Shown here in pieces: positions 1 to 64,000 of a DNA stretch of 64,000 nucleotides. The notes beneath the pieces were generated by a model that saw only the letters and a list, made by a program, of their open reading frames with translations, was not told the DNA's origin and made no database searches. The stretch is from Planctomycetota bacterium (GTDB lineage: Bacteria > Planctomycetota > Phycisphaerae > Phycisphaerales > SM1A02). Made by a program: the position numbers and the translations under genes. The DNA lies in contig JADFSH010000001.1 in assembly GCA_022560875.1 (NCBI GenBank), forward strand, positions 1 through 64,000, given 5' to 3'. How positions within the stretch are numbered: the stretch's first letter is position 1; each line of letters begins with the position of its first letter.

Positions 1-1
1 G

Positions 2-931
2 CCACCCGATCCCGACGCCGAGGAATTCAGTCGCCGGCCCGTCACCGCCGAGAACGTGGCCTTCATCCGCTATCACTATCGGAGTAACACGGACAACTTC
101 CAGTTGCTCGACGTCGACACGGCCATCGATGAGGCCATGCTGTACCGGAACCTGGGCGGGCAATCGATGGTCGACGCCACCAACAGAACTCTTCAGCGCG
201 ACCCCGAGGGCCTTGTCCGCATCGCTCGCGGCACGGGGCTGAATATCATCATGGGTAGCCTGTATTACACCGGTGGCTCGACGAAATCCGAAGACGAGAT
301 CGTCGAAGAAAGCGTCCGCGAGATGACCGAAGGCGCCAACGGCACCGGCATCAAGCCGGGCGTGCTGGGGGAGGTCGGGTGCTCGTGGCCGCTGAGACCC
401 AACGAGCGCAAGGTGCTGCGGGCCGCGGCGCGGGCTCAGCAGCGGACCGGCGCACCCATGCTCGTTCACCCCGGCCGCGATGAAGCGGCACCCATGGAAA
501 TCCTCGGGATCCTTCGCGATGCTGGCGCAAACTTCGACCACCTCATCATGGGGCACCTGGACCGGACCGTCTTTACCCGCAGCATCCTCAAAGAGATCGC
601 CGAGACGGGCTGCTTCCTCGAGTGGGACCTCTTTGGGCAGGAGCAGTCACGCTACCGGTTCAACCCGGATGTCGAGATGCCCAGCGACGCCAAGCGAATG
701 GACGACATCGCCTGGATCAGCGCCGAGGGCTATGGCCGGAAGGTCGTGATCGCTCAGGACATCTGCTTCAAGCATCTGCTCGTCAAGTTTGGTGGTCCGG
801 GCTACTCCTACATTCTTTCGCAGATTGTGCCGCGCATGCGGACGCGAGGGTTCACCGAGGCGGCCGTGAACGACATTCTCGTGGAGAATCCCAAGGACGC
901 GCTGACGTTCTTTACGCCACGAGAGGCGTGA
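2..931 (+). CDS. Phosphotriesterase-family metal-dependent hydrolase, 5' end outside window
   Basis: The frame is open from the left edge, so the GTG at 56 is an internal valine and the true start lies upstream. The visible 309 residues are the C-terminal part of an amidohydrolase-fold phosphotriesterase-like enzyme. Visible metal-site candidates are a Glu in GVLGEVG (the place of the carboxylated lysine, as in E. coli PHP), His in MLVHPGRD, His in IMGHLDRT and Asp in AQDICFKH. The first HxH pair would be in the missing part. This family includes lactonases and esterases, so the substrate cannot be told. It converges on an ABC substrate-binding gene 30 bases downstream. Confidence 0.8.
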   Translation, partial: PPDPDAEEFSRRPVTAENVAFIRYHYRSNTDNFQLLDVDTAIDEAMLYRNLGGQSMVDATNRTLQRDPEGLVRIARGTGLNIIMGSLYYTGGSTKSEDEIVEESVREMTEGANGTGIKPGVLGEVGCSWPLRPNERKVLRAAARAQQRTGAPMLVHPGRDEAAPMEILGILRDAGANFDHLIMGHLDRTVFTRSILKEIAETGCFLEWDLFGQEQSRYRFNPDVEMPSDAKRMDDIAWISAEGYGRKVVIAQDICFKHLLVKFGGPGYSYILSQIVPRMRTRGFTEAAVNDILVENPKDALTFFTPREA

Positions 932-960
932 GCGCCGACGTTGGGACGAGAAGGCGCAGA

Positions 961-2154
961 CTAACAGGTCGCCCCGGACTCGATCTGATCGATCTTTTGG
1001 ACCACCCGCAGCGGTCCGCCGCCCTCCGCGGTGGCCACGAAGAGTGGCATTGTCGCATAGCCGGCACCATCCAAGGTGAGCGGACCTGTCGCGGTCTCGA
1101 TGGTCAAATCGACGAGGCCGGCAAGTCCCCCGGCCGCATCAGCGTCTCCGGACCGCTCCATGGCCGCCTTCAACGCCATCAACGAGTTGTAGTGGGTAAA
1201 GGCGACGTGTGTGACGAGCTCGCCGCCGGGCATCACATTGGCGCGTGCGACGAAGTCCTGGACAGCCGGGCTGGGATCGCTGGCGACGAACGGGACACAT
1301 GTGATGATCGAGGCGCCAGGCACGAGCTGTGACGCCTGCCATTCGCTGAAGTCGAGATGCGCGAAGATCTTGCCCTCCGCGATCCCGAGCTCGACGGCCT
1401 GATTGACCGCGTTGACCGCGTAGGGTCGTGGATCCGCGTTCCAGATGATGTTGGACTCCACCTCATGAGCCCACCGCATCACCGCGCGGTATTCGCCGGG
1501 ATGGTTTCCCAACACCGGAGTCGTGACCAACGCATCGCCAGTGTGGGCGCCACCCAGCGCACCGTACAGATACTCCGAGACCCTGCGGCCCGACGGGGTC
1601 CAGTTGGAAATCGAGAACGGCCGAGCTCGAAACCCATCGTCCAGATCGCCCAGATAGGCGCGGATCGACGGGACGATCTGCCTCGCCGTCGGGCCAAAGT
1701 GTTTTGTGATCGGGCCACAATAGGAGCCGTCGGTCCACAGGCCATGGAGCACCGGGACCGGCGCGTCCAACGCGTTGATGCGGAGGGTGATCACCCGCGG
1801 GGAGGCCATGAGGAAGCCGCTGACGATGGCCTCGCAGCCCTCTTCGGTGACGAGTGCCGTCACAGCGGACTGGGACGGCGGGCTCCCCCCGTCATCGCGG
1901 TAGATGAGCTCCACGGGCCTCCCGAGTAGGCCGCCCATCCCGTTGATCTCGGAGGCCGCAAGCTCGAGACCGAGCCGCATCTGTGAGACGTACGGCTCGG
2001 CCAGCTCATCCACCCCCTGTGCATCCACCTCGCTGACGAAGACTCCGACCTTGAGCGGTCTGGCTTGGACAATCGCGGGGAACCCAGTCAACGGGCCGGC
2101 CGCCGCAAGTGCCGCGCCCGCGCCGGCAATGAACTCACGCCGTGTTACGGCCAC
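961..2154 (-). CDS. ABC transporter substrate-binding protein, branched-chain amino acid/amide (UrtA/FmdD-like) type
   Basis: Periplasmic-binding-protein family 1 (Peripla_BP_6) receptor for an uptake ABC transporter, 397 residues. The N-terminus carries a twin-arginine signal (TRREFIAGAGAALAAAG), so folded export by Tat is likely. The mature part starts with LKVGVFVSEVDAQG and contains EINGMGGLLGRPVELI, typical of urea/short-chain-amide receptors. The start is GTG at 2154 behind a strong GGGAGGAG ribosome site. No permease or ATPase of this transporter is in the window, so it may be an orphan receptor or the operon may lie elsewhere. The amide/urea ligand is a guess from family resemblance. 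Confidence 0.8.
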   Translation of the reverse strand: MAVTRREFIAGAGAALAAAGPLTGFPAIVQARPLKVGVFVSEVDAQGVDELAEPYVSQMRLGLELAASEINGMGGLLGRPVELIYRDDGGSPPSQSAVTALVTEEGCEAIVSGFLMASPRVITLRINALDAPVPVLHGLWTDGSYCGPITKHFGPTARQIVPSIRAYLGDLDDGFRARPFSISNWTPSGRRVSEYLYGALGGAHTGDALVTTPVLGNHPGEYRAVMRWAHEVESNIIWNADPRPYAVNAVNQAVELGIAEGKIFAHLDFSEWQASQLVPGASIITCVPFVASDPSPAVQDFVARANVMPGGELVTHVAFTHYNSLMALKAAMERSGDADAAGGLAGLVDLTIETATGPLTLDGAGYATMPLFVATAEGGGPLRVVQKIDQIESGATC

Positions 2155-2196
2155 TCGGCTCCTCCCGGTCTACGGGGCCCCGTAACCCGGGTAACA

Positions 2197-2236
2197 TCGA
2201 AGGTGATGAGGGGTCCTCGAAGGTGATGAAGGGTCG
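2197..2236. repeat. Two tandem copies of a 20-base unit
   Basis: The unit TCGAAGGTGATGAGGGGTCC is followed directly by a near-identical copy (18 of 20 bases the same). It sits between the cupredoxin gene stop codon and the substrate-binding protein gene. It may be a slippage duplication, and no function is evident. Confidence 0.7.
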
Positions 2237-3481
2237 CTAGTTGATCACCACCGTCGCTTGCATCTCGGGGTGCAGGGCGCAGAAGATCTGGTATCTGCCC
2301 GGCTGGTCGAACGAGACGTCGAAAGTGCCGCCAGTGCCCAGCACACCGCTGTCGAACTGGTCGGGGCGGGGATCGATCGGCGATCCGGCTGTGACGGTGT
2401 GTGGCACTCCGTCGGCGTTGCCGAAGCGGATGGTCTCGCCCACCTTGGCCTCGATGTCGCCGAAGCTGAAGTTGATGATCGGTGCAGCCACCGCATCGTC
2501 GTCGCCGACGGTGCGGATCTCGAGCAGCCGTTCCGGCGAGGAGACGAGGGGCCAGATGCTGGCGTTGAACATCGAGAACACCCCACCCTGCGGATCGAAT
2601 TCGGGCACGACGTAGGCGTGCATCATCCAGCTCGGGATCACCGGTATGAATTGACCGCCGCCCGCCCGGCACTCCTCCGCCGACGCGCTCACGGCGGTCA
2701 CTTCGGCCTCACGATTGACAGCGTTCGCGTTCTCTATGGTGCCGCCGGCGCAGGTGTTGTGGTGCACGTGCCAGTTGTCGAGCTCGCCCGCGAAGGCGTC
2801 GGGATGGTCCTCGCTGAGCGCAATGTTGAACACCGCGCCGACGGGCTGGAAGCCTTCTTCGCCCACGAACGTGTCGCCGTCGCAGTGGCCGATGTCGAGC
2901 CTCGGGATCCGTTCACCACCCTCTTTGGCGAACAGAATCATCTGGGGGCGATCGGGGTTGAACGCGAAGCCGGCCCCGGGGTCGGTCACATGGATGCCCA
3001 TATTGGAAGTCTGGGCGGAGGAGATCGACAGGCCCGCCGCGCAGGCGTCGTCGAGTGTCTCGTACTGCAAGACGGCGGCTTCGACCCGAGCGAGCTGGCC
3101 GAGTAACTCACCTAATGTGTTGCGGTCCATCTCGAGGTAGTCGGGGATCTCTCCGCCCGCGTCGTAGATCGCCCGGAGCTCGACGTACGAGCACTCCTGG
3201 GCGAGCTGCTGGCAGCGGACCTGGTGGCCCATAGGCCCCTCGATGAGGGTCGCCACGATCTCGTCGCCCTGGCGCTGGTACACGTAGCGGCTGAACCCGT
3301 AGGCGCCCACTGGACCGTCGGGCGAGACGTCGGGCAGCGATCGGTCGTTGGGCGGAGGCGGCAGGTCGGCGACCTGTGCCGCGTAGTCAGGCAGGACGAC
3401 GACTTCTTGAGCTAAATTGGTCATCGAGTAGGCGGTCGCGATTAGAGCCACCACCGTTACACTTACCATCACATGTCGCAT
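2237..3481 (-). CDS. Secreted protein with C-terminal plastocyanin-like (cupredoxin) domain
   Basis: A 414-residue protein from ATG 3481, which has a GAGGGG ribosome site 6-8 bases upstream. The open frame runs 78 codons further up, but those residues do not look like a signal peptide, while MRHVMVSVTVVALIATAYS does. The last ~90 residues form a blue-copper domain with the ligand set His (VPHTVT), Cys, His and Met (FCALHPEMQ). The middle ~250 residues are unrecognised; they include a His/Cys-rich WHVHHNTCAGG and a WMMHAYVVPEF stretch that could bind another metal. Likely periplasmic electron-transfer or metal protein. It shares orientation with the substrate-binding gene but the link is unknown. 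Confidence 0.75.
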   Translation of the reverse strand: MRHVMVSVTVVALIATAYSMTNLAQEVVVLPDYAAQVADLPPPPNDRSLPDVSPDGPVGAYGFSRYVYQRQGDEIVATLIEGPMGHQVRCQQLAQECSYVELRAIYDAGGEIPDYLEMDRNTLGELLGQLARVEAAVLQYETLDDACAAGLSISSAQTSNMGIHVTDPGAGFAFNPDRPQMILFAKEGGERIPRLDIGHCDGDTFVGEEGFQPVGAVFNIALSEDHPDAFAGELDNWHVHHNTCAGGTIENANAVNREAEVTAVSASAEECRAGGGQFIPVIPSWMMHAYVVPEFDPQGGVFSMFNASIWPLVSSPERLLEIRTVGDDDAVAAPIINFSFGDIEAKVGETIRFGNADGVPHTVTAGSPIDPRPDQFDSGVLGTGGTFDVSFDQPGRYQIFCALHPEMQATVVIN

Positions 3482-3730
3482 ATTTTCCCCTCGGTCACTC
3501 GGACACCCACAGTCATTGTAATATTTGGCGAGAATTGATCGTAGCAGCGAGCCGAGGGTCTGTCGAGCCCATTCCGAGATGTTACAATTCGCATAAATCA
3601 TTACCGCTTGACCGTTTCCCGAGCGGGGACAACCGGCTGCAGCTCCGGGCGCCTTCGCCGTCATGCTTGGCCAATGACCGCTAACCGCGAGGCCCGCAAT
3701 GTGGTGCAGCGCCACCGACCTCTAACGCCC
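3482..3730. other. Non-coding upstream region of the cupredoxin gene
   Basis: The minus-strand frame stays open here to 3715 but the translation has no domain-like character. It probably holds the promoter and leader of the cupredoxin gene. I see no confident -35/-10 pair. Confidence 0.4.
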
Positions 3731-3893
3731 CGGGATATAAATGGAAGGGATATAAATTGGACACCCACATGAATATTGAAACAAAATAAAAGGGTCAGCG
3801 GCCAAATTTTGGGGGATACAAATGGAACAACCATATGAATCTTTACACAAAATAAAAGTGTTAATGGCTAAATTTTGTGGGTGTCCAATCTAT
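3731..3893. repeat. Decayed repeat element with perfect 14-base inverted ends
   Basis: ATTGGACACCCACA at 3756-3769 is the exact reverse complement of TGTGGGTGTCCAAT at 3876-3889; the arms extend to 3752 and 3893 with one mismatch. Inside and overlapping are two imperfect tandem copies of a 66-base unit (3747-3812 and 3813-3878), plus a short partial copy of the unit start at 3732-3746. The AT-rich make-up differs from both sides. This resembles a non-autonomous, transposase-less mobile remnant, but no transposase is present and the family cannot be named. Confidence 0.6.
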
Positions 3894-4212
3894 TAATTGC
3901 AGCCGTTTATGACCGGGACCACGAATTTAGTAGGGGGTTAAATAGGGTCAATGTTGGCATGATATCCATAAGAAAAGGCTGAGAATTTGATTTCTGAGAC
4001 CTAGTTCCCACTGCATCAGACGCTATTTACTATCGTCCATTAGCCGGGATGTAAGCTAAATCCGTCTCTTTTCAGGCCATTTCGCCCTGTTGCCTTAGGT
4101 GAAGGAGTCACCAGGAATCGGGTTCAATTGACAAGATCAACGATGGCCATCTCGGTTCTTTGGTTCGACGAGAATCGGAAAATCATAAATCAACTGTCCG
4201 GGAGCTGCACCA
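3894..4212. other. Non-coding, AT-richer spacer
   Basis: No open frame with coding character, no tRNA-like fold and no clear promoter were seen. The make-up continues that of the repeat on its left and the B-box gene on its right. Confidence 0.4.
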
Positions 4213-4887
4213 GTGTCATGTAAAAACCACCCAAACGTAAAAGCGATTGCCAACTGCGAGCTTTGCGAGATACCGATGTGTGGTTTGTGTGCCCAATTCA
4301 TCAAGGCGGGAGTTTTTTGCGAACGCTGTGTTGAAATTCGGGAAGCGGAGCGATTTGTTGCCAATCAAACCCAGCAATTTGAACAACAGACTAGTCAGCC
4401 TGTGGTAATGCAAACGGAGATTGAGAATTCAGAGTCGAGGCCACCAAAGAAGTCCGTTATAAAATGGGCGCAGTGGCTTATCATCGCTGTGTGTTTCGTT
4501 ACTTCATATGTGGGATTGTTGGTTTATTCGAATCCAGGTTTGTTTACGATGAATTCAGAAGCGCGTGCCAGACAGCTCGCGATAGATTCGCTTGAGAATT
4601 GCCGCATGATTTTCCAGGAAATCGGCATGCTATTGGAAGACATGCAAATGCCTGATCCTGCATTGCGTTGCGACGAGTCCGATACTCCAAATATCATCAG
4701 CCGCACCGGTGATAGTATTCGCGTTTCACATCCTAATCCTGAGTTTCATGGTTTCAGCGATTCTGGTTGGGCTCGTATTGCGCCGCCCGTCGATCATCAT
4801 TGGGTCATCCCCCCACCCGTTCTCGGCCTTGGCCGGACTGATCCTGGCAAAGTTACGGAGAGCCCGGTTTATACTCGAGGTTCGTGA
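4213..4887 (+). CDS. B-box zinc-finger membrane protein, 3' end replaced by out-of-frame glycosyltransferase sequence
   Basis: The GTG start at 4213 has GGGAG about 9 bases upstream. Residues 3-39 hold a B-box-like zinc cluster (C3, H6, C15, C18, C23, C26, C36, C39), and residues ~83-104 form one membrane helix. After it comes a soluble segment with NCRMIFQEIGMLLEDMQM and a cysteine in ALRCDES, the layout of small bacterial zinc-finger membrane proteins of unknown function. To about residue 180 (HPNPEFHGFSD) the frame looks genuine. Beyond ~4760 it is the glycosyltransferase gene read in the wrong frame, so the real C-terminus is lost. Base composition is AT-richer than the neighbours. Confidence 0.6.
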   Translation: MSCKNHPNVKAIANCELCEIPMCGLCAQFIKAGVFCERCVEIREAERFVANQTQQFEQQTSQPVVMQTEIENSESRPPKKSVIKWAQWLIIAVCFVTSYVGLLVYSNPGLFTMNSEARARQLAIDSLENCRMIFQEIGMLLEDMQMPDPALRCDESDTPNIISRTGDSIRVSHPNPEFHGFSDSGWARIAPPVDHHWVIPPPVLGLGRTDPGKVTESPVYTRGS

Positions 4888-5692
4888 TCTCTGGCCGGAA
4901 ACGCTAATCGAAGGCGGATCAATGCGCGCCGACAGCGTCAATGCACGACTGCTGCGTCGCCTGGAACGGTTGTTGTATCGCCATGCGATCAGGATCATCG
5001 TTCTGGCCAAGGGCTCGGTTGACTACATTGTGCAAATGGGCTTCGATCGAGATCGCGTGATCTTTATCCCGAATGGCGTGCATATGAAGTACTTTCTCAC
5101 CTCAAGGACACGTGAAGAGATGCGACGGGAACTCCATGCGGAGAGTCGATTCGTGGTCATGTACTGTGGCGCTCATGGAAAACTCAACGCCCTGGATACA
5201 ATTATCGACGCGGCGGAGTTGACCAGGGAAGACGGCGGACTTTTGTATGTGCTCGTCGGCGACGGTGTGGAGAAGAGGCGGCTCATGACCTCGGCATCGG
5301 AGAGGCGACTTACCAACATACGGTTTCTCGATCCGGTACCAAAACAGGAGATCCCAGATCTCTTGCATGCCGCCGATGCGCTGGTCATCACCTTGCTCGA
5401 CGTCCCTCTTTTTCAATATGGTGTGAGCCCGAACAAGCTTTTTGACTACATGGCCGCAGGTCGACCGGTCCTCTGCGCCGTCGCCGGCGACATGGCCGAG
5501 CTTGTGGAGACTGCCGGCGCGGGGATTGCCGTACCGCCGCAGAATCCACAGGAACTTGTCGATGCGATTGCCAGAATTCGCTCACAACCGGAACTGGCGG
5601 CACAATGGGCCAGTAGTGGAAAGCAGTTCATCCGAGAGAACTTTGACCGTGAAATACTTGTCGAGCGTCTTTTGGAGGCGATCGACGCATAG
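4709..5692 (+). CDS. Glycosyltransferase family 4 (WbuB-like), N-terminus missing
   Basis: The protein matches the C-terminal two thirds of GT4 enzymes that add sugars to polyprenyl-linked O-antigen or capsule units. It has the family block EVRDLWPE, the nucleotide-sugar region FIPNGVHMKYF, and the acceptor/donor block GVSPNKLFDYMAAGRPVL. Family members are about 400 residues. This one reaches at most 327 from a GTG at 4709 and lacks the first ~100 residues, including the glycine-rich N-terminal Rossmann strand. The lost part meets the B-box gene at ~4735-4765. It is therefore probably a fused, non-functional remnant, or the product of a mis-assembly. Its stop overlaps the next gene's start. 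Confidence 0.8.
   Translation: MIVFAFHILILSFMVSAILVGLVLRRPSIIIGSSPHPFSALAGLILAKLRRARFILEVRDLWPETLIEGGSMRADSVNARLLRRLERLLYRHAIRIIVLAKGSVDYIVQMGFDRDRVIFIPNGVHMKYFLTSRTREEMRRELHAESRFVVMYCGAHGKLNALDTIIDAAELTREDGGLLYVLVGDGVEKRRLMTSASERRLTNIRFLDPVPKQEIPDLLHAADALVITLLDVPLFQYGVSPNKLFDYMAAGRPVLCAVAGDMAELVETAGAGIAVPPQNPQELVDAIARIRSQPELAAQWASSGKQFIRENFDREILVERLLEAIDA
4735..4765. other. Probable rearrangement or assembly junction
   Basis: To the left, frame 1 continues the B-box protein; to the right, frame 2 continues a GT4 glycosyltransferase. Both genes are truncated exactly here and base composition changes from AT-richer to GC-richer. The exact base cannot be fixed because both frames look plausible for about 30 bases. 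Confidence 0.55.
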
Positions 5693-6573
5693 TGCCTATA
5701 CGGAATCTGCCGTTGACTGAGTCTTTAATTCCCAACGTCTTTTCCTGTGATGTCGAGGACTGGCATCAAGCCTATTTCAAGACCGAGGAAGTCTCCGATC
5801 GTTGCTATGTCAACACGATGAGTTGTCTTGAGATACTCGATGAGAACGATGTTCGTGGCACCTTTTTTATCCAGGGACTCGTCGCCGATCAACGTCCGGA
5901 GGTCGTACGAGCCATACAGCAAGGAGGGCACGAGATCCAGACCCATGGTTACTCGCACCGCCTGACCTGGGATCTCGGCCCCAAAGGATTCCGCGAAGAC
6001 CTGGAACGATCGATCAAGATCCTCGAGGATATTATTGGGAAACAGATCACGGGTTTTAGAGCACCTTGTTTCTCGATCACCCGGAATGAATGGTGGGCCT
6101 TCGATATCATGGGTGAACTCGGCCTGTCCTACGATTCAAGTATATTCCCGATGCGCACGCTTAGATACGGATTTCACTACGATCCCGGGTACTCGATCAT
6201 CAATCTACGTTCACCGGATAGTGCGGTAATTGAGGAACTTCCCGTCAGTGTGCTTGGCGACGGACGATTCCGGCTCCCAGTTGGTGGCGGGGGGTATCTT
6301 CGGTTGCTGCCGGTGTCATTTCTGTCCGCAGCGCTGCGACGAATCAACAAGGCTGGCCGACCTTTTGTTCTGTATTGCCATCCATACGAGTTTGATCCGG
6401 ACGAATTCAAAAAAATGAGCGCCGCCGTGCCTTTGGCGCGGCGTTGGCACCAGCAGACATTTCGCGCATCTGTTCCGCGAAAGCTGGTCGCTCTTTTTCA
6501 ATCGGCGCCGTTCACAACGCTGGAAAATGTGCTGGAATTTGAACGTGGACGACAGCGAAAGGAAACACTATGA
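5692..6573 (+). CDS. Polysaccharide deacetylase, DUF3473/XrtA-locus type
   Basis: A NodB-fold deacetylase (carbohydrate esterase 4 relatives), 293 residues, expected to remove N-acetyl groups from a surface polysaccharide. Seen: the entry motif SCDVEDWHQ with its catalytic/metal Asp, the metal His pair in IQTHGYSH, and the arginine motif FRAPCFS. The C-terminal part (RPFVLYCHPYEFDP) is the DUF3473 signature found in deacetylases of exopolysaccharide loci. The GTG start overlaps the glycosyltransferase stop (TAGTG) and the stop overlaps the next start, so the three genes are translationally coupled. Confidence 0.88.
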   Translation: MPIRNLPLTESLIPNVFSCDVEDWHQAYFKTEEVSDRCYVNTMSCLEILDENDVRGTFFIQGLVADQRPEVVRAIQQGGHEIQTHGYSHRLTWDLGPKGFREDLERSIKILEDIIGKQITGFRAPCFSITRNEWWAFDIMGELGLSYDSSIFPMRTLRYGFHYDPGYSIINLRSPDSAVIEELPVSVLGDGRFRLPVGGGGYLRLLPVSFLSAALRRINKAGRPFVLYCHPYEFDPDEFKKMSAAVPLARRWHQQTFRASVPRKLVALFQSAPFTTLENVLEFERGRQRKETL

Positions 6574-7361
6574 GAATAGCAATCCTGACTGTCGATGAGG
6601 TCTTTTACCTGCCAACAGAAGTCGCATATCTGATGCGCCATCGGCACGAAGAAGATGAATACCGTGTCTTCATCGTTCCGCCGGAGCATTACGATAAGGT
6701 TAAGAAAAAGCGGGAAAAGGTCGCATTGCGCGTCTTGCGATCATTCGGGCTTAGATATTTCTTGCACCTGGCCATTCGCGGACTCGCCTTCAAGGTATTG
6801 CAGTATCTACCACGAGACGAGCGAAGCGATCGGTTTTATTCGATAGATAGCGTCGGTTCCGCATTCGGTGTTCCCGTGCAACACATTGCAAATGTTAATA
6901 GCGACAGAACAATTCAGATGTTGTCAGAATGGGGTGTCGATCTGATATTGTCGCTGTCATGTCCACAGGTGTTTCGGCAGGGTATTATTGAATTGTCTCC
7001 ACATGGCGTGTTGAATCTACATTGCTCGCCCCTACCCAGGTATCGAGGGCTCTACCCGGCATTCTGGCAATTGAAGAATGGCGAGAACGAGGCTGGCGCG
7101 ACAATATTTTTCGTTAATAAGCAGATTGACGGCGGAGACATCCTCATCCAACGCCGCTTTCCCATTGAGGCGGACGAGACACTTGACCAATTTGTGAAGC
7201 GAAGCAAGCGTATAGGAACAGAACTCATCGTTGAGGGAATTGAAAAAATCCGATGCGGTGATGTCGACACGAGCCCGATAGATATCGATGCGGGCAGCTA
7301 TTTCACCTGGCCGACCCGGGAAGCTGTTCGCGAATTTCAGAAGAGTCGCCGACTTATCTGA
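6570..7361 (+). CDS. Formyltransferase-family protein (sugar N-formyltransferase-like)
   Basis: Resembles the formyltransferase fold shared by methionyl-tRNA formyltransferase and sugar N-formyltransferases using N10-formyl-tetrahydrofolate. The catalytic triad is visible: Asn and His in LNLHCSPLPRYRG and Asp in KQIDGGDIL. At 263 residues it lacks the C-terminal tRNA-binding domain of Fmt and has a divergent N-terminal ~100 residues. ATG 6570 overlaps the deacetylase stop as ATGA. A deacetylase that frees an amine followed by a formyltransferase that caps an amine suggests an N-formylated sugar, but this is inferred from context only. Confidence 0.78.
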   Translation: MRIAILTVDEVFYLPTEVAYLMRHRHEEDEYRVFIVPPEHYDKVKKKREKVALRVLRSFGLRYFLHLAIRGLAFKVLQYLPRDERSDRFYSIDSVGSAFGVPVQHIANVNSDRTIQMLSEWGVDLILSLSCPQVFRQGIIELSPHGVLNLHCSPLPRYRGLYPAFWQLKNGENEAGATIFFVNKQIDGGDILIQRRFPIEADETLDQFVKRSKRIGTELIVEGIEKIRCGDVDTSPIDIDAGSYFTWPTREAVREFQKSRRLI

Positions 7362-8079
7362 GACCAGAGTCTTCGAAGTGATCGAGAAGCGACAGCAGCG
7401 AGGATGAATCGCTGAGATCGGCAAGCAACATATCCGGCTCATGTTCGCGCAGTTGGTCGAGAGTGTAATGACCGGTCGCCACCGAGAAGACTTGGATTCC
7501 GGCAGCCCGGGCGCATTGAATGTCGCGCGGCGTGTCGCCGACGATCAGCGCGTGACACGGATCAACTGTTGGACCCACCAAGTTCCTCCATTGCTTGAGT
7601 GCCGCGTGTGGCAGATCATCGCGCGTCACCCCGTCCTCGGCGAACACCTTCACATCGAACCACGTGGGATCGAATCCGGCCGCGGTGATCTTCAGCATCG
7701 CCGCCTTGCGAAGGTTGCCCGAGAGCAAACCCAACGTCACATGTTCACGTTCGTGCAACAACTTGAGCAAACTGGCGATCCCTGGAAGGATCGTGATGTC
7801 CGAGGCCGCTCGTTCCAATTCCGCAGCCAACTCTTTCAGGTATCGCTCGCGATACGCCTCGTACGCGTCACCCGGGGACTCGATGCCATTGTACTTCGCC
7901 AGTTGCTCGTAGATCTGCGGGTCGAGCGTGCCTACGGTGACGCCTCCCCACTCGACCGTGTCGCCGTGAATCGCCTGAAACGCACGGAGGATCGCGCGGC
8001 TTGTCGCCCCACCGGTGATCATCAACGTACCGTCAATGTCGAAGAGCACGAGCGATCGGTGGTCGATGCGGGCCGTCAC
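7354..8079 (-). CDS. HAD-superfamily hydrolase (phosphoglycolate-phosphatase-like)
   Basis: A 241-residue subfamily I HAD phosphatase. Motif I is LFDIDGT near residue 12, motif II is in LGLLSGN, and motif IV is IVGDTPRDI. A helical cap lies between motifs I and II. The start is GTG 8079, which overlaps the upstream ATP-grasp stop as GTGA, so both are made together. The open frame extends further upstream but that part is the ATP-grasp gene in another frame. Its end overlaps the formyltransferase end by 8 bases (convergent). Substrate unknown. Confidence 0.85.
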   Translation of the reverse strand: MTARIDHRSLVLFDIDGTLMITGGATSRAILRAFQAIHGDTVEWGGVTVGTLDPQIYEQLAKYNGIESPGDAYEAYRERYLKELAAELERAASDITILPGIASLLKLLHEREHVTLGLLSGNLRKAAMLKITAAGFDPTWFDVKVFAEDGVTRDDLPHAALKQWRNLVGPTVDPCHALIVGDTPRDIQCARAAGIQVFSVATGHYTLDQLREHEPDMLLADLSDSSSLLSLLDHFEDSGLR

Positions 8080-9098
8080 GTCGGAATTCCCCGCGGCGGC
8101 GGCTCGTCGAGACCGGCCTGCGCCCGGGTGCAGAAGATCGCATTGTCGTAGCGCAACATGACCACGCCGTCGCTCCACGTCTCGTCGGTCGCACCGCACG
8201 GCCGCCCCAGTGTTTCCTCGATCAACCACAGTGTAAATACGCCGCCCGCCTGGTGCGCGAGCGGATAGCCGCCGCCGAAACGTGGATTGAACTCGATCAC
8301 GTTCAACGCCCCGGTCGTATCGTCGGAGAAGATCTGAACATTGAAGACTCCTTGTGCCCCGGGCAGCGATGCGCAGACCCATCGCGCGAGTTTCTGGATC
8401 GGTTTCGAACGCACCGTCACGCCCTTGGTGATCTCCCCGCCTCGCGTCTCGATGCGGAGTCGCGGTACGGTGCAGCACACCCGACCGTCACGATTCACGA
8501 ACACGTCCACCGTGTACTCACGACCCGGCGCAATCGTCTGTACGATCATGTCGTCACGGCGCTCCGCCATCCGGACGTCCTCAGCCGTCTCCAGCCGCAT
8601 CACACCGATCGACGAACTGCCCCATCTTGGTTTCGCCAGCAGCGGCAGCGACCAGTCATCGGGATGATCCAGGACACCTTGCGGCGTCGTCTGTCGTGGC
8701 GTCGGGATGCCCTCCTCAACGAGCCACTTGTGCGTCCGCTCCTTGTCGCAACTGATGACGACCGTCTCTGGATCGGAAACGGTGACAAGCGTGCCGATCT
8801 CGGCGAACTGTTCTCGAGCCGCAGCGTAGAGTTCCAACTCCGTGTCAACCGTGGGCACGAGCAGGCGGACGTGGTGCGTGTGGCATATCTCGAGCATGTC
8901 CGGGATGAACGACGGCTCGCCGAACCTCGGGGCATAAACGGCGCGGTCCGCCTCCTGGAAGGCCGAGGATGAAGCCCGGAGATCGGCGGCGAGAATCTGC
9001 CCCTCGACGCCGAGTTCGGCCAGCGACGCGCGGAACAGGCGCATCAACGCGACGCGCCGGCCGGCCGAGGAGATCAGGATGTTGCACGACTCGCTCAC
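8076..9098 (-). CDS. ATP-grasp domain protein (CarB-like ligase)
   Basis: An ATP-grasp enzyme of about 340 residues related to the carbamoyl-phosphate-synthase large-chain fold, expected to activate a carboxylate with ATP and join it to an amine or thiol. The N-terminal domain begins ILISSAGRRVALM. The ATP-binding part includes LLAKPRWGSSSIGV and the metal-binding end VIEFNPRFGGGYPLA. GTG 9098 is chosen because GGAG lies 8 bases upstream and the family starts near this point; an ATG at 9143 would add 15 residues. It overlaps the HAD gene by 4 bases. Similar ATP-grasp proteins occur in polysaccharide and peptide-natural-product loci; substrate unknown. Confidence 0.82.
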   Translation of the reverse strand: MSESCNILISSAGRRVALMRLFRASLAELGVEGQILAADLRASSSAFQEADRAVYAPRFGEPSFIPDMLEICHTHHVRLLVPTVDTELELYAAAREQFAEIGTLVTVSDPETVVISCDKERTHKWLVEEGIPTPRQTTPQGVLDHPDDWSLPLLAKPRWGSSSIGVMRLETAEDVRMAERRDDMIVQTIAPGREYTVDVFVNRDGRVCCTVPRLRIETRGGEITKGVTVRSKPIQKLARWVCASLPGAQGVFNVQIFSDDTTGALNVIEFNPRFGGGYPLAHQAGGVFTLWLIEETLGRPCGATDETWSDGVVMLRYDNAIFCTRAQAGLDEPPPRGIPT

Positions 9099-9474
9099 GC
9101 TTATATCTCCGATAACACACCGCTTCAGCTGGCTGATCGGCAACCAGATTCGACCGAGTGCATCGACCCGATCTATTCACCTCTTGCATCGGTTGTTTGC
9201 GGCAGCGTAGCTTATCATATAGCCTGCATATTCGGTCGACATAAACGCCATCGGCGGGGTTCAGGCGGGGGCTCGGGCTCGCGGCGCGTGACGGGCATGA
9301 TAGTCGTCGGCTTGTGGCGGCCTACGATAAAGTCCGCCTCTGAGACGGCCCGAGGAGTCAAGACCGATAATCGTCAGTAATCCGGAGCAACCGATCATCG
9401 CGCGTACCGACAGCACCAACCAGGGACCAACGCTTGACTGGAATCGTCTGCTGCTTCCGTGGTGGGCGCTGACG
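9099..9474. other. Divergent spacer between ATP-grasp and GT87 genes
   Basis: Holds the 5' regions of two divergent genes. From 9331 on, the GT87 frame is already open with a plausible translation (TNQGPTLDWNRLLLPWWALT before TTG 9475) but no ATG or GTG, so part of it may be coding. No confident promoter was seen. Confidence 0.4.
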
Positions 9475-10833
9475 TTGTTGCTTGTCGTGGTGCTGTGCCT
9501 GCTTGCCGGCCGCGGGATGTGGCGGGCGTACACGAACAGCGTCGATCTCAAGATGATCTACGCATGCGCCTCGACGTGGCTGGAAGGCGGCGATCCATAC
9601 GACTCGCGCGTGATCCTCGATGCGTTCCACCGGCGCGGCGGAGATCCGGATCGGGAATTCGATCCCGATCGGTTCGTCTCGCTCTATCCCCCGGCCACAT
9701 ACGCCCTGATGTCACCACTTGCGTATGTTTCGTGGTCGGTTGCGCGGCCGCTCTGGTTGTTTCTGAATCTCGCACTGGTGGGCGCGACGCTGGTGGCCGC
9801 AGCGCGATTCCTGGGATGGAGGCGACCACAACGCCTCGCGCTGCTGATCGGGCTGGTGCTGCTGTTCGGCCCGCTTCAGACTTCGATTTCGCAGGGCCAG
9901 TTGACGGTGCTGTGCCTCGCGGCGGTGATGTGGTCGTTGTTGTGGTTGCGGGAGGGACAAATGGTGCTGCCGGGCCTGGCGCTGGGGCTGGCGGCGGCGC
10001 TCAAGCCGCAGACGGCGGGGCTGTTCGTGCTGATGCTTCCATTGCTCGGTCGCTGGCGGGCGTTTACGGTGGCCACCGCCGCCGGCCTGTTCGCGCTGGG
10101 CATCGGCGTGGCGCGTCTAGAGGCGCTGGGCCACAGCCACTGGCTGGCGCAACTGCTGGAGAACGTCACGCTGTACCAGCCGTGGGGAGAGCGCGGCGCG
10201 ATGCGCACCAACGACGGGTGGTACCTGGTGCTAGCTCTGCACACGCCGTTCTACAGTTTCATTTCGAACCCGGCCGTCGTGTCCTGCCTGGTGTATGTCG
10301 TGTGTGCATCGGCGCTGGTGGCGATCGCCGCCCGGGCTCGAATCCGACCGATCGCAGCGCTCGATCCCGCGGCGGCGCTGGTGGTGCCGGCGGCAATCGC
10401 AGCCCTGACCCTCCTTCCCATGTATCACCGGTTCTACGACGCGATCGTGCTGATCATCCCGCTGCTGTGGCTGCTGGCGCGGCTGAGCGCAGGTCTGCGT
10501 TCATGGAAGGAGATCGTGGTCGGGCTGGGGCTGCTGGTGTTTCTGCTGCCGAACTCCGTCGCGATGATCGGTGTTGCCGTGAATCCGCGCCTGCCGCAAT
10601 GGCTGACGGATCATCGCACGTGGGAATTCGTCGTCATGTCGCATCAGGTCTGGGCGGTGGTGGCGGTGCTGTTCGGTCTGCTGGCTGCGTTGTGGGAGCA
10701 GCCCCGCGCGGCGGCGGCGCAGCAAACGCCTCCGACGGGCGCAGGTACGCCAGCAGATGCAGCCGGTCGGGAAAAACAAGGCGGTACAGCGGGGGAAACA
10801 GACGTACCGCATCGTGCTGCTCAGCCACTTTGA
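9475..10833 (+). CDS. GT87/DUF2029 polyprenol-phosphate-sugar glycosyltransferase
   Basis: A polytopic membrane glycosyltransferase of the GT-C class with about ten membrane segments. Family hallmarks are the first-loop acidic cluster YTNSVDLKMIY with GGDPYDSR, and SLYPPATYALMSPLAY. GT87 members transfer mannose or arabinose from polyprenyl phosphates in glycolipid and arabinan synthesis. Coding character extends upstream of the TTG at 9475 to at least ~9415 without an ATG or GTG, so the true start is unsettled (a CTG, or a sequence error). The last ~50 residues, rich in Ala/Pro/Gly, overlap the convergent methyltransferase by 200 bases. Confidence 0.78.
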   Translation: MLLVVVLCLLAGRGMWRAYTNSVDLKMIYACASTWLEGGDPYDSRVILDAFHRRGGDPDREFDPDRFVSLYPPATYALMSPLAYVSWSVARPLWLFLNLALVGATLVAAARFLGWRRPQRLALLIGLVLLFGPLQTSISQGQLTVLCLAAVMWSLLWLREGQMVLPGLALGLAAALKPQTAGLFVLMLPLLGRWRAFTVATAAGLFALGIGVARLEALGHSHWLAQLLENVTLYQPWGERGAMRTNDGWYLVLALHTPFYSFISNPAVVSCLVYVVCASALVAIAARARIRPIAALDPAAALVVPAAIAALTLLPMYHRFYDAIVLIIPLLWLLARLSAGLRSWKEIVVGLGLLVFLLPNSVAMIGVAVNPRLPQWLTDHRTWEFVVMSHQVWAVVAVLFGLLAALWEQPRAAAAQQTPPTGAGTPADAAGREKQGGTAGETDVPHRAAQPL

Positions 10834-11356
10834 GCCCGCACTCGGTGAAGAGATCTCGCCATTGCCCGGGAGTGAGGTACTCGTAACGACACGGCACGCC
10901 GAAGATGCTGTTTCCGGCCCAGTCCATGAGGGCGATGAGACCGTGAGCGAACGGCCCGCGCAGGTGATGATCCTTCACGATCACCAGGCGCCGGGCCACC
11001 CGCCCCGCATCGCGCAGCAGGCGCGCCGGTTGGTCCGCATGGTGCAGAACGTCGGCCAGCAGGACGACGTCCACGGCACGATCCGGCAGGGGGATCGTCC
11101 GCCCGTCGTATGTTTCGACCTCGATCGGCGCGCCGGGGCGCGATTGAACCTCCAGCCCACGGATCTCCACGCCCTCAGGACAGCTCGAATCGGACAGAAC
11201 CGCCTGCGCGAGCGACCCCGCCCCGCACCCGACATCCAGCATCCGGTCGCCAGGCCGAAGGTGCGGGACGATCAGCGATGCCAGTGACCCGACGCGGTGC
11301 GCATGCACCGGCGCATGCAGGCGTTGCATCAGGCGGTTGAGCGGTGCGGGCGGCAT
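10634..11356 (-). CDS. Class I SAM-dependent methyltransferase
   Basis: A 240-residue methyltransferase with the SAM motif LDVGCGAGSLAQA near residue 40, an acidic strand-2 region, and the post-motif VDVVLLADVLHHADQP. ATG 11356 starts 32 bases after the UbiA gene stop, in the same direction, so the two are probably one operon. A longer open frame reaches 12268 but there it only shadows the UbiA gene. The normal fold ends at about FPDRLHLLAYL. The last ~40 residues are a Pro/Ala/Thr-rich tail overlapping the GT87 gene end to end, which suggests a lost stop codon. Substrate unknown, plausibly a lipid or glycolipid intermediate. Confidence 0.82.
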   Translation of the reverse strand: MPPAPLNRLMQRLHAPVHAHRVGSLASLIVPHLRPGDRMLDVGCGAGSLAQAVLSDSSCPEGVEIRGLEVQSRPGAPIEVETYDGRTIPLPDRAVDVVLLADVLHHADQPARLLRDAGRVARRLVIVKDHHLRGPFAHGLIALMDWAGNSIFGVPCRYEYLTPGQWRDLFTECGLKVAEQHDAVRLFPPLYRLVFPDRLHLLAYLRPSEAFAAPPPRGAAPTTQPADRTAPPPPPRPDAT

Positions 11357-11388
11357 GGTGGATTCTTGGCGCGTCCCGGGCGGGCCGT

Positions 11389-12354
11389 TCACCCTCCTGG
11401 GAACCATTGAACCACGCGGTCCGCCACCAGCGCCACCGCCACCACCACCGCGCCGATGATGTAGGACAGCCGGTCCGAGAGCACGTACAGCAGCGGATCC
11501 TCCCGCACCAGCCGGCGGTGCACCAGCAGCCAGAATCGGGAGATCCAGTACAACATGGCCGGGCAGATCAGCCATAACACCTGCGGCTGGGCGTAGAGTT
11601 CGGTCACCGCTTCCGAGTTGATGTACAGGGCCAGCACCAGGACCGCCAGGTAACCGCTGGCCACTCCCATTGTGCTCAGCAGTGTAAGATCCTCCACTAG
11701 GTACGCCCGCCCGGACGGCCGCGCCACCTCTATCTCCTCCATAATCACGAGTTCGCAGTACCGCTTGGCGAACGCGAGGCTGAGAAAAATGAACAGCGCG
11801 AACGCAAGCAGCCAAGCCGAAGGAATGATGTTCACGGCCATGCCGCCGGCGATGATGCGCAAGCAATACAGGCACGCCAGCCAGATGACGTCGAGCATCG
11901 CCTTGCGCTTCACCCAAAGCGAGTAGACCAGCGTGAGAATGACATATACACCGAGGGACCACACGAACAGCGGCGGTAGGAGTACCCACGACGCAACAAG
12001 TGCCCCGACGACCATGACGATCGCCGCCACGACGCCCACTCCCGGGTGCAGGACGCCGCTGGCGAACGGGCGGTGTTTCTTGGTCGGGTGAGCGCGATCG
12101 GCGCGGAGATCGAGCACGTCGTTGACAAGGTAGGTGCCCGAGGCGGTCACGCTGAAGCATGCGAACGCTAGCGCGAGGGTGATCCAGTGCGTCGGCTCGA
12201 TCCACTGCTGGCTCACCAGCACCGGTACGGCGATCAGCAGGTTCTTCGCCCACTGTCGAGGCCGGCAAGCGAACATGAAGGCCATAAGCGGCTTCGCAGT
12301 GCGGGAGGCCTCGGTATCGAGAGGGAGGCGTGATGTGTTGTCGGTGCCAGTCAT
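11389..12354 (-). CDS. UbiA-family prenyltransferase, decaprenyl-phosphate phosphoribosyltransferase-like
   Basis: A 321-residue integral membrane enzyme with about nine helices. It begins with the RPRQWAKNLLI block and carries the first Asp-rich motif as NDVLDLRADRAHPTKKHRP, which is the specific form of 5-phosphoribosyl-1-diphosphate:polyprenyl-phosphate transferase (Rv3806c type), rather than quinone- or heme-type UbiA. That enzyme makes polyprenyl-phosphoryl-5-phosphoribose, the first lipid precursor of D-arabinose. ATG 12354. Operonic with the downstream methyltransferase and close to GT87 and a HAD phosphatase, which could dephosphorylate the product. The prenyl chain length and final sugar are not known. 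Confidence 0.82.
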   Translation of the reverse strand: MTGTDNTSRLPLDTEASRTAKPLMAFMFACRPRQWAKNLLIAVPVLVSQQWIEPTHWITLALAFACFSVTASGTYLVNDVLDLRADRAHPTKKHRPFASGVLHPGVGVVAAIVMVVGALVASWVLLPPLFVWSLGVYVILTLVYSLWVKRKAMLDVIWLACLYCLRIIAGGMAVNIIPSAWLLAFALFIFLSLAFAKRYCELVIMEEIEVARPSGRAYLVEDLTLLSTMGVASGYLAVLVLALYINSEAVTELYAQPQVLWLICPAMLYWISRFWLLVHRRLVREDPLLYVLSDRLSYIIGAVVVAVALVADRVVQWFPGG

Positions 12355-12867
12355 GGTTAAAGTTGAACGGACGGGCGGGGGGAGTCTATCGCCTGACGGA
12401 TCGTCTCACGTGGCTCAAGAATGATTGGCCGGCATGAAGGGTGGCTTCGCATCGAACCTCGCGGGCGAGGCGGGACGTCGCCGCGACGAGAGATCGTGGG
12501 ATTCGGTGCTGCTTTATAAACTCGTCGTAGATTCACGTGTAGATCTCTTCCACGCTTGCGGCGATGGATCGTTTGCTCCCCTCAGGGGTAGCGGCGAATG
12601 AGGATGTTGTTGCGTGCGATGGCCACGCCCTACTCATCCTCGTCCATAAGAATGGCGATCACAACATTGATTATGCACAACCCTTGGACGGCAAGATCGG
12701 ATGGTCCGAGAACGTCCGCCTTCAGCGGCGTCCAGCGGTTAGATCGTAGCGCCCATCAGGACGTGGTGGCGATCATATCCCAGACCGCCATCGCCCCTAT
12801 CGTACGCCGGAGGCGTCCCAAGTTGGGGCATGCAGATCTTCACCTCAGCCTATCTCCAAACGAATGT
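12355..12867. other. Apparent non-coding gap of ~510 bases
   Basis: Between the UbiA start and the fcl stop. Short open frames here have no domain-like sequence, codon bias or ribosome site. No tRNA, repeat or terminator was recognised. It must contain the UbiA promoter at its left end. Confidence 0.4.
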
Positions 12868-13815
12868 TCATACCGATTGATGCTTTCCTTCCTCCCGCCA
12901 CCACTCGATCGTGCGGGTGAGGCCTTCCTCGAAGCCCATCTGAGCCTCCCAGCCGAATAGTTCCTTGGCGCGGGCGGTATCAAGACATCGGCGAGGCTGG
13001 CCGTCGGGTTTGGTCGCATCCCACCTGATTTCACCCTCAAATCCAGTCTTCAAGGCAATCAGTTCCACCAGCTCCTTGATCGTGATCTCCATACCGGTGC
13101 CAAGATTGACGGGGATGGGCTCAGACATTGACTCTGTGGCCCGCAGAATGCCCTCCGCCGCGTCATCCACGTAGAGAAACTCGCGGCTGACCATTCCCGT
13201 CCCCCAGCAGGTGATGTGATCGTCTCCTCGGTCGATCGCCGCCTCGCATTTTCGTATGAGGGCGGGGATGACGTGTGAGGTATGGAGGTCAAAGTTGTCG
13301 CCGGGGCCGTAGAGATTGACGGGGAGGACATAGGTGCCCTTGAGCCCGTATTGACGGTGATAGGCTTCGAGCATGACGAGAGCGGCTTTTTTAGCCACGC
13401 CGTACGGGGCATTGGTTTCCTCGGGATACCCATTCCAAAGGTTCTGCTCCTCGAAGGGGACCGGGCAGAACTTCGGATAGGCACAGATGGTCCCGACCTG
13501 GACGAATTGTTCGAGTCCTACTCGCCGGGCATGCTCGATGAGGTGTAGAGACATGGCCATATTGGCATAAAAAAAGCGTCCGGCATTGTCCATGTTCGCC
13601 CCGATCCCCCCCACTTCTGCGGCGAGATGGATCACCACCTCCGGCTTCATGTCGGCGTACAACCGACTGACGGCGGCCTCGGTGGTGAGGTCATAGTCAG
13701 CCCGGCGCGGCACGAGGATCTCCCGGCAGCCACGTTGCCGCAGCTTGTCACAGACCACGCGTCCGACGAAACCCGCTCCTCCGGTCACAAGAATTCTTTT
13801 TTTGCACAAATCCAT
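12868..13815 (-). CDS. fcl: GDP-L-fucose synthase
   Basis: A short-chain dehydrogenase/reductase (315 residues, normal for the family) that epimerises and reduces GDP-4-keto-6-deoxymannose to GDP-L-fucose with NADPH. Seen: nucleotide motif TGGAGFVGR, LAAEVGGIGANMD, the catalytic Tyr-Lys pair in YGVAKKA, and the GDP-site block LYGPGDNFD. ATG 13815 is preferred over a longer frame to 13878 because the family starts at this point and a GGAGAG lies upstream. It is divergent from gmd, which makes its substrate; the 156-base gap between them should hold both promoters. Confidence 0.93.
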   Translation of the reverse strand: MDLCKKRILVTGGAGFVGRVVCDKLRQRGCREILVPRRADYDLTTEAAVSRLYADMKPEVVIHLAAEVGGIGANMDNAGRFFYANMAMSLHLIEHARRVGLEQFVQVGTICAYPKFCPVPFEEQNLWNGYPEETNAPYGVAKKAALVMLEAYHRQYGLKGTYVLPVNLYGPGDNFDLHTSHVIPALIRKCEAAIDRGDDHITCWGTGMVSREFLYVDDAAEGILRATESMSEPIPVNLGTGMEITIKELVELIALKTGFEGEIRWDATKPDGQPRRCLDTARAKELFGWEAQMGFEEGLTRTIEWWREEGKHQSV

Positions 13816-13971
13816 GATGAGGTATTCTCTCCGTCGGTAACCATATCGCAAAGCGGTTGATTCGACATTCCGAATCACGCTCGATCCCGCACCGGATGAT
13901 GGCTCAGTAAGGATCAGCGGCGAATCGCACTTTCAGGTGATCGTTGCTACCTTGCGTGATTGGAGGAAATC

Positions 13972-15033
13972 ATGATCGCCAATGGTCGGAAAGCACTCAT
14001 CACCGGTATCACGGGCCAGGATGGCAGTTATCTCGCCGAACTTCTGCTGGGAAAAGGCTATCAGGTTCACGGCATTATTCGACGTTCGGCCAGCTTCAAT
14101 ACCCAGCGAATCGACCACATCTACCAGGATCCCCACGATGCCGGAGCACGACTGTTTCTCCATTACGGTGATCTCACGGATGCATTGACGCTTTCAGCAA
14201 TTCTCAACAAGGTTCACCCCGACGAAATCTACAACCTCGGTGCCCAGAGTCATGTCCGGGTGAGTTTCGATAATCCAATCTATACCGTTGACACCATCGC
14301 CATGGGCACGATCAAACTCCTGGAGGCGATTCGAGACTACCAGCAGCAGTCCGGTAAACAGGTTCGCTTTTATCAGGCGAGCAGTTCGGAGATGTTCGGC
14401 AAAGTGCAGGAAGTGCCGCAGACAGAAAGCACTCCGTTCTATCCCCGGTCGCCGTATGGCTGCGGCAAGGTCTTCGCACACTGGGCGACGATCAACTATC
14501 GCGAGGCGTATGACATGCACGCCAGCAGCGGGATTCTGTTCAACCACGAATCGCCCCGGCGCGGCGAGACTTTTGTCACCCGTAAGATCACCCGCGCTGC
14601 CGGTCGTATCAAGCTCGGACTACAAAAAAAGCTCTTCCTTGGCAACCTCGATGCCCAGCGCGACTGGGGTTTCGCAGGCGATTACGTCGAGGCGATGTGG
14701 CTCATGCTCCAGCAGGATGTGCCGGAGGAATATGTCATCGCCACCGGGAAAATGCTATCCGTTCGTGAATTTTGCGACCTTGCCTTCGCGTCGCTCGATC
14801 TTGACAGTAAGGATTTTGTTGAAATCGATTCCAAGTATTACCGCCCGACGGAAGTGGAGCAATTGCTCGGTGATGCCTCCAAGGCGAAGGAAAAGCTGGG
14901 ATGGGAGCCGAAAACCTCCGTTGAGGAACTCGCACGGATGATGGTTGAACACGATCTTGAACTTGCCGCCCGTGAGAAAACCCTGCGCGATGCGGGACAC
15001 GATCTGCCGGCGAACATCGGCCACGATCAATAG
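13972..15033 (+). CDS. gmd: GDP-mannose 4,6-dehydratase
   Basis: First committed step of GDP-L-fucose synthesis, 353 residues. Seen: [16 protein letters not shown] nucleotide site, SSSEMFGK with the catalytic Ser/Glu, Tyr-Lys in [10 protein letters not shown], and the family signature [16 protein letters not shown]. The usual proteobacterial SPYAVAK is here SPYGCGK, which keeps both catalytic residues. ATG 13972 sits 5 bases after GGAGG; a TTG 12 bases earlier is unlikely. Paired divergently with fcl. Confidence 0.95.
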
Positions 15034-15090
15034 TAGTCGCGCAGTAGACTTACACTTTGGCCGGCAAGCCCGATCCCGATATTAGAAGTG

Positions 15091-15582
15091 TTACCCTTCG
15101 ACGCTGATCTTACCGCCGACAAGATTGCCGGTTAATGTCGCTTCGCCATTGGTGGTGGGCGGCACGGCGTCCGGGGTGTCGGTGAGACCGGTCGCGGCGA
15201 TATTTTCCTTGGCAAGCTTGTCGATCAGCATCTGCCAGGTTTCGCGCTCGAACTGTAGCAGTTCGAGCACCTCATCGATTTTCGCGGCATTCCTTTCGCT
15301 ATTAGCGAGCATGAGTCTGGTATAGAGGAAGGTGTAGAGTCCGGAGAGTCGCTGGCACAGTTCAGGATTCTGCTCCGGAACCAGGCTGTTGATAAGCTCC
15401 ATGATGATGCTCTGGCATTGGCTGATGCCGTTGTAAGCCTGCTCGTAGTTACCGGATACCAACCCGGCTTTTCCCTGCTCTGCGAACTTGATCGCCCCCT
15501 CAATGAGCAGCATACGCAGTTCCGCGGGATCGGCGGTCATAACCATGGTTTTCTGATACGCGTTGGAGGGTGGAGTAGTCAT
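15091..15582 (-). CDS. fliS: Flagellar export chaperone FliS
   Basis: Small helical chaperone that binds flagellin before secretion. Seen: N-terminal AYQKTMVMTADPAELRMLLIEGAI and the helical block ELCQRLSGLYTFLYTRLMLANS, both typical of FliS. It is 163 residues, longer than the usual ~130, with a Gly/Thr-rich tail. It follows fliD in the same direction with a 74-base gap, the standard fliD-fliS order, and is likely cotranscribed. Confidence 0.92.
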   Translation of the reverse strand: MTTPPSNAYQKTMVMTADPAELRMLLIEGAIKFAEQGKAGLVSGNYEQAYNGISQCQSIIMELINSLVPEQNPELCQRLSGLYTFLYTRLMLANSERNAAKIDEVLELLQFERETWQMLIDKLAKENIAATGLTDTPDAVPPTTNGEATLTGNLVGGKISVEG

Positions 15583-15656
15583 GCCGAAGCTTTATCGGCT
15601 GAGAATGGTATCGGCATCGGTTCTACCCCCGATTTCCACCAGGTTTTTTGAAGGGG

Positions 15657-18600
15657 TCACAGAGCGAGGGCGACATTACTTGTCAGCGAAAAGAGTGCGT
15701 TGTTCTGACCCTGTAGCCTCGCCAAGGCTAATTCCATGGCCAAAAATTGCGCTTGAAGCCTCGCACGACGGACCAGCAGCCGCTCATCGAGTTCTTCCAC
15801 TCGCGCTGTAAAATTGTCAATCCGAGCGGAGAATCCCTTGTCAGCTCGGGTCACGATACCGGTGATGGGATCTATAAACAGATCGAGCAGGTCGCTGAAG
15901 ATCGCCGCCAGACCTCGGGAGGTTGTCGTGGTCGAGGTTTCCGGGACGGTGACGCCCGGAGCAACTTCCCGTTCAGTCTCTGTCGTACTCTTGAGAGCCA
16001 GGAACAAGTTTTCGACGGCGACCCGGTCGTTGTCATACGCATCCTTGAATTTCTGCTGGTCGAATGTAAGTTGTCCGCCTGATCCGACCGTGATGCCTAC
16101 TTGGCTGGCAAACTGGAATTGCGTCGATACTGATTCAACTCGCCTGCCCAAGGTACTGAACATCAGGTTCCGCACTTGCGACGTGGTGGAATTACCGAGT
16201 AGGATACCCCGCTCTTCCGAATCGACATTGAAGAAGTCGAATTGATCGATGCGACCGATCACATCGTTAAAAGTAGAAACAAAATTGGATACGGCATCCA
16301 CCACCGCGTCGATATCGCGGGTCACATTCACTGTGACGGGGGCGCTTGACGTTTTGAGCAGGTCAAGCGTCAGGCCGGGAACGATGTCCTTGACGGTGTT
16401 GCTGGAGCTTGTGATGAGGAAGCCATCTTCGGGCTTGTCAGCTCCGAAAAAGATTTTTGCGTCAGCCCCTTTGACCAGCGTGGTAAATCCCAAATCCGCC
16501 CCCACTGTGTCAACCAGCAGTTCACCTCGCTGTCCGGCAATATCAGATGACAGGCTCAAGCGAAACGGGGCCGCAAGTGATCCGGTATTCAGGACTGTCG
16601 CATTCACCGGGATTTTGGCATCGGTGATTTTCTGTACCACGTCGTCCAGGGTGTCGGTGATGTCGAGGGTGACGGATCGCTCGTAGGAACCGTCGATCTT
16701 GGCATTGTCAATGGTGGCCGATTCGCCAAGAATGTTCAGGTCAGCGGCGGTCGTGCCCCCTGCCGCTTCAACCTTGATGGGGATGAAAGGTGAATCGGCG
16801 GGGAGATAGGTCGATTCGATGATTATACCGTCGCCATTGTCGTTGATGCGTGTGTTCACCTTGAGACCTTGGGCGGATGTGAGGGCGTTGATTTCCGTGA
16901 TGACATCGTAGAGGGTCACCGCATCGCTGCCGATATTGATGGTGGCGGATGCGCCGAGACCGTCCGTGATCTTGATGCTACCTGTTCCCACCCCGCGACC
17001 GTAATTCAATTCACTCAGTGCCGTACCCTCAGATACGTATTGCAGTTGCAGGTTGGTGCCGATGACTTCGTTCTTCGCCACCCCCCCCGCCACGGTGTCG
17101 ATGCCGAGGGAGTTGGCGGCATTTCCTGTCACGATTAAATTGCTGGTGCCACCTGATGTATCTGTGATCTTCAGCCCATTCCCGGTGGAATTGAGGCTGG
17201 CAGTGATAAGAACGGCAGGTCCGGCCGCCGCCGCCTGAGTGTTGATCGCGTCAATGATCTGGCTCATGGAGTCAAAGGTGTCGAGTGAGCCGACCGTGAC
17301 GCTGTTGCCATTACGATCCGTCAGCGTGATGCTGTCGCCCAGAACTGGACCTTGGGGTTGCGTATCGACGCCATCGATTATTTCGCCGCTCAGATTATCC
17401 AAATCACCGACGATGCCCAGTTCCGTGGCCACGCTTGCACCGTTGAGATCGGTAATCTGGAAGTTGCTCGCGCCGACGGAGAAATTCTCCGCCCGGAGGG
17501 ACTGGCCGTTGATGGACAGGGTGACGACGCCCCCGGTCGCGGTGTTGAAGGCGTCGATGAGATCCTGCACCGTGGTCAAGCCATCGACTTCGACGCTGTA
17601 AGTCAGGCCGTCGCGATCCTGAATGAAGATGTCGGGTGACGAAGCGTTGCCGTTGGTGGTTATGCCCGCGCCTTGGAGCAGATCGCTCAGGGCGGTTGTC
17701 CCGGCGAGGGTGACAGTTCCGGTCACGGTCAGGCCATTGCCGCCGTTGATATTTGCCACAAACACGGAGTCGAGTGCGGCAATAAGCCGGTCACCGTCCC
17801 GGGTCGTTCCGCCAGTACCCGGGGTGCTGATGCCCAGCTCGTGAACAGCGAAAGTATTTAAAGTTGATTCCAGAATCTGAAAGGTACCCCCGCCTCCCGT
17901 GTTATCGGTAATGAGAAGGCTCACGCCGTCGGAGCTGAGACTTGCCGTGACCTTTCCCAGATTCTCATCATCGTCATTGATTCGGTCAATGACATCCTGA
18001 ATTGTATGGGCCCGCGGTTCCTTGGCGAGATTGACGATCATGTTTCCTTCAAAGGTTTGGGACGTGTTGCCCTGCGACTCATCAAGTATGCCCAGATCCA
18101 CCGCGGTTTTCGTGCCATCGGGACCGGCCCCGAGAATCTCCAGTGCCGCTCCGCCGGCGTTGTGATTCTCCACCTGGAAATGATCGCCGTTGATGATATT
18201 GATGGTGATGTTGCCGCCGGTCTGGGTAGCAATCCTCCCTCGCATATCACCAACGGTTATCGCCCCGGTCAGATCCACGCTGAAATCAAGGGCTGGACTT
18301 TTGGCGATGAAACGTATGTCCGGATCAGTATCCTTGTCGTTAATGAAGATACCCTTGCCGTCGTTGAGATCGGCCAGCAGCGTGCTGTCAGTAATAGGTG
18401 CGTTGACTCGCCCGAGATCGACATTGATTGCCGGGGAGCCATCCTTCGGGTTGATCTTGAAGTCAGCCACATTGTCGAGAATGAGCACCCCATTGCCGTC
18501 ATTCAGCGACGAGAGGGGCGTGTTGAGACCGATGGTGTTGATGTTTGAGCCCTGAATCACGCCGTTTACGGTCACGTCAATATCGCCTGCTCCGCCATCG

Positions 18601-19298
18601 GTGGCGGCAATCCCCAGGTCGGTGGCGGTGGTGTCGCTTCCCGCGTTTTCCACCTTGAGCGTCGCAGTTCCGCTGGTGGTGTTGTCGGTGATGATAAGTC
18701 CGTCGCCCTTGGCGCTGGCGGTAACATTGATGCCGTCGGCGTTGTTGATGCGATCAAAGACTTCATCCAGAGTGATGACGTCCGTGAGATCGATTGTGGC
18801 TTTGTTTCCGTCCCCATCGGTGATGATGATTTTACCCCGATTGATGCCATTGCCACCATTCAGGGTCTCAAGCTGGCGGGTAGGAGCCAACGAACCTCTG
18901 CCGAACTCAAAATTAATTGACGTCAAGCCAAGAGGGGTCGAGTCGGTTGAGGCAAAGCCCTGGGAGAGTTTCTGACTGTTGGTCACCAGGCTGTTGATGA
19001 TGAACTTGTAGATCCCGGGAAGGGTTCCCGTCCCGGCGGTGGCAGCGAGGATGAGCTCATCACTGCTGGTGGCCAGAGTTGAACGGAAGATTGAATCATT
19101 TCGCATCGTCGTGATGGCATTGCCAAAATTAAGCAGTCGCGCATTGATATCCAACAGGGCCGTCTGCTGGGCGCGGAGGGACGCGATGCGATCCTGGATC
19201 CTGAATTTTCCCTGTGATTCGAGATTGATCAGGCTATCGATGAGGGATGCCGTGTCAATGCCGCTGATAAGTCCGATGCCGGTCGTGATGGTTCCCAT
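15657..19298 (-). CDS. fliD: Flagellar filament cap protein FliD, very long form with repeats
   Basis: The FliD_N domain (TTGIGLISGIDTASLIDSLI) lies at residues ~1-110 and the FliD_C domain (about 980-1210, with SVSTQFQFASQVGITVGSGG and a C-terminal coiled coil ELDERLLVRRARLQAQF). Together they mark the filament cap that guides flagellin assembly. At 1213 residues it is two to three times the usual length. The extra is at least six flagellin-hook IN-like repeats, each built as GxxITDxDGNxATxDL, then xLxDVIDRIN, then VTAxLxxDGLxITDxTxG, and closing in a degenerate xELGI. These would form extra surface-exposed domains. AAGGAAG precedes ATG 19298. Next gene downstream is fliS. Confidence 0.92.
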   Translation of the reverse strand: MGTITTGIGLISGIDTASLIDSLINLESQGKFRIQDRIASLRAQQTALLDINARLLNFGNAITTMRNDSIFRSTLATSSDELILAATAGTGTLPGIYKFIINSLVTNSQKLSQGFASTDSTPLGLTSINFEFGRGSLAPTRQLETLNGGNGINRGKIIITDGDGNKATIDLTDVITLDEVFDRINNADGINVTASAKGDGLIITDNTTSGTATLKVENAGSDTTATDLGIAATDGGAGDIDVTVNGVIQGSNINTIGLNTPLSSLNDGNGVLILDNVADFKINPKDGSPAINVDLGRVNAPITDSTLLADLNDGKGIFINDKDTDPDIRFIAKSPALDFSVDLTGAITVGDMRGRIATQTGGNITINIINGDHFQVENHNAGGAALEILGAGPDGTKTAVDLGILDESQGNTSQTFEGNMIVNLAKEPRAHTIQDVIDRINDDDENLGKVTASLSSDGVSLLITDNTGGGGTFQILESTLNTFAVHELGISTPGTGGTTRDGDRLIAALDSVFVANINGGNGLTVTGTVTLAGTTALSDLLQGAGITTNGNASSPDIFIQDRDGLTYSVEVDGLTTVQDLIDAFNTATGGVVTLSINGQSLRAENFSVGASNFQITDLNGASVATELGIVGDLDNLSGEIIDGVDTQPQGPVLGDSITLTDRNGNSVTVGSLDTFDSMSQIIDAINTQAAAAGPAVLITASLNSTGNGLKITDTSGGTSNLIVTGNAANSLGIDTVAGGVAKNEVIGTNLQLQYVSEGTALSELNYGRGVGTGSIKITDGLGASATINIGSDAVTLYDVITEINALTSAQGLKVNTRINDNGDGIIIESTYLPADSPFIPIKVEAAGGTTAADLNILGESATIDNAKIDGSYERSVTLDITDTLDDVVQKITDAKIPVNATVLNTGSLAAPFRLSLSSDIAGQRGELLVDTVGADLGFTTLVKGADAKIFFGADKPEDGFLITSSSNTVKDIVPGLTLDLLKTSSAPVTVNVTRDIDAVVDAVSNFVSTFNDVIGRIDQFDFFNVDSEERGILLGNSTTSQVRNLMFSTLGRRVESVSTQFQFASQVGITVGSGGQLTFDQQKFKDAYDNDRVAVENLFLALKSTTETEREVAPGVTVPETSTTTTSRGLAAIFSDLLDLFIDPITGIVTRADKGFSARIDNFTARVEELDERLLVRRARLQAQFLAMELALARLQGQNNALFSLTSNVALAL

Positions 19299-19317
19299 GC
19301 GGGCTTCCTTGCGGCCG

Positions 19318-19524
19318 TCAGGCGGCTTTGCTCCACCCGTTGTTGTTGTTGCGGCGATCTTGGTATGCCATGCTTAAATGTCCCGACTTCCTCAGCACAA
19401 GAATGTCAGATGCCCATGACACTAGCACACGCCGAAAGGCGCGGTGCGACACCCTCAGAGCACGGTCGGCATCCGTTGCTGACGGAGCCGCCAAAGCGTC
19501 TTTCTTCAAAACCTCGTCGTCCAT
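19318..19524 (-). CDS. Small hypothetical protein upstream of fliD (doubtful)
   Basis: A 68-residue open frame from ATG 19524 (a TTG at 19602 would give 94), in line with fliD and ending 19 bases before it. It contains RVLVSWASDILVLRKSGHL and an Asn run (NNNN) near the end. No known domain is recognised and the ribosome site is weak. Position in the flagellar operon is the only argument for it being real. Confidence 0.3.
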   Translation of the reverse strand: MDDEVLKKDALAAPSATDADRALRVSHRAFRRVLVSWASDILVLRKSGHLSMAYQDRRNNNNGWSKAA

Positions 19525-19717
19525 GGCGAGACTCAACCCTATATTCGATGCAAACTGCGCGCCTTTGTCGTTTCCCGGCCCGGACTCGGGCACGGGCGAC
19601 AAAACATGCTCTCTTTATGAAGTATCCAACCCATCGGCGATTTCTCGATCATGCTTTGCGCGATCGTCTGATAACTACGCGCATTTCCTGCGCGATGACA
19701 CGATGCGAGAGGCGCAC

Positions 19718-19750
19718 AAAAAACCTCCCGTGGAATGCACACGGGAGGTT
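19718..19750 (-). terminator. Rho-independent terminator of the AT-hook gene
   Basis: A perfect 11-base stem (19722-19732 with 19740-19750) and 7-base loop, read on the minus strand, is followed by six U. It lies 22 bases beyond the stop at 19772. Confidence 0.88.
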
Positions 19751-19771
19751 GATCTGGTCTCGAAATACGAT

Positions 19772-20296
19772 TCAGGCAGCCGTGTACATACCCCTGGAAA
19801 CCTTCTTGAAGACCTTCTTCTTACCGAGTAGCGTCTGGTTGACGATGGTTCGGAAATTGGGGCTTGTCGTCTTGTAACCGTTTTTCTGCACGGCGATAGC
19901 GACATCAGTCACGGACAAGGTTCTAGACTTCAAGGTCTTCGCCAGGGCTTCCACAAGGTTGGAGGTATTGCGGGGTCGCTTTCGAACTCTTGTGGCACGT
20001 CCACCGGCATACGCGCGGCTTGACCGGGCTCTCATTGCCTTACGGGGACGTCCCCGCTTTGCCCTTGAACTTCCAGGGGATTCATAATTGGCAATCTCAA
20101 CATCGAGGGCATTGAGTTGCTCTAAAAGTCGATCACGTTTGACCAGCAACTCCCCCAGAAGACGCTCGCGACGTGCAAGTTCCTTTTCCAGAGCGGCGGT
20201 GGATGTCTTCGCCAGATGGGATGTCCGGCCTCGGGGGCGTCCGGCACCTTTTTTTCTGGAAGGAGCTCGCTTTCGCGTCTTCTTCTTCTTGGCCAT
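19772..20296 (-). CDS. AT-hook / winged-helix DNA-binding protein (histone H1-like architecture)
   Basis: A very basic 174-residue protein. In order: a Lys/Arg-rich start (AKKKKTRKRAPSRKK), an AT-hook GRPRGR near 20, a coiled coil at ~32-72, a second AT-hook RGRPRKAM near 82, and a C-terminal helix-turn-helix-like domain (~108-174, TLSVTDVAIAVQKNGYKT then KKVFKKVSRGMYT) resembling HARE/HB1-type winged helices. AT-hooks bind the minor groove of AT-rich DNA, so it probably acts as an abundant nucleoid or chromatin-like protein. It is monocistronic, with AAGGAT before ATG 20296 and its own strong terminator. Confidence 0.72.
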   Translation of the reverse strand: MAKKKKTRKRAPSRKKGAGRPRGRTSHLAKTSTAALEKELARRERLLGELLVKRDRLLEQLNALDVEIANYESPGSSRAKRGRPRKAMRARSSRAYAGGRATRVRKRPRNTSNLVEALAKTLKSRTLSVTDVAIAVQKNGYKTTSPNFRTIVNQTLLGKKKVFKKVSRGMYTAA

Positions 20297-20566
20297 GATT
20301 CAAAAATCCTTCGTAAGTGAGAAAAGTAAGAAAGAATCTCACCCTCACACAAGGGTGAATCTGAAATCTTATATGCTCCGCTCCCCCGACACAACCGCCG
20401 ATTTCAATTGATGACCGGGGGAGAATTTTATGCCGCGATTCATCCCTTTGCCTGATATGGTTTTCCATTATCCGGCATCAACAACGTCATAAAAGTTAGC
20501 CAACTCTAGTTTGTATTAACGAAAGTGGGTGCGTTGCGACACAGTTTGCGTTCCGTTTTCAATGCG

Positions 20567-21565
20567 TCATTCACTTTCAAATTGAAGAAGCCGCATAATT
20601 CCTTCAAAATGGTCAATATCAAAAAAATCAATCACCAGCTTTCCCGATCCGCTTTTTCTGCCGGGAATGATTTTGACTTTGGTTCCCAGATGCTCGCCCA
20701 GGCGACGCTGAAGATTTTCGAGTTGGGGGCTTAACGGCATGTTCCTGGTCGTAGAAGCTAGTTTCTCCGGGCTGGACTTGATATTTCTTGCCCGGCGCTC
20801 GGTTTCCCTGACCGACCAGCCTGAACGCACCGAATTTTCGGCAAGAGAACGCCGCATTTCATTATTAGTAATTCCTAATAACACTTTCCCATGCCCCATC
20901 GTCAATCTGCCATCTCGAATAGCGCCCTTACAAAAGGAATCCAGCTCATTGAGACGAAGGTGGTTTGTGATATTCGTGCGATCCAGACCGAGACGAGCGG
21001 CAAGTTCCTGATGGGTCATGCCGTATTCATTGATCAGTCGCATAAAAGCTTCAGCCCGCTCGATGGGGTTGAGATCTTCCCGCTGAATATTCTCAATAAG
21101 TGACCATTCCGCAGTTCTCTCGTCATCGACTTCCCGTAGGATGGCGGGAATTGTCTCGAGATTGATCATCTCCGCGGCCCTCCAACGACGCTCACCCGCA
21201 ATGATCTCATATTTCTGATCCCCTTTTCCTCGCCGAACGAGGATGGGCTGCATGAGCCCCGCGGAACGAATGGATTCCGCTAATTGCCGAAGAGACTCTT
21301 CATCAAAGTGTTGTCGAGGTTGTCCAGGCCGTGGGAGAATATCCCCAACCCGTAACATAACGATTTTGTGCGAGTCGTCTGGACGGGTATGACTTTCAAG
21401 TGGAGTATTCACGTCATGAGAAGTTGCTAGAGCAGGGGTATTCTGCTTGATGCCGGGTATTTCCTCGGAGGTCGTCTCCACTTCAACCGGTGTCGAAATC
21501 AAACTGGTTAGACCCCTGCCGAGTCTTCGCTGTTTCGTTTTTCCTGTTTTCTTTTTTGTAACCAT
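20567..21565 (-). CDS. parB: Chromosome-partitioning protein ParB
   Basis: CTP-dependent DNA clamp that loads at parS and spreads to organise the origin region. In order: basic N-terminus with RRLGRGLTSLI (the ParA-contacting segment), the CTP-binding ParB/Srx domain (QPRQHFDEESLRQLAESI, GERRWRAAE), the NIQREDLNPIERAEAF block, the parS-reading helix-turn-helix (MTHQELAARLGLDRTNITNHLRL) and the C-terminal dimerisation part. 332 residues is slightly long because of an ~35-residue Thr/Glu-rich insert after the N-terminal motif. AAGGAG precedes ATG 21565. No parA is in the window. Confidence 0.95.
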   Translation of the reverse strand: MVTKKKTGKTKQRRLGRGLTSLISTPVEVETTSEEIPGIKQNTPALATSHDVNTPLESHTRPDDSHKIVMLRVGDILPRPGQPRQHFDEESLRQLAESIRSAGLMQPILVRRGKGDQKYEIIAGERRWRAAEMINLETIPAILREVDDERTAEWSLIENIQREDLNPIERAEAFMRLINEYGMTHQELAARLGLDRTNITNHLRLNELDSFCKGAIRDGRLTMGHGKVLLGITNNEMRRSLAENSVRSGWSVRETERRARNIKSSPEKLASTTRNMPLSPQLENLQRRLGEHLGTKVKIIPGRKSGSGKLVIDFFDIDHFEGIMRLLQFESE

Positions 21566-21727
21566 CCGATTGACTCCTTGCCGCTGACTTTCGTCGTCTA
21601 TTCACATGCCGTCCACAGGGCTTGAGATGCTGCCTTGTCTATTTTAACTGAGTACGATAATTGGAGGCGAGCGTTGAATCGTTAGAAAACCCTCATTTGT
21701 AGACATGGATGGCAACCTGTTATGGCA

Positions 21728-21743
21728 TGTTCCACGTGGAACG
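21728..21743. promoter_or_regulatory. parS-like ParB-binding site
   Basis: TGTTCCACGTGGAACG contains the 14-base perfect palindrome GTTCCACGTGGAAC. It matches the widespread bacterial parS consensus TGTTNCACGTGNAACA at all but the last base. It lies 163 bases upstream of the parB start, the common position for parS. Confidence 0.85.
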
Positions 21744-21791
21744 TCAAATACATGAGGAAGTTACCATGTCATAATTTGCTCTACTAGCGAC

Positions 21792-21800
21792 TTATCCACA
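21792..21800. promoter_or_regulatory. Perfect DnaA box
   Basis: TTATCCACA is the exact high-affinity DnaA box, 49 bases from the parS palindrome. Only one perfect copy was found, so this alone does not make an origin. Confidence 0.45.
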
Positions 21801-21900
21801 CGAGAGCCCAGTTCTATTACGAGGGGATGCTCTCTTGAGTACTCTCGCTTTCCAGCCGATAGTTCAGTCGAATGCCGTCTTCCCTCACGAGGGAATAGTT

Positions 21901-22725
21901 ATGACTGAGCAATCTCTGGCAAATCAAGACACTGCTCCTCTGGAGCGAATCAATGAAGCCAAGGCTTCTCTTGCACCACTTACAGATGACCTGGAACACC
22001 TCCACCGATTAGCCACGATGGGCACTTTGACGGCTGGGGTTGCCCACGAGATCAACAATCTCCTCACACCTGTCCTGGGCTACGCCCAGTTGGCCATGGC
22101 GCATCCCGACGATGCTCAACTTGTCGAGAAAGCACTTACCAAAGCAGTCGCCGGCGTAAAAGCCGCAACTCGGATCGCTGAAATTATACTCGGTTTCACG
22201 TCAGACAATGACATCACACAAGAATACGCTGATATCGGGCGAGTCGTACAGGCCTCCCTCGAATGTCTGGCTCGAAAGCCGGATAAGAGCGGCATCCAGA
22301 TTATTATCCAAGTTCCTCCCGGATTAATGGCTAAGATCCCGCCGCTCTCGCTCCAGAATGTCCTGATCAACCTTATCATCAATGCCTGTCATGCACTCGA
22401 TGCGAATGCCGGGGGAACGGTAACGATTTCTGCCACATCCGGCTCGAAGGGCATGATCCTGATTCGCGTTCAGGATACAGGGCCAGGTATTTCGAAGGAG
22501 ATTGCAGATCGCCTGTTTGAGCCATTCGTCAGTTCAAAGAAAGAGGCAGTATTGTCGCTCAAACCACAAGAAAAGCAGGGGGGCTTTGGCTTGGGGTTGG
22601 CCATCTGTAAACACTTGATTGAAAGCGCCAATGGCAGCATCGCCGTCCACTCAGCTCCGGGATCAGGCACCACCTTCACAATCACACTACCTGTGCATCT
22701 CGAAGCACAAGCCAAAGCTGGATGA
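21901..22725 (+). CDS. Cytoplasmic sensor histidine kinase (NtrB-like), no input domain
   Basis: A 274-residue kinase: the dimerisation/phosphoacceptor H-box VAHEINNLLTPVLGYAQL with His near residue 55, then a HATPase_c domain with N-box LINLIINACHAL, G1 DTGPGI, F-box LFEPFVSSKK and G2 GGFGLGLAICKHLIE. There is no membrane segment and no clear PAS or GAF domain, so the signal probably comes from a partner protein. ATG 21901 with GAGGG upstream is preferred to a TTG at 21835. No response regulator is adjacent. Confidence 0.87.
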   Translation: MTEQSLANQDTAPLERINEAKASLAPLTDDLEHLHRLATMGTLTAGVAHEINNLLTPVLGYAQLAMAHPDDAQLVEKALTKAVAGVKAATRIAEIILGFTSDNDITQEYADIGRVVQASLECLARKPDKSGIQIIIQVPPGLMAKIPPLSLQNVLINLIINACHALDANAGGTVTISATSGSKGMILIRVQDTGPGISKEIADRLFEPFVSSKKEAVLSLKPQEKQGGFGLGLAICKHLIESANGSIAVHSAPGSGTTFTITLPVHLEAQAKAG

Positions 22726-23100
22726 ACGCGTATTTTGACGTATAAAGGAAGCAAGATACGCAAATTTATATCTAATTCAAGTAATTTACTGGAAATATAC
22801 CTGATATTGAGTCAATTGGCAGGCACCACCAACGCCGTCTTGTTCACGCATCGCAAAAGTCCGGCAGCTTCTAGTCCTTGGCATAACAGAATGACAGGAG
22901 TTCATCCGCTTGGATACGCTGGCAGGGCAGATCCAAGAGATTGTCGAATTGATACTCGCCGCAGACAATGCTAGTTTGCACTAATATTTAGTGATCGTGT
23001 TCTTGGCTACCCCGGTTATCCGGAAAGTGGAGCAGATCGATCAGTCTTCGACAAGGCAGGATATTCGGTAGCTACATCGCATGCGTGCTACCATGCGCTC
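22726..23100. other. Non-coding gap of 375 bases
   Basis: Between the kinase stop and the DciA-like start. Small open frames here lack coding character. A TTATCCGGA, a weak partial DnaA-box match, occurs near 23017. No terminator or RNA gene was recognised. Confidence 0.4.
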
Positions 23101-23454
23101 ATGCTCGATCCTATCAATGAGATCGAAAATCTTCGAGAATGGAGAAGCCGCAAGGGACGCGATCTCTCCATCATTGGGGCGGTCGAAGGTATCCAGACGA
23201 GTGCCCGCCAGTCGCATCGTAAGCTCGGGGAGTTGATTGACCTCTGGAATGAACTGCTTCCTGATGACCTTGCCCGGGCATCCAGACTACGAGGCATTCG
23301 CGGCGGTCTGTTACAGGTCGAAGTCGAATCATCTGCCAAGTTGTACGAAATTGATCGGCGATTGCGAGAAGGGCTCCTCCAGGAGCTGCGAAGCCGTTAT
23401 CATGGAACATTGGTACGGGTAAAATTACGATTGGAAGTGGGGGAGGATGCCTGA
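23101..23454 (+). CDS. dciA: DUF721 protein, DciA-like helicase loader
   Basis: A 117-residue protein with the DUF721 pattern: LGELIDLWNELLPDDLARAS, then GGLLQVEVESSAKLYEI, then RLREGLLQELRSRY. DciA proteins bind and load the replicative helicase DnaB in bacteria lacking DnaC/DnaI. Members are commonly near replication genes, which fits parB/parS 1.5 kb away. The reading is based on pattern resemblance over ~95 residues. Its stop overlaps the next gene's start by 8 bases. Confidence 0.68.
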   Translation: MLDPINEIENLREWRSRKGRDLSIIGAVEGIQTSARQSHRKLGELIDLWNELLPDDLARASRLRGIRGGLLQVEVESSAKLYEIDRRLREGLLQELRSRYHGTLVRVKLRLEVGEDA

Positions 23455-23722
23455 TCGCATCCAGTTGGGAAGAAACCCTGTCCAGATAGGCCAAAGTATG
23501 GCTCACTCCGATGCAATCCGGACGAATGGCAATGGCAAACCCAAACGCAGGTGGCCGGCGTGGATTCTCCTGCTGGCTTTTCTCCTCGTTTCCATCGAGT
23601 CGATCATCATCGCCCTGGTCTTCAAAGGGACACTGCTGATTCTTCTCGCCCCCGGCGGGGTGTGCTGGCTCCGAGCGATGGATCTCTGGCGGAAAATGAA
23701 TAAGACCGTCCGATTTGCATGA
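23447..23722 (+). CDS. Small membrane protein of unknown function
   Basis: 91 residues with two hydrophobic segments (WILLLAFLLVSIESIIIALV, then TLLILLAPGGVCWL). A basic stretch (KPKRRW) precedes the first, which suggests the N-terminus stays inside. ATG 23447 overlaps the DUF721 stop, indicating translational coupling. No family recognised. Confidence 0.6.
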   Translation: MPDRIQLGRNPVQIGQSMAHSDAIRTNGNGKPKRRWPAWILLLAFLLVSIESIIIALVFKGTLLILLAPGGVCWLRAMDLWRKMNKTVRFA

Positions 23723-23731
23723 GCCGCTTTT

Positions 23732-24148
23732 TCACACTCTCAACGAGTCAGGAACCGGGCATAATTTCCCATCGCGATCAAGACACGCCAGGGTTGTTTT
23801 CCCGGTGGCAAGCAGTTCGCCATTACGCCGCAATGCGTATTCGTGAGTGATTTTCACGTGACCAATCTTGCTCACCACACTTTCCAATTCGAGTAGATCA
23901 TCGTAAAGCGCAGGTTTTTTATAGCTGACTTCCAGAGCGACCACCGCCAGAAAGACTCCCGCGGCTTCGTACTCCCGATATGACCGGTCACTCGCCCGCA
24001 AGAGTTCCGTCCGGCCCATTTCAAACCACACGGGATACGTTGTGTGGTGCGCCACTCCCATCGGGTCGCATTCGCTGTAGCGGACGCGAATACGCATCTG
24101 ACCGGTCCTCTTTTCGCGGGCTTTCTCATCCTTCATCGAAGTGGGCAT
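23732..24148 (-). CDS. Acyl-CoA thioesterase, YbgC/4-hydroxybenzoyl-CoA type (hotdog fold)
   Basis: A 138-residue single hotdog domain. The family signature is YSECDPMGVAHHTTYPVWFEMGRTELL, with the catalytic Asp in ECDPMG and the substrate-binding WFEMGR. Such enzymes hydrolyse short acyl-CoAs and in E. coli sit with the Tol-Pal genes; no tol genes are seen here. Convergent with the small membrane protein (9-base gap) and 24 bases downstream of mnmE, probably the same transcript. Confidence 0.86.
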   Translation of the reverse strand: MPTSMKDEKAREKRTGQMRIRVRYSECDPMGVAHHTTYPVWFEMGRTELLRASDRSYREYEAAGVFLAVVALEVSYKKPALYDDLLELESVVSKIGHVKITHEYALRRNGELLATGKTTLACLDRDGKLCPVPDSLRV

Positions 24149-24172
24149 CCTTTTTCCCGGTGGACCTTCGTT

Positions 24173-25531
24173 TCATTTTCCTACACAAAATGAAGCAAAT
24201 ACAAGACCCAGCACCTCATCCGGCGTGATATCGCCGGCAAGGGCGGCAAGATCATCCAATGCCACCCGCATCGACGACGCGACCAGTTCCGGAGAAGTTA
24301 GTTGATACTCATTATGCTCCGGAGAGACAAGCTCAAGAGCTTCGCGTAGATTATTACGGGCTGAGCGTAAGGCCGCATCGTGGCGGGGGCGCAGGGCCAT
24401 GAGATCAGCTTCCAGGCTCACCGCACGATCGGCCATGCGCCGAGTAATGAGCGTTCGCAATTCGTCCAGACCCGCGCCGCTCTTTGCGCTCACGACCAGA
24501 TTGTATGACTTTATCCTCTTTTGGAGATCTCCTTTGGTTTGCACCACGATCTCTTTGCCTTGAATATTGGGGATATTTTCACCACATGGCACACAATACA
24601 GAATCAACTCCGCCCGACGCAGGGCTTCACCCGCGGCGGTCTGCATTTTCCGGTTGATCTCTGATTCCTCCTCCGCAGCCCCGGCGAGATCAACCAGCAT
24701 GACCTCCGCCTTGCCGTGAGCCGTGTCAATGGTGAGAGGCTCGGCGAGGACATCGCGCGTGGTGCCGGCGATCTTGGAGACCACGGCCCGTTCATGACCG
24801 AGCAGGGCATTAAACAGCGTGGACTTTCCCGCATTGGGGCGGCCTTGAAGTACCACCCAGGGAATTTCCTCCAGATGCTCCATACCCACCGATCGCTTGA
24901 GCTGGGCGTCTATTTGGTCATGGAGGGGGGAAAGACGCTTCTGCAGGTCGCCCGGGGTGATGGCAACGACATCCTCCTGGTCGGTGAAGTCGATTCCTGC
25001 CTCGACCAGGGCCAGTGCAGAGGCAAGATTCTCAGCGAGTTGCCGGGCAAACTTGCCCAGCGAGCCATCGCGAAGAAGCCCCGCCGCCCGCAACTGGGCA
25101 TCGGAGCAGGCGGCAATAGTCGCCTCAACCCCCTCGGCCTGGACAAGGTCCATTTTTCCATTGAGATACGCCCGGGCCGTGAACTCACCCGGTTCGGCGC
25201 GGCGGGCTTCGAGGTTTCGTAATCTGGCCGAGTCGAGCAGCCCGTCGATGATCCGCTCGAGCAGGACGGGATTACCCGTTGCCTGCAATTCAAGGCAGTT
25301 TTCCCCGGTGTAGGAGCGGGGAGCGGGGGCGATGAGGATGAAAGCGGGGAGTTCCACCCTCTCAAGATGCAGCCGGGAAGGGTGGAGGCCTCGCAGCATT
25401 GAGAGAGGTTGATCCATCGCGAGGTGAGGCTCAAACAGAGTCAGAGCATCGCTTCCGCTGACCCGGATAACACCCCGCAAGGCCCTTCCGGGGGGCGAGG
25501 CAACAGCCAGGATGGTCGAGACGGTATCCAC
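24173..25531 (-). CDS. mnmE: tRNA uridine-5-carboxymethylaminomethyl modification GTPase MnmE
   Basis: With MnmG it modifies U34 of certain tRNAs. Domains: tetrahydrofolate-binding N-terminal domain (~1-115, with EARRAEPGEFTARAYLNGKM), a helical domain, an inserted G domain (~225-375) and the C-terminal FCVGK that supplies the catalytic Cys. G motifs: P-loop GRPNAGKS at 230-237 and GTTRD at ~256-260 are standard. G3 is DLAG instead of the usual DTAG, and G4 is TKGD instead of NKxD. 452 residues is normal. GTG start at 25531. Confidence 0.93.
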   Translation of the reverse strand: MDTVSTILAVASPPGRALRGVIRVSGSDALTLFEPHLAMDQPLSMLRGLHPSRLHLERVELPAFILIAPAPRSYTGENCLELQATGNPVLLERIIDGLLDSARLRNLEARRAEPGEFTARAYLNGKMDLVQAEGVEATIAACSDAQLRAAGLLRDGSLGKFARQLAENLASALALVEAGIDFTDQEDVVAITPGDLQKRLSPLHDQIDAQLKRSVGMEHLEEIPWVVLQGRPNAGKSTLFNALLGHERAVVSKIAGTTRDVLAEPLTIDTAHGKAEVMLVDLAGAAEEESEINRKMQTAAGEALRRAELILYCVPCGENIPNIQGKEIVVQTKGDLQKRIKSYNLVVSAKSGAGLDELRTLITRRMADRAVSLEADLMALRPRHDAALRSARNNLREALELVSPEHNEYQLTSPELVASSMRVALDDLAALAGDITPDEVLGLVFASFCVGK

Positions 25532-25612
25532 GACGGGATCATACCTGTATGCAGGCTATATTCTGTGAACCCGATGAGCCCTGAGCATAAGCTAGCGAGC
25601 CTATATGGCTAC

Positions 25613-26644
25613 TTACACCATCCGCGCTCCAGCCAGGCGTGCGGATTCGACGATTCGTTCGGCGGTGCGCACTGCCGCGAAACCCGCGTGGGCGTCGATC
25701 GTCGGTCGTCTTCCCTCGCGCACAGCAGAGAGGAAGTCATCGATTTGCAACTCCAGAGCATCGCCGTCCTCGATCTTCAGTTCATCGATTTCGATCAGCT
25801 CGAGATAATTGAGGTCAGATAAGTCCTCGCCCGCTTTCAGTCGCTCGCGCAGTTCGGCAAGTTGCTGCTCATTGGCGATCTTGCGTACGACCGTGCCCTT
25901 GCGGGCCACGAAATCCGCCGAGACATACGCGTCCTCGCTGATAATCCGCAGCTTGCGCTCGGTCTTGAGGGCGAGACGACTGGCGGTGATGTTCGCCACA
26001 CAGCGGATGTCATCATCGCCCGCGGGGAAGGTCAGCCGCGCATTGCATACATCCTCGGCCTCCCCCAGCACGCACACGGCATTGGCATGAATCTCCTCCG
26101 GTTCGTTGCCTGTGAGCATCAGGAGCAGGTCCAGATCATGAATCATCATGTCCAGCACCACTCCCACATCGACGCTGCGAAACGTCATGGGGCTGACCCG
26201 GTCCATTTCGATGAAGCGGGGGGTGATTCCAGAGATGTCGCTGATGGCCCTCATCACCGGGTCATAACGCACGATGTGGCCGACTTGAAGCACGGCGTCG
26301 CTGGCATCGGCGGCGTCAGCAATAGACCGCGCCTCCTCGACATTCGGAGCCAGCGGCTTTTCAATCAGACATGCGACCTTCGAAGCCAGGAGCGTTTCCG
26401 CCGCGGAACGGTGATGGATCGTGGGGGTGGCGATGGTGACGGCATCGACTCCCGCGGCCAGAAGTTCCTCAACCGTGCCATACGCCTTGCCTCCCCACTC
26501 CTCCACAATGCTGTTGCACACCTCGGGATCCACATCAACCACGCCGACCAGATCGGCATTTTGATTCTGGGCATAGACGCGGACGTGGTGTCGTCCCATG
26601 CGTCCGGCACCAATCACGGCGCATCGGATCTTCGAGTCCTTCAT
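25613..26644 (-). CDS. Gfo/Idh/MocA-family NAD(P)-dependent oxidoreductase
   Basis: 343 residues. A Rossmann domain (AVIGAGRMGRHHVRVY) is followed by the family lysine motif LIEKPLAPNVEEA, then a C-terminal sheet domain with the DVGVVLDMMIHDLDLLLML helix carrying the catalytic-region Asp/His. These enzymes oxidise or reduce sugars, inositols or sugar nucleotides; UDP-sugar dehydrogenases of cell-surface pathways are the closest resemblance, but no substrate can be assigned. Followed in the same direction by nothing obvious in its pathway. Confidence 0.88.
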   Translation of the reverse strand: MKDSKIRCAVIGAGRMGRHHVRVYAQNQNADLVGVVDVDPEVCNSIVEEWGGKAYGTVEELLAAGVDAVTIATPTIHHRSAAETLLASKVACLIEKPLAPNVEEARSIADAADASDAVLQVGHIVRYDPVMRAISDISGITPRFIEMDRVSPMTFRSVDVGVVLDMMIHDLDLLLMLTGNEPEEIHANAVCVLGEAEDVCNARLTFPAGDDDIRCVANITASRLALKTERKLRIISEDAYVSADFVARKGTVVRKIANEQQLAELRERLKAGEDLSDLNYLELIEIDELKIEDGDALELQIDDFLSAVREGRRPTIDAHAGFAAVRTAERIVESARLAGARMV

Positions 26645-26668
26645 CGTAGTGCTACCTCTTCCTGGCCG

Positions 26669-27589
26669 TCACTCTCCGGGTTCATTGTCGCTGGTAGCAT
26701 CAATATAGGGGTCAATGACGCCAGAGAAAAACCGTTCTCGTTTTTCCTGCTGTCGCTCCATCTGCCCTTCATGTTCCAGCGCGTGATGAACGCAGTAGCC
26801 TACGGATCGGGCCAGCTTCAGGAGGCTTATGGGGTACAGCACGACTACCAGAGCCGACGCAGAGTAACACAGCCCCGTCCATAGCGTCAGCGGGGACTGG
26901 ATCGAAAGGAACCATACCGCGGGGATAAGAAACCACATTACCCACAAGAGCAGCTTTTGGGCTTCGTCATCGCGGCTCCACTCTGCGAGACGCCCTTGCA
27001 TGATCGACAGCAACACCAACCCGAGGATGCCGGCCATGAGCCCGTACTGGATCATGAACACGAAGACATCAGCAAGGGGTGAGGGACTAGGCAAGGCCAT
27101 ATTCAACACTGCTCCTATGCTCGCAACGGGCCAGCCGATTTGCAACCAGTGCGTAGCGAAACGCATCCTGCTCCGCGAAGTGAAGCCCCGGATCGTCGCC
27201 TGCGGCAGTTCCAGAGCCGGAATAGCCAGCCGCACGCCAGCCTGCCAGGAAATCGTCAGCGCAAACATTGCTAAGAGGATGACCATTTTCGGAATCGTGC
27301 TCACCCAGAGCAGTAGCATAAGAACAATGGTCAACGTCATGTACCAGAACGCCGCCCAGCAGCCCCATTTCAATCTGCATATCACGGCCCGGGGCATGAG
27401 GGACAACGGCTCGTCGATAGTGGGGGGGATGAATGTCGGCTGACCGCATTCAGGGCAATTCCCGCCCAAGGGCAGGCCACGAAGTTCATAGCCGCAGGTG
27501 AGGCACTTCTTGTCAGACTCGATATAGACAGCCGGCGGCGGAGCATCTTCAGCCGGTTGAGTATCGAGATGAGAAGGTGCCGGACACAT
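26669..27589 (-). CDS. Zinc-ribbon multi-pass membrane protein (paralogue 1)
   Basis: 306 residues. The N-terminal zinc ribbon is CLTCGYELRGL...CPECGQP at ~30-55. It is followed by about seven hydrophobic helices and a charged C-terminal tail (MERQQEKRERFF). It shares layout with the next gene upstream (27651-28592), to which it is clearly paralogous. No function is known; the CxxCxYxLRGL ribbon is a frequent feature of planctomycete membrane proteins. Confidence 0.72.
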   Translation of the reverse strand: MCPAPSHLDTQPAEDAPPPAVYIESDKKCLTCGYELRGLPLGGNCPECGQPTFIPPTIDEPLSLMPRAVICRLKWGCWAAFWYMTLTIVLMLLLWVSTIPKMVILLAMFALTISWQAGVRLAIPALELPQATIRGFTSRSRMRFATHWLQIGWPVASIGAVLNMALPSPSPLADVFVFMIQYGLMAGILGLVLLSIMQGRLAEWSRDDEAQKLLLWVMWFLIPAVWFLSIQSPLTLWTGLCYSASALVVVLYPISLLKLARSVGYCVHHALEHEGQMERQQEKRERFFSGVIDPYIDATSDNEPGE

Positions 27590-27650
27590 GGAATGATGGT
27601 ATCCGCCCCGGCCCGCTGGCGTCTTCAGCCGGAATCAGGATTGAGTTAAC

Positions 27651-28592
27651 TTACGGCTCATCCTCCTCCGGCTCGCCGACACTTCTTCTGCGCAGCCGCA
27701 TGTCGCGATCGGCGATCTGGCGTGAATGATGCACCGCCCAGGTGACGGATGATCCGAGAGAGAGCATGGCCCGACCGAAGCAGAAGATGGAAAAGAGCCA
27801 GAGCAAGGTCATGGTGCAGGTTAGTAAGCCAAATACCACATTTACTCCTGAAAGCATCAAAGCCAGGGTCGAGATAGGCAGCCCCCAGACCGCCCAGTTG
27901 AGCATGCGATGGGCGCTCATGTCGTTGCTCCAGTGGGCCAGATTCATAAGCAGTAATCCCAGCACCACGAATCCGGTCAGACCAAGAACGAATAGAGGTA
28001 GGAAAAGCATGCTCTCAATCTGAGTCAATGGCCCCGCCCCGAATCGAGGTGTCGTCAACGCCACCCCGATTTCCAGCAGGATCAGCAGCAGCCAGGGAAG
28101 CTGCATCCATCGGGCGGCGATCCGCATCATTGAGCCTCGGGCGAAATTGAACTTCACGCCGTTAGGCGTGTTGATGGGCGTGGTGATGAACCAGATGCCG
28201 AGCAACCAGAGGCCCGCCGCGATAGTTTCCACTGCGTAAATCGTCATATTCATACTGGATCGCAGGGAGACGATCATGAATGGCATTGCAATCAATATGG
28301 CGAGTGCGCCGAGGGTCATCCAGAATCCAGCGCTGAGACGGAGGATGACCCCGCGTGGGGCATCACACAGGGAATCCCGAAATGGATTGTCGAGGATGAT
28401 AGTCGTGCCGCATTCCGGACACACGCCCCCGATCTTCAGTCCGCGCAAGTTGTATTCACACTGCTTGCAGGGGCGATCAGCCTCGATCTGCTCCCCCCTG
28501 AGCGCGGCGGAGTACTTCCGGTACTTGTTGGACATGAACTGTGACACACGCACACTCCGGAGTGGCGGGCGATAATGGCCCGGTAGCATCAT
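27651..28592 (-). CDS. Zinc-ribbon multi-pass membrane protein (paralogue 2)
   Basis: 313 residues with the ribbon CKQCEYNLRGL...CPECGTT at ~42-66 and about seven hydrophobic helices. The tail ends in an acidic EPEEDEP. GAAGG lies before ATG 28592; an internal ATG at 28535 is a weaker alternative. Same direction as its paralogue with a 61-base gap, so probably one operon derived by tandem duplication. Confidence 0.72.
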   Translation of the reverse strand: MMLPGHYRPPLRSVRVSQFMSNKYRKYSAALRGEQIEADRPCKQCEYNLRGLKIGGVCPECGTTIILDNPFRDSLCDAPRGVILRLSAGFWMTLGALAILIAMPFMIVSLRSSMNMTIYAVETIAAGLWLLGIWFITTPINTPNGVKFNFARGSMMRIAARWMQLPWLLLILLEIGVALTTPRFGAGPLTQIESMLFLPLFVLGLTGFVVLGLLLMNLAHWSNDMSAHRMLNWAVWGLPISTLALMLSGVNVVFGLLTCTMTLLWLFSIFCFGRAMLSLGSSVTWAVHHSRQIADRDMRLRRRSVGEPEEDEP

Positions 28593-28771
28593 TCTACCTT
28601 CTCTGGCAATACCCAGAGAGTCCCGATTGAGTCAATTCAGGTCACGTCACCGATGCGCCGTTTTCCGATCGCTGCTCTGGCTATGCCACTGCGTTGATCA
28701 GAGCAAACGCCTCTGGGAAAGCCATCTCATTCGTATGGATGAAACAAGAACACATCTAAGTTTACCCCGGA

Positions 28772-31700
28772 TCACCCGGCCTCCGGCTCATCATCTTCAC
28801 CTTCGAGCATCCGCCCCAGCTTGGCGTAGGCGATGGAGGTGACGATCAGGAACAGCCCCGATACTGCGAACGACACCACCCGCCAGATGTTCTTCGCCTC
28901 GGCCATGTCAACAATGAGCACCTTCACCACCGTGATTGCCAGCAGACCCAGTCCCGCGTAGCGCACGAGCGGCAGGGTGCGGAGAAAACCCAGTCCCACC
29001 AGGATCATGCCGTAGATCCCCCAATAGACGCTGAACGATGCGAGTCGGACGGTAATGTCGTCGGCGAACAGGCGATCGAGTTCCAGGCTTCCCAGCCAGA
29101 GCCCCAGCAGCGCGATCATGGAGTAGGCGAGTAGTTGCGGATCATGCGCGCCGAAGAATTGCCCGCGAAGTTCCTTCTCCACCCGTCCCAGCAGTAGGGG
29201 GGAGATTGCGAGCATCACCACCAGGGTCGCCCCGATTGCGAACTGGAGATTGAGAACCACCGTCGCCTCGACCGTGCCGTGCAGGATCCGCCACACCAGC
29301 GTGTCGTAAGTGAGCCAAGCAACGGTGGACATGGAGATCAGGACCAGACCCGCGACGATGAGCAGGCTTAGTCTGCGCCAATGCCCGATGAACATCATCC
29401 CCAGCCCGCCGAGCCCCCACAGCCCCGTCCACCACAACATGCGGTGAATCTCGCTCGCCCAGAGTGACTCGTAGCCTTCGACCCGCTCAAGCCGAAAGAG
29501 CGCACGATCAATCTCGAACGTCAGACCCCACAGAATCACCACCGCCGCTCCCACCGGGATCCATGCCGCGAAATCCCTCCAGGGACTTTTTGATCCCTCA
29601 CCCTCATCAGTCCGGGGAAAGAGCGTTCTACTCAGCAGCAGTGCGGACGCCGCGATCACAAGTCCCGTGAGCAGTTGGATGTTCGCCACCGGCAGAAAAT
29701 CGCTGAACATCCCCCGCCCGTGATAGAACGCCCAGTACAGCGTATCCAACAGTATCCACTTGACGGCGCACACCACCAGCAGCACGCATGCGACCACCGG
29801 AAGCAGCAAGGGTTTTGGCGAGGCTTCCCGCTCCCCGCTCTCTCGCCGCTCGATCCATGTGAAAAAGCTCAGCACGACCGCGCCCAGACTCCAGAGCATC
29901 GTGAGCATGATCTGGCGGACGTGTCCCGTCACCCATCGCACGTCATCACCAAGAATGGAAGACTGCACGACGATGCGATCGATCTCGAAACTCAACGCCA
30001 GCAGCGCAATGCCCACCACGAACAGGATTGCCATCTGTCGAGCCAACGCGAAAAAACCCAGGGGCACGGCGGACGTTTCGCTGCGAGGCTCACGCTGTCG
30101 CTGACGCATGATCCGATACACCCACCACCCCGCCGCAGCCAGGGCGACCGCCATGCCCATCTGCTCATTGAGAAGGGGCGTTTCATCCAGCGCATCCCAT
30201 CCCCGCCGCGACCGATTCAGCATGACATCGATCACCAGCCATCGTGCGGTTGATGCGAACAGGACGAGCTGTGCGATCTCAAAGTAGCGCTGCCTCCTCC
30301 CGATACCCTGCAAGGCCAGCAGCGCCACCACCCCGAGCAGCCAGCCCATCGCGACCAGAGATCCATCGGCCTGCACATGCCATAATCCCACCCACCCCAA
30401 CATGGCGATCAGGCACAGCACCGCCGGAGTTGTCATCCAGCGATTCGGCTCTCGGTCACTGAGCCGATGCGCGCACAGATGGGTCGCCACGATCGCCGCC
30501 AGCGCCAGGATCGACCATCCGGTGACTTCAAGTTCCCCCCACTGGCGGATGGAGTTGGTCAGCACCGGCGTCATCCACCAGGAAATAAACACCACGTCAA
30601 ACAGCGCCAGGAAGAGCACCACGATGCCGAAGATATCCAGACCGCGCGAGGGCATGCGCCGGCCGGTTTCGATCGCGCCCAATGCAATGATCAACCATCC
30701 TGCGGCTCGTCCGTAATCATCAAAGTGCAAAGCGATGGCGGTGGCGAGCAGCACGCCGGATTGCACCCACAGCGCCACGGCAAGCTTGTCCAGGGCGTTT
30801 CTCGGACGGGTGCGGAGGCCGTCCAGCCCGGGGCCGAACATCACCGCGACCGCAACCCCCAACACCGCGATCATGACGGTGAATATCCCCAGCCAGTCTG
30901 GACCGGTATTCGGCCCGGAATAAAGTACCCAGCATCCGGCGGAGATGTAGGCGAAGGTCGCGAGGAGGGTCATCACCACGTTGCCGAATGATGAGTGACG
31001 TTTCATCGCCGCGAGGATCGACTCCCCCAGGATCATCGTCCACCAGATGCTCATGAAGATGATGCCCATGATCCAGAGGGTGGCGCTGTTGGCGATAAGC
31101 CAGCCGAGGCCCGTAATGCACTGGGCGGCAAGTGCGAGAAACCGAAGCGGTGCGAACGGCCGGGGCGACACGGAACTGAGCCCCAATGAAATACCCAGCA
31201 TCAGCGTGAGATACGTGAGCAGTTCGAGGTCATGCTGAAATTGCCCGCGGAGAAGGAATGGCGTGAGGTATCCGCCGACGATGGCCAGGATGCCGATGGT
31301 CAGGAAACGTGTGCGCAGGGTAATCGCGAATCCCGCCACTGCGACTATCCCCATCAGGATGAACGCGACATCCTGCGTCAAGAGGTCGAAATAGCGATAG
31401 CTGGCGAATGAATCGAGATACAGCACGCTGATTCCCGCCCCGAACAGGCCCACTGATGCGGCCCGCCCCACCTTGCGCAGGGCCAGTTCCCCTGCGCCTA
31501 TGAGCAGTAGGCCGAATCCACCGATGATGAAGCACTTCGTCAGCGGCTGCAACCGACCCCACAGCCCCTGATCGATGGCAATCTTGATCGCAAACAGCGC
31601 GGCAAGAAAGATCCCCGCCGCCCCGACCCACGCCATCCACTTGCCCCCGATGACCATTTCCAGGGGTGTGGTGCGTTTGGGTTTGGCCGGTGCATGAAAC

Positions 31701-32116
31701 GTTGTAGGCGGAGCTTGTGGTCCGGGAGAAGTACTCACGGGGGGCGAGATGGGGGGGGTGTCTGTCGGGGACGGCAACTCTTCGGACAGTTCAGACATTA
31801 CCGAGGATTCAGCCCCGACATCCGGCGTGACCGGTACTCCCCCAATCTCCATAACCACCGGTGGAGGTTCAACTTCTTGCGATCTTGCGTGCTCGGGTGC
31901 CGTGGACCGTTGCTTGCGGTCACGCTTCAAATCCGTCAGCCGCCCGGTAAGGCTCTCTTGAATCGGCGGCTTGTCCGTTTCGCTGCTTGCAAGAGGGGGA
32001 TGCGGCGGCTCCTCAGGCTCTGTCGAGGTTTCATGCTCGATTTTCAGATGCTCCTCCAGACGCTCGATCCGCTCGGTCAGCCGCTGGATCTCACGCATCA
32101 GGTCATCTGAATTCAT
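28772..32116 (-). CDS. DUF2339 giant multi-pass membrane protein
   Basis: 1114 residues. Residues 1-35 form a coiled coil (IQRLTERIERLEEHLKI). A Pro/Ser/Thr-rich linker runs to ~150, and the rest is a long array of more than 20 predicted membrane helices of the DUF2339 type, beginning VIGGKWMAWVGAAGIFL. The role of the family is unknown; its members are thought to act at the envelope. Recurrent Asp-Arg helix ends (LSFEIDRIV, LTFEIDRAL, GSLELDRLF) point to an internally repeated helix bundle. It is a single gene, with no functional link visible to the neighbours. Confidence 0.85.
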   Translation of the reverse strand: MNSDDLMREIQRLTERIERLEEHLKIEHETSTEPEEPPHPPLASSETDKPPIQESLTGRLTDLKRDRKQRSTAPEHARSQEVEPPPVVMEIGGVPVTPDVGAESSVMSELSEELPSPTDTPPISPPVSTSPGPQAPPTTFHAPAKPKRTTPLEMVIGGKWMAWVGAAGIFLAALFAIKIAIDQGLWGRLQPLTKCFIIGGFGLLLIGAGELALRKVGRAASVGLFGAGISVLYLDSFASYRYFDLLTQDVAFILMGIVAVAGFAITLRTRFLTIGILAIVGGYLTPFLLRGQFQHDLELLTYLTLMLGISLGLSSVSPRPFAPLRFLALAAQCITGLGWLIANSATLWIMGIIFMSIWWTMILGESILAAMKRHSSFGNVVMTLLATFAYISAGCWVLYSGPNTGPDWLGIFTVMIAVLGVAVAVMFGPGLDGLRTRPRNALDKLAVALWVQSGVLLATAIALHFDDYGRAAGWLIIALGAIETGRRMPSRGLDIFGIVVLFLALFDVVFISWWMTPVLTNSIRQWGELEVTGWSILALAAIVATHLCAHRLSDREPNRWMTTPAVLCLIAMLGWVGLWHVQADGSLVAMGWLLGVVALLALQGIGRRQRYFEIAQLVLFASTARWLVIDVMLNRSRRGWDALDETPLLNEQMGMAVALAAAGWWVYRIMRQRQREPRSETSAVPLGFFALARQMAILFVVGIALLALSFEIDRIVVQSSILGDDVRWVTGHVRQIMLTMLWSLGAVVLSFFTWIERRESGEREASPKPLLLPVVACVLLVVCAVKWILLDTLYWAFYHGRGMFSDFLPVANIQLLTGLVIAASALLLSRTLFPRTDEGEGSKSPWRDFAAWIPVGAAVVILWGLTFEIDRALFRLERVEGYESLWASEIHRMLWWTGLWGLGGLGMMFIGHWRRLSLLIVAGLVLISMSTVAWLTYDTLVWRILHGTVEATVVLNLQFAIGATLVVMLAISPLLLGRVEKELRGQFFGAHDPQLLAYSMIALLGLWLGSLELDRLFADDITVRLASFSVYWGIYGMILVGLGFLRTLPLVRYAGLGLLAITVVKVLIVDMAEAKNIWRVVSFAVSGLFLIVTSIAYAKLGRMLEGEDDEPEAG

Positions 32117-32277
32117 CCCTGGTCTCTGCTATTGGCTCAGTTATTTATTATACGACATTTTCCATTTGATTTTTGTCCGGCTTCACCATCGAGCTTTCAG
32201 AGTACGAGTAGTGTTATCGCAGGCCCAAACGAGTGGTCAGTATACCGCCATATAAGATCTATCTGGGGAATCCGAGT

Positions 32278-33096
32278 CTATACAATCGCATTTATGGTTG
32301 TATGGTTTTCCGTGTAGGCCACCGCGTTGCGGAACATTTGCAACCCCAGCGGTTCATCGCTCATCTCCGACTCATCAAGTCGTGTCCAGAAGGGGTGGCT
32401 GGTCCAGCGGGTGTAGCGTTCGGGATGGGGCATGAGCCCGAAGATCAGGCCCGTGGAATCGCAGATTCCCGCTACATTGCCGACCGATCCGTTGGGATTG
32501 TCATCGCCAGCGTAGCGCACCGCGATCTGCCCGTTGTCCTTGAGCCGCTGCAGGACGTCATCGGACGCGGGGATGAAGCGTCCTTCGCCGTGGGCGATGG
32601 GAAGCATACCCGTCTGTTCCGTTGACTTGAGCCCTTGCGTCCAGATGCAGCGGGTGTCGGGCGGAATCTCCACCTTGACCCAGCGATCGACAAATCGTGC
32701 CGAATCATTACGGGCCAGGGTCACACGCGGGGCGGGAGCCACATCGGGCCAGGACTGCCCCACAACTTCCGGACCTGGTAGAAGTCCCATCTGAGCTAAC
32801 ATCTGAAAACCGTTACAAGGGGCGAATATGGGCACTCCCCGATTGAGGGCTCGGATGAACGCGGGATAAAGCGTTTGCTTCATAAGATGGGAGGCGATAC
32901 GTCCCGCCGCGACCGCATCGCCATAGCTGAAGCCGCCGGGGAGGCCGATGAGATCAAACTCATCGATCAGTTCAGGGTTCTTGATCAACCGGTTCAAATG
33001 CATCGGACATGGCGTTGCCCCGGCCAACTCAAAGGCGAAGCCAAGCTCCTGGTCGCAGTTGATTCCGGCAGTGGTGATGATGAGTGCAGTTGGCAT
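32278..33096 (-). CDS. purQ: Phosphoribosylformylglycinamidine synthase, glutaminase subunit PurQ
   Basis: Class I glutamine amidotransferase that supplies ammonia to PurL in purine synthesis. Seen: the catalytic Cys94 in APCNGFQML, the oxyanion-site GLPGGFSYGD, and the His-Glu dyad in MPHPERY near 226. It has 272 residues, longer than the ~225 of small PurQ and close to the archaeal/planctomycete form. It follows purL in the same direction; the 97-base gap contains a CTTTCTA-type low-complexity stretch. Confidence 0.93.
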   Translation of the reverse strand: MPTALIITTAGINCDQELGFAFELAGATPCPMHLNRLIKNPELIDEFDLIGLPGGFSYGDAVAAGRIASHLMKQTLYPAFIRALNRGVPIFAPCNGFQMLAQMGLLPGPEVVGQSWPDVAPAPRVTLARNDSARFVDRWVKVEIPPDTRCIWTQGLKSTEQTGMLPIAHGEGRFIPASDDVLQRLKDNGQIAVRYAGDDNPNGSVGNVAGICDSTGLIFGLMPHPERYTRWTSHPFWTRLDESEMSDEPLGLQMFRNAVAYTENHTTINAIV

Positions 33097-33193
33097 GGGG
33101 GAGTAAGGAGTTAGGAGTCAGGGAAAGATGATATGAGAATCAGGCAATCCGCTTTCTACTTTCTATTTTCAACTTTCTATCTACTTTTTCGTC

Positions 33194-36100
33194 TCACCAG
33201 TCCAGCGTTCTGCGCCAAGCTTGTTTCAGGGTATCGAGTTCAAGGTCCACTTCCGCCGACTCCAGCGTCAGGCGATCGGAATCATTAAACTCGCCGATGA
33301 TGGCATAAGGCACATCGCCCAGAATCGCGTCGATCCGGTCAAGATTTTTCCGCGAGACCTCCAGCAGATATCGTCCAGGGGTTTCGGCGAAGTGGGCCGC
33401 GAAATCCGCGGGCTCGCCCGTGGTGGGTATCTGCAGGAGATCGAGTCGGAGCCCGAGCCCACCGGCGAAGGCCATTTCCGACGCGGCGCAAAGCATGCCG
33501 CCGTCGCTGCAATCGTGAGCGGATCGAACGAGTCCTTCCTCGATGAGCTGATGCACGACATGAGCGGTTTGTGACCATCTCGTCAGATCGACCCCCGGCA
33601 AGCGACCTGACTCTGCGGCGGATGCAAAGAGCATGTTGTAATGCGAGCCACCCATACCGGCATCAGTCATACCCGCGATAATGAGCAGGTTCCCTGATTC
33701 CTTGGCATCCATGGTCACGCACTTCCTGATATCCGGGACGATGCCGAATCCGGATATGAGCAGGGTGGGGGGGATTTTGATTATCCGGCCATCTTTCGTA
33801 GTGAACTGGTTGTTCAATGAGTCCTTGCCGGAAATGAAGGGGGTACGATAGGCCATCGCTCCGTCGTAGCACGCCTCCGCCGCCCGGACCAGGGCTCCCA
33901 GATACCGGGGATCATCACATGAAGGCCAGCAGAAATTATCGAGGATGGCGATGCGTTTCGGATCGACGCCCACACAGACAAGGTTTCGCACACACTCATC
34001 GATCGCGGCGAGGGTCATGACATAGGGGTCATCTCTCATGCCCGTAGCGAGGCCGTTGGCGATCCCCAGCCCCCGGGTCGAGCCATAGACCGGGGTGATG
34101 ACCGCGGCGTCGGATGGCCCGTGACCCTCACTGCCGGCAAAGGGGGTGACGACCGACCGCCCCTGCACTTCATGATCGTACTGCCGGATGATCCAGTGCT
34201 TGGAAGCGATATTGGGATGGGCGAGCAGTGCCAGTAGCGCGTCAGATACTGATTCCGGCGCGGCTGATGCTCCACCAGATTCGGCATCTGCGTTCTCAAT
34301 GTCTTTCTGACTCAGAATGTCCTTGGCTTCGGAGGACCATTTCGCTTCACGGATCGTCTCCGGCAGTCCATCATGCAGAAAAGCCATATCCAGGCGACCA
34401 ACCTCCTGCCCTTCGTAATTCAGGATGAGTTGGCGATTCTCGGTGCCGAATGTGCCGAGATCGCACATCTCCACATCATGCCCGTCACAGATTTCTCGTA
34501 GGGGTTTGATGTTTTCAGAAGGGACGGCGAGCACCATGCGCTCCTGGGCTTCTGAGATCCAGATTTCCGATGGACTGAGGCCTTCGTATTTGAGTGGGGC
34601 ACGTTCCAGATGCACTTGGGCTCCGAGCTTCTCGCCCATTTCGCCGACGGCGCTGGAGAAGCCGCCCGCTCCGCAATCGGTGATGGCGCTGAACAAGCAT
34701 CCATCCCCGTAATCTCGGGCCTCGATGATTGCATCGAGCATCTTCTTTTCCGTCACCGCATTGCCGATCTGCACGGCATGGCTGAACTCAAGGGCATGGG
34801 TGTCGGTGAGTTCCGCGGAACTGAATGTCGCCCCGTGGATGCCATCACGTCCCGTGCGCCCGCCGAGAGCGATGATGTGATCGCCCGCACGAGGCTCACC
34901 AGTTACCTTGTCGCGGGGCATGACCCCGATGCAGCCGCAATAGACCAGGGGATTGCCCACATAGTCATTATCAAACCACACCGCCCCGTTGAGGGTGGGA
35001 ATCCCCATGCGATTGCCGTAATCACGCACGCCCTCTACGATCTGGGTCAGGATGCGTCTGGGATGCAGGATTCCGGTGGGAATCTTGCGTCGATTCGGCT
35101 CGCCGGTCTGAGTCCAATGGTCGGGATGGGCGACACAGAACACATCCGTCGCCGCGATGGGGCGGGCGGCAAGTCCGGTTCCAATTACATCGCGGATGCA
35201 GCCGCCGATGCCGGTCGCGGCTCCCCCGTAGGGCTCGATGGCTGAGGGATGATTGTGGGTCTCGACCTTGAAGCAGACCGCATGGTTATCGTCGAAGGCA
35301 ATCACGCCGGCGTTATCGACGAACACGGACAGGCACCAGTCGATGCCGTCGGCGATCAAGGCATCCGTGGCCGCGATGATGGTGGATTTCAAGAGATTAT
35401 GGATGATGACTGAGCCGTCATCGTTGACCTCATGTCCCGGACGCCCCCGAAAGTCAATCTTCCAGCTCCCCTCTTCTCCCCCCCCGAGGCATTCCTCATA
35501 CCTGATCGTCGCCTTGAGGGTCTTATGGATGCAATGTTCCGACCAGGTCTGGGCGAGGGTTTCCAGTTCAATCTCCTTCGGGTCTCGCTCCAGACGTCGA
35601 TACTCCGATTGGATGGCTCGCATTTCATCGAGGCTCAGAAACATGTGACCCTGTCGGGAAAGCGTCGCCAGGGTTTCATCGTCCATGTCGCGAATAGGAA
35701 TGGTGATGATTCGGTGTTCCTGCGGCGTGCCGATGACGAATGAGTCGGGGTGATAGGGTGTTTCGTGAATGGCGTGAATGACGGTATTGGCCAGTCGGCG
35801 TTGCGCGATCTGGCGTGCGGACTCACGACTCGTGGCGTACATGTCGTAGCGCAGCCCCGTCCGGACCTCGACATCCCGCCCCAGGATGACCTTGATGGCG
35901 TACCTGACGGCTTCGGCATCGGGGTCCATCACCCCGGGTAAGGGGTGGATCTCGATGAGAGCCTCGCCTCGGACCGGTGTGGTGCCGATCACCGATTCTT
36001 CCGTGACCGGATCGGCGAGAAATTCCTCCGCGAGGCGTTTGATCTGGGACTCGTCGAGATTGCCCTGGATGAGATACACACTGGTCGTATCGACCCGGCT

Positions 36101-36214
36101 TGGGGGATCATCAAGCCCCAGCGACTCCACCTCACGTCTCACCGCTTGCCCTTTTGGATCGGGCATGCCTTCTCGGGATCGTACTTCGACGCGGTGAACT
36201 GCGGGGGAGGGCAT
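33194..36214 (-). CDS. purL: Phosphoribosylformylglycinamidine synthase with two N-terminal PurS-like domains
   Basis: Makes FGAM from FGAR, ATP and ammonia. The first ~170 residues hold two PurS-like ferredoxin-fold units: VEVRSREGMPDPKGQAVRRE with a following GNLDES, and IEIHPLPGVMDPDAEAVRY with RYDMYA. After a ~45-residue linker come the two PurM-like halves of small-type PurL: LAQTWSEHCIHKT, the ATP-site ETHNHPSAIEPYGGAATG, TLNGAVWFDN, SAITDCGAGGFSSAVGEMG and AHDCSDGGML. It is 1006 residues, against ~740 for small PurL and ~1295 for the E. coli single-chain enzyme. A separate purS was not seen, and purQ is separate downstream. Confidence 0.92.
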   Translation of the reverse strand: MPSPAVHRVEVRSREGMPDPKGQAVRREVESLGLDDPPSRVDTTSVYLIQGNLDESQIKRLAEEFLADPVTEESVIGTTPVRGEALIEIHPLPGVMDPDAEAVRYAIKVILGRDVEVRTGLRYDMYATSRESARQIAQRRLANTVIHAIHETPYHPDSFVIGTPQEHRIITIPIRDMDDETLATLSRQGHMFLSLDEMRAIQSEYRRLERDPKEIELETLAQTWSEHCIHKTLKATIRYEECLGGGEEGSWKIDFRGRPGHEVNDDGSVIIHNLLKSTIIAATDALIADGIDWCLSVFVDNAGVIAFDDNHAVCFKVETHNHPSAIEPYGGAATGIGGCIRDVIGTGLAARPIAATDVFCVAHPDHWTQTGEPNRRKIPTGILHPRRILTQIVEGVRDYGNRMGIPTLNGAVWFDNDYVGNPLVYCGCIGVMPRDKVTGEPRAGDHIIALGGRTGRDGIHGATFSSAELTDTHALEFSHAVQIGNAVTEKKMLDAIIEARDYGDGCLFSAITDCGAGGFSSAVGEMGEKLGAQVHLERAPLKYEGLSPSEIWISEAQERMVLAVPSENIKPLREICDGHDVEMCDLGTFGTENRQLILNYEGQEVGRLDMAFLHDGLPETIREAKWSSEAKDILSQKDIENADAESGGASAAPESVSDALLALLAHPNIASKHWIIRQYDHEVQGRSVVTPFAGSEGHGPSDAAVITPVYGSTRGLGIANGLATGMRDDPYVMTLAAIDECVRNLVCVGVDPKRIAILDNFCWPSCDDPRYLGALVRAAEACYDGAMAYRTPFISGKDSLNNQFTTKDGRIIKIPPTLLISGFGIVPDIRKCVTMDAKESGNLLIIAGMTDAGMGGSHYNMLFASAAESGRLPGVDLTRWSQTAHVVHQLIEEGLVRSAHDCSDGGMLCAASEMAFAGGLGLRLDLLQIPTTGEPADFAAHFAETPGRYLLEVSRKNLDRIDAILGDVPYAIIGEFNDSDRLTLESAEVDLELDTLKQAWRRTLDW

Positions 36215-36343
36215 TTTAAGTATAGGAATCCCTAAATTACCTGATGAATCTCTCGATCCTAGTTATTCTTATTGCAATGGACCATTCCGACGGTCGTTTT
36301 TTGTTTTATCATTTGCTCACCATCACTGCATTTGCCCACCGCT

Positions 36344-36817
36344 ATGTCACCAGACTCAAACTTACCCATACCACACATCGAACTTTTCACGGATGGAGCG
36401 TGTTCGGGCAATCCCGGTCCCGGCGGTTGGGCGTACATTCTCCGGAATGTCACCAGTGGCGGGGAGCAGGAGAGCACGGGGGGCGAAGTTTCCAGTACCA
36501 ATAATCGCATGGAACTCCTCTCGGTAATCTATGGCCTTAGCTCACTGGATCAGCCCTGTCGCGTGGATCTTTACTCCGACAGCCAGTACGTGGTGAATGG
36601 CCTGACGATATGGATGGACGACTGGATAGCGCGGGGATGGCGAGGTTCAAACCGGAAAGTCGTCAAGAATCTCGAATTGTGGCAGAAGCTCGAAACACTG
36701 CGTGACTACCACGAGCTTACCTGCCATTGGGTTCGGGGCCACGATAATCATCCTGAAAATGAACGCTGTGACCAGCTTGCGGTGGAGGCCTGTGAGCGAG
36801 TCAAGGCTTCTCAATGA
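36344..36817 (+). CDS. rnhA: Ribonuclease HI
   Basis: Cleaves the RNA strand of RNA:DNA hybrids. All catalytic acids are visible: Asp in LFTDGACSGNPGPGG, Glu in NNRMELLS, Asp in YSDSQYVVNG and Asp in ENERCDQLA, with His in HWVRGHDNHP. ATG 36344 gives 157 residues, the family length; the open frame upstream adds an unlikely hydrophobic stretch. Divergent from purL. Confidence 0.92.
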   Translation: MSPDSNLPIPHIELFTDGACSGNPGPGGWAYILRNVTSGGEQESTGGEVSSTNNRMELLSVIYGLSSLDQPCRVDLYSDSQYVVNGLTIWMDDWIARGWRGSNRKVVKNLELWQKLETLRDYHELTCHWVRGHDNHPENERCDQLAVEACERVKASQ

Positions 36818-36889
36818 CTACGATAGTCGGGAAAGTGCCTTATTTGGAGATTGTGGTAGTTGATGCCGTGATTATGGCCTCAGAGGTGG

Positions 36890-36918
36890 TTGAACGGCCT
36901 TCCCGATGATGCTACAGT
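36890..36918 (+). promoter_or_regulatory. Sigma-70-type promoter for rpsL-rpsG
   Basis: TTGAAC at 36890-36895 and TACAGT at 36913-36918 with an exact 17-base spacer, 34 bases before the rpsL start codon. A prediction from consensus only. Confidence 0.5.
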
Positions 36919-36952
36919 CTTCGACTCGTTTCAGCCTGGAGTAACTGTCAGT

Positions 36953-37324
36953 ATGCCTACGATCAATCAGCTTATTCGAAAACCCCGACGCACCCCCAAG
37001 GCCAAGTCCAAGGTGCGCGATCTGGAAAAATGCCCGCAGAAACGTGGTGTGTGTCTCCAGGTGAAGACGGTAACTCCTAAAAAGCCGAACTCGGCCCTGA
37101 GAAAGGTCACCCGCGTTCGCCTTTCCAATGGCAAGGAAGTCACCGCCTACATTGGCGGGGAAGGACACAACCTGCAGGAACACTCCATCGTGCTCGTTCG
37201 CGGTGGCAGGGTCCGCGACTTGCCCGGCGTTCGATACCACGTCGTTCGAGGTTCCCACGACACCCTCGGGGTCGAAGGACGCAAGCAGGGCCGCTCCAAG
37301 TACGGCACCAAGCGAGGCAAGTAA
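36953..37324 (+). CDS. rpsL: 30S ribosomal protein S12
   Basis: Decoding-centre protein, 123 residues. Highly conserved blocks: [66 protein letters not shown] and the basic C-terminus [13 protein letters not shown] 36953 is the family start, with GGAG 13 bases upstream; a longer frame to 36890 is not supported. The streptomycin-site lysines (TPKKPN and [10 protein letters not shown] region) look unchanged. Cotranscribed with rpsG 172 bases downstream. Confidence 0.97.
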
Positions 37325-37377
37325 AAAAGTTCAGCGGTCAGCCTTGCGGCGGCCCCTGAAGGTCTTGAAAATTGATT

Positions 37378-37474
37378 GGGAGCTGAATGCTCCCCTCGGC
37401 AAGTAATCGCAGTCCGATCCCCAGCCTTTTCCAGGCAGACTGCGGTGAACAGGAAGCCCCGACATCATCGGGGC
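37378..37474 (+). promoter_or_regulatory. Two hairpins in the rpsL-rpsG spacer
   Basis: GGGAGC/GCTCCC (37378-37383 with 37389-37394, loop 5) and GCCCCGA/TCGGGGC (37456-37462 with 37468-37474, loop 5). The second ends 12 bases before the AGGAG of rpsG. In E. coli protein S7 represses its own operon by binding this intercistronic region, so a similar control is possible here. Confidence 0.35.
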
Positions 37475-37496
37475 AGATGAGCCACAGGAGATACAC

Positions 37497-37991
37497 ATGG
37501 CCGGTCGCATTACAAAATCTGAACAGCAGCTTCGCCCCGATCCCCGCTTCGGAGACAAGACCCTTGCGAAGTTTATCAACTGCATCATGCATGGCGGCAA
37601 GAAATCAGTCGCCCAGCGGGTCGTTTATGACGCGCTTGATCTGATGCAGAAAAGACTCGACAAGGAGAAGCCGGAAAATCTCCCCAAAACCTCGATCGAA
37701 TTGTTTCAGAAGGCGATTAACAATGTCAGGCCTGAAGTTGAAGTTCGCTCCAAACGAGTCGGGGGTGCCAACTACCAGGTGCCCATGCAGGTCAGTTCAA
37801 AACGTCGTATGAGCCTTTGTTTCAGATGGATCATCACCGCCGCCCGCGCCGAGTCCGGCAAGCCCATGGCCCAGCGTCTGGCCCGAGAGCTTTACGACGC
37901 CGCCCGCGGTGATGGCAAGGCCATGAATATCCGCGATCAAACCCACCGCATGGCTGAAGCCAACCGAGCCTTTGCCCACTTCGCGTGGTAG
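37497..37991 (+). CDS. rpsG: 30S ribosomal protein S7
   Basis: Primary 16S rRNA-binding protein of the small-subunit head, 164 residues. Conserved DPRFGDKTLAKFIN, VRPEVEVRSKRVGGANYQVP, and the C-terminal NIRDQTHRMAEANRAFAHFAW. The ribosome site AGGAG lies 7 bases before ATG 37497. The usual next genes of the str operon (fusA, tuf) are absent: a strong terminator follows and the next gene is an E1-like enzyme. Confidence 0.97.
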   Translation: MAGRITKSEQQLRPDPRFGDKTLAKFINCIMHGGKKSVAQRVVYDALDLMQKRLDKEKPENLPKTSIELFQKAINNVRPEVEVRSKRVGGANYQVPMQVSSKRRMSLCFRWIITAARAESGKPMAQRLARELYDAARGDGKAMNIRDQTHRMAEANRAFAHFAW

Positions 37992-38025
37992 GAAGAAGCC
38001 TCGGCTTGAAATCAGGAAAATTCAG

Positions 38026-38057
38026 CCGACTGTTTGTTCAACAAACAGTCGGTTTTT
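38026..38057 (+). terminator. Rho-independent terminator after rpsG
   Basis: A perfect 11-base stem CCGACTGTTTG/CAAACAGTCGG with a 5-base loop (38026-38052), followed by five T. It closes the rpsL-rpsG transcript. Confidence 0.9.
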
Positions 38058-38091
38058 CTTGGCAAACTATCTAAAATGAATCCTTTGAGTC

Positions 38092-39225
38092 TTGGTCGTG
38101 AATGATCTTCCCGAACATCTCGAACGGTATCACCGACAGATGCTCCTGCCGGCGATTGGTGAGGCCGGCCAGCGAAAACTCCTCGCCTCTCACGCCCTTA
38201 TCGTCGGTTGCGGGGCGTTGGGGTGCTGCTGCGCCGACATCCTGGCCCGGGCGGGGGTGGGTACCATCAGCATCGTCGATCGGGATATCGTGGAATTGAC
38301 CAATCTTCAACGACAAATCCTGTTCGATGAGGATGATGCCCGTGAAGGCACGCCCAAGGCATTGGCCGCGAAGACGAAAATAGGCAAAATCAACAGTACG
38401 GTGGTCGTTCATGCCCATGTGGATGACTTCAATCAGCGCAATGCCGAGCGGTATGCCGAGGGCGCAGATATCATTCTCGATGGTCTTGACAACTTCGAGA
38501 CCCGTTATCTGCTCAATGATCTGGCGGTGGCCCAGGGGCTGCCTTATCTCTACGGGGGAGCGGTGGGGTCTCAGGGTATGAGCTTTCCCATCCTGCCCTA
38601 TCCGCGGCATCGCCGTGAAGGTGTGCGCGGCGGTATCCGATGGTCCGAAGATCAGGCCACGCCCTGTTTGCGGTGTGTTTTTCCCGAACCACCTCCCCCC
38701 GGCTCCAGCCAGACCTGCGACACTGCCGGAGTACTCGGTCCCCTCGTGAACCAGATCGCATCCCACCAGGCCGCCGAGGCGATCAAGTTGATGAGCGGCA
38801 ATCTTGACGCCATCGACCGTTCCATGCTGACCATCGACATCTGGGAGAACGAGACGAAGCGACTCAATCTCGCCGGAGCCTTCAAAAGCGGGCAATGCCC
38901 CTGTTGCGGCAGAGGGGAATTTGATTATCTGGAAGGGACTTCGGGTAGTATCACCACGTCTCTGTGTGGTCGAAACGCTGTTCAGATCACCCCGGATGAG
39001 GCTTCTGACGGCTTGATCGATCTTGCTGCCTTGGCCGATCGTCTGGCCCCCCATGGCACGTTCACCAGCAATCCCCACCTGTTGCGGGGGATTCTTCGGG
39101 CGGAAATCGGCAATGATGGGAACCCGATGGAGTTGACCTTGTTTGTAAACGGTAGGGCGATCATCAAGGGCACGAATGAGCCTGATGCCGCACGGATAAT
39201 TTACGCGAAATACGTGGGATCATGA
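38092..39225 (+). CDS. E1-like adenylyltransferase, ThiF/MoeB type
   Basis: Activates the C-terminus of a ubiquitin-like sulfur carrier (ThiS or MoaD) by adenylation. Seen: RYHRQMLLPAIGEAGQ, nucleotide site VGCGALGCCCADIL, DRDIVELTNLQRQILF, the active-site Cys region TCDTAGVLGP, and a zinc site made of CLRC and CPCC. The C-terminal ~100 residues, ending ALFVNGR-like RAIIKGT, are common in ThiF/MoeB proteins of this group. No thi or moa gene is adjacent, so the carrier cannot be named. The start is unsettled: TTG 38092 or GTG 38098, neither with a ribosome site. Confidence 0.88.
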   Translation: MVVNDLPEHLERYHRQMLLPAIGEAGQRKLLASHALIVGCGALGCCCADILARAGVGTISIVDRDIVELTNLQRQILFDEDDAREGTPKALAAKTKIGKINSTVVVHAHVDDFNQRNAERYAEGADIILDGLDNFETRYLLNDLAVAQGLPYLYGGAVGSQGMSFPILPYPRHRREGVRGGIRWSEDQATPCLRCVFPEPPPPGSSQTCDTAGVLGPLVNQIASHQAAEAIKLMSGNLDAIDRSMLTIDIWENETKRLNLAGAFKSGQCPCCGRGEFDYLEGTSGSITTSLCGRNAVQITPDEASDGLIDLAALADRLAPHGTFTSNPHLLRGILRAEIGNDGNPMELTLFVNGRAIIKGTNEPDAARIIYAKYVGS

Positions 39226-39363
39226 AGCCATTTTTTCGGTCTCCCTCGTCAGAGGTATCAGACCAGCGCATCCTATCGAGGGGATCATCCGATCCTTAAA
39301 GATTCTCAGCCCATTCCGGTCGGGATGGGATTCGGTTGATTGAAATCTTGAAAAGGGCCTGCC

Positions 39364-42060
39364 ATGTCCAGATTCCAGCCAATGTTTTCTCATTTTGATT
39401 TCCCCGCCGGGAGCCGACTTCGGAAGGTATTGATGTCCTGCTGCTGGTTGGCCTTCCTGCTGGTGATATCTGCTCCGGCGTTGGCTCAGGGTACATCAGG
39501 GGCGTTTCCCGATCCGATTTCCACCCGTGAGCTCGAACGATATTGTAATCGGCTGAACATGAGCGATCAGCAGCGACAGGGAATCGGGCTGGCTCACGAT
39601 CAATACCTGGAGGCCTTTCGAGTCCTGCGTGACGGTTTAATTGAGGAATTCCTCGATGAAAACGGGGCAGGAGCAGGGTTCAGCCTCAATTTCAGGGCCG
39701 ATCGCAAGGATCTCGAAAAGACCGCGCGGAAGCGCGAAGATCTGTTTAATCGCATCCGGTCACTGGACAATCGTTTCTTCGACCAGATTCAGACGGTGTT
39801 GACTGATGACCAGTTAGCTCACATGTCGCGGGTCAAGCAGGCCCGGCAACGAGTACGTCATCGCTCGGGCCTGACCCGCATGGCGGGGGCTATGAATCCT
39901 GGAGCGTCCGTGGATCTCAGCGAACTGTACGACGATTTGAACCTGCTTCTGAAGGATGTTACAACCACTGATCCCATCCTCTGGCAATATGAACGCAACC
40001 TGACAGTTGCCGTGCGCGAATTGTTTGAAAAATCATCAAGACTTCAAATCGACATTCAAAAGAATATGGAGGCCGAGGGATTCGATGGCAATTCCCCTCC
40101 ATCCAGCCGCGATGACCGGGAAAGCTATGTCGGGGCGATCATGACGGCCTTCAGCACCCTTAACGCTCGACTGAGTGAGCTGTCAGCCAAGATCAGTGAA
40201 CTGAACAACCGGAATCTCAATGTGATTACCCAGATGCTTCCCAGAGATGCGGCGTGGCAATTCAGGAACGAATACTACGATCGTGCCTATCCGAACCTTC
40301 CCTCGGGCCGGGGGGCCGCGGGACGACGTTTCGACATCATTGAGAAAATGAAGGATATCACGGTTGCGCAGCGTCAAGAAATTGATGAAGCCGAAACCCT
40401 GTTTCTCGATGAACTCGGGCGGTTGACCAAACGCATGGTCGAGCATGTCGATAACAACCGACCTCAGAGAGGGGGCATGATGGTTCGCTTCACATCCTCC
40501 GGGGAAGATGAGGAAGTGGAGAAAGAACGGGAAAAGTACGAATCGAAGCTTGATGAAATGAGGGAACGACGTACCAGACTGATCGATCAGACCGTGGTCA
40601 GGCTCAGCACCATTCTCGGCGAGGAAATGACGCAACATCTTGATCGGCGTATTGCTGCGACAGAACCGGATGCTGTGGAAGTCCAAGAAGGTGCGGTTGA
40701 GATTTTCGCCATCTCTGTTGCCGGCGGTGGGGGCGGGGATTTTCAGATGCTGAACTTCCGCAGTATCGGAAATCTCGCAACCTTGGAAGAGAATGATGAG
40801 GAGGAGTCGTCGGATCAATACATCCCCGGACCAATCAGCCGACGCGATCTGAAGAAATATGCCCGTTATCTCAAAGTGGGTGAGGATCAGGCATCCATCA
40901 TTGACAGCCTGCATGACGACTACATGGAGAGTTTTCGACTTCTGCAAGACACGCAAATCAAGGCCATACGCGATCGGGAGCGCAATCTCTGGTCGCTCGA
41001 TTCCGAAGACGGTGACATCAGCATTCCCTCCAAGAGCGACATTGAGAATTTGTACCGACTCCGGCGCAGCGCCCTGAGGTCAATAGAAGCCCTCGATGAG
41101 TCGTTTCTCAATGATCTGGAGACGGTCGTACTCAATGAAACCGGAACTACAGCTATGCAGCGAGTGAAGCTGGCCCGGAAACGATCGATTTACATGCGGG
41201 TAAGGGATACCGGCGGATTTCGAATGTTCGGAGGCGGCGGAGGCAGACGCGTGATGAGTTTCATCGGCTTGGGTGGGGACTCGTCCGGCGAATCCGTCGT
41301 GGACCTTTCTGGTCTCGTGGATGAGCTTGCACTCGGCGACGCCGAACTCGCAAAGACCGATCCGATCCTCAATGATTATGAGCAGACCATTACCTCCCAG
41401 TTTCAGAAAGCCTTTGAGAGTTCCATGCGGATGGATGAAGCCATGGATGGTATTCGTGCGGAATCCATGACCGTCAGCGGAAATGGCAGGCGCCGACAAG
41501 TCAACATTAGTGCGGGCGGGATGCGAAATGCGATGCAAACCGATGGTCGGACCAGCCGGGAAGCCAGGAAAGCAATCGTGGAACTCAATCGCATTACCCT
41601 CCAGAAGCTGGCTCAGGTTCTGCCCAGTGAATCAATGGATCGTTTGCGGGATGTTTACAACCGTCGATCGTTCCCGGACATCTTCAATGACCCGAAGTCG
41701 GCGCGACACATCATTGATGCCGTGCTGGCCCAGGAGGATCTGACTCCCGCCCAGCGAATGGCCGTTCAGGAGATCGCCATGGATTATCGCAGCCGCTATC
41801 AGGAGCTGAGCAACCAGATGGTGGATCTGAAGATCAGCCAGCCCGTTCCCGGCAACGATGACAATTTCGGCCGGATAAACTTCCAGGCCATGCAGCAGCA
41901 GCAACGCGGCATGGAGAAGATTCGCTTTGATCGCAATGATCTGAGTGACAAGACCAGGAACCAGATTCGTAATGCTTTGGGTGAGGAAATTCGCGAAAGA
42001 CTCCGGGAACTCTTCGAGCAGAAAGAGCCGGAGTCCGGAGCCTTCCACATCGGCGGCTGA
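39364..42060 (+). CDS. Large secreted protein of unknown family with an internal duplication
   Basis: 898 residues, no recognised domain. A signal peptide (VLMSCCWLAFLLVISAPALAQ) ends at ~42. The rest is two homologous halves, about 49-480 and 485-898. Matching landmarks are PDPISTRELERYCNRL and PGPISRRDLKKYARYL; HDQYLEAFRVL and HDDYMESFRLL; SLDNRFFDQIQTVL and ALDESFLNDLETVV; TDPILWQYE and TDPILNDYE; and NRNLNVITQMLP and NRITLQKLAQVLP. It is helical, rich in Arg/Glu/Asp, and has LTxxQR-type motifs recalling Spy/CpxP periplasmic proteins, but the resemblance is loose. A Gly-rich loop (GGGGRRV) lies in the second half only. Confidence 0.75.
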   Translation: MSRFQPMFSHFDFPAGSRLRKVLMSCCWLAFLLVISAPALAQGTSGAFPDPISTRELERYCNRLNMSDQQRQGIGLAHDQYLEAFRVLRDGLIEEFLDENGAGAGFSLNFRADRKDLEKTARKREDLFNRIRSLDNRFFDQIQTVLTDDQLAHMSRVKQARQRVRHRSGLTRMAGAMNPGASVDLSELYDDLNLLLKDVTTTDPILWQYERNLTVAVRELFEKSSRLQIDIQKNMEAEGFDGNSPPSSRDDRESYVGAIMTAFSTLNARLSELSAKISELNNRNLNVITQMLPRDAAWQFRNEYYDRAYPNLPSGRGAAGRRFDIIEKMKDITVAQRQEIDEAETLFLDELGRLTKRMVEHVDNNRPQRGGMMVRFTSSGEDEEVEKEREKYESKLDEMRERRTRLIDQTVVRLSTILGEEMTQHLDRRIAATEPDAVEVQEGAVEIFAISVAGGGGGDFQMLNFRSIGNLATLEENDEEESSDQYIPGPISRRDLKKYARYLKVGEDQASIIDSLHDDYMESFRLLQDTQIKAIRDRERNLWSLDSEDGDISIPSKSDIENLYRLRRSALRSIEALDESFLNDLETVVLNETGTTAMQRVKLARKRSIYMRVRDTGGFRMFGGGGGRRVMSFIGLGGDSSGESVVDLSGLVDELALGDAELAKTDPILNDYEQTITSQFQKAFESSMRMDEAMDGIRAESMTVSGNGRRRQVNISAGGMRNAMQTDGRTSREARKAIVELNRITLQKLAQVLPSESMDRLRDVYNRRSFPDIFNDPKSARHIIDAVLAQEDLTPAQRMAVQEIAMDYRSRYQELSNQMVDLKISQPVPGNDDNFGRINFQAMQQQQRGMEKIRFDRNDLSDKTRNQIRNALGEEIRERLRELFEQKEPESGAFHIGG

Positions 42061-42111
42061 GAAAACATCGCACTGATCCGTCATCGACTCATGCGCCGCG
42101 AAGGGCGGGCG

Positions 42112-42822
42112 TCATGTCTTTTCGCTGATTAACGTGAAATGCTGCAAGAGGTGGCTCCGGCAGGTCGGTTTTTTCAGGTCGGCCCGGCGGGCCAGTGCGA
42201 TGGCTTCCCGCCGGGTAAATCCCATCGCCACGCTCACCACTTCGTCATGCTTGACCATTTTCGGCGCGCCGAGCGTGAGCAGACGCACTCCGATTTGTCC
42301 CGCGACCCCCCGCAACTGATCATTCCAGATCACGGCTCGCGTCGATAGTCGGTCCATGATCCGCAATACGGTCATGACTTCTATATCGCAGAGATGATGG
42401 AGAAACATGCCGGCGTGGGCGTAGTCAAAGGAACCCGGCTCGAAGTGATCCATGAGTCGTAATGCGTTCGCAATCACAAGCTTAATCTTTATTTGATCGC
42501 CGATAAATTCCCGGGCGATATCCAGGATGGTGGCATGAACATCGATGCCGGTGACATGAAGCTCGTGCCCGGTTTGTTTCGCCCAGTTGACTGCCGCGAG
42601 CGGAATGTCCGCTGATCCTGTCCCCACATCGATCAGCCGTATCGGTTGGTCCTTCGGCCAGCCGGGAGCCTGACGCTGAAGATACGAGACCAGTGCCCGA
42701 GTCCTGCCCGACCTGAGATTCATCCCTCGAAGATACGCCATCGCACGGGCCAGTTCGCTTCGATCCGCGGTGGGATCCTCCATCAACTTGGGGATCAATT
42801 TCCGCTGAGTCAGGTGAGCCAT
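42112..42822 (-). CDS. SAM-dependent methyltransferase domain protein
   Basis: 236 residues from ATG 42822: SAM motif LIDVGTGSADIPLAAVNW, acidic GIDVHATIL, then FDYAHAGMFLHHL. The N-terminal LIPKLMEDPTADRSELARAM is typical of a methyltransferase group seen with type III polyketide/isoprenoid genes. The open frame runs to 42957, overlapping the divergent panB start; those extra 45 residues look non-coding. Substrate unknown. Confidence 0.78.
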   Translation of the reverse strand: MAHLTQRKLIPKLMEDPTADRSELARAMAYLRGMNLRSGRTRALVSYLQRQAPGWPKDQPIRLIDVGTGSADIPLAAVNWAKQTGHELHVTGIDVHATILDIAREFIGDQIKIKLVIANALRLMDHFEPGSFDYAHAGMFLHHLCDIEVMTVLRIMDRLSTRAVIWNDQLRGVAGQIGVRLLTLGAPKMVKHDEVVSVAMGFTRREAIALARRADLKKPTCRSHLLQHFTLISEKT

Positions 42823-42939
42823 GGAGGGAGGATACGCTTCGTTCGCGGTAATCCACGTTTTTGAACCGGTAATCCACTCCGGGCAAGGTCTTGAGGACCG
42901 TTTTTGGCTTGCCCGGATTGACCCCGATACACTACCCGC

Positions 42940-43839
42940 ATGACCAGCAGCATTCATGAGCCCCCGCTGAGCCCAGAAGCGTTAACAACTCAGAAAGCTC
43001 AGCCTGAAAAACCAGTCGAGCGCAAGCCGGTCACCCTGCGAACCATCAGTAAGTACAAGGAGCAAGGAGAGCGATTTGCCTGCCTGACGTGCTATGACTA
43101 CACCACCGCTCAATGGCTCGAAAAGGCCGGGGTGCCCTTGCTGCTGGTTGGTGACACGGCGGCGGAGATGATCCTGGGCCTGCCCGGAACCATCTACGCT
43201 CCTCTCGACTTTCTCATCACCATTACCGCCGCCGTCAAACGAGGCGCTCCCCACACTCTGGTCATGGGCGACATGCCTTTCATGAGCTATCAAGTGGACG
43301 AGGCAGAAGGCATTCGCAACGCCGGTCGTTTTATCACCGAAGGCCGAGCGGACATCGTCAAGCTCGAAGTCGATCACACGTATGCCACGTTGATTGAGAA
43401 GATTGCCCGGGCCGGCATCCCCGTGGTGGCACACATCGGTACCCGGCCGCAAACCGTCAAAATGCACGGGGGGTATCGCTCTTCGGGACGCAAGGCTGTC
43501 GACGCCCAGCGACTCGTTGACGATGCCATCGCGATGGAGGAAGCCGGTGCGAACATGCTGCTCATCGAGGCGGTGCCCAACGAAGTCTCCCAGCGGATCG
43601 TGGAGAAAACGAGCATCCCACTTATCGGATGTGGAGGAGGCCCGGCCTGTCACGGCCAGATTGTGGTGCTCCAGGATCTTTTGGGCCTTTCGTCCTGGCA
43701 GCCATCTTTTGCCCATCCCGTTGCCCATCTGGGAGAGCAACTCATGGATGCGGCGAGTCAATGGATTGAGCTTGTCCGTGCATCCAATCTCGGCCCTCAT
43801 CCATATACCATGAAGGATATTGAGTTGGACAAGTTCTGA
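42940..43839 (+). CDS. panB: 3-methyl-2-oxobutanoate hydroxymethyltransferase
   Basis: First step of pantothenate (coenzyme A) synthesis, using methylenetetrahydrofolate to convert 2-oxoisovalerate to ketopantoate. Seen: LTCYDYTTAQWLEKAG, VGDTAAEMILG, the metal-ligand region VMGDMPFMSYQ, KLEV, HIGTRPQTVKMHGGY and the catalytic Glu in LIEAVPNEVS. 299 residues, with a ~25-residue Pro/Glu-rich N-terminal extension. panC is not adjacent. The start lies next to the divergent methyltransferase. Confidence 0.95.
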   Translation: MTSSIHEPPLSPEALTTQKAQPEKPVERKPVTLRTISKYKEQGERFACLTCYDYTTAQWLEKAGVPLLLVGDTAAEMILGLPGTIYAPLDFLITITAAVKRGAPHTLVMGDMPFMSYQVDEAEGIRNAGRFITEGRADIVKLEVDHTYATLIEKIARAGIPVVAHIGTRPQTVKMHGGYRSSGRKAVDAQRLVDDAIAMEEAGANMLLIEAVPNEVSQRIVEKTSIPLIGCGGGPACHGQIVVLQDLLGLSSWQPSFAHPVAHLGEQLMDAASQWIELVRASNLGPHPYTMKDIELDKF

Positions 43840-43973
43840 GTTGTTTCCGATGGTTGTTTAAGAGGAGGATTGATCATTCCTCGAAAGACAATCCGCCCGG
43901 ATGGTGAATTTCCGCCTGCCTGATCCAGGACCATGAGTTTCGAGATCAGGCGTTTCAGTGAGAGGATGAAGAC

Positions 43974-45485
43974 ATGCAGAACATGCCACAGAAGTTGAGC
44001 GGCTACGGTCCAAGCCTGATCGTTCTCGCGACTGCCATGCTTGTGCTGTTTGTCGGGCCCAGCGCCGTACGCAAGCTCACCTATGAAAGCACTCGCACTC
44101 AGATCATTCAGGCCAGCAATCGGCTCGAAGGCAATAACGTCCTGGAGCAGATTAATCAGGCTTATCGTGATATCGCCATGATGGTGGAACCATCGGTAGT
44201 GCATATCAGCGTGCAGCATCGGATTCGGGGAAGGACCGTGGCCATCTCTTCCGGTTCAGGATGGATTTTTGACGAGAAAGGGCATGTCGTCACCAATTAC
44301 CATGTGATAAGAGACGCCGAGCGTATTGATGTTCAGCTCGACGCGGGCGAACTGCGCGTAGCGGATGTCATCGGCTATGACGACACGACTGATATCGCGG
44401 TCCTGAAGATTGCCGAAGGCCGCCTGCATCCCGCTCAACTTGCCGATCCCCAGGAAGCCGTGCAACAGGGCGACTTGGTGTTCGCCTTCGGGTCACCCTT
44501 CGATTTTCGTTTTTCCATGTCGTCGGGTGTCATATCGGGCAAGGGGCGCTCCGTGGGTGTCATTCGTAACCAGGCCGGTGGCAATGCCGGGTACGAAAAC
44601 TTCATTCAGGTTGATGCCGCCATCAATCCCGGCAATTCCGGTGGCCCGCTGACCAACTTTAGAGGCCAGGTTATCGGGATGAACACTGCTATTGCCACCG
44701 GACGGCAAAAACCTCGCAGGGGAGAAAGGCAGTTCGAGGAAGGGCAGTTCGCGGGTATCGGTCTGGCTATCCCGCTGGAGATGATTCTCCCCGTCGTCGA
44801 GCAACTCATCGAAAATGGATTTGTCATCAAGGGCTTTCTCGGAGTGAATCTCCTTCCGCTCGAAGGGTCCCTGGCCGACAACTATCGTCGAAAAGGCTTC
44901 AACGGCCAGGGCGTCGTGCTGGAAAGAGTCATCAAAGGTGATCCGGCAGATCGGGCCGGACTCAAGATGGGGGATGTCATCACCCACGTCAACGGTCGAG
45001 TGATGGCTACCATTCCCCAACTCCGGTCTTTCATCTCTTCGATCCTTCCCGGCCAGATCGTCACCATCGATTATTGGAGATTCGACCCGAAGCGAGACCT
45101 CGGTGAAAGTATGTCCACCACCGTGAAGCTCGATCGGCTCGATACCATACTCACGGATGGCTCGATACCTCCTGATCAGCCTCGCCATGAGCTGAGGCAG
45201 CTCGGTATCAACGCCATGGAGACAAGCTCTCGAAAACTGGCAAGTCAATTCAATGCGGAGTACCGAGCGGGAGTTATGATCAAGGAGATCGATCCCGACT
45301 CGATGCTCAGCCGACAGGCGGAAGCTGGCTGGACCATCGTCAGCGTCAATGACATTCCAGTGCGCGATATCGATGATTTCTTTGAAGCCTTGGGAAATTT
45401 CAATCTCCTGTCGGGCATCAAACTCGATCTCATCGATACTGAAGGCAATTACCAACAGGCGACCGTGGGTTCGGTAAGGCCCTGA
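43974..45485 (+). CDS. HtrA/DegP-type serine protease with two PDZ domains
   Basis: Periplasmic, membrane-anchored quality-control protease. An N-terminal helix at ~13-30 serves as anchor or signal. The trypsin-like domain has the triad His110 (TNYHVI), Asp140 (DTTDIAVL) and Ser222 (GNSGGPL). PDZ1 (about 285-380, GFLGVNLLPL and ADRAGLKMGDVI) and a second PDZ-like domain (~405-500, GVMIKEIDPDSMLSR) follow. GAGAGG before ATG 43974. 503 residues is normal for a two-PDZ HtrA. Confidence 0.92.
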   Translation: MQNMPQKLSGYGPSLIVLATAMLVLFVGPSAVRKLTYESTRTQIIQASNRLEGNNVLEQINQAYRDIAMMVEPSVVHISVQHRIRGRTVAISSGSGWIFDEKGHVVTNYHVIRDAERIDVQLDAGELRVADVIGYDDTTDIAVLKIAEGRLHPAQLADPQEAVQQGDLVFAFGSPFDFRFSMSSGVISGKGRSVGVIRNQAGGNAGYENFIQVDAAINPGNSGGPLTNFRGQVIGMNTAIATGRQKPRRGERQFEEGQFAGIGLAIPLEMILPVVEQLIENGFVIKGFLGVNLLPLEGSLADNYRRKGFNGQGVVLERVIKGDPADRAGLKMGDVITHVNGRVMATIPQLRSFISSILPGQIVTIDYWRFDPKRDLGESMSTTVKLDRLDTILTDGSIPPDQPRHELRQLGINAMETSSRKLASQFNAEYRAGVMIKEIDPDSMLSRQAEAGWTIVSVNDIPVRDIDDFFEALGNFNLLSGIKLDLIDTEGNYQQATVGSVRP

Positions 45486-45545
45486 TCACAAACGCCGCCC
45501 ATTCGCATCCCCATTCCGGATGCGTCGCACGCGCTTTGCGTTACT

Positions 45546-46460
45546 ATGGTCCGTGGCATGAGGCAGACGGAAAATGATGTCAATTTCGGTTCTGATGCCC
45601 GGACGGCGGCGCCGCTTTTGAATGTGGAGCAGGTCTCTGTCACTTTTACCATGCACGTAGGAGTTTTCGGGCGACCGGCGGAACGGTTGAATGCCGTCAA
45701 CCGGGTCTCTTTCCATGTCGATCGCGGCGAATCGCTCGGTCTGGTCGGCGAATCCGGATGCGGCAAGTCCACCGTCGCCAGGACGATACTTCGACTGATT
45801 CCTCACGCCACCGGTTGCATTACTTTCGACGGACAATCTGTCTTTGACCTTCCTCCCCGCCAGATGCAACTGATCCGGCGCAATATGCAGATCATCTTTC
45901 AGGATCCCGCCGGTTCGCTCAATCCCCGTATGCGGATTGGAGACATCATCGCAGAGCCCCTGCTCGTTCATAGCCTGAGTTCAAAACGCGATCAGCGGGT
46001 CAAGGTCGAACGTCTTCTTGCTCGCTGCGGCATGAAACGCAGCGCCGTCGATCGGTATCCCCATGAGTTTTCCGGAGGCCAGCGGCAACGTATTGCCATC
46101 GCTCGCGCTCTGGCCCTCAAGCCGAAACTCATCATCTGCGACGAGCCGACCTCCGCCCTGGATGTTTCCGTTCAAGCGCAGATCCTCAATCTCTTGAAGG
46201 ATCTTCAGGACGAATATGGCGTGGCGTATCTGTTCATCAGCCACGACCTGGCCGTCGTCGATCATTTCTGTGATCGTATCGCGGTGATGAAGGAGGGCCG
46301 TATCGTCGAGATCGGTGATCGGAATCAAATCATTACCCGCCCGCAGCACAACTATACGAAACGTCTTCTCGCTGCGATTCCCAATCCCGCCCCCGATCCG
46401 GCGGTTGGAACGACAACGATTCCCTTGGAATTGCCGATGGCAAGCCCGACGGAAGCATGA
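45546..46460 (+). CDS. Oligopeptide/dipeptide ABC transporter ATPase, OppF/DppF type
   Basis: Energises peptide import. Walker A GESGCGKSTVARTIL, Q-loop IFQDPAGSLNPRM, signature FSGGQRQRIAIARAL, Walker B IICDEPTSALD and switch His in FISHDLAVV. The QDPAGSLNPR block marks the peptide/nickel group. The C-terminus, after the ATPase, is shorter than usual and lacks an extended oligopeptide-binding tail. It is a lone gene here; an oppB-type permease fragment lies 17 kb away at the right edge, on the other strand. ATG 45546, or 45558, without a clear ribosome site. Confidence 0.9.
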   Translation: MVRGMRQTENDVNFGSDARTAAPLLNVEQVSVTFTMHVGVFGRPAERLNAVNRVSFHVDRGESLGLVGESGCGKSTVARTILRLIPHATGCITFDGQSVFDLPPRQMQLIRRNMQIIFQDPAGSLNPRMRIGDIIAEPLLVHSLSSKRDQRVKVERLLARCGMKRSAVDRYPHEFSGGQRQRIAIARALALKPKLIICDEPTSALDVSVQAQILNLLKDLQDEYGVAYLFISHDLAVVDHFCDRIAVMKEGRIVEIGDRNQIITRPQHNYTKRLLAAIPNPAPDPAVGTTTIPLELPMASPTEA

Positions 46461-46581
46461 TTGACGGGCTGGTGTGCTCACCGACATGTTGAACAGCATA
46501 CTCCTCATCCGGATTGACCCGGGTTGTGATATTGACGTCGGGAAGTTCTCCTGAGACACTTGGCGTGAAGCCGGAGGCTTT

Positions 46582-47049
46582 ATGTATAAAGTAAGAACAA
46601 GCAACGGTGATGAATATGGCCCGGCCGATCTCGATCAGATCGTCCAGTGGGCTCGGGAGGGACGTCTTGATAAGGATGCGCTGTTGGTTCCCGCCGACGG
46701 GAGCGAGGTGAAGTCGGTCTATGCCGAACCGAGGGTGGCGGCGGTTCTGAACGCACCACCGTCGATCCCCGTCCCCCTGCCAAAGACTGACGAAGCGCCG
46801 CTTTCAGGACTTATTCCCTACAAGAATCCGCCGGCGCTGATCGGCTACTACGTCAGCATCTTCTCATGCTTTCCAATACTGGGACTCCTCCTCGGTCCGG
46901 CCGCGATAGTGCTGGGGATCATCGGAATCCGTCGCCGCAAGGCAGACCCAAAGCGCAGAGGGCTCGTCCACGCTTGGATCGCGATTTCGTTTGGCGTCAT
47001 CGGCACCGTCATCAGCCTGGTAACGGTGGCGGCCCTGTTCTTGGGCTAA
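46582..47049 (+). CDS. GYF-like domain plus DUF4190 membrane protein (paralogue 1)
   Basis: 155 residues. An N-terminal GYF_2-type domain (YKVRTSNGDEYGPADLDQIVQWAREGRL, ~1-60) is joined by a Pro-rich linker to two membrane helices with the DUF4190 pattern (GYYVSIFSCFPILGLLLGPAAIVLGIIG). GYF domains usually bind proline-rich peptides, which suggests a membrane docking role, but none is known. GGAGG lies 4 bases before ATG 46582. Followed after 16 bases by its paralogue. Confidence 0.78.
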   Translation: MYKVRTSNGDEYGPADLDQIVQWAREGRLDKDALLVPADGSEVKSVYAEPRVAAVLNAPPSIPVPLPKTDEAPLSGLIPYKNPPALIGYYVSIFSCFPILGLLLGPAAIVLGIIGIRRRKADPKRRGLVHAWIAISFGVIGTVISLVTVAALFLG

Positions 47050-47065
47050 TAACGAGAATCTGATT

Positions 47066-47614
47066 ATGAATGAAGATCCACCCTTGGACATTCCGCTTGA
47101 GCCCGCCCCGAATCCGGTCCCGGCTCCCCCGCAGCCGGAAGAAGAAACCTACCGGGTAAAGATGAGCGACGGGCAATTGTACGGTCCCATCACGCTCGAT
47201 CAGATCGTGCACTGGGCGCGGGAGGGACGTATTCCCCGCGAAGCTCTGCTCTACCCGGAAAGGGGTGGTGATCCCAAATCGGTGTTCGCCGAACCGCGTC
47301 TCGCCTCGATCCTCTCCGCCCCACCCACCTTGCCCACTATGGCAATGACCGGCAAGCCTTTGGAGCCGGCCAAGCGCACGTTTTTTTTGCCCACCGGCAA
47401 TCAACCCGCATTGTGGGGCTATTACCTTGCCGTTTTCTCCTACATCATGTGGCCGCTGATGCCCGTGGCGTTGGCGCTTGGTGTCATCGGACTGGTCCGA
47501 AGCATTCGGAATCCGAAGGCCAGAGGCGGACTGCATGCCCTCGTCGCGATTGTGCTGAGCCTTCTGCTTCCGGTCGCAGCGTATTATGTATATCTCTACC
47601 TCGAATCTTTCTAA
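47066..47614 (+). CDS. GYF-like domain plus DUF4190 membrane protein (paralogue 2)
   Basis: 182 residues with the same order as its neighbour: GYF_2-type domain (YRVKMSDGQLYGPITLDQIV with HWAREGRIPREALLYP, ~28-85), linker, and two helices (GYYLAVFSYIMWPLMPVALALGVIG). It differs by a ~25-residue Pro-rich N-terminal extension (PLEPAPNPVPAPPQPEEE). Tandem duplication of the preceding gene is the simplest origin. Confidence 0.76.
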   Translation: MNEDPPLDIPLEPAPNPVPAPPQPEEETYRVKMSDGQLYGPITLDQIVHWAREGRIPREALLYPERGGDPKSVFAEPRLASILSAPPTLPTMAMTGKPLEPAKRTFFLPTGNQPALWGYYLAVFSYIMWPLMPVALALGVIGLVRSIRNPKARGGLHALVAIVLSLLLPVAAYYVYLYLESF

Positions 47615-47710
47615 TCAGGCTTCCTGTTTCTCATGGGGCAATAAAGAAGAGCATTCGCGGCAAAAACCGAATAAAATAGTGCCAGGCACCTTCCGGTGAA
47701 TGGACGGACC

Positions 47711-48244
47711 ATGGACCCTGAACCTGCGACCGAAACTTTTGACCCCACCTCCATCACCCGTCCCGGGAGTGTGTTGTTGACCTACTACATCCTCGTGTCC
47801 GTCCTCACGCTGGTTGGTTTCCCTTTTGTCTTCCTGCCGCTGTACTTCAAGTATCACACATTGAAATACACCTTCGACGACAAGGGCATCTCCATGTCCT
47901 GGGGCATTCTCTTCCGCAAGGAGATCTACCTCACATACCGGAGAATCCAGGACATCCATGTGACCCGCAACCTCTTTCACCGCTGGCTGGGACTTGCGGC
48001 AGTATCAATCCAGACCGCCTCGGGTTCGTCCGGGGCGGAGATGACCATCGAAGGCATCGACGAGCCGGAGAAGATGCGCGACTTCCTGTATTCGCAGATG
48101 CGCGGGGCTCGGGGCGAAACCGGGGAATCAGAAACAGAGGCTGTCGCCCAAGATGATTCCGCCGATGACGAAGCGCTTGCGCTGCTACGGGAGATTCGCG
48201 ATGAGCTGAAGGGTATGCGCGAGAAAGCGGGGGCGAAATTATGA
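47711..48244 (+). CDS. PH-domain membrane protein (YdbS/bPH2 type)
   Basis: 177 residues. Two membrane helices (~20-60) are followed by a bacterial PH-like domain with ISMSWGILFRKEIYLTYRRIQDIHVTRNLFHR, LGLAAVSIQTASGSSGAEMTIEGI, and an acidic-then-coiled tail with LLREIRDELKGM. Family function is unknown. ATG 47711 is preferred to GTG 47696. Its stop overlaps the next gene's start as ATGA, so both products are probably partners. Confidence 0.78.
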   Translation: MDPEPATETFDPTSITRPGSVLLTYYILVSVLTLVGFPFVFLPLYFKYHTLKYTFDDKGISMSWGILFRKEIYLTYRRIQDIHVTRNLFHRWLGLAAVSIQTASGSSGAEMTIEGIDEPEKMRDFLYSQMRGARGETGESETEAVAQDDSADDEALALLREIRDELKGMREKAGAKL

Positions 48245-48984
48245 GCGAACCGGTGATCAATGTCGCATCGTGGATGTACGAAGGGATATGGTCGGGCCTG
48301 ACGGAGTATTTCCGGGTGCCCAGAAAAGCGCCCTCGATTCCGGCAAGGCGGGCAGGCGGGGGGGAGACCCATGAGTCGTTCCGTCCTGCGGCGGGATTCC
48401 TCGGCTACCTGAAGTTCTTTTTCTGGTTGATCTGCGTGCTCATCCTCGTTGGGCTGATTATCCTGTCGATCACCATTATGATCACGGAGTTCTCGCTCGG
48501 CGTAATCTTGCTGCTGGTGTTTCTCGTCGTCATCTTGCTGCCAGCTTCTGTCGCCTATCTCGCCATTCATCTCCGGTATGACACGACCTGGTACGTGATG
48601 ACCGACCGGAGCCTTCGGATACGGCGGGGAATCTGGGTGATTCACGAGACCACGATCACCTTCGAAAACATCCAGAACGTCAGCGTCAGCCAGGGGCCGT
48701 TGCAGCGATATTTCGGCATCTCCGATGTGGTGGTGGAGACGGCGGGCGGGGGCGGCGATTCCAAACAGAAGGGGCTGCAGGTTTCCAACCAGGGGATCAT
48801 CGAGGGCATCGCAAACGCCGATGAGATCCGCGACCGCATCCTCAGCCGCATGAGGCAGTCGGTCTCCGCGGGGCTGGGGGACGAGGCAGAAGGGGGCCAG
48901 TCGATCGGGAGAGCCAGATGGACGCCCGAGCACCTGACCGCCCTCCGTGATATCCGCGCTGAAATCGCCTTGCTGAGCAACTGA
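48241..48984 (+). CDS. PH-domain membrane protein, partner of the preceding gene
   Basis: 247 residues. An N-terminal basic stretch is followed by membrane helices (~60-115) and a bPH2 domain (TTWYVMTDRSLRIRRGIWVIHETTITFENIQNVSVSQ, and GGGGDSKQKGLQVSNQGI). It ends with a helix LTALRDIRAEIALL that resembles the last helix of its partner. The two PH genes overlap by 4 bases; such pairs occur in B. subtilis as YdbS/YdbT. Confidence 0.8.
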   Translation: MSEPVINVASWMYEGIWSGLTEYFRVPRKAPSIPARRAGGGETHESFRPAAGFLGYLKFFFWLICVLILVGLIILSITIMITEFSLGVILLLVFLVVILLPASVAYLAIHLRYDTTWYVMTDRSLRIRRGIWVIHETTITFENIQNVSVSQGPLQRYFGISDVVVETAGGGGDSKQKGLQVSNQGIIEGIANADEIRDRILSRMRQSVSAGLGDEAEGGQSIGRARWTPEHLTALRDIRAEIALLSN

Positions 48985-49003
48985 CGGGGTTTAATTCTGG
49001 AAA

Positions 49004-49063
49004 GTGGCACGGGCATCTTGCCCGTGCGATAATCCCCACGAAGGGGCAAGATGCCCGTGCCAC
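49004..49063. repeat. REP-like palindromic element
   Basis: A perfect 20-base inverted repeat, 49004-49023 with 49044-49063 (GTGGCACGGGCATCTTGCCC), and a 20-base loop. It sits between the PH pair and thyA. Such GGGCATCTTGCCC palindromes are dispersed in many environmental genomes with Y1 transposases; no transposase is in this window. Confidence 0.75.
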
Positions 49064-49099
49064 CCTGACTATCCTGATAACCCAAACCGACAATCCCCC

Positions 49100-49906
49100 A
49101 TGCGACAATACCTCGATCTTCTCAGACACATCCTCGACCACGGCGTGGAAAAGTCCGACCGCACGGGTACGGGCACCCGGAGCGTATTCGGCTATCAGAT
49201 GCGTTGCGATCTCGAACGGGGCTTTCCCCTGCTCACTACGAAGAAGCTCCACCTCAAGTCGATCATTCACGAGCTGCTGTGGTTTCTCGCCGGGGACACC
49301 AACATCGCCTACCTCAACCAGCACGGCGTGAAAATCTGGGATGAATGGGCAGACGAACACGGCGATCTTGGACCCGTGTACGGCCATCAATGGCGATCCT
49401 GGCCCGCCCCCGCCCCCGGAAGTGAAGACCGCTCGATCGATCAGATCAGCGCCCTCATCGAGAACATCGCAACCGACCCCGACTCGCGCCGCCATATCGT
49501 CTGCGCCTGGAATGTCGCCGACGTCCGGCATATGGCCCTGCCCCCCTGTCACACGATGTTTCAGTTTTATGTGGCTGAGGGCCGGCTTTCCTGCCAGCTA
49601 TACCAGCGTTCGGCGGATGTCTTTCTCGGCGTGCCCTTCAATATCGCCTCCTACGCCCTGCTCACCATGATGGTCGCCCAGGTGACGGGATATGAACCGG
49701 GCGAGTTCATTCATACCTTCGGGGATGTGCACCTGTACGCCAACCACTTCGAGCAGGCCGACGAGCAGCTTGCGCGTGATCCTCGCCCGCTGCCGGAGAT
49801 GCGGATCAACCCCGAGGTGAAGTCAATCTTCGATTTCAAGTACGAGGATTTTGAGCTGCGTAACTACCATCCGCATCCGCACATCAAGGCCCAAGTGGCG
49901 GTGTGA
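49100..49906 (+). CDS. thyA: Thymidylate synthase
   Basis: Converts dUMP and methylenetetrahydrofolate to dTMP and dihydrofolate. 268 residues. Catalytic Cys150 in [12 protein letters not shown]; also [11 protein letters not shown], the folate-site Trp-Arg in [26 protein letters not shown], and the dUMP-binding [18 protein letters not shown] 49100 is chosen because the open frame upstream to 49004 is just the palindrome. The dihydrofolate it makes is recycled by the folA gene 1.1 kb downstream. Confidence 0.96.
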
Positions 49907-49924
49907 GCCGTCATTCTTTTCATG

Positions 49925-49954
49925 AAAAAAGCCGCATGATTCGACTCATGCGGC
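49925..49954 (-). terminator. Rho-independent terminator of the metallo-hydrolase gene
   Basis: GCCGCATGA/TCATGCGGC stem (49931-49939 with 49946-49954), 6-base loop, and on the minus strand six U (49925-49930). It sits 45 bases past the metallo-hydrolase stop and just beyond the convergent thyA stop. Confidence 0.85.
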
Positions 49955-49999
49955 CAAAGTTCAATTTCATTCACGATGAAGACCGTACGCTCGATGTGG

Positions 50000-50920
50000 T
50001 TATTCCATGACGGCGGTGGTAATTGAGTCATACACGATGCCGACGAAGACGTCGGGCTGCATGAATCCGTTACCCCACTTCTCATCGAGGGCCGCCGTCG
50101 GCTTGGCAATGATAATTTCACCTCTGTTCTTGCCTTGCCGGACCATCGGCAGAATTGTCTGATACACCGTCGTGAGCATGTCGCGATATTCGCGCAGTTC
50201 GGCGACATTCGACAGCGGCCCGTGCCCGGGAATGATCTTCGTCTCGTCATCGGCGATTTTCAGCACCTGCTCGACGGCATTGATCATGCCTCGAATTCTT
50301 CCCCCGGTTGATACGTCGATGAATGGGTACATGCCGTTGAAAAACGTGTCGCCCGTGTGGATGACGTTGTCGTTGCGGAAATGGATGATCGCATCGCCGT
50401 CCGTATGAGCGTTCGGCACATGGAAAACGTGGATGTCGTCACCATTGAAGTGAAACGTCATTGAATTGGTAAACGTGATCTCGGGCAGGGCGGCTTCCGG
50501 TGAAGGCGGCACCGTTCTATCGAACGCCTTCATGAACTGCTCCGTGCTCATCCGAACCCGCACATTCTCATGAGCCACGAGGAGGGCGCCTTCGCCATTG
50601 ATGTTCTCATTGCCCCCCACATGATCTCCGTGCCAATGGGTGTTGATGAGGAACTTCACCGGCTTGTCGGTGATTTCCTTGATCGCGGCGAGGATCTTCT
50701 CCGTGAGCGGGGCGAACTGATCGTCGATCATGAACGTGCCGTCATTGCCCACGCAGAGGCCGATGTTGCCGCCCGATCCCATCAGCATGTAGATACTTTC
50801 GGTGACCTTGACGGGCTTGATCTCGACGTCTGAAAAGTCCCGGTCCTGTGCCACGACGGAACCGCACACACTCGCGAGCAGCGCTGATGCGGCAAAGGTC
50901 TGGATCATACGATTCTTCAT
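50000..50920 (-). CDS. Exported metallo-beta-lactamase-fold hydrolase
   Basis: 306 residues with a signal peptide (IQTFAASALLASVCGSVVAQ). Zinc ligands: NTHWHGDHVGGNE, His in VPNAHTDGDAII, Asp in HTGDTFF and His in IPGHGPLS. The layout is that of QH-AmDH/subclass-B-like exported MBL proteins (metallo-hydrolases), not a true antibiotic-degrading enzyme by any evidence here. The C-terminal helix and DSITTAVME end are typical. Divergent from folA with a 135-base gap that must hold both promoters. Confidence 0.85.
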   Translation of the reverse strand: MKNRMIQTFAASALLASVCGSVVAQDRDFSDVEIKPVKVTESIYMLMGSGGNIGLCVGNDGTFMIDDQFAPLTEKILAAIKEITDKPVKFLINTHWHGDHVGGNENINGEGALLVAHENVRVRMSTEQFMKAFDRTVPPSPEAALPEITFTNSMTFHFNGDDIHVFHVPNAHTDGDAIIHFRNDNVIHTGDTFFNGMYPFIDVSTGGRIRGMINAVEQVLKIADDETKIIPGHGPLSNVAELREYRDMLTTVYQTILPMVRQGKNRGEIIIAKPTAALDEKWGNGFMQPDVFVGIVYDSITTAVME

Positions 50921-51055
50921 GAAACTATACTCCGGCTATCGTAAATGGATGGTTGGTTGAAGGGCCGTCGATTATAGTTGATTGTCCTGCCGTTGGTACC
51001 ATCATTCCCGCGGCTGAGTCCCGGATATCCCCCGGAAATTCCACGAGAAACACAC

Positions 51056-51553
51056 GTGCCCCTGACCATCATCGTCGCCATGTCTGAGAACCGGGTTATC
51101 GGTCGCGATGGCGATCTGCCATGGCGTCTGCCCGAAGACCTCAAACGCTTCAAGCGACTCACCACCGGGCACCATGTCATCATGGGGCGAAAGACCTTCG
51201 AGACGCTCGGCAGGCCCCTTCCGAACCGGACCAACATCGTCATCACCCGCCGTCAGGACTTTCCCGCCCCGGGTGATATCCGCATCGCCCACTCCCTCGA
51301 AGAGGCTCTGGGGTTGGCCGAGTCAGATGTCGAGCCGTTCGTGCTGGGGGGCGGGGAGATTTACGCCCTGGCTCTTCCGCTCGCTGGTCGTCTGGAACTC
51401 ACGGTCATCCACGCGACGATTCCGGGCGACACGTATTTTCCTGACTATGACGAGAGCGAATGGACACTGGTTGCTGATGATCGCCATGAAGCTGATGAGA
51501 ACCATGAACACCCGTTCAGCTTTCGCACTTACCAGCGTGAGAGGCCGGGGTGA
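51056..51553 (+). CDS. folA: Dihydrofolate reductase
   Basis: Reduces dihydrofolate to tetrahydrofolate with NADPH. 165 residues from GTG 51056, where the family begins (PLTIIVAMSENRVIGRDGDLPWRLPEDLKRFK). Catalytic acidic residue is Glu in LPEDLKRF; NADPH-binding GRKTFETLGRPLPNRTNIVIT and LGGGEIYALAL are complete. Open frame upstream to 50978 is not part of the protein. Serves thyA nearby. Confidence 0.93.
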   Translation: MPLTIIVAMSENRVIGRDGDLPWRLPEDLKRFKRLTTGHHVIMGRKTFETLGRPLPNRTNIVITRRQDFPAPGDIRIAHSLEEALGLAESDVEPFVLGGGEIYALALPLAGRLELTVIHATIPGDTYFPDYDESEWTLVADDRHEADENHEHPFSFRTYQRERPG

Positions 51554-51685
51554 TGTCATGAGGATTGCGGGACTGGTTTTCAACGTGATATGTACAGGCC
51601 AATGAAATGAAGACATGATTGATGATATGTGTTTTTTCTCATTCTTTCGTGATACGCTTCTTCGATGCCCACCGCCGGAGAAACG

Positions 51686-52669
51686 ATGAAACAAAGCTTT
51701 TTTCCCGCCCTCCCGGGTCTGAGCGGCTTGCTCATACTGTCCATACTCGGAGGCATGCAGGACTCGACCCAGCCGGCCCCCGCTCAGGATGATTCTTCTC
51801 CCTACGTGGTCGTGCTGGGCATTGCCCAGGATGCGGGCTATCCGCAGGCAGGCTGTCACAAGGCATGTTGCGAGGCGGTCTGGAATGGTGATGTCGAGCC
51901 GAAGCATGTCTCATGTCTCGCCCTGGTCGATCCCCGGACGAACAAACGCTGGCTGTTCGATGCCACCCCTGATTTCCGTGAGCAGCTCCGCATGCTCGAT
52001 GAAATCGCCCCCCCGCCCCTGGGTGCCAAGGCTCCGGCCCTGGACGGGATTTTTCTCACTCACGCTCATATCGGGCATTACACGGGACTCATGTTCCTCG
52101 GGCACGAGTCGATCGGGGCGGATAAGGTCGAGGTGTACACGATGCCTCGCATGAGGGGTTTTTTGTCCACAAACGGGCCGTGGGAGCAACTGGTGAGCTA
52201 CAAGAACATCAAGCTGCGCCCCCTTCAGGACGGGATGCCCGTGCGTCTGACCGATCAATTGTTTGTGACGCCTATTCGTGTGCCGCACCGTGAGGAGTTC
52301 AGTGAGGTGGTGGGTTATCGCATCGACGGTCCGAACGCGGCGGTGCTCTTTATCCCCGACATCGACAAGTGGGAGAAATGGAATCAACGGATCGAGAACG
52401 TGATCCTCACCGTTGATTATGCCTTCATCGACGGCACGTTCTATGCCAATGGTGAGATTCCGAACCGCGACATGTCACAGATTCCGCATCCGTTCATCGA
52501 GGAGAGCATGGAGCGTTTTCGACGCCTGCCGGATGAGCAGCGGGCGAAGATCCGCTTCATTCACCTGAATCACACCAATCCCGCCCTCCAGCCGGGCAGC
52601 GATGCCCGGAAGGCGATTGAAGCTGCTGGGATGCATATTGCCTCCGAAGGCGAGAGGGTGAAGCTGTAG
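51686..52669 (+). CDS. Exported metallo-beta-lactamase-fold protein, PqqB-like
   Basis: 327 residues from ATG 51686, preceded by GGAG at 6 bases; an ATG at 51665 lacks one. A signal peptide precedes VVVLGIAQDAGYPQAGC, which matches the PqqB-type beginning. The zinc site is partly altered: the usual HxHxDH is THAHIGHYTGL, so the Asp is replaced by Gly. C-terminal landmarks FIPDIDKWEKWN and HLNHTNPALQ are as in PqqB relatives. PQQ genes are not nearby and export is unusual for PqqB, so another substrate is likely. Confidence 0.75.
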   Translation: MKQSFFPALPGLSGLLILSILGGMQDSTQPAPAQDDSSPYVVVLGIAQDAGYPQAGCHKACCEAVWNGDVEPKHVSCLALVDPRTNKRWLFDATPDFREQLRMLDEIAPPPLGAKAPALDGIFLTHAHIGHYTGLMFLGHESIGADKVEVYTMPRMRGFLSTNGPWEQLVSYKNIKLRPLQDGMPVRLTDQLFVTPIRVPHREEFSEVVGYRIDGPNAAVLFIPDIDKWEKWNQRIENVILTVDYAFIDGTFYANGEIPNRDMSQIPHPFIEESMERFRRLPDEQRAKIRFIHLNHTNPALQPGSDARKAIEAAGMHIASEGERVKL

Positions 52670-52744
52670 GGAACTTTCCGTGGCCTTCCCCGGTACAATG
52701 GCAAATGATCTGACATGCCATTATTCACATGGGAGAAAATGAAG

Positions 52745-53581
52745 ATGCATTTGAAGAATCGAAACGGGATGGGTGTCGCAATTGTCTGCACCCTGATTTT
52801 GCATGCGGGCGCGAGCGCTCAGACAACTCAGCCCACCTCGAGGCCGGCAGCGGATGACAATCCCCCTGCTGAGGGCTTCGATCTCGAAGGCTCCGATGCC
52901 AGAGCCATCGCCATTGCCGATGCAGTCATGGAGAAAATGGGGGGGCGCAAGGCGTGGGATGACACCCGCTACATCGCGTGGAAGTTTTTCGGTTTTCGAA
53001 TGCACTACTGGGATAAACACACCGGCGACATTCGTGTGGAGTTCGAGCGCGAAGGTGTCCGAACCGTTGTCCTTGCAAATCTTAATACGAAAAACGGAAC
53101 CGCGTGGATCGATGGAAAGGAAATCACGGATAAGGAAGAATTGTCCGGCATGATGGATCGTGCGAAATCATGGTGGATCAACGACGCCTACTGGCTGGTC
53201 ATGCCTTACAAGCTCAAGGACTCGGGGGTGACGCTGAAGTATGCCGGGGAGAAGGACATGGAAAACGGGCGGGCTGCGGACGTGCTGGTGCTGACCTTCG
53301 ACTCGGTGGGCAACACCCCCGAAAACAAGTACGAGGTCTTCGTAGCCAAGGACTCAGGGTTGGTGGAGCAGTGGGCGTATTTCAGAACCGCTGCGGACGA
53401 AGAGGCCGGGATGACCACGCCCTGGCAGAATTGGGAACGGCATGGGAACATCCTCCTCTCCGCCGATCGGGGGATGCGGCAGGGGCGGCCCTCCAGACAT
53501 ACCGATGTCGGAGTGTTCAAGACCCTGCCAGAATCGGTCTTCACCGATCCCGGACCTGTGGATTTTCCCATCTCGGAGTGA
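52745..53581 (+). CDS. Secreted protein of unknown function
   Basis: About 278 residues; ATG 52745 sits 9 bases after GGGAG. A signal peptide (VAIVCTLILHAGASAQ) is followed by a linker rich in Thr/Pro/Ala. The mature part contains VMEKMGGRKAWDDTRYIAWKFFG and a run of strands such as EVFVAKDSGLVEQWAYF, which recall LolA-fold or outer-membrane lipoprotein-sorting-like proteins. The fold call is a guess. Same direction as the PqqB-like gene with a 75-base gap. Confidence 0.65.
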   Translation: MHLKNRNGMGVAIVCTLILHAGASAQTTQPTSRPAADDNPPAEGFDLEGSDARAIAIADAVMEKMGGRKAWDDTRYIAWKFFGFRMHYWDKHTGDIRVEFEREGVRTVVLANLNTKNGTAWIDGKEITDKEELSGMMDRAKSWWINDAYWLVMPYKLKDSGVTLKYAGEKDMENGRAADVLVLTFDSVGNTPENKYEVFVAKDSGLVEQWAYFRTAADEEAGMTTPWQNWERHGNILLSADRGMRQGRPSRHTDVGVFKTLPESVFTDPGPVDFPISE

Positions 53582-53673
53582 TGCCCAAGGGGACACGTTG
53601 CCCTACGTCCTTGCCTTCCCCCTTTTGCTTCGATGCCTACAGAGTTCGCCCATCATGAGGAGTGAGATAAAAC

Positions 53674-54537
53674 ATGACTGACGTGAACAGTATCGCGGTG
53701 ATCGGCGCCGGCACCATGGGGGGCGGCATTGCCCTGACGACCGCGATGAGCAGTATCAAAGCCTCCCTGATCGATGTCAGCCCCGACCAGCTTGAACGAG
53801 CGAAAACCTATCACGCGAAGACCCTGGCCCGCAATGTCGAGAAACAACGTATGACGCAGGCTGAGGCTGATGAGGCCGCCGGGCGTATCAGCTACCACTC
53901 CGACATGGCCGAAGCCAAAGACGCCGACTGGGCGATCGAGGCGGCGACGGAGAACATGGACCTCAAGAAGAGGATCTTCGCACAGATGCTTTCAACGTTT
54001 GGCGAGAACGTGGTGCTGGCGACCAACACGTCATCGATTTCCATCACCGCCCTCGCCGCGAGCGTGGCCGAGGCCGCATACCGGGTCATCGGAATGCACT
54101 TTTTCAATCCTGTTCCCGTGATGAAGCTGGTGGAGGTGATCAAGGGTCTCGACACCAGCAAAGAGACGACCCAGCGGACGTTGCACTTAGTCCAGGCGAT
54201 GGGCAAGACACCGGTTCCCGCCAACGACCGTCCCGGTTTCGTCTCCAACCGTATCCTCATGCCCATGATCAACGAGGCGTTTTACGCGTGGATGGAAGGC
54301 GTTGCAGAGCCCGCCCATATCGACGAGATCATGACGCTGGGCATGGCCCACCCCATGGGCCCGCTGCGCCTGGCCGACCTGATCGGCCTGGATGTCTGCC
54401 ACGACATCATGATGGTGCTGTACGAGGGACTCGGTCAGGACAAGTACTTCCCCTGCCCGCTCTTACGGCAACTTGTCGCGGCGGGAAAGCTGGGCAACAA
54501 GTCGGGCAAGGGCGTGTACGACTACTCAAAGGGCTGA
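53674..54537 (+). CDS. 3-hydroxybutyryl-CoA dehydrogenase-like
   Basis: Oxidises L-3-hydroxyacyl-CoA with NAD. 287 residues: NAD site IAVIGAGTMGGGIAL, catalytic His in GMHFFNPVPVMKLVEVI, and the C-terminal helical domain with NDRPGFVSNRILMPMINEA, GMAHPMGPLRLADLIGLD and GNKSGKGVYDYS. AGGAG upstream of ATG 53674. No enoyl-CoA hydratase or thiolase is adjacent, so its pathway (butyrate, polyhydroxyalkanoate, or other) is not known. Confidence 0.92.
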   Translation: MTDVNSIAVIGAGTMGGGIALTTAMSSIKASLIDVSPDQLERAKTYHAKTLARNVEKQRMTQAEADEAAGRISYHSDMAEAKDADWAIEAATENMDLKKRIFAQMLSTFGENVVLATNTSSISITALAASVAEAAYRVIGMHFFNPVPVMKLVEVIKGLDTSKETTQRTLHLVQAMGKTPVPANDRPGFVSNRILMPMINEAFYAWMEGVAEPAHIDEIMTLGMAHPMGPLRLADLIGLDVCHDIMMVLYEGLGQDKYFPCPLLRQLVAAGKLGNKSGKGVYDYSKG

Positions 54538-54656
54538 GCCATTCACACTCAAGTTAGCGATCGTTACAGGGGGTCATCATTCGGCAGCACATCTAGTATC
54601 GCGGGAAGTTTCAGCCGATAGGGGAGATACGCCCACGAACGGGATAAAATCACCCA

Positions 54657-54680
54657 CCCCTCCCTCAATATCAGGAGGGG
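54657..54680 (+). promoter_or_regulatory. Hairpin covering an AGGAGG ahead of resB
   Basis: CCCCTCC (54657-54663) pairs with GGAGGGG (54674-54680) around a 10-base loop. The 3' arm contains AGGAGG positioned 7 bases before a TTG (54686) in the resB frame. If that TTG is used, the hairpin would mask its ribosome site. Confidence 0.4.
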
Positions 54681-54718
54681 CGTCATTGCTCCTCCCTACT
54701 GCCCCCTGGAGACCGTTC

Positions 54719-57142
54719 GTGCCCGGACAACCGATCAAAGCCCTGCTTGATTTCTTCAGCAACATCTGGCTGGGGGTGACGTTGCTGGTCATTCTCTTTG
54801 TTTACTGCTCGATTGGATCTGCGGGCGTGCCGACGCGTCTGAATATCTTCGCTCCCGCAGCCTGGCGGCATGTACGTACGGCACGGGGGATCGAGTTGAC
54901 GGAGTTTGAGTGGTTTCACTGGTGGCCGTTCGATTTGATTATCGCCCTGATCTGTATCACCCTGACGGTCACGACAATTCGGCGCATACCCCTGAAAGTC
55001 ATCAACCTCGGGGTGTGGATGATTCACAGCGGGATCATCATCCTGGCCCTGGGCAGCGTTATTTATTTTGGCACCAAGGTCGAAGGTGATTCACCGGTCG
55101 CCCGCCGGCAAGTTGAAATCAAGCTGCCGGACGGGCAGACCCGCTCCCTGATGGTCAAGCCCGGCAATCAAGTCTCGTTGGTCACGCAGTCAGGCCGATA
55201 CACCTTTCAAATCACCAGCATCGACCCCCAATGGGAATTACTTTCCGGTGCGGATAAGGGAAAAAAGACATACTCAGTCAATCTCTCCGTGCAGACCCCC
55301 CAGATGCAGTTCATTCGCCAACTCATTGCGGGTTTCCCACAATACACCGAGGATCTGATACGCACCGATGATCCGAATCAGCCGTTTCAGCGAGCAGTGA
55401 AGGCAACCGGCACGCCCCTGGTGGATGACACGCTGGACATTACGCTTGCCTACAATCCGGAAAAGCACTTCTATCTGGTCAACACGCGCGCGATTTATCT
55501 CCGCACGCTGGGAAGTCGCGAGTGGATCGAGCGACCGATCGAGTCTATGCCGCGCTTCAACGAATATTTTTCATCACACGATGATGTCTGGTTGGCCTCA
55601 AACGATCTCATGCCCCGGCTCGACCCGATCGATATCGCAGTGCCATCCGTCGATGAACACGATCCATTGGCAGGGGTGGATCTGCACGTGACGGGCTTTC
55701 TGCCTTATGCCTTTGAGCAGACGCGACGCATTCCCGGCGGAGCGACACTCGATCCGCTGGTCCGTCTTCGGATTGAGAATACCAGTGGAGGCGTTATCAG
55801 GCAGGAGCTTGCGGCGTTTGACCCGGCTTCGCATTCCGATGCGGAAGGGCTTTTGCATTTCGTCTGGGCCGATTCTCCCGCCGCTGTCGAGCGGTTTCAA
55901 GAGATTCGTGATCCCTTGCTGACGATTCGTATTCCGGAGATGTCCATTGAAATCAATCATGCGATCAGCGAAACGACGGCGCTGAATCCCGAACTCGAAT
56001 TCACGATCATTGAAGGCACGGATTTCTCCTTTCGCGTGAATAACTTCCAGGACGGCTTGAGTATCCGCCCCGGGATCACGGATTCTCTGGCGATCATTGA
56101 GATTCAATCACCTGAAAAGACATTCACACGCTGGGTATTCGCCGATCCGAAATTCACACGCGACCTGCCCATGCAGGACGTCATGGGCGGGCACGACGAG
56201 GAAATTCCGGTTGATGATCGGATCATCACGACTTACACGCCCGGTCGTCGTCCCGCCCCGTTAACCATCGTGGCCGGTCCCCGGGAGGAGGACCTTCATC
56301 TGCTCACGACGTTGAGTCCGGGCACAGTGTCATTTCAGCAGATCAGGGTGGGAGAAAAAATCGAGTTTGCTCCGGGTAATTCGCTGACAGTAGAGTCGTA
56401 TCACGCGCGTACTAAAATGGTGACGAAGCCGGCGATTACACCCCGCGCCCAACGCGATCCCCAAATGACAGCGTTCCTTTCCATGCTTCGGATCAGCCTG
56501 CCGGATTCCGGACAAGTGCAATCGACATGGCTTGGATACCACCACTACCCCTTCGCCAGCGGGGATGAGACATTACGAAGATTCGCCTATCAACCCGCGC
56601 TGCTGACGCTTGCCGACGGGAGGCGGATTGAGATCATGTTCTCACGACAACGCAGACTACTACCCGCGGCAGTGGCGCTGGACGATTTCAGGATAGACAC
56701 TCACATCGGCGGCTTCACCGGACAGACCTCAAGCATTCTCGACTGGATCAGCCTCGTGCGATTTCAGGACAAGGATGGGTGGACAGAACCGATGGAGGTG
56801 CGTGTCAATGCCCCGCAGGAACACCGCGGGTTGTGGTTTTTTCAGGCACAATGGGATCCGCCCGATCCTCCTCGTTTTCAAGGTGATGTGGGTTCAAACG
56901 GTCTCAACTACACCGTGCTGGGCGTTGGGAATCGAAATGGGGTGGCGATTCAGTTACTCGGTTGTTGCATCGCGGTTTTCGGCATGATCTTTGCCTTTTA
57001 CGTCAAACCGATTCTCAAACGACGCCATCAGACTGCTGTCCTCGCACGGCCGACTGATAGTCAAGCCGAAAGTGAATTGGAAGAGAATGCGGCATTACCT
57101 GAACGTGAACCGGTCACGGTCGGGATGGAGGAATCACCATGA
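54719..57142 (+). CDS. resB: Cytochrome c biogenesis protein ResB-like
   Basis: System II heme export/assembly component, about 807 residues. Membrane segments: IWLGVTLLVILFVYCSIGSA, IIALICITLTVTTI and VWMIHSGIIILALGSVIYF, then a long periplasmic region (~120-780) and a last helix (IQLLGCCIAVFGMIFAFYV). The periplasmic region is much larger than in small ResB proteins. GTG 54719 has GGAG 7 bases upstream; TTG 54686 is the alternative. Its stop overlaps the ccsA-type gene as ATGA. Confidence 0.85.
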   Translation: MPGQPIKALLDFFSNIWLGVTLLVILFVYCSIGSAGVPTRLNIFAPAAWRHVRTARGIELTEFEWFHWWPFDLIIALICITLTVTTIRRIPLKVINLGVWMIHSGIIILALGSVIYFGTKVEGDSPVARRQVEIKLPDGQTRSLMVKPGNQVSLVTQSGRYTFQITSIDPQWELLSGADKGKKTYSVNLSVQTPQMQFIRQLIAGFPQYTEDLIRTDDPNQPFQRAVKATGTPLVDDTLDITLAYNPEKHFYLVNTRAIYLRTLGSREWIERPIESMPRFNEYFSSHDDVWLASNDLMPRLDPIDIAVPSVDEHDPLAGVDLHVTGFLPYAFEQTRRIPGGATLDPLVRLRIENTSGGVIRQELAAFDPASHSDAEGLLHFVWADSPAAVERFQEIRDPLLTIRIPEMSIEINHAISETTALNPELEFTIIEGTDFSFRVNNFQDGLSIRPGITDSLAIIEIQSPEKTFTRWVFADPKFTRDLPMQDVMGGHDEEIPVDDRIITTYTPGRRPAPLTIVAGPREEDLHLLTTLSPGTVSFQQIRVGEKIEFAPGNSLTVESYHARTKMVTKPAITPRAQRDPQMTAFLSMLRISLPDSGQVQSTWLGYHHYPFASGDETLRRFAYQPALLTLADGRRIEIMFSRQRRLLPAAVALDDFRIDTHIGGFTGQTSSILDWISLVRFQDKDGWTEPMEVRVNAPQEHRGLWFFQAQWDPPDPPRFQGDVGSNGLNYTVLGVGNRNGVAIQLLGCCIAVFGMIFAFYVKPILKRRHQTAVLARPTDSQAESELEENAALPEREPVTVGMEESP

Positions 57143-58893
57143 TTTTCCGTCGTCTTTCGAGATTGATTATCAGTTTCATGATGTCAGCGATGCTCGCACA
57201 CCCAGCGACCGCTCAAGTTGACGGATCCTCGACGCCTAACACAGATACCTTCGCCGATCAGGTTGATCTGTCCGCGTTCGGCACGATTGCCGTGCATTCC
57301 CGGGGGCGCGTCAAGTCGTTCGACTCATTCACCTCGGAGATGATGCAGTTTGTGTGCGGCACGAGACGCATCGACGGGCAATCGCCATCCTTTACCTATC
57401 TCGACCTGATGCTGCGACCGGAGCGGTACATCGATCGTGATGTGATCTTCATCCGGATGAAGATGATTCGCACACAAATCGCTCTGGCACTTCGTACGGC
57501 GGGAGCCGCTCAGGACATCCCTGACTTTGAAGACCGGATGGAACGGTTCCTGAAATCCGGACTTATTTCAGAGTCACTCCTGCGCAGAGATTCCGTCCAG
57601 ATGCTGCTGAATCGACTCCGCGCTGACATCATTCGAACTTCATCCAAAGTTGAAGCGATCGAATCCGCGATCAATGTCAAAAATCCAGAATTTCTACGAG
57701 GCAGTCTTGCCGTGGTGCCCGCTTCCGCCGGAGGGACTGAAGACGCATGGCTGACCCTGGATGCACTGTCCGGATCCGTCTCTCATAATCACGATGAAAA
57801 CCAGCAGGATCAATCACTCGAAGAGCAACTCGTTCACCAGTGGCTGGCGTTTGTCAGTTCCTGGCAACAAGGTGATGCGCCGGGGGTGAATGCCGCCGGT
57901 GCGCAGCTTGCTTCGCTCCTGCCGCTTGTCAATCCTGATCTGTATCCGGCACAAAGCCGACTTTCGTGGGAGAGCTGGTATTTCCGGGTCAAAAACATGA
58001 CCTGGGTGTGGATTATCTACTTGTTCAGCATTATTCCGCTGCTGGCCTCAATGGCTTATCGCTGGCCCGCGGCACGATGGATCGGAATGGGATTGTTTGT
58101 CATTGCCTTCGGGTTACATACCTTCGCAGTCATGCTGCGCTGGTATGTCGCCGAACGATGGCCCAACTCGAACATGTTCGAGGCGATTACCACCGCGGCA
58201 TGGTTTGGGGGCTGTTTTGCCGTGATCATCGAACTGTTGGTAAGGCATACGCCGATGCGGAGTCTATTCGCGCTGGGCAGTGCTGTTGCGTCAATGGTCG
58301 CGCTGATGGCGACACGACTCTGGCCGCTCGATCTCAGGGCGGATATCAGCAACATGATGCCGGTCCTGCACGATCTCTGGCTCTACATTCACACCAACGT
58401 GATCATCTTCAGTTATTGCCTGATCTTCCTCGCCTCGGTTACGTCAGGGTTGTACCTCGTAAGACGCATCTGGTTTGCCTTGCGAGGGCAGAATGGATCG
58501 TCGGATTTCGTCAGCGTGGGCGGGGCTGGTTCCCTCATCGCCACTCGTTCCGACGGAACGAATTATCTCGCCAACACGAAGACGACCTTCGGCCAGGTGC
58601 TTGACGGCTCTACCATGATCCTGATGGAACTCTCCTTCATACTCCTCTGGACCGGATTGGTCATGGGCGCGATCTGGGCCGACCACTCATGGGGTCGTCC
58701 CTGGGGATGGGATCCCAAGGAGGTCTTCGCACTCAATACCTTCATCATCTTCGCCCTGCTTATTCACGTACGCATCAAGGTGAAAGACAAGGGACTGTGG
58801 ACGGCGTTGCTCGCGATCGTGGGCTGCGGGGTGATGTTGTTCAACTGGATCATCATCAACTTCGCCATCTCCGGTCTTCACAGCTACGCGTGA
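57139..58893 (+). CDS. ccsA: Cytochrome c assembly protein CcsA/ResC
   Basis: Partner of ResB in System II cytochrome c maturation, 584 residues. A signal-like N-terminus and a ~270-residue periplasmic domain precede about eight helices. The heme-handling WWD motif is DHSWGRPWGWDPKEV near the C-terminus, and the flanking His residues (LHDLWLYIHTNVIIFSY, and IHVRIKV) are present. The extra N-terminal domain, beginning IAVHSRGRVKSFDSF, is like the one in planctomycete and epsilonproteobacterial ResBC systems. Overlaps resB (ATGA) and the next gene (GTGA). Confidence 0.9.
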   Translation: MIFRRLSRLIISFMMSAMLAHPATAQVDGSSTPNTDTFADQVDLSAFGTIAVHSRGRVKSFDSFTSEMMQFVCGTRRIDGQSPSFTYLDLMLRPERYIDRDVIFIRMKMIRTQIALALRTAGAAQDIPDFEDRMERFLKSGLISESLLRRDSVQMLLNRLRADIIRTSSKVEAIESAINVKNPEFLRGSLAVVPASAGGTEDAWLTLDALSGSVSHNHDENQQDQSLEEQLVHQWLAFVSSWQQGDAPGVNAAGAQLASLLPLVNPDLYPAQSRLSWESWYFRVKNMTWVWIIYLFSIIPLLASMAYRWPAARWIGMGLFVIAFGLHTFAVMLRWYVAERWPNSNMFEAITTAAWFGGCFAVIIELLVRHTPMRSLFALGSAVASMVALMATRLWPLDLRADISNMMPVLHDLWLYIHTNVIIFSYCLIFLASVTSGLYLVRRIWFALRGQNGSSDFVSVGGAGSLIATRSDGTNYLANTKTTFGQVLDGSTMILMELSFILLWTGLVMGAIWADHSWGRPWGWDPKEVFALNTFIIFALLIHVRIKVKDKGLWTALLAIVGCGVMLFNWIIINFAISGLHSYA

Positions 58894-59447
58894 GCAAGCG
58901 GCCATCCGAGCTGCGTCTGTTCGTGGGGATTTACCCGCCTCACGAGGCGTGTCGGTCGATGCTTGCGGCACTTGATAAACTCGATCTCCCCTCCCATCGT
59001 CGTACGCCCCCTGAGCAGGTGCATTTGACCTTGCTGTTCATCGGTGATGTGTTGCGGAAAAATCTCGATGCGACGATTGAATCGATCGAACGGGCGTCCT
59101 CAGGTCTGAAAACCTTTGAACTTTCCACCCGGTCGCCGATTCGACTTCCCGAACGTGGTCCGGCACGGCTGATTGCAATGGAGACGGATTATCCGGCGAC
59201 CCTGCGTGAGCTTCAGCGCCGCCTTGCCGCACGGCTTGCCGGCAAACCCCGCTCCCGGGCGGGCGATCGCTTTCGGCCACACCTGACGCTGTGTCGCTTT
59301 CGGGCGCCGTCGAAAGTGAGCCCCCCGGAGCCTGCGCTCGACCGGGAATCATTTGTCGTCGCCCGAATCGTCCTGATGCGCAGCGAACTTCTGCCGACGG
59401 GGGCTGCGCATCATGAAGTGGAATCGTTTCCGCTCATCCCGGCGTGA
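58890..59447 (+). CDS. thpR: RNA 2',3'-cyclic phosphodiesterase (ThpR/LigT)
   Basis: 185 residues of the 2H phosphoesterase fold. The two HxT/S motifs are VHLTLLFIGD and PHLTLCRFR, the first near residue 45 and the second near 130. The start GTG 58890 overlaps the ccsA stop as GTGA; a longer frame to 58689 belongs to ccsA out of frame. Typically opens 2',3'-cyclic phosphates on RNA ends. Its place in a cytochrome c operon is probably chance co-transcription. Confidence 0.88.
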   Translation: MSKRPSELRLFVGIYPPHEACRSMLAALDKLDLPSHRRTPPEQVHLTLLFIGDVLRKNLDATIESIERASSGLKTFELSTRSPIRLPERGPARLIAMETDYPATLRELQRRLAARLAGKPRSRAGDRFRPHLTLCRFRAPSKVSPPEPALDRESFVVARIVLMRSELLPTGAAHHEVESFPLIPA

Positions 59448-59463
59448 TGCACGAATGGAAATG

Positions 59464-59491
59464 AAAAGGGGCGCGGCCGAGGCTGCGCCCC
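59464..59491 (-). terminator. Terminator of the HU gene
   Basis: Ten-base GC stem (59468-59477 with 59482-59491, one G-U pair) and a 4-base loop, followed on the minus strand by four U (59464-59467). It lies 21 bases past the HU stop and also closes the convergent thpR operon. Confidence 0.7.
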
Positions 59492-59512
59492 CATGCATCT
59501 GAGAATGCAAAT

Positions 59513-59794
59513 TTACGTGCTCGTACGAAGACTGTCTTTCAACCCCTGGCTGGGTTTGAAACCGACGGTCGTCGATGCGTTGATCTGCATCGGCTCGCCG
59601 GTGGCGGGATTACGACCGATACGGGCGGCACGCTGCTTTTTGGTGAAGGTTCCGAATCCCACGATCGTCACGGAATCATCAACCATGATGCCGTTGGTGA
59701 TGGAATTGATGACCGCGTCCACGGCACGGCTGGCTGACGCTTTGGTATCTCCAAGTTCCGAAGCGACCTGTTCGACTAATTGCCCCTTGTTCAT
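59513..59794 (-). CDS. hup: DNA-binding protein HU
   Basis: A 93-residue nucleoid protein: MNKGQLVEQVASEL, the dimer core VDAVINSITNGI and VTIVGFGTFTKKQRAARIGRNPATGEPM, the DNA-inserting beta-arm with RNPATGE, and the C-terminal TVGFKPSQGLKDSL. It starts at ATG 59794 with GGGAG upstream; the longer open frame to 60094 is not protein. A strong promoter lies 80-110 bases upstream and a terminator follows, so it is monocistronic. Together with the AT-hook protein at 20 kb it gives the cell two very different nucleoid proteins. Confidence 0.95.
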   Translation of the reverse strand: MNKGQLVEQVASELGDTKASASRAVDAVINSITNGIMVDDSVTIVGFGTFTKKQRAARIGRNPATGEPMQINASTTVGFKPSQGLKDSLRTST

Positions 59795-59875
59795 GGAGTG
59801 AACTCCCTTCTTGATGGTTCTAGATTTGTGCAGTCTCAGCAAACTGCGATGGAAAACGACACACGACAGAGTCGG

Positions 59876-59905
59876 AATGTACTGACGCACGGGGGAAGAT
59901 GTCAA
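59876..59905 (-). promoter_or_regulatory. Sigma-70-type promoter of the HU gene
   Basis: On the minus strand TTGACA (59900-59905) and TACATT (59876-59881) are separated by 18 bases; the -35 box is the perfect consensus. It is 82 bases before the start codon. Confidence 0.65.
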
Positions 59906-60023
59906 TTGCAATTCCAAAGGTTGCAGGACATGCCATGAGCATGAGTCGGTGACGCACGATACAGTGCGCAGTGGATGAGCGGTGTTTAAGTTGGCGTATT
60001 GGGTACTATGACGAATCGGGGAA

Positions 60024-60977
60024 ATGGTGAGTCGCTTGAAGAAAATTGTAGTGAGTGAGCATGTATCCAAGGAAGCGGCGCACTGGCTGGCCACGCGGTG
60101 TCAAATGATCATGTGTCGTTTTGACGAACCCGGATTTGCCCAAGAGATCGCTGATGCCGATGCTCTCGTCGTGCACACCTATACGATCCTGGACCGGGCA
60201 AGGCTCGACGGAGCCCTGAATTTGAAAGTGATCGGCCGGGCGGGGACTGGGCTCGACAACATTGACCTTGAAGTTTGTCGTGAGAGAGGTATCGAGGTCG
60301 TGTATCGACCCGAGGCCAACACACAAGCCGTGGTGGAGTACGTATTCTGTTTGTTAGCGGATGCCTTAAGACCGAGACAGACAATGAACTGTGCGGTGGA
60401 TCATTCAACCTGGAATCAGCTCCGCGCCGATCTGGTGGGAAAACGCCAGATGAATGAACTGACATTGGGCATTCTCGGCCTGGGTCGTATCGGAAAGCGG
60501 GTGGCCCGGGTGGGAGTCTCATTCGGGATGCGGGTGCTCTACAACGACCTTCTGGACATACCGGAGCATGACCGATTCGGGGCCGAGGCGGTGTCGGTTG
60601 AGACGCTTTTTTCGTCCTGCGACGTGGTGAGCCTACATGTGGATGGACGCGAAAGCAACCGGAATTTTGTGCGCGATGGCCTGCTTCAGCGTATGAAAAA
60701 AGATGCTTTGCTTATCAACACCTCTCGTGGATTCATTGTGGATAATGCGTCGCTTGCGAATGTCCTGAAAAAAAATCAGGAAATGCTTGCCCTGATTGAT
60801 GTGCATGAGTCCGAACCCTTCCCTGATGACTACCCGTTGTTGGGCCTGCCAAACGTGCGGCTGTATCCGCATCTCGCCAGTCGCTCGGTCTTCGCCATGC
60901 GCGAGATGAGCTGGGTGGTCAAGGATGTGATGGCGGTGTTGGAGGGAAGGACACCGGAGTATTCAGCGCCGCAATAA
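60024..60977 (+). CDS. D-isomer-specific 2-hydroxyacid dehydrogenase (SerA-like, short form)
   Basis: 317 residues. NAD site LGILGLGRIGKRVARVGVSFG; catalytic triad Arg in INTSRGFIVD, Glu in VHESEPFP and His in LYPHLASRS. The beginning, IVVSEHVSKEAAHWL, resembles 3-phosphoglycerate dehydrogenase, but there is no C-terminal ACT or regulatory domain, and the usual GxHxxxS end is replaced by PHLASRS. It could be phosphoglycerate dehydrogenase, glyoxylate reductase or a related enzyme. Divergent from HU. Confidence 0.88.
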   Translation: MVSRLKKIVVSEHVSKEAAHWLATRCQMIMCRFDEPGFAQEIADADALVVHTYTILDRARLDGALNLKVIGRAGTGLDNIDLEVCRERGIEVVYRPEANTQAVVEYVFCLLADALRPRQTMNCAVDHSTWNQLRADLVGKRQMNELTLGILGLGRIGKRVARVGVSFGMRVLYNDLLDIPEHDRFGAEAVSVETLFSSCDVVSLHVDGRESNRNFVRDGLLQRMKKDALLINTSRGFIVDNASLANVLKKNQEMLALIDVHESEPFPDDYPLLGLPNVRLYPHLASRSVFAMREMSWVVKDVMAVLEGRTPEYSAPQ

Positions 60978-61163
60978 GATTACTGACCGCGAACCTGATC
61001 GATCACAGACAATACCGAATGGTAGTCGAACCTCCAATCGTACTTTGGATACCGATCATTTTATCCTGGGTGCAATGCACTCATGAATCGCCTAGATTGC
61101 TATCATCCGGCACTTCCTGGGTTATGACAACCGGTGAGGATTTTCCTCGCGACCACGTCCTGA

Positions 61164-62498
<1,335 letters not shown>

Positions 62499-62532
62499 GA
62501 ATCCCAAGTCCATAATTCCGTATCATTCGTCC

Positions 62533-63336
62533 ATGACCGTTTCGATCGTGCTCGTGATCTCGATCCTGGCTCTGGCGATCCTGTATTCATCGGTCGGGCA
62601 TGCCGGAGCTTCCGGCTATCTCGCCGCGATGGCTCTGGCGGGGCTCGCCCCGGATGAGATGAAGCCCACCGCGCTGGTGCTCAACATCTTCGTCGCCTCG
62701 ATCGGTACGTATCGCTTCGCCAGGGCGGGGTATTTTTCGTGGCCGACGCTCTGGCCCTTTGTCGTAACGTCGATCCCGCTGGCCTATGTCGGGGGGGCGT
62801 GGAAGCTTCCGGGCTATGTCTACAAGCCGCTCGTGGGGGTGGTGCTGCTCTTTGCCGCTTTCAGCCTGATTCGAAAAGTCCTGAAAGACAAGGCCTTACC
62901 AGCGGAACCAGTCGATCGGCAGCCGGCGATGCCCGGACTTCCCCTCGCGATGCTGGTCGGCGGGGGCATCGGCTTGTTATCGGGACTGACGGGGACCGGC
63001 GGCGGAATATTCCTGTCTCCTCTTTTGATCCTGCTCGGATGGGCGGATCCCAAACGCACCGCCGCGGTTAGCGTGGTGTTTGTCCTGCTGGTTTCGATTT
63101 CGGGACTCACCGGATTTATTTTTTCCAACGCTGAGTCCTTCACGGGGGACCAACTGTTCGGCCTGCGGACACTTCCCTCGGAAATCCCCTATTACATTGT
63201 TGCCGCTATCATCGGCGGGACGATCGGCTCCGGCCTCGGCGCAAAAAAGCTGCCCGGCACGTCAATACGTCTGTTGCTGGGCATCGTGCTCATCGTCGCG
63301 TCAATCAAGATGTTCATCACGGCGTGGAGCGGATAA
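62533..63336 (+). CDS. TauE/SafE-family membrane permease
   Basis: 267 residues with seven to eight helices and two halves of the family repeat: AILYSSVGHAGASGYLAAMALAGL, and GLLSGLTGTGGGIFLSPLLIL. The first half includes the helix-breaking GHAGASGY typical of the group. Members are assumed to export sulfite, sulfoacetate or related anions; no substrate is indicated here. ATG 62533, 34 bases after eno, so co-transcription is possible. Confidence 0.86.
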   Translation: MTVSIVLVISILALAILYSSVGHAGASGYLAAMALAGLAPDEMKPTALVLNIFVASIGTYRFARAGYFSWPTLWPFVVTSIPLAYVGGAWKLPGYVYKPLVGVVLLFAAFSLIRKVLKDKALPAEPVDRQPAMPGLPLAMLVGGGIGLLSGLTGTGGGIFLSPLLILLGWADPKRTAAVSVVFVLLVSISGLTGFIFSNAESFTGDQLFGLRTLPSEIPYYIVAAIIGGTIGSGLGAKKLPGTSIRLLLGIVLIVASIKMFITAWSG

Positions 63337-63345
63337 TTCTTCTCC

Positions 63346-64000
63346 TCAAGCCAGAGAAATCCGCGGGTCCACCCACCGGTACAGCACATCTACGATGAGG
63401 TTGAACACGATCAGCATTGCCGCGTAGGTCAGCACCACGCCCATGATGAGGGTGAGGTCCTTGCTCAAAACCGCATCGACGAAATGCGTGCCCACGCCCG
63501 GCACCGCGAAGACCCGCTCGACCACGAATGAGCCCGTCATCGCCGCGGCAGAGGCGGGTCCGAGATAGCTCAGGACGGGAAGAAAAGCATTCTTCAGGGC
63601 GTGCTTGAGAACGACCTTGTATTCCGGCAGACCCTTGGCCCGGGCGGTGCGGATGTAATCGGCGTTGAGCTGCTCGATCATGCCGAAGCGCGTCAGTCGT
63701 GCGATGTAGGCGGCGAAGGGCAGCGACAGCGTGATGGCCGGCAGGATGAGATAGGATACCCCGCCCCAGCCACCCACGGGAAGCCAGCCCAGCCAGACGG
63801 AAAAAACAACCAGCAGGAGCGTCCCCACCACAAATGGCGGCAGGCTGATGCCGACCAGGGCCAGCAGCAGCGTCGAGAGATCGGCGATACTGCCCGGTTT
63901 CAACGCTCCGATCACACCCGTGGTTATGCCGATGAGGCAGGCGAGCAGGATTGCCGTGAGCCCGAGAGTCATCGACACGGGCACGCTTCCGGCCAGGATT
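63346..64000 (-). CDS. Peptide ABC transporter permease, OppB/DppB type, 5' end outside window
   Basis: The frame is open to the right edge, so the gene continues beyond 64000. The visible part is the C-terminal ~218 residues of a BPD-type permease: about five helices, the EAA-like loop IRTARAKGLPEYKVVLKHALKNAFLPVLS, and the ending DVLYRWVDPRISL characteristic of OppB/DppB. It converges on the TauE/SafE gene with a 9-base gap. A matching ATPase may be the lone oppF-type gene 17 kb away, though on the opposite strand. Confidence 0.88.
   Translation of the reverse strand, partial: ILAGSVPVSMTLGLTAILLACLIGITTGVIGALKPGSIADLSTLLLALVGISLPPFVVGTLLLVVFSVWLGWLPVGGWGGVSYLILPAITLSLPFAAYIARLTRFGMIEQLNADYIRTARAKGLPEYKVVLKHALKNAFLPVLSYLGPASAAAMTGSFVVERVFAVPGVGTHFVDAVLSKDLTLIMGVVLTYAAMLIVFNLIVDVLYRWVDPRISLA

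Follow-up and report, generated by a model that had tools for sequence, protein, structure and literature searches.

What does gene X encode, an 898-residue open reading frame in the window (the whole 64,000-nucleotide stretch of planctomycete-type DNA analysed here), and does its product, P0001, belong to a known family? A preliminary description had taken P0001 for an exported, helical and highly charged protein built from two homologous halves, with no known domain and thus a candidate new family. The reading frame is present exactly as described, with an ATG start, a TGA stop and a plausible AAAAGGG-type ribosome-binding site 6 nt 5′ of the ATG. Because intact-frame homologs at 25–51% identity occur in 32 of 41 related genomes, the gene is, judging by this conservation, under protein-level selection, and a chance ORF is excluded. 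The window's own genome carries further paralogs, both six-repeat (838–864 residues) and shorter.

The hydrophobic N-terminal stretch of P0001 ends in SAPALA/QG (the slash marking the predicted cleavage), and Q42 is nearly invariant across 31 homologs. The AxA/Q site of the predicted signal peptide, read from the sequence, is thus kept in homologs, in line with the proposed export, and would place the mature protein in the periplasm. The high charge is also borne out, with 31% D/E/K/R, a net charge of -23 and a pI of 5.2 for the mature protein (whole-chain values). Among the six-repeat members, the pI lies between 4.5 and 6.4 in 30 of 31 and is 8.0 in one.

The two halves are homologous, and the landmarks from which this had been proposed are real. 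In a single BLASTP comparison (E = 1e-28), 25% of 425 aligned positions are identical, and hhalign, using profiles from the 31 six-repeat homologs, aligns the halves over 365 columns with 100% probability and an E-value of 5.7e-45. The two-half picture overlooked a further level: three domains make up each half. Like-repeat profile pairs match best (A1-A2 99.6%, B1-B2 99.5% and C1-C2 98.8% by hhalign), and P0001 therefore comprises six repeats in the order A-B-C, twice (Table 1). The other repeat pairs mostly score 85–97%, the lowest being B1-A2 at 32% and A2-C2 at 60%, with controls in which one partner was reversed at 5% or less. The A-B-C block arose first and was then duplicated. Within repeat A1, the motifs HDxYxxxFxxLRD and RVxxxRxR are conserved.

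Table 1. Features of gene X and its surroundings (window coordinates; residues are those of P0001).
Feature	Position	Strand	Basis
Conserved gene-order region around X	36872-45485		
Intrinsic-terminator-like hairpin after rpsG	38024..38054	+	14-pair stem, T tract; consensus match only
ThiF/MoeB-type E1 enzyme, upstream of X	38092..39225	+	Pfam ThiF 2.4e-70; synteny
Gene X, encoding P0001 (898 residues, exported, six repeats)	39364..42060	+	ORF, translation, homologs
Predicted signal peptide, residues 1-41, cleavage APALA/QG	39364..39486	+	Sequence; Q42 in homologs
Repeat A1, residues 48-172, LTXXQ-type	39505..39879	+	HMM match 61-170; hhalign 97%; domain model
Repeat B1, about residues 173-313	39880..40302	+	hhalign to LTXXQ 79%; four-helix pattern in model
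Repeat C1, residues 314-438	40303..40677	+	hhalign to LTXXQ 95%
Acidic inter-half linker, residues 439-482	40678..40809	+	pLDDT <50 for 435-481; net -9
Repeat A2, residues 483-625, conserved LHDDYxxxF	40810..41238	+	hhalign: LTXXQ 91%, A1 99.6%
Repeat B2, residues 638-771	41275..41676	+	hhalign: LTXXQ 70% (weakest), B1 99.5%
Repeat C2, residues 772-890, with DLTPAQR	41677..42033	+	HMM match 792-890; hhalign 97%; L035 passes Pfam cut-off here
panB, downstream of X	42940..43839	+	Pfam Pantoate_transf 8.1e-84; synteny
HtrA/DegP-type protease, downstream of X	43974..45485	+	Pfam Trypsin_2 and PDZ; synteny

The repeats are divergent domains of the LTXXQ superfamily (Spy/CpxP/ZraP/CnrX), an assignment that is well supported because profile, homolog-scan and fold comparisons agree on it. 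In single-sequence scans, P0001 lies below every Pfam and NCBIfam cut-off; its second half scores 10.9 bits against Pfam LTXXQ (PF07813), for which the curated cut-off is 24.3. Sub-threshold matches of P0001 to AAA_lid_7, Effector_1 and BAR_3, from the Pfam, NCBIfam and PDB searches, lack support from any homolog and were dismissed as chance. Pfam LTXXQ is matched by 10 of the 31 homologs (best 4.8e-5), the matched repeat, where given, being A1, A2 or C2. L035, one of these homologs, reaches 24.4 bits at repeat C2, just above the curated cut-off. E. coli Spy and CpxP were combined with 15 LTXXQ proteins encoded in genomes of this phylum, one of which, a sub-threshold LTXXQ protein, comes from the window's own genome. 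The resulting profile matches all six repeats by hhalign: A1 at 97.3%, B1 at 78.6%, C1 at 95.3%, A2 at 91.3%, B2 at 70.2% and C2 at 96.6%. The corresponding HMM finds residues 61-170 (3e-6) and 792-890 (0.003) of P0001, both for Z=1000. Applied to 36 proteins (the 31 members with six repeats, four three-domain singles and L089, a two-domain protein that is also in the profile), it gives 56 domain matches at i-E<0.1 forward versus 0 reversed. The LTxxQ motif of the helix caps is clear in A1 (LTDDQ), C1 (DITVAQR) and C2 (DLTPAQR) and eroded in B1, A2 and B2. Among the repeats, the evidence is weakest for B1 and B2 (70–79%). Searched against PDB sequences, the A1 profile matches ZraP best (E = 0.0058), barely ahead of the coiled-coil background.

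Might this likeness be convergent, with P0001 a new family of helical repeats whose resemblance to LTXXQ comes from shared amphipathic helical hairpins? The scores of P0001 under all Pfam and NCBIfam cut-offs and the weak Foldseek E-values given below would allow it. We nevertheless regard convergence as very improbable: reversed controls reach at most 5.8% against the LTXXQ profile, a decoy profile of Skp/OmpH, another exported helical chaperone, reaches at most 2.9% against the repeats, the alignments of 83–105 columns span whole domains in register, and L035 passes the Pfam cut-off. P0001 thus matches a characterised family at the domain level, contrary to the earlier view that it held no known domain, and the proposal of a new family does not stand at the superfamily level. 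Novelty remains in the six-domain architecture and in its confinement to a lineage; the domain type was already known.

The AlphaFold2 model of the full protein (pLDDT 80.6, pTM 0.78) is almost purely helical, as had been expected, and shows six times over a pattern of one short helix followed by two long ones and then another. With the full 898-residue model as query, Foldseek returned nothing from the PDB at E<=0.001. Repeat A1 modelled alone (pLDDT 90.2, pTM 0.83) has helices at 9-18, 23-56, 69-98 and 103-122. Its top fold matches in the PDB are mostly CnrX, with probabilities up to 0.93 and a TM-score of about 0.61, and also include ZraP (3lay) at a TM-score of 0.70 and 3.0 Å. The Foldseek E-values are weak, the best being 0.39, as is usual for small helical domains, and on these matches repeat A1 is predicted to have the four-helix fold of Spy, CnrX and ZraP.

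A long helical tandem array with a confident global arrangement, as the pTM of the full model suggests, could also be a structural rod, in which the six repeats form a spectrin-like envelope scaffold without client-binding chaperone activity. The acidic surface would suit such a role, as would the few invariant residues in the alignment of the 31 six-repeat homologs. We think this unlikely, as both sequence and fold comparison favour the Spy/CpxP/CnrX superfamily over spectrin, and the polar motifs HDxYxxxFxxLRD and RxxR are conserved beyond the needs of a plain rod.

Members of the superfamily differ in role, CnrX being a metal sensor and CpxP a kinase regulator, and homology therefore leaves the function of X unfixed. 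CnrX (PF13801, Metal_resist) has just one domain, which carries a defined metal site, and CpxP, part of the matching LTXXQ profile, is a single domain encoded beside the kinase system CpxAR. Both have partners, CpxA for CpxP and CnrY for CnrX. By analogy, P0001 might be an envelope stress or metal sensor-regulator whose repeats recognise either a ligand or a misfolded protein and also bind a membrane partner, a reading for which the CnrX fold matches, a nearby htrA gene and one weak Metal_resist match in a paralog can be cited. We doubt it: mature P0001 contains only eight His and one Cys in 857 residues, and the conserved neighbours of X, among them thiF, panB and htrA, include no sensor kinase gene and no ECF sigma or anti-sigma gene. 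ZraP, the zinc resistance-associated protein, is likewise a single domain, assembled into a decamer, in contrast to the covalent, His- and Cys-poor array of X.

Spy from E. coli (PF07813) shares with P0001 export, an all-helical domain of predicted four-helix type and, clearly in A1, C1 and C2, LTxxQ-type helix caps, but has one domain of about 140 residues, and its dimer forms a basic cradle where P0001 has six domains per chain and is acidic. The cradle is periplasmic and binds unfolded clients independently of ATP (PMC8144458). Carrying this role over from Spy (PMC8144458), we propose, as an evenly balanced judgement, that X encodes an exported, non-enzymatic six-domain LTXXQ protein that would serve as a multivalent ATP-independent periplasmic scaffold, most likely a holdase chaperone. 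After export, the helical hairpin domains, which form separate dimers in other members, would act while covalently joined, one molecule offering six protein-binding surfaces and the two halves a built-in dimer. Computation shows the six repeats, their superfamily, the ancient block duplication and the conserved gene position; the periplasmic location, client binding, multivalency and this intramolecular dimer are inferred. Paralogs within a genome may take different client sets or work under different conditions. More tentatively, the family could be a lineage-specific, paralog-rich group of large, acidic, ATP-independent envelope chaperones of covalent six-domain Spy/CpxP fold, in which an ancestral three-domain unit was fused into a one-chain obligate heterodimer. 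Spy captures clients via a basic concave surface. A basic client-binding surface is not indicated for X, whose mature pI of 5.2 compares with 9.5 for E. coli Spy (whole chain); since X is acidic, Spy's electrostatic capture is not simply transferable.

The gene order around X is conserved in many genera and runs purL, rnhA, rpsL, rpsG, thiF, X, methyltransferase, panB, htrA and an ABC transporter gene, with X sometimes doubled in its slot. Unlike the classic str operon, the window region does not have fusA and tuf following rpsG. Immediately behind rpsG stands a strong terminator-like hairpin, which suggests, from its sequence, that thiF and X may be set apart from the ribosomal genes. Promoter-like sites occur at chance level only, and Rfam gave no match between 36 and 46 kb. 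At nine loci, the window included (at least eight others), htrA lies no more than three genes from X, a proximity that fits envelope quality control. A strong functional linkage to HtrA is not claimed, because conservation at this site is just as high for unrelated genes, namely thiF, panB and the ribosomal ones.

Within the order, 138 of 301 genomes searched contain homologs of P0001. Most belong to f1, the family of the window itself, and to f2, and a few to f3 and f4; in the related genomes searched, f5 and f6 gave none. Phylum-wide, across 246 genomes, matches were confined to the same order; both searches scored few candidates per genome, which makes these absences soft. P0001 itself found nothing when used as query for related loci elsewhere, and a close homolog from another genus found four named Planctomycetota MAGs. 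Genomes carry several paralogs of the six-domain form. So far, this arrangement is known from a single order of planctomycete-type bacteria, and it appears to be undescribed; the open-access literature held nothing on LTXXQ in planctomycetes or on CpxP in Phycisphaera.

In family f2, the three-domain block occurs as single genes in tandem. There are triple tandems (L046:8196-12298, L047:7363-11982 and L067:7435-11438), and f2 also has a second tandem, a pair, of such singles. The triple tandems have panD and glycosyltransferase genes nearby, as well as type II secretion genes: in L047, GspE and GspF genes directly follow the tandem, and in L046 a gene for the pseudopilin GspG is some 3 kb away. 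In an unrooted tree of 78 half-units, N-terminal and C-terminal halves are almost completely apart, and the f2 singles form one clade between them, although several placements are long-branch and unsure. The simplest reading would be that the six-domain forms go back to a single old duplication-fusion in their ancestor and that the f2 gene tandems are independent of it.

Spy, CpxP and ZraP have been studied as small oligomers. If the proposed reading is true, the six-domain chain and its tandem three-domain relatives in a sister family show how the fold can be elaborated into large binding arrays, and the series of one, three and six domains offers a testable effect of valency on ATP-independent chaperoning. 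The six-domain family also accounts for several hypothetical genes per genome in a planctomycete-type order.

The exported protein L089 (L089:1111-2166), from another genome of the phylum, also carries LTXXQ domains in tandem, two with strong Pfam-type scores where P0001 has six divergent ones; LTXXQ duplication is therefore not unique to the six-domain family. At L034:4664-7206, a second adjacent copy of X is present as two overlapping ORFs of 215 and 654 residues, possibly the result of a frameshift in the gene or in the assembly.
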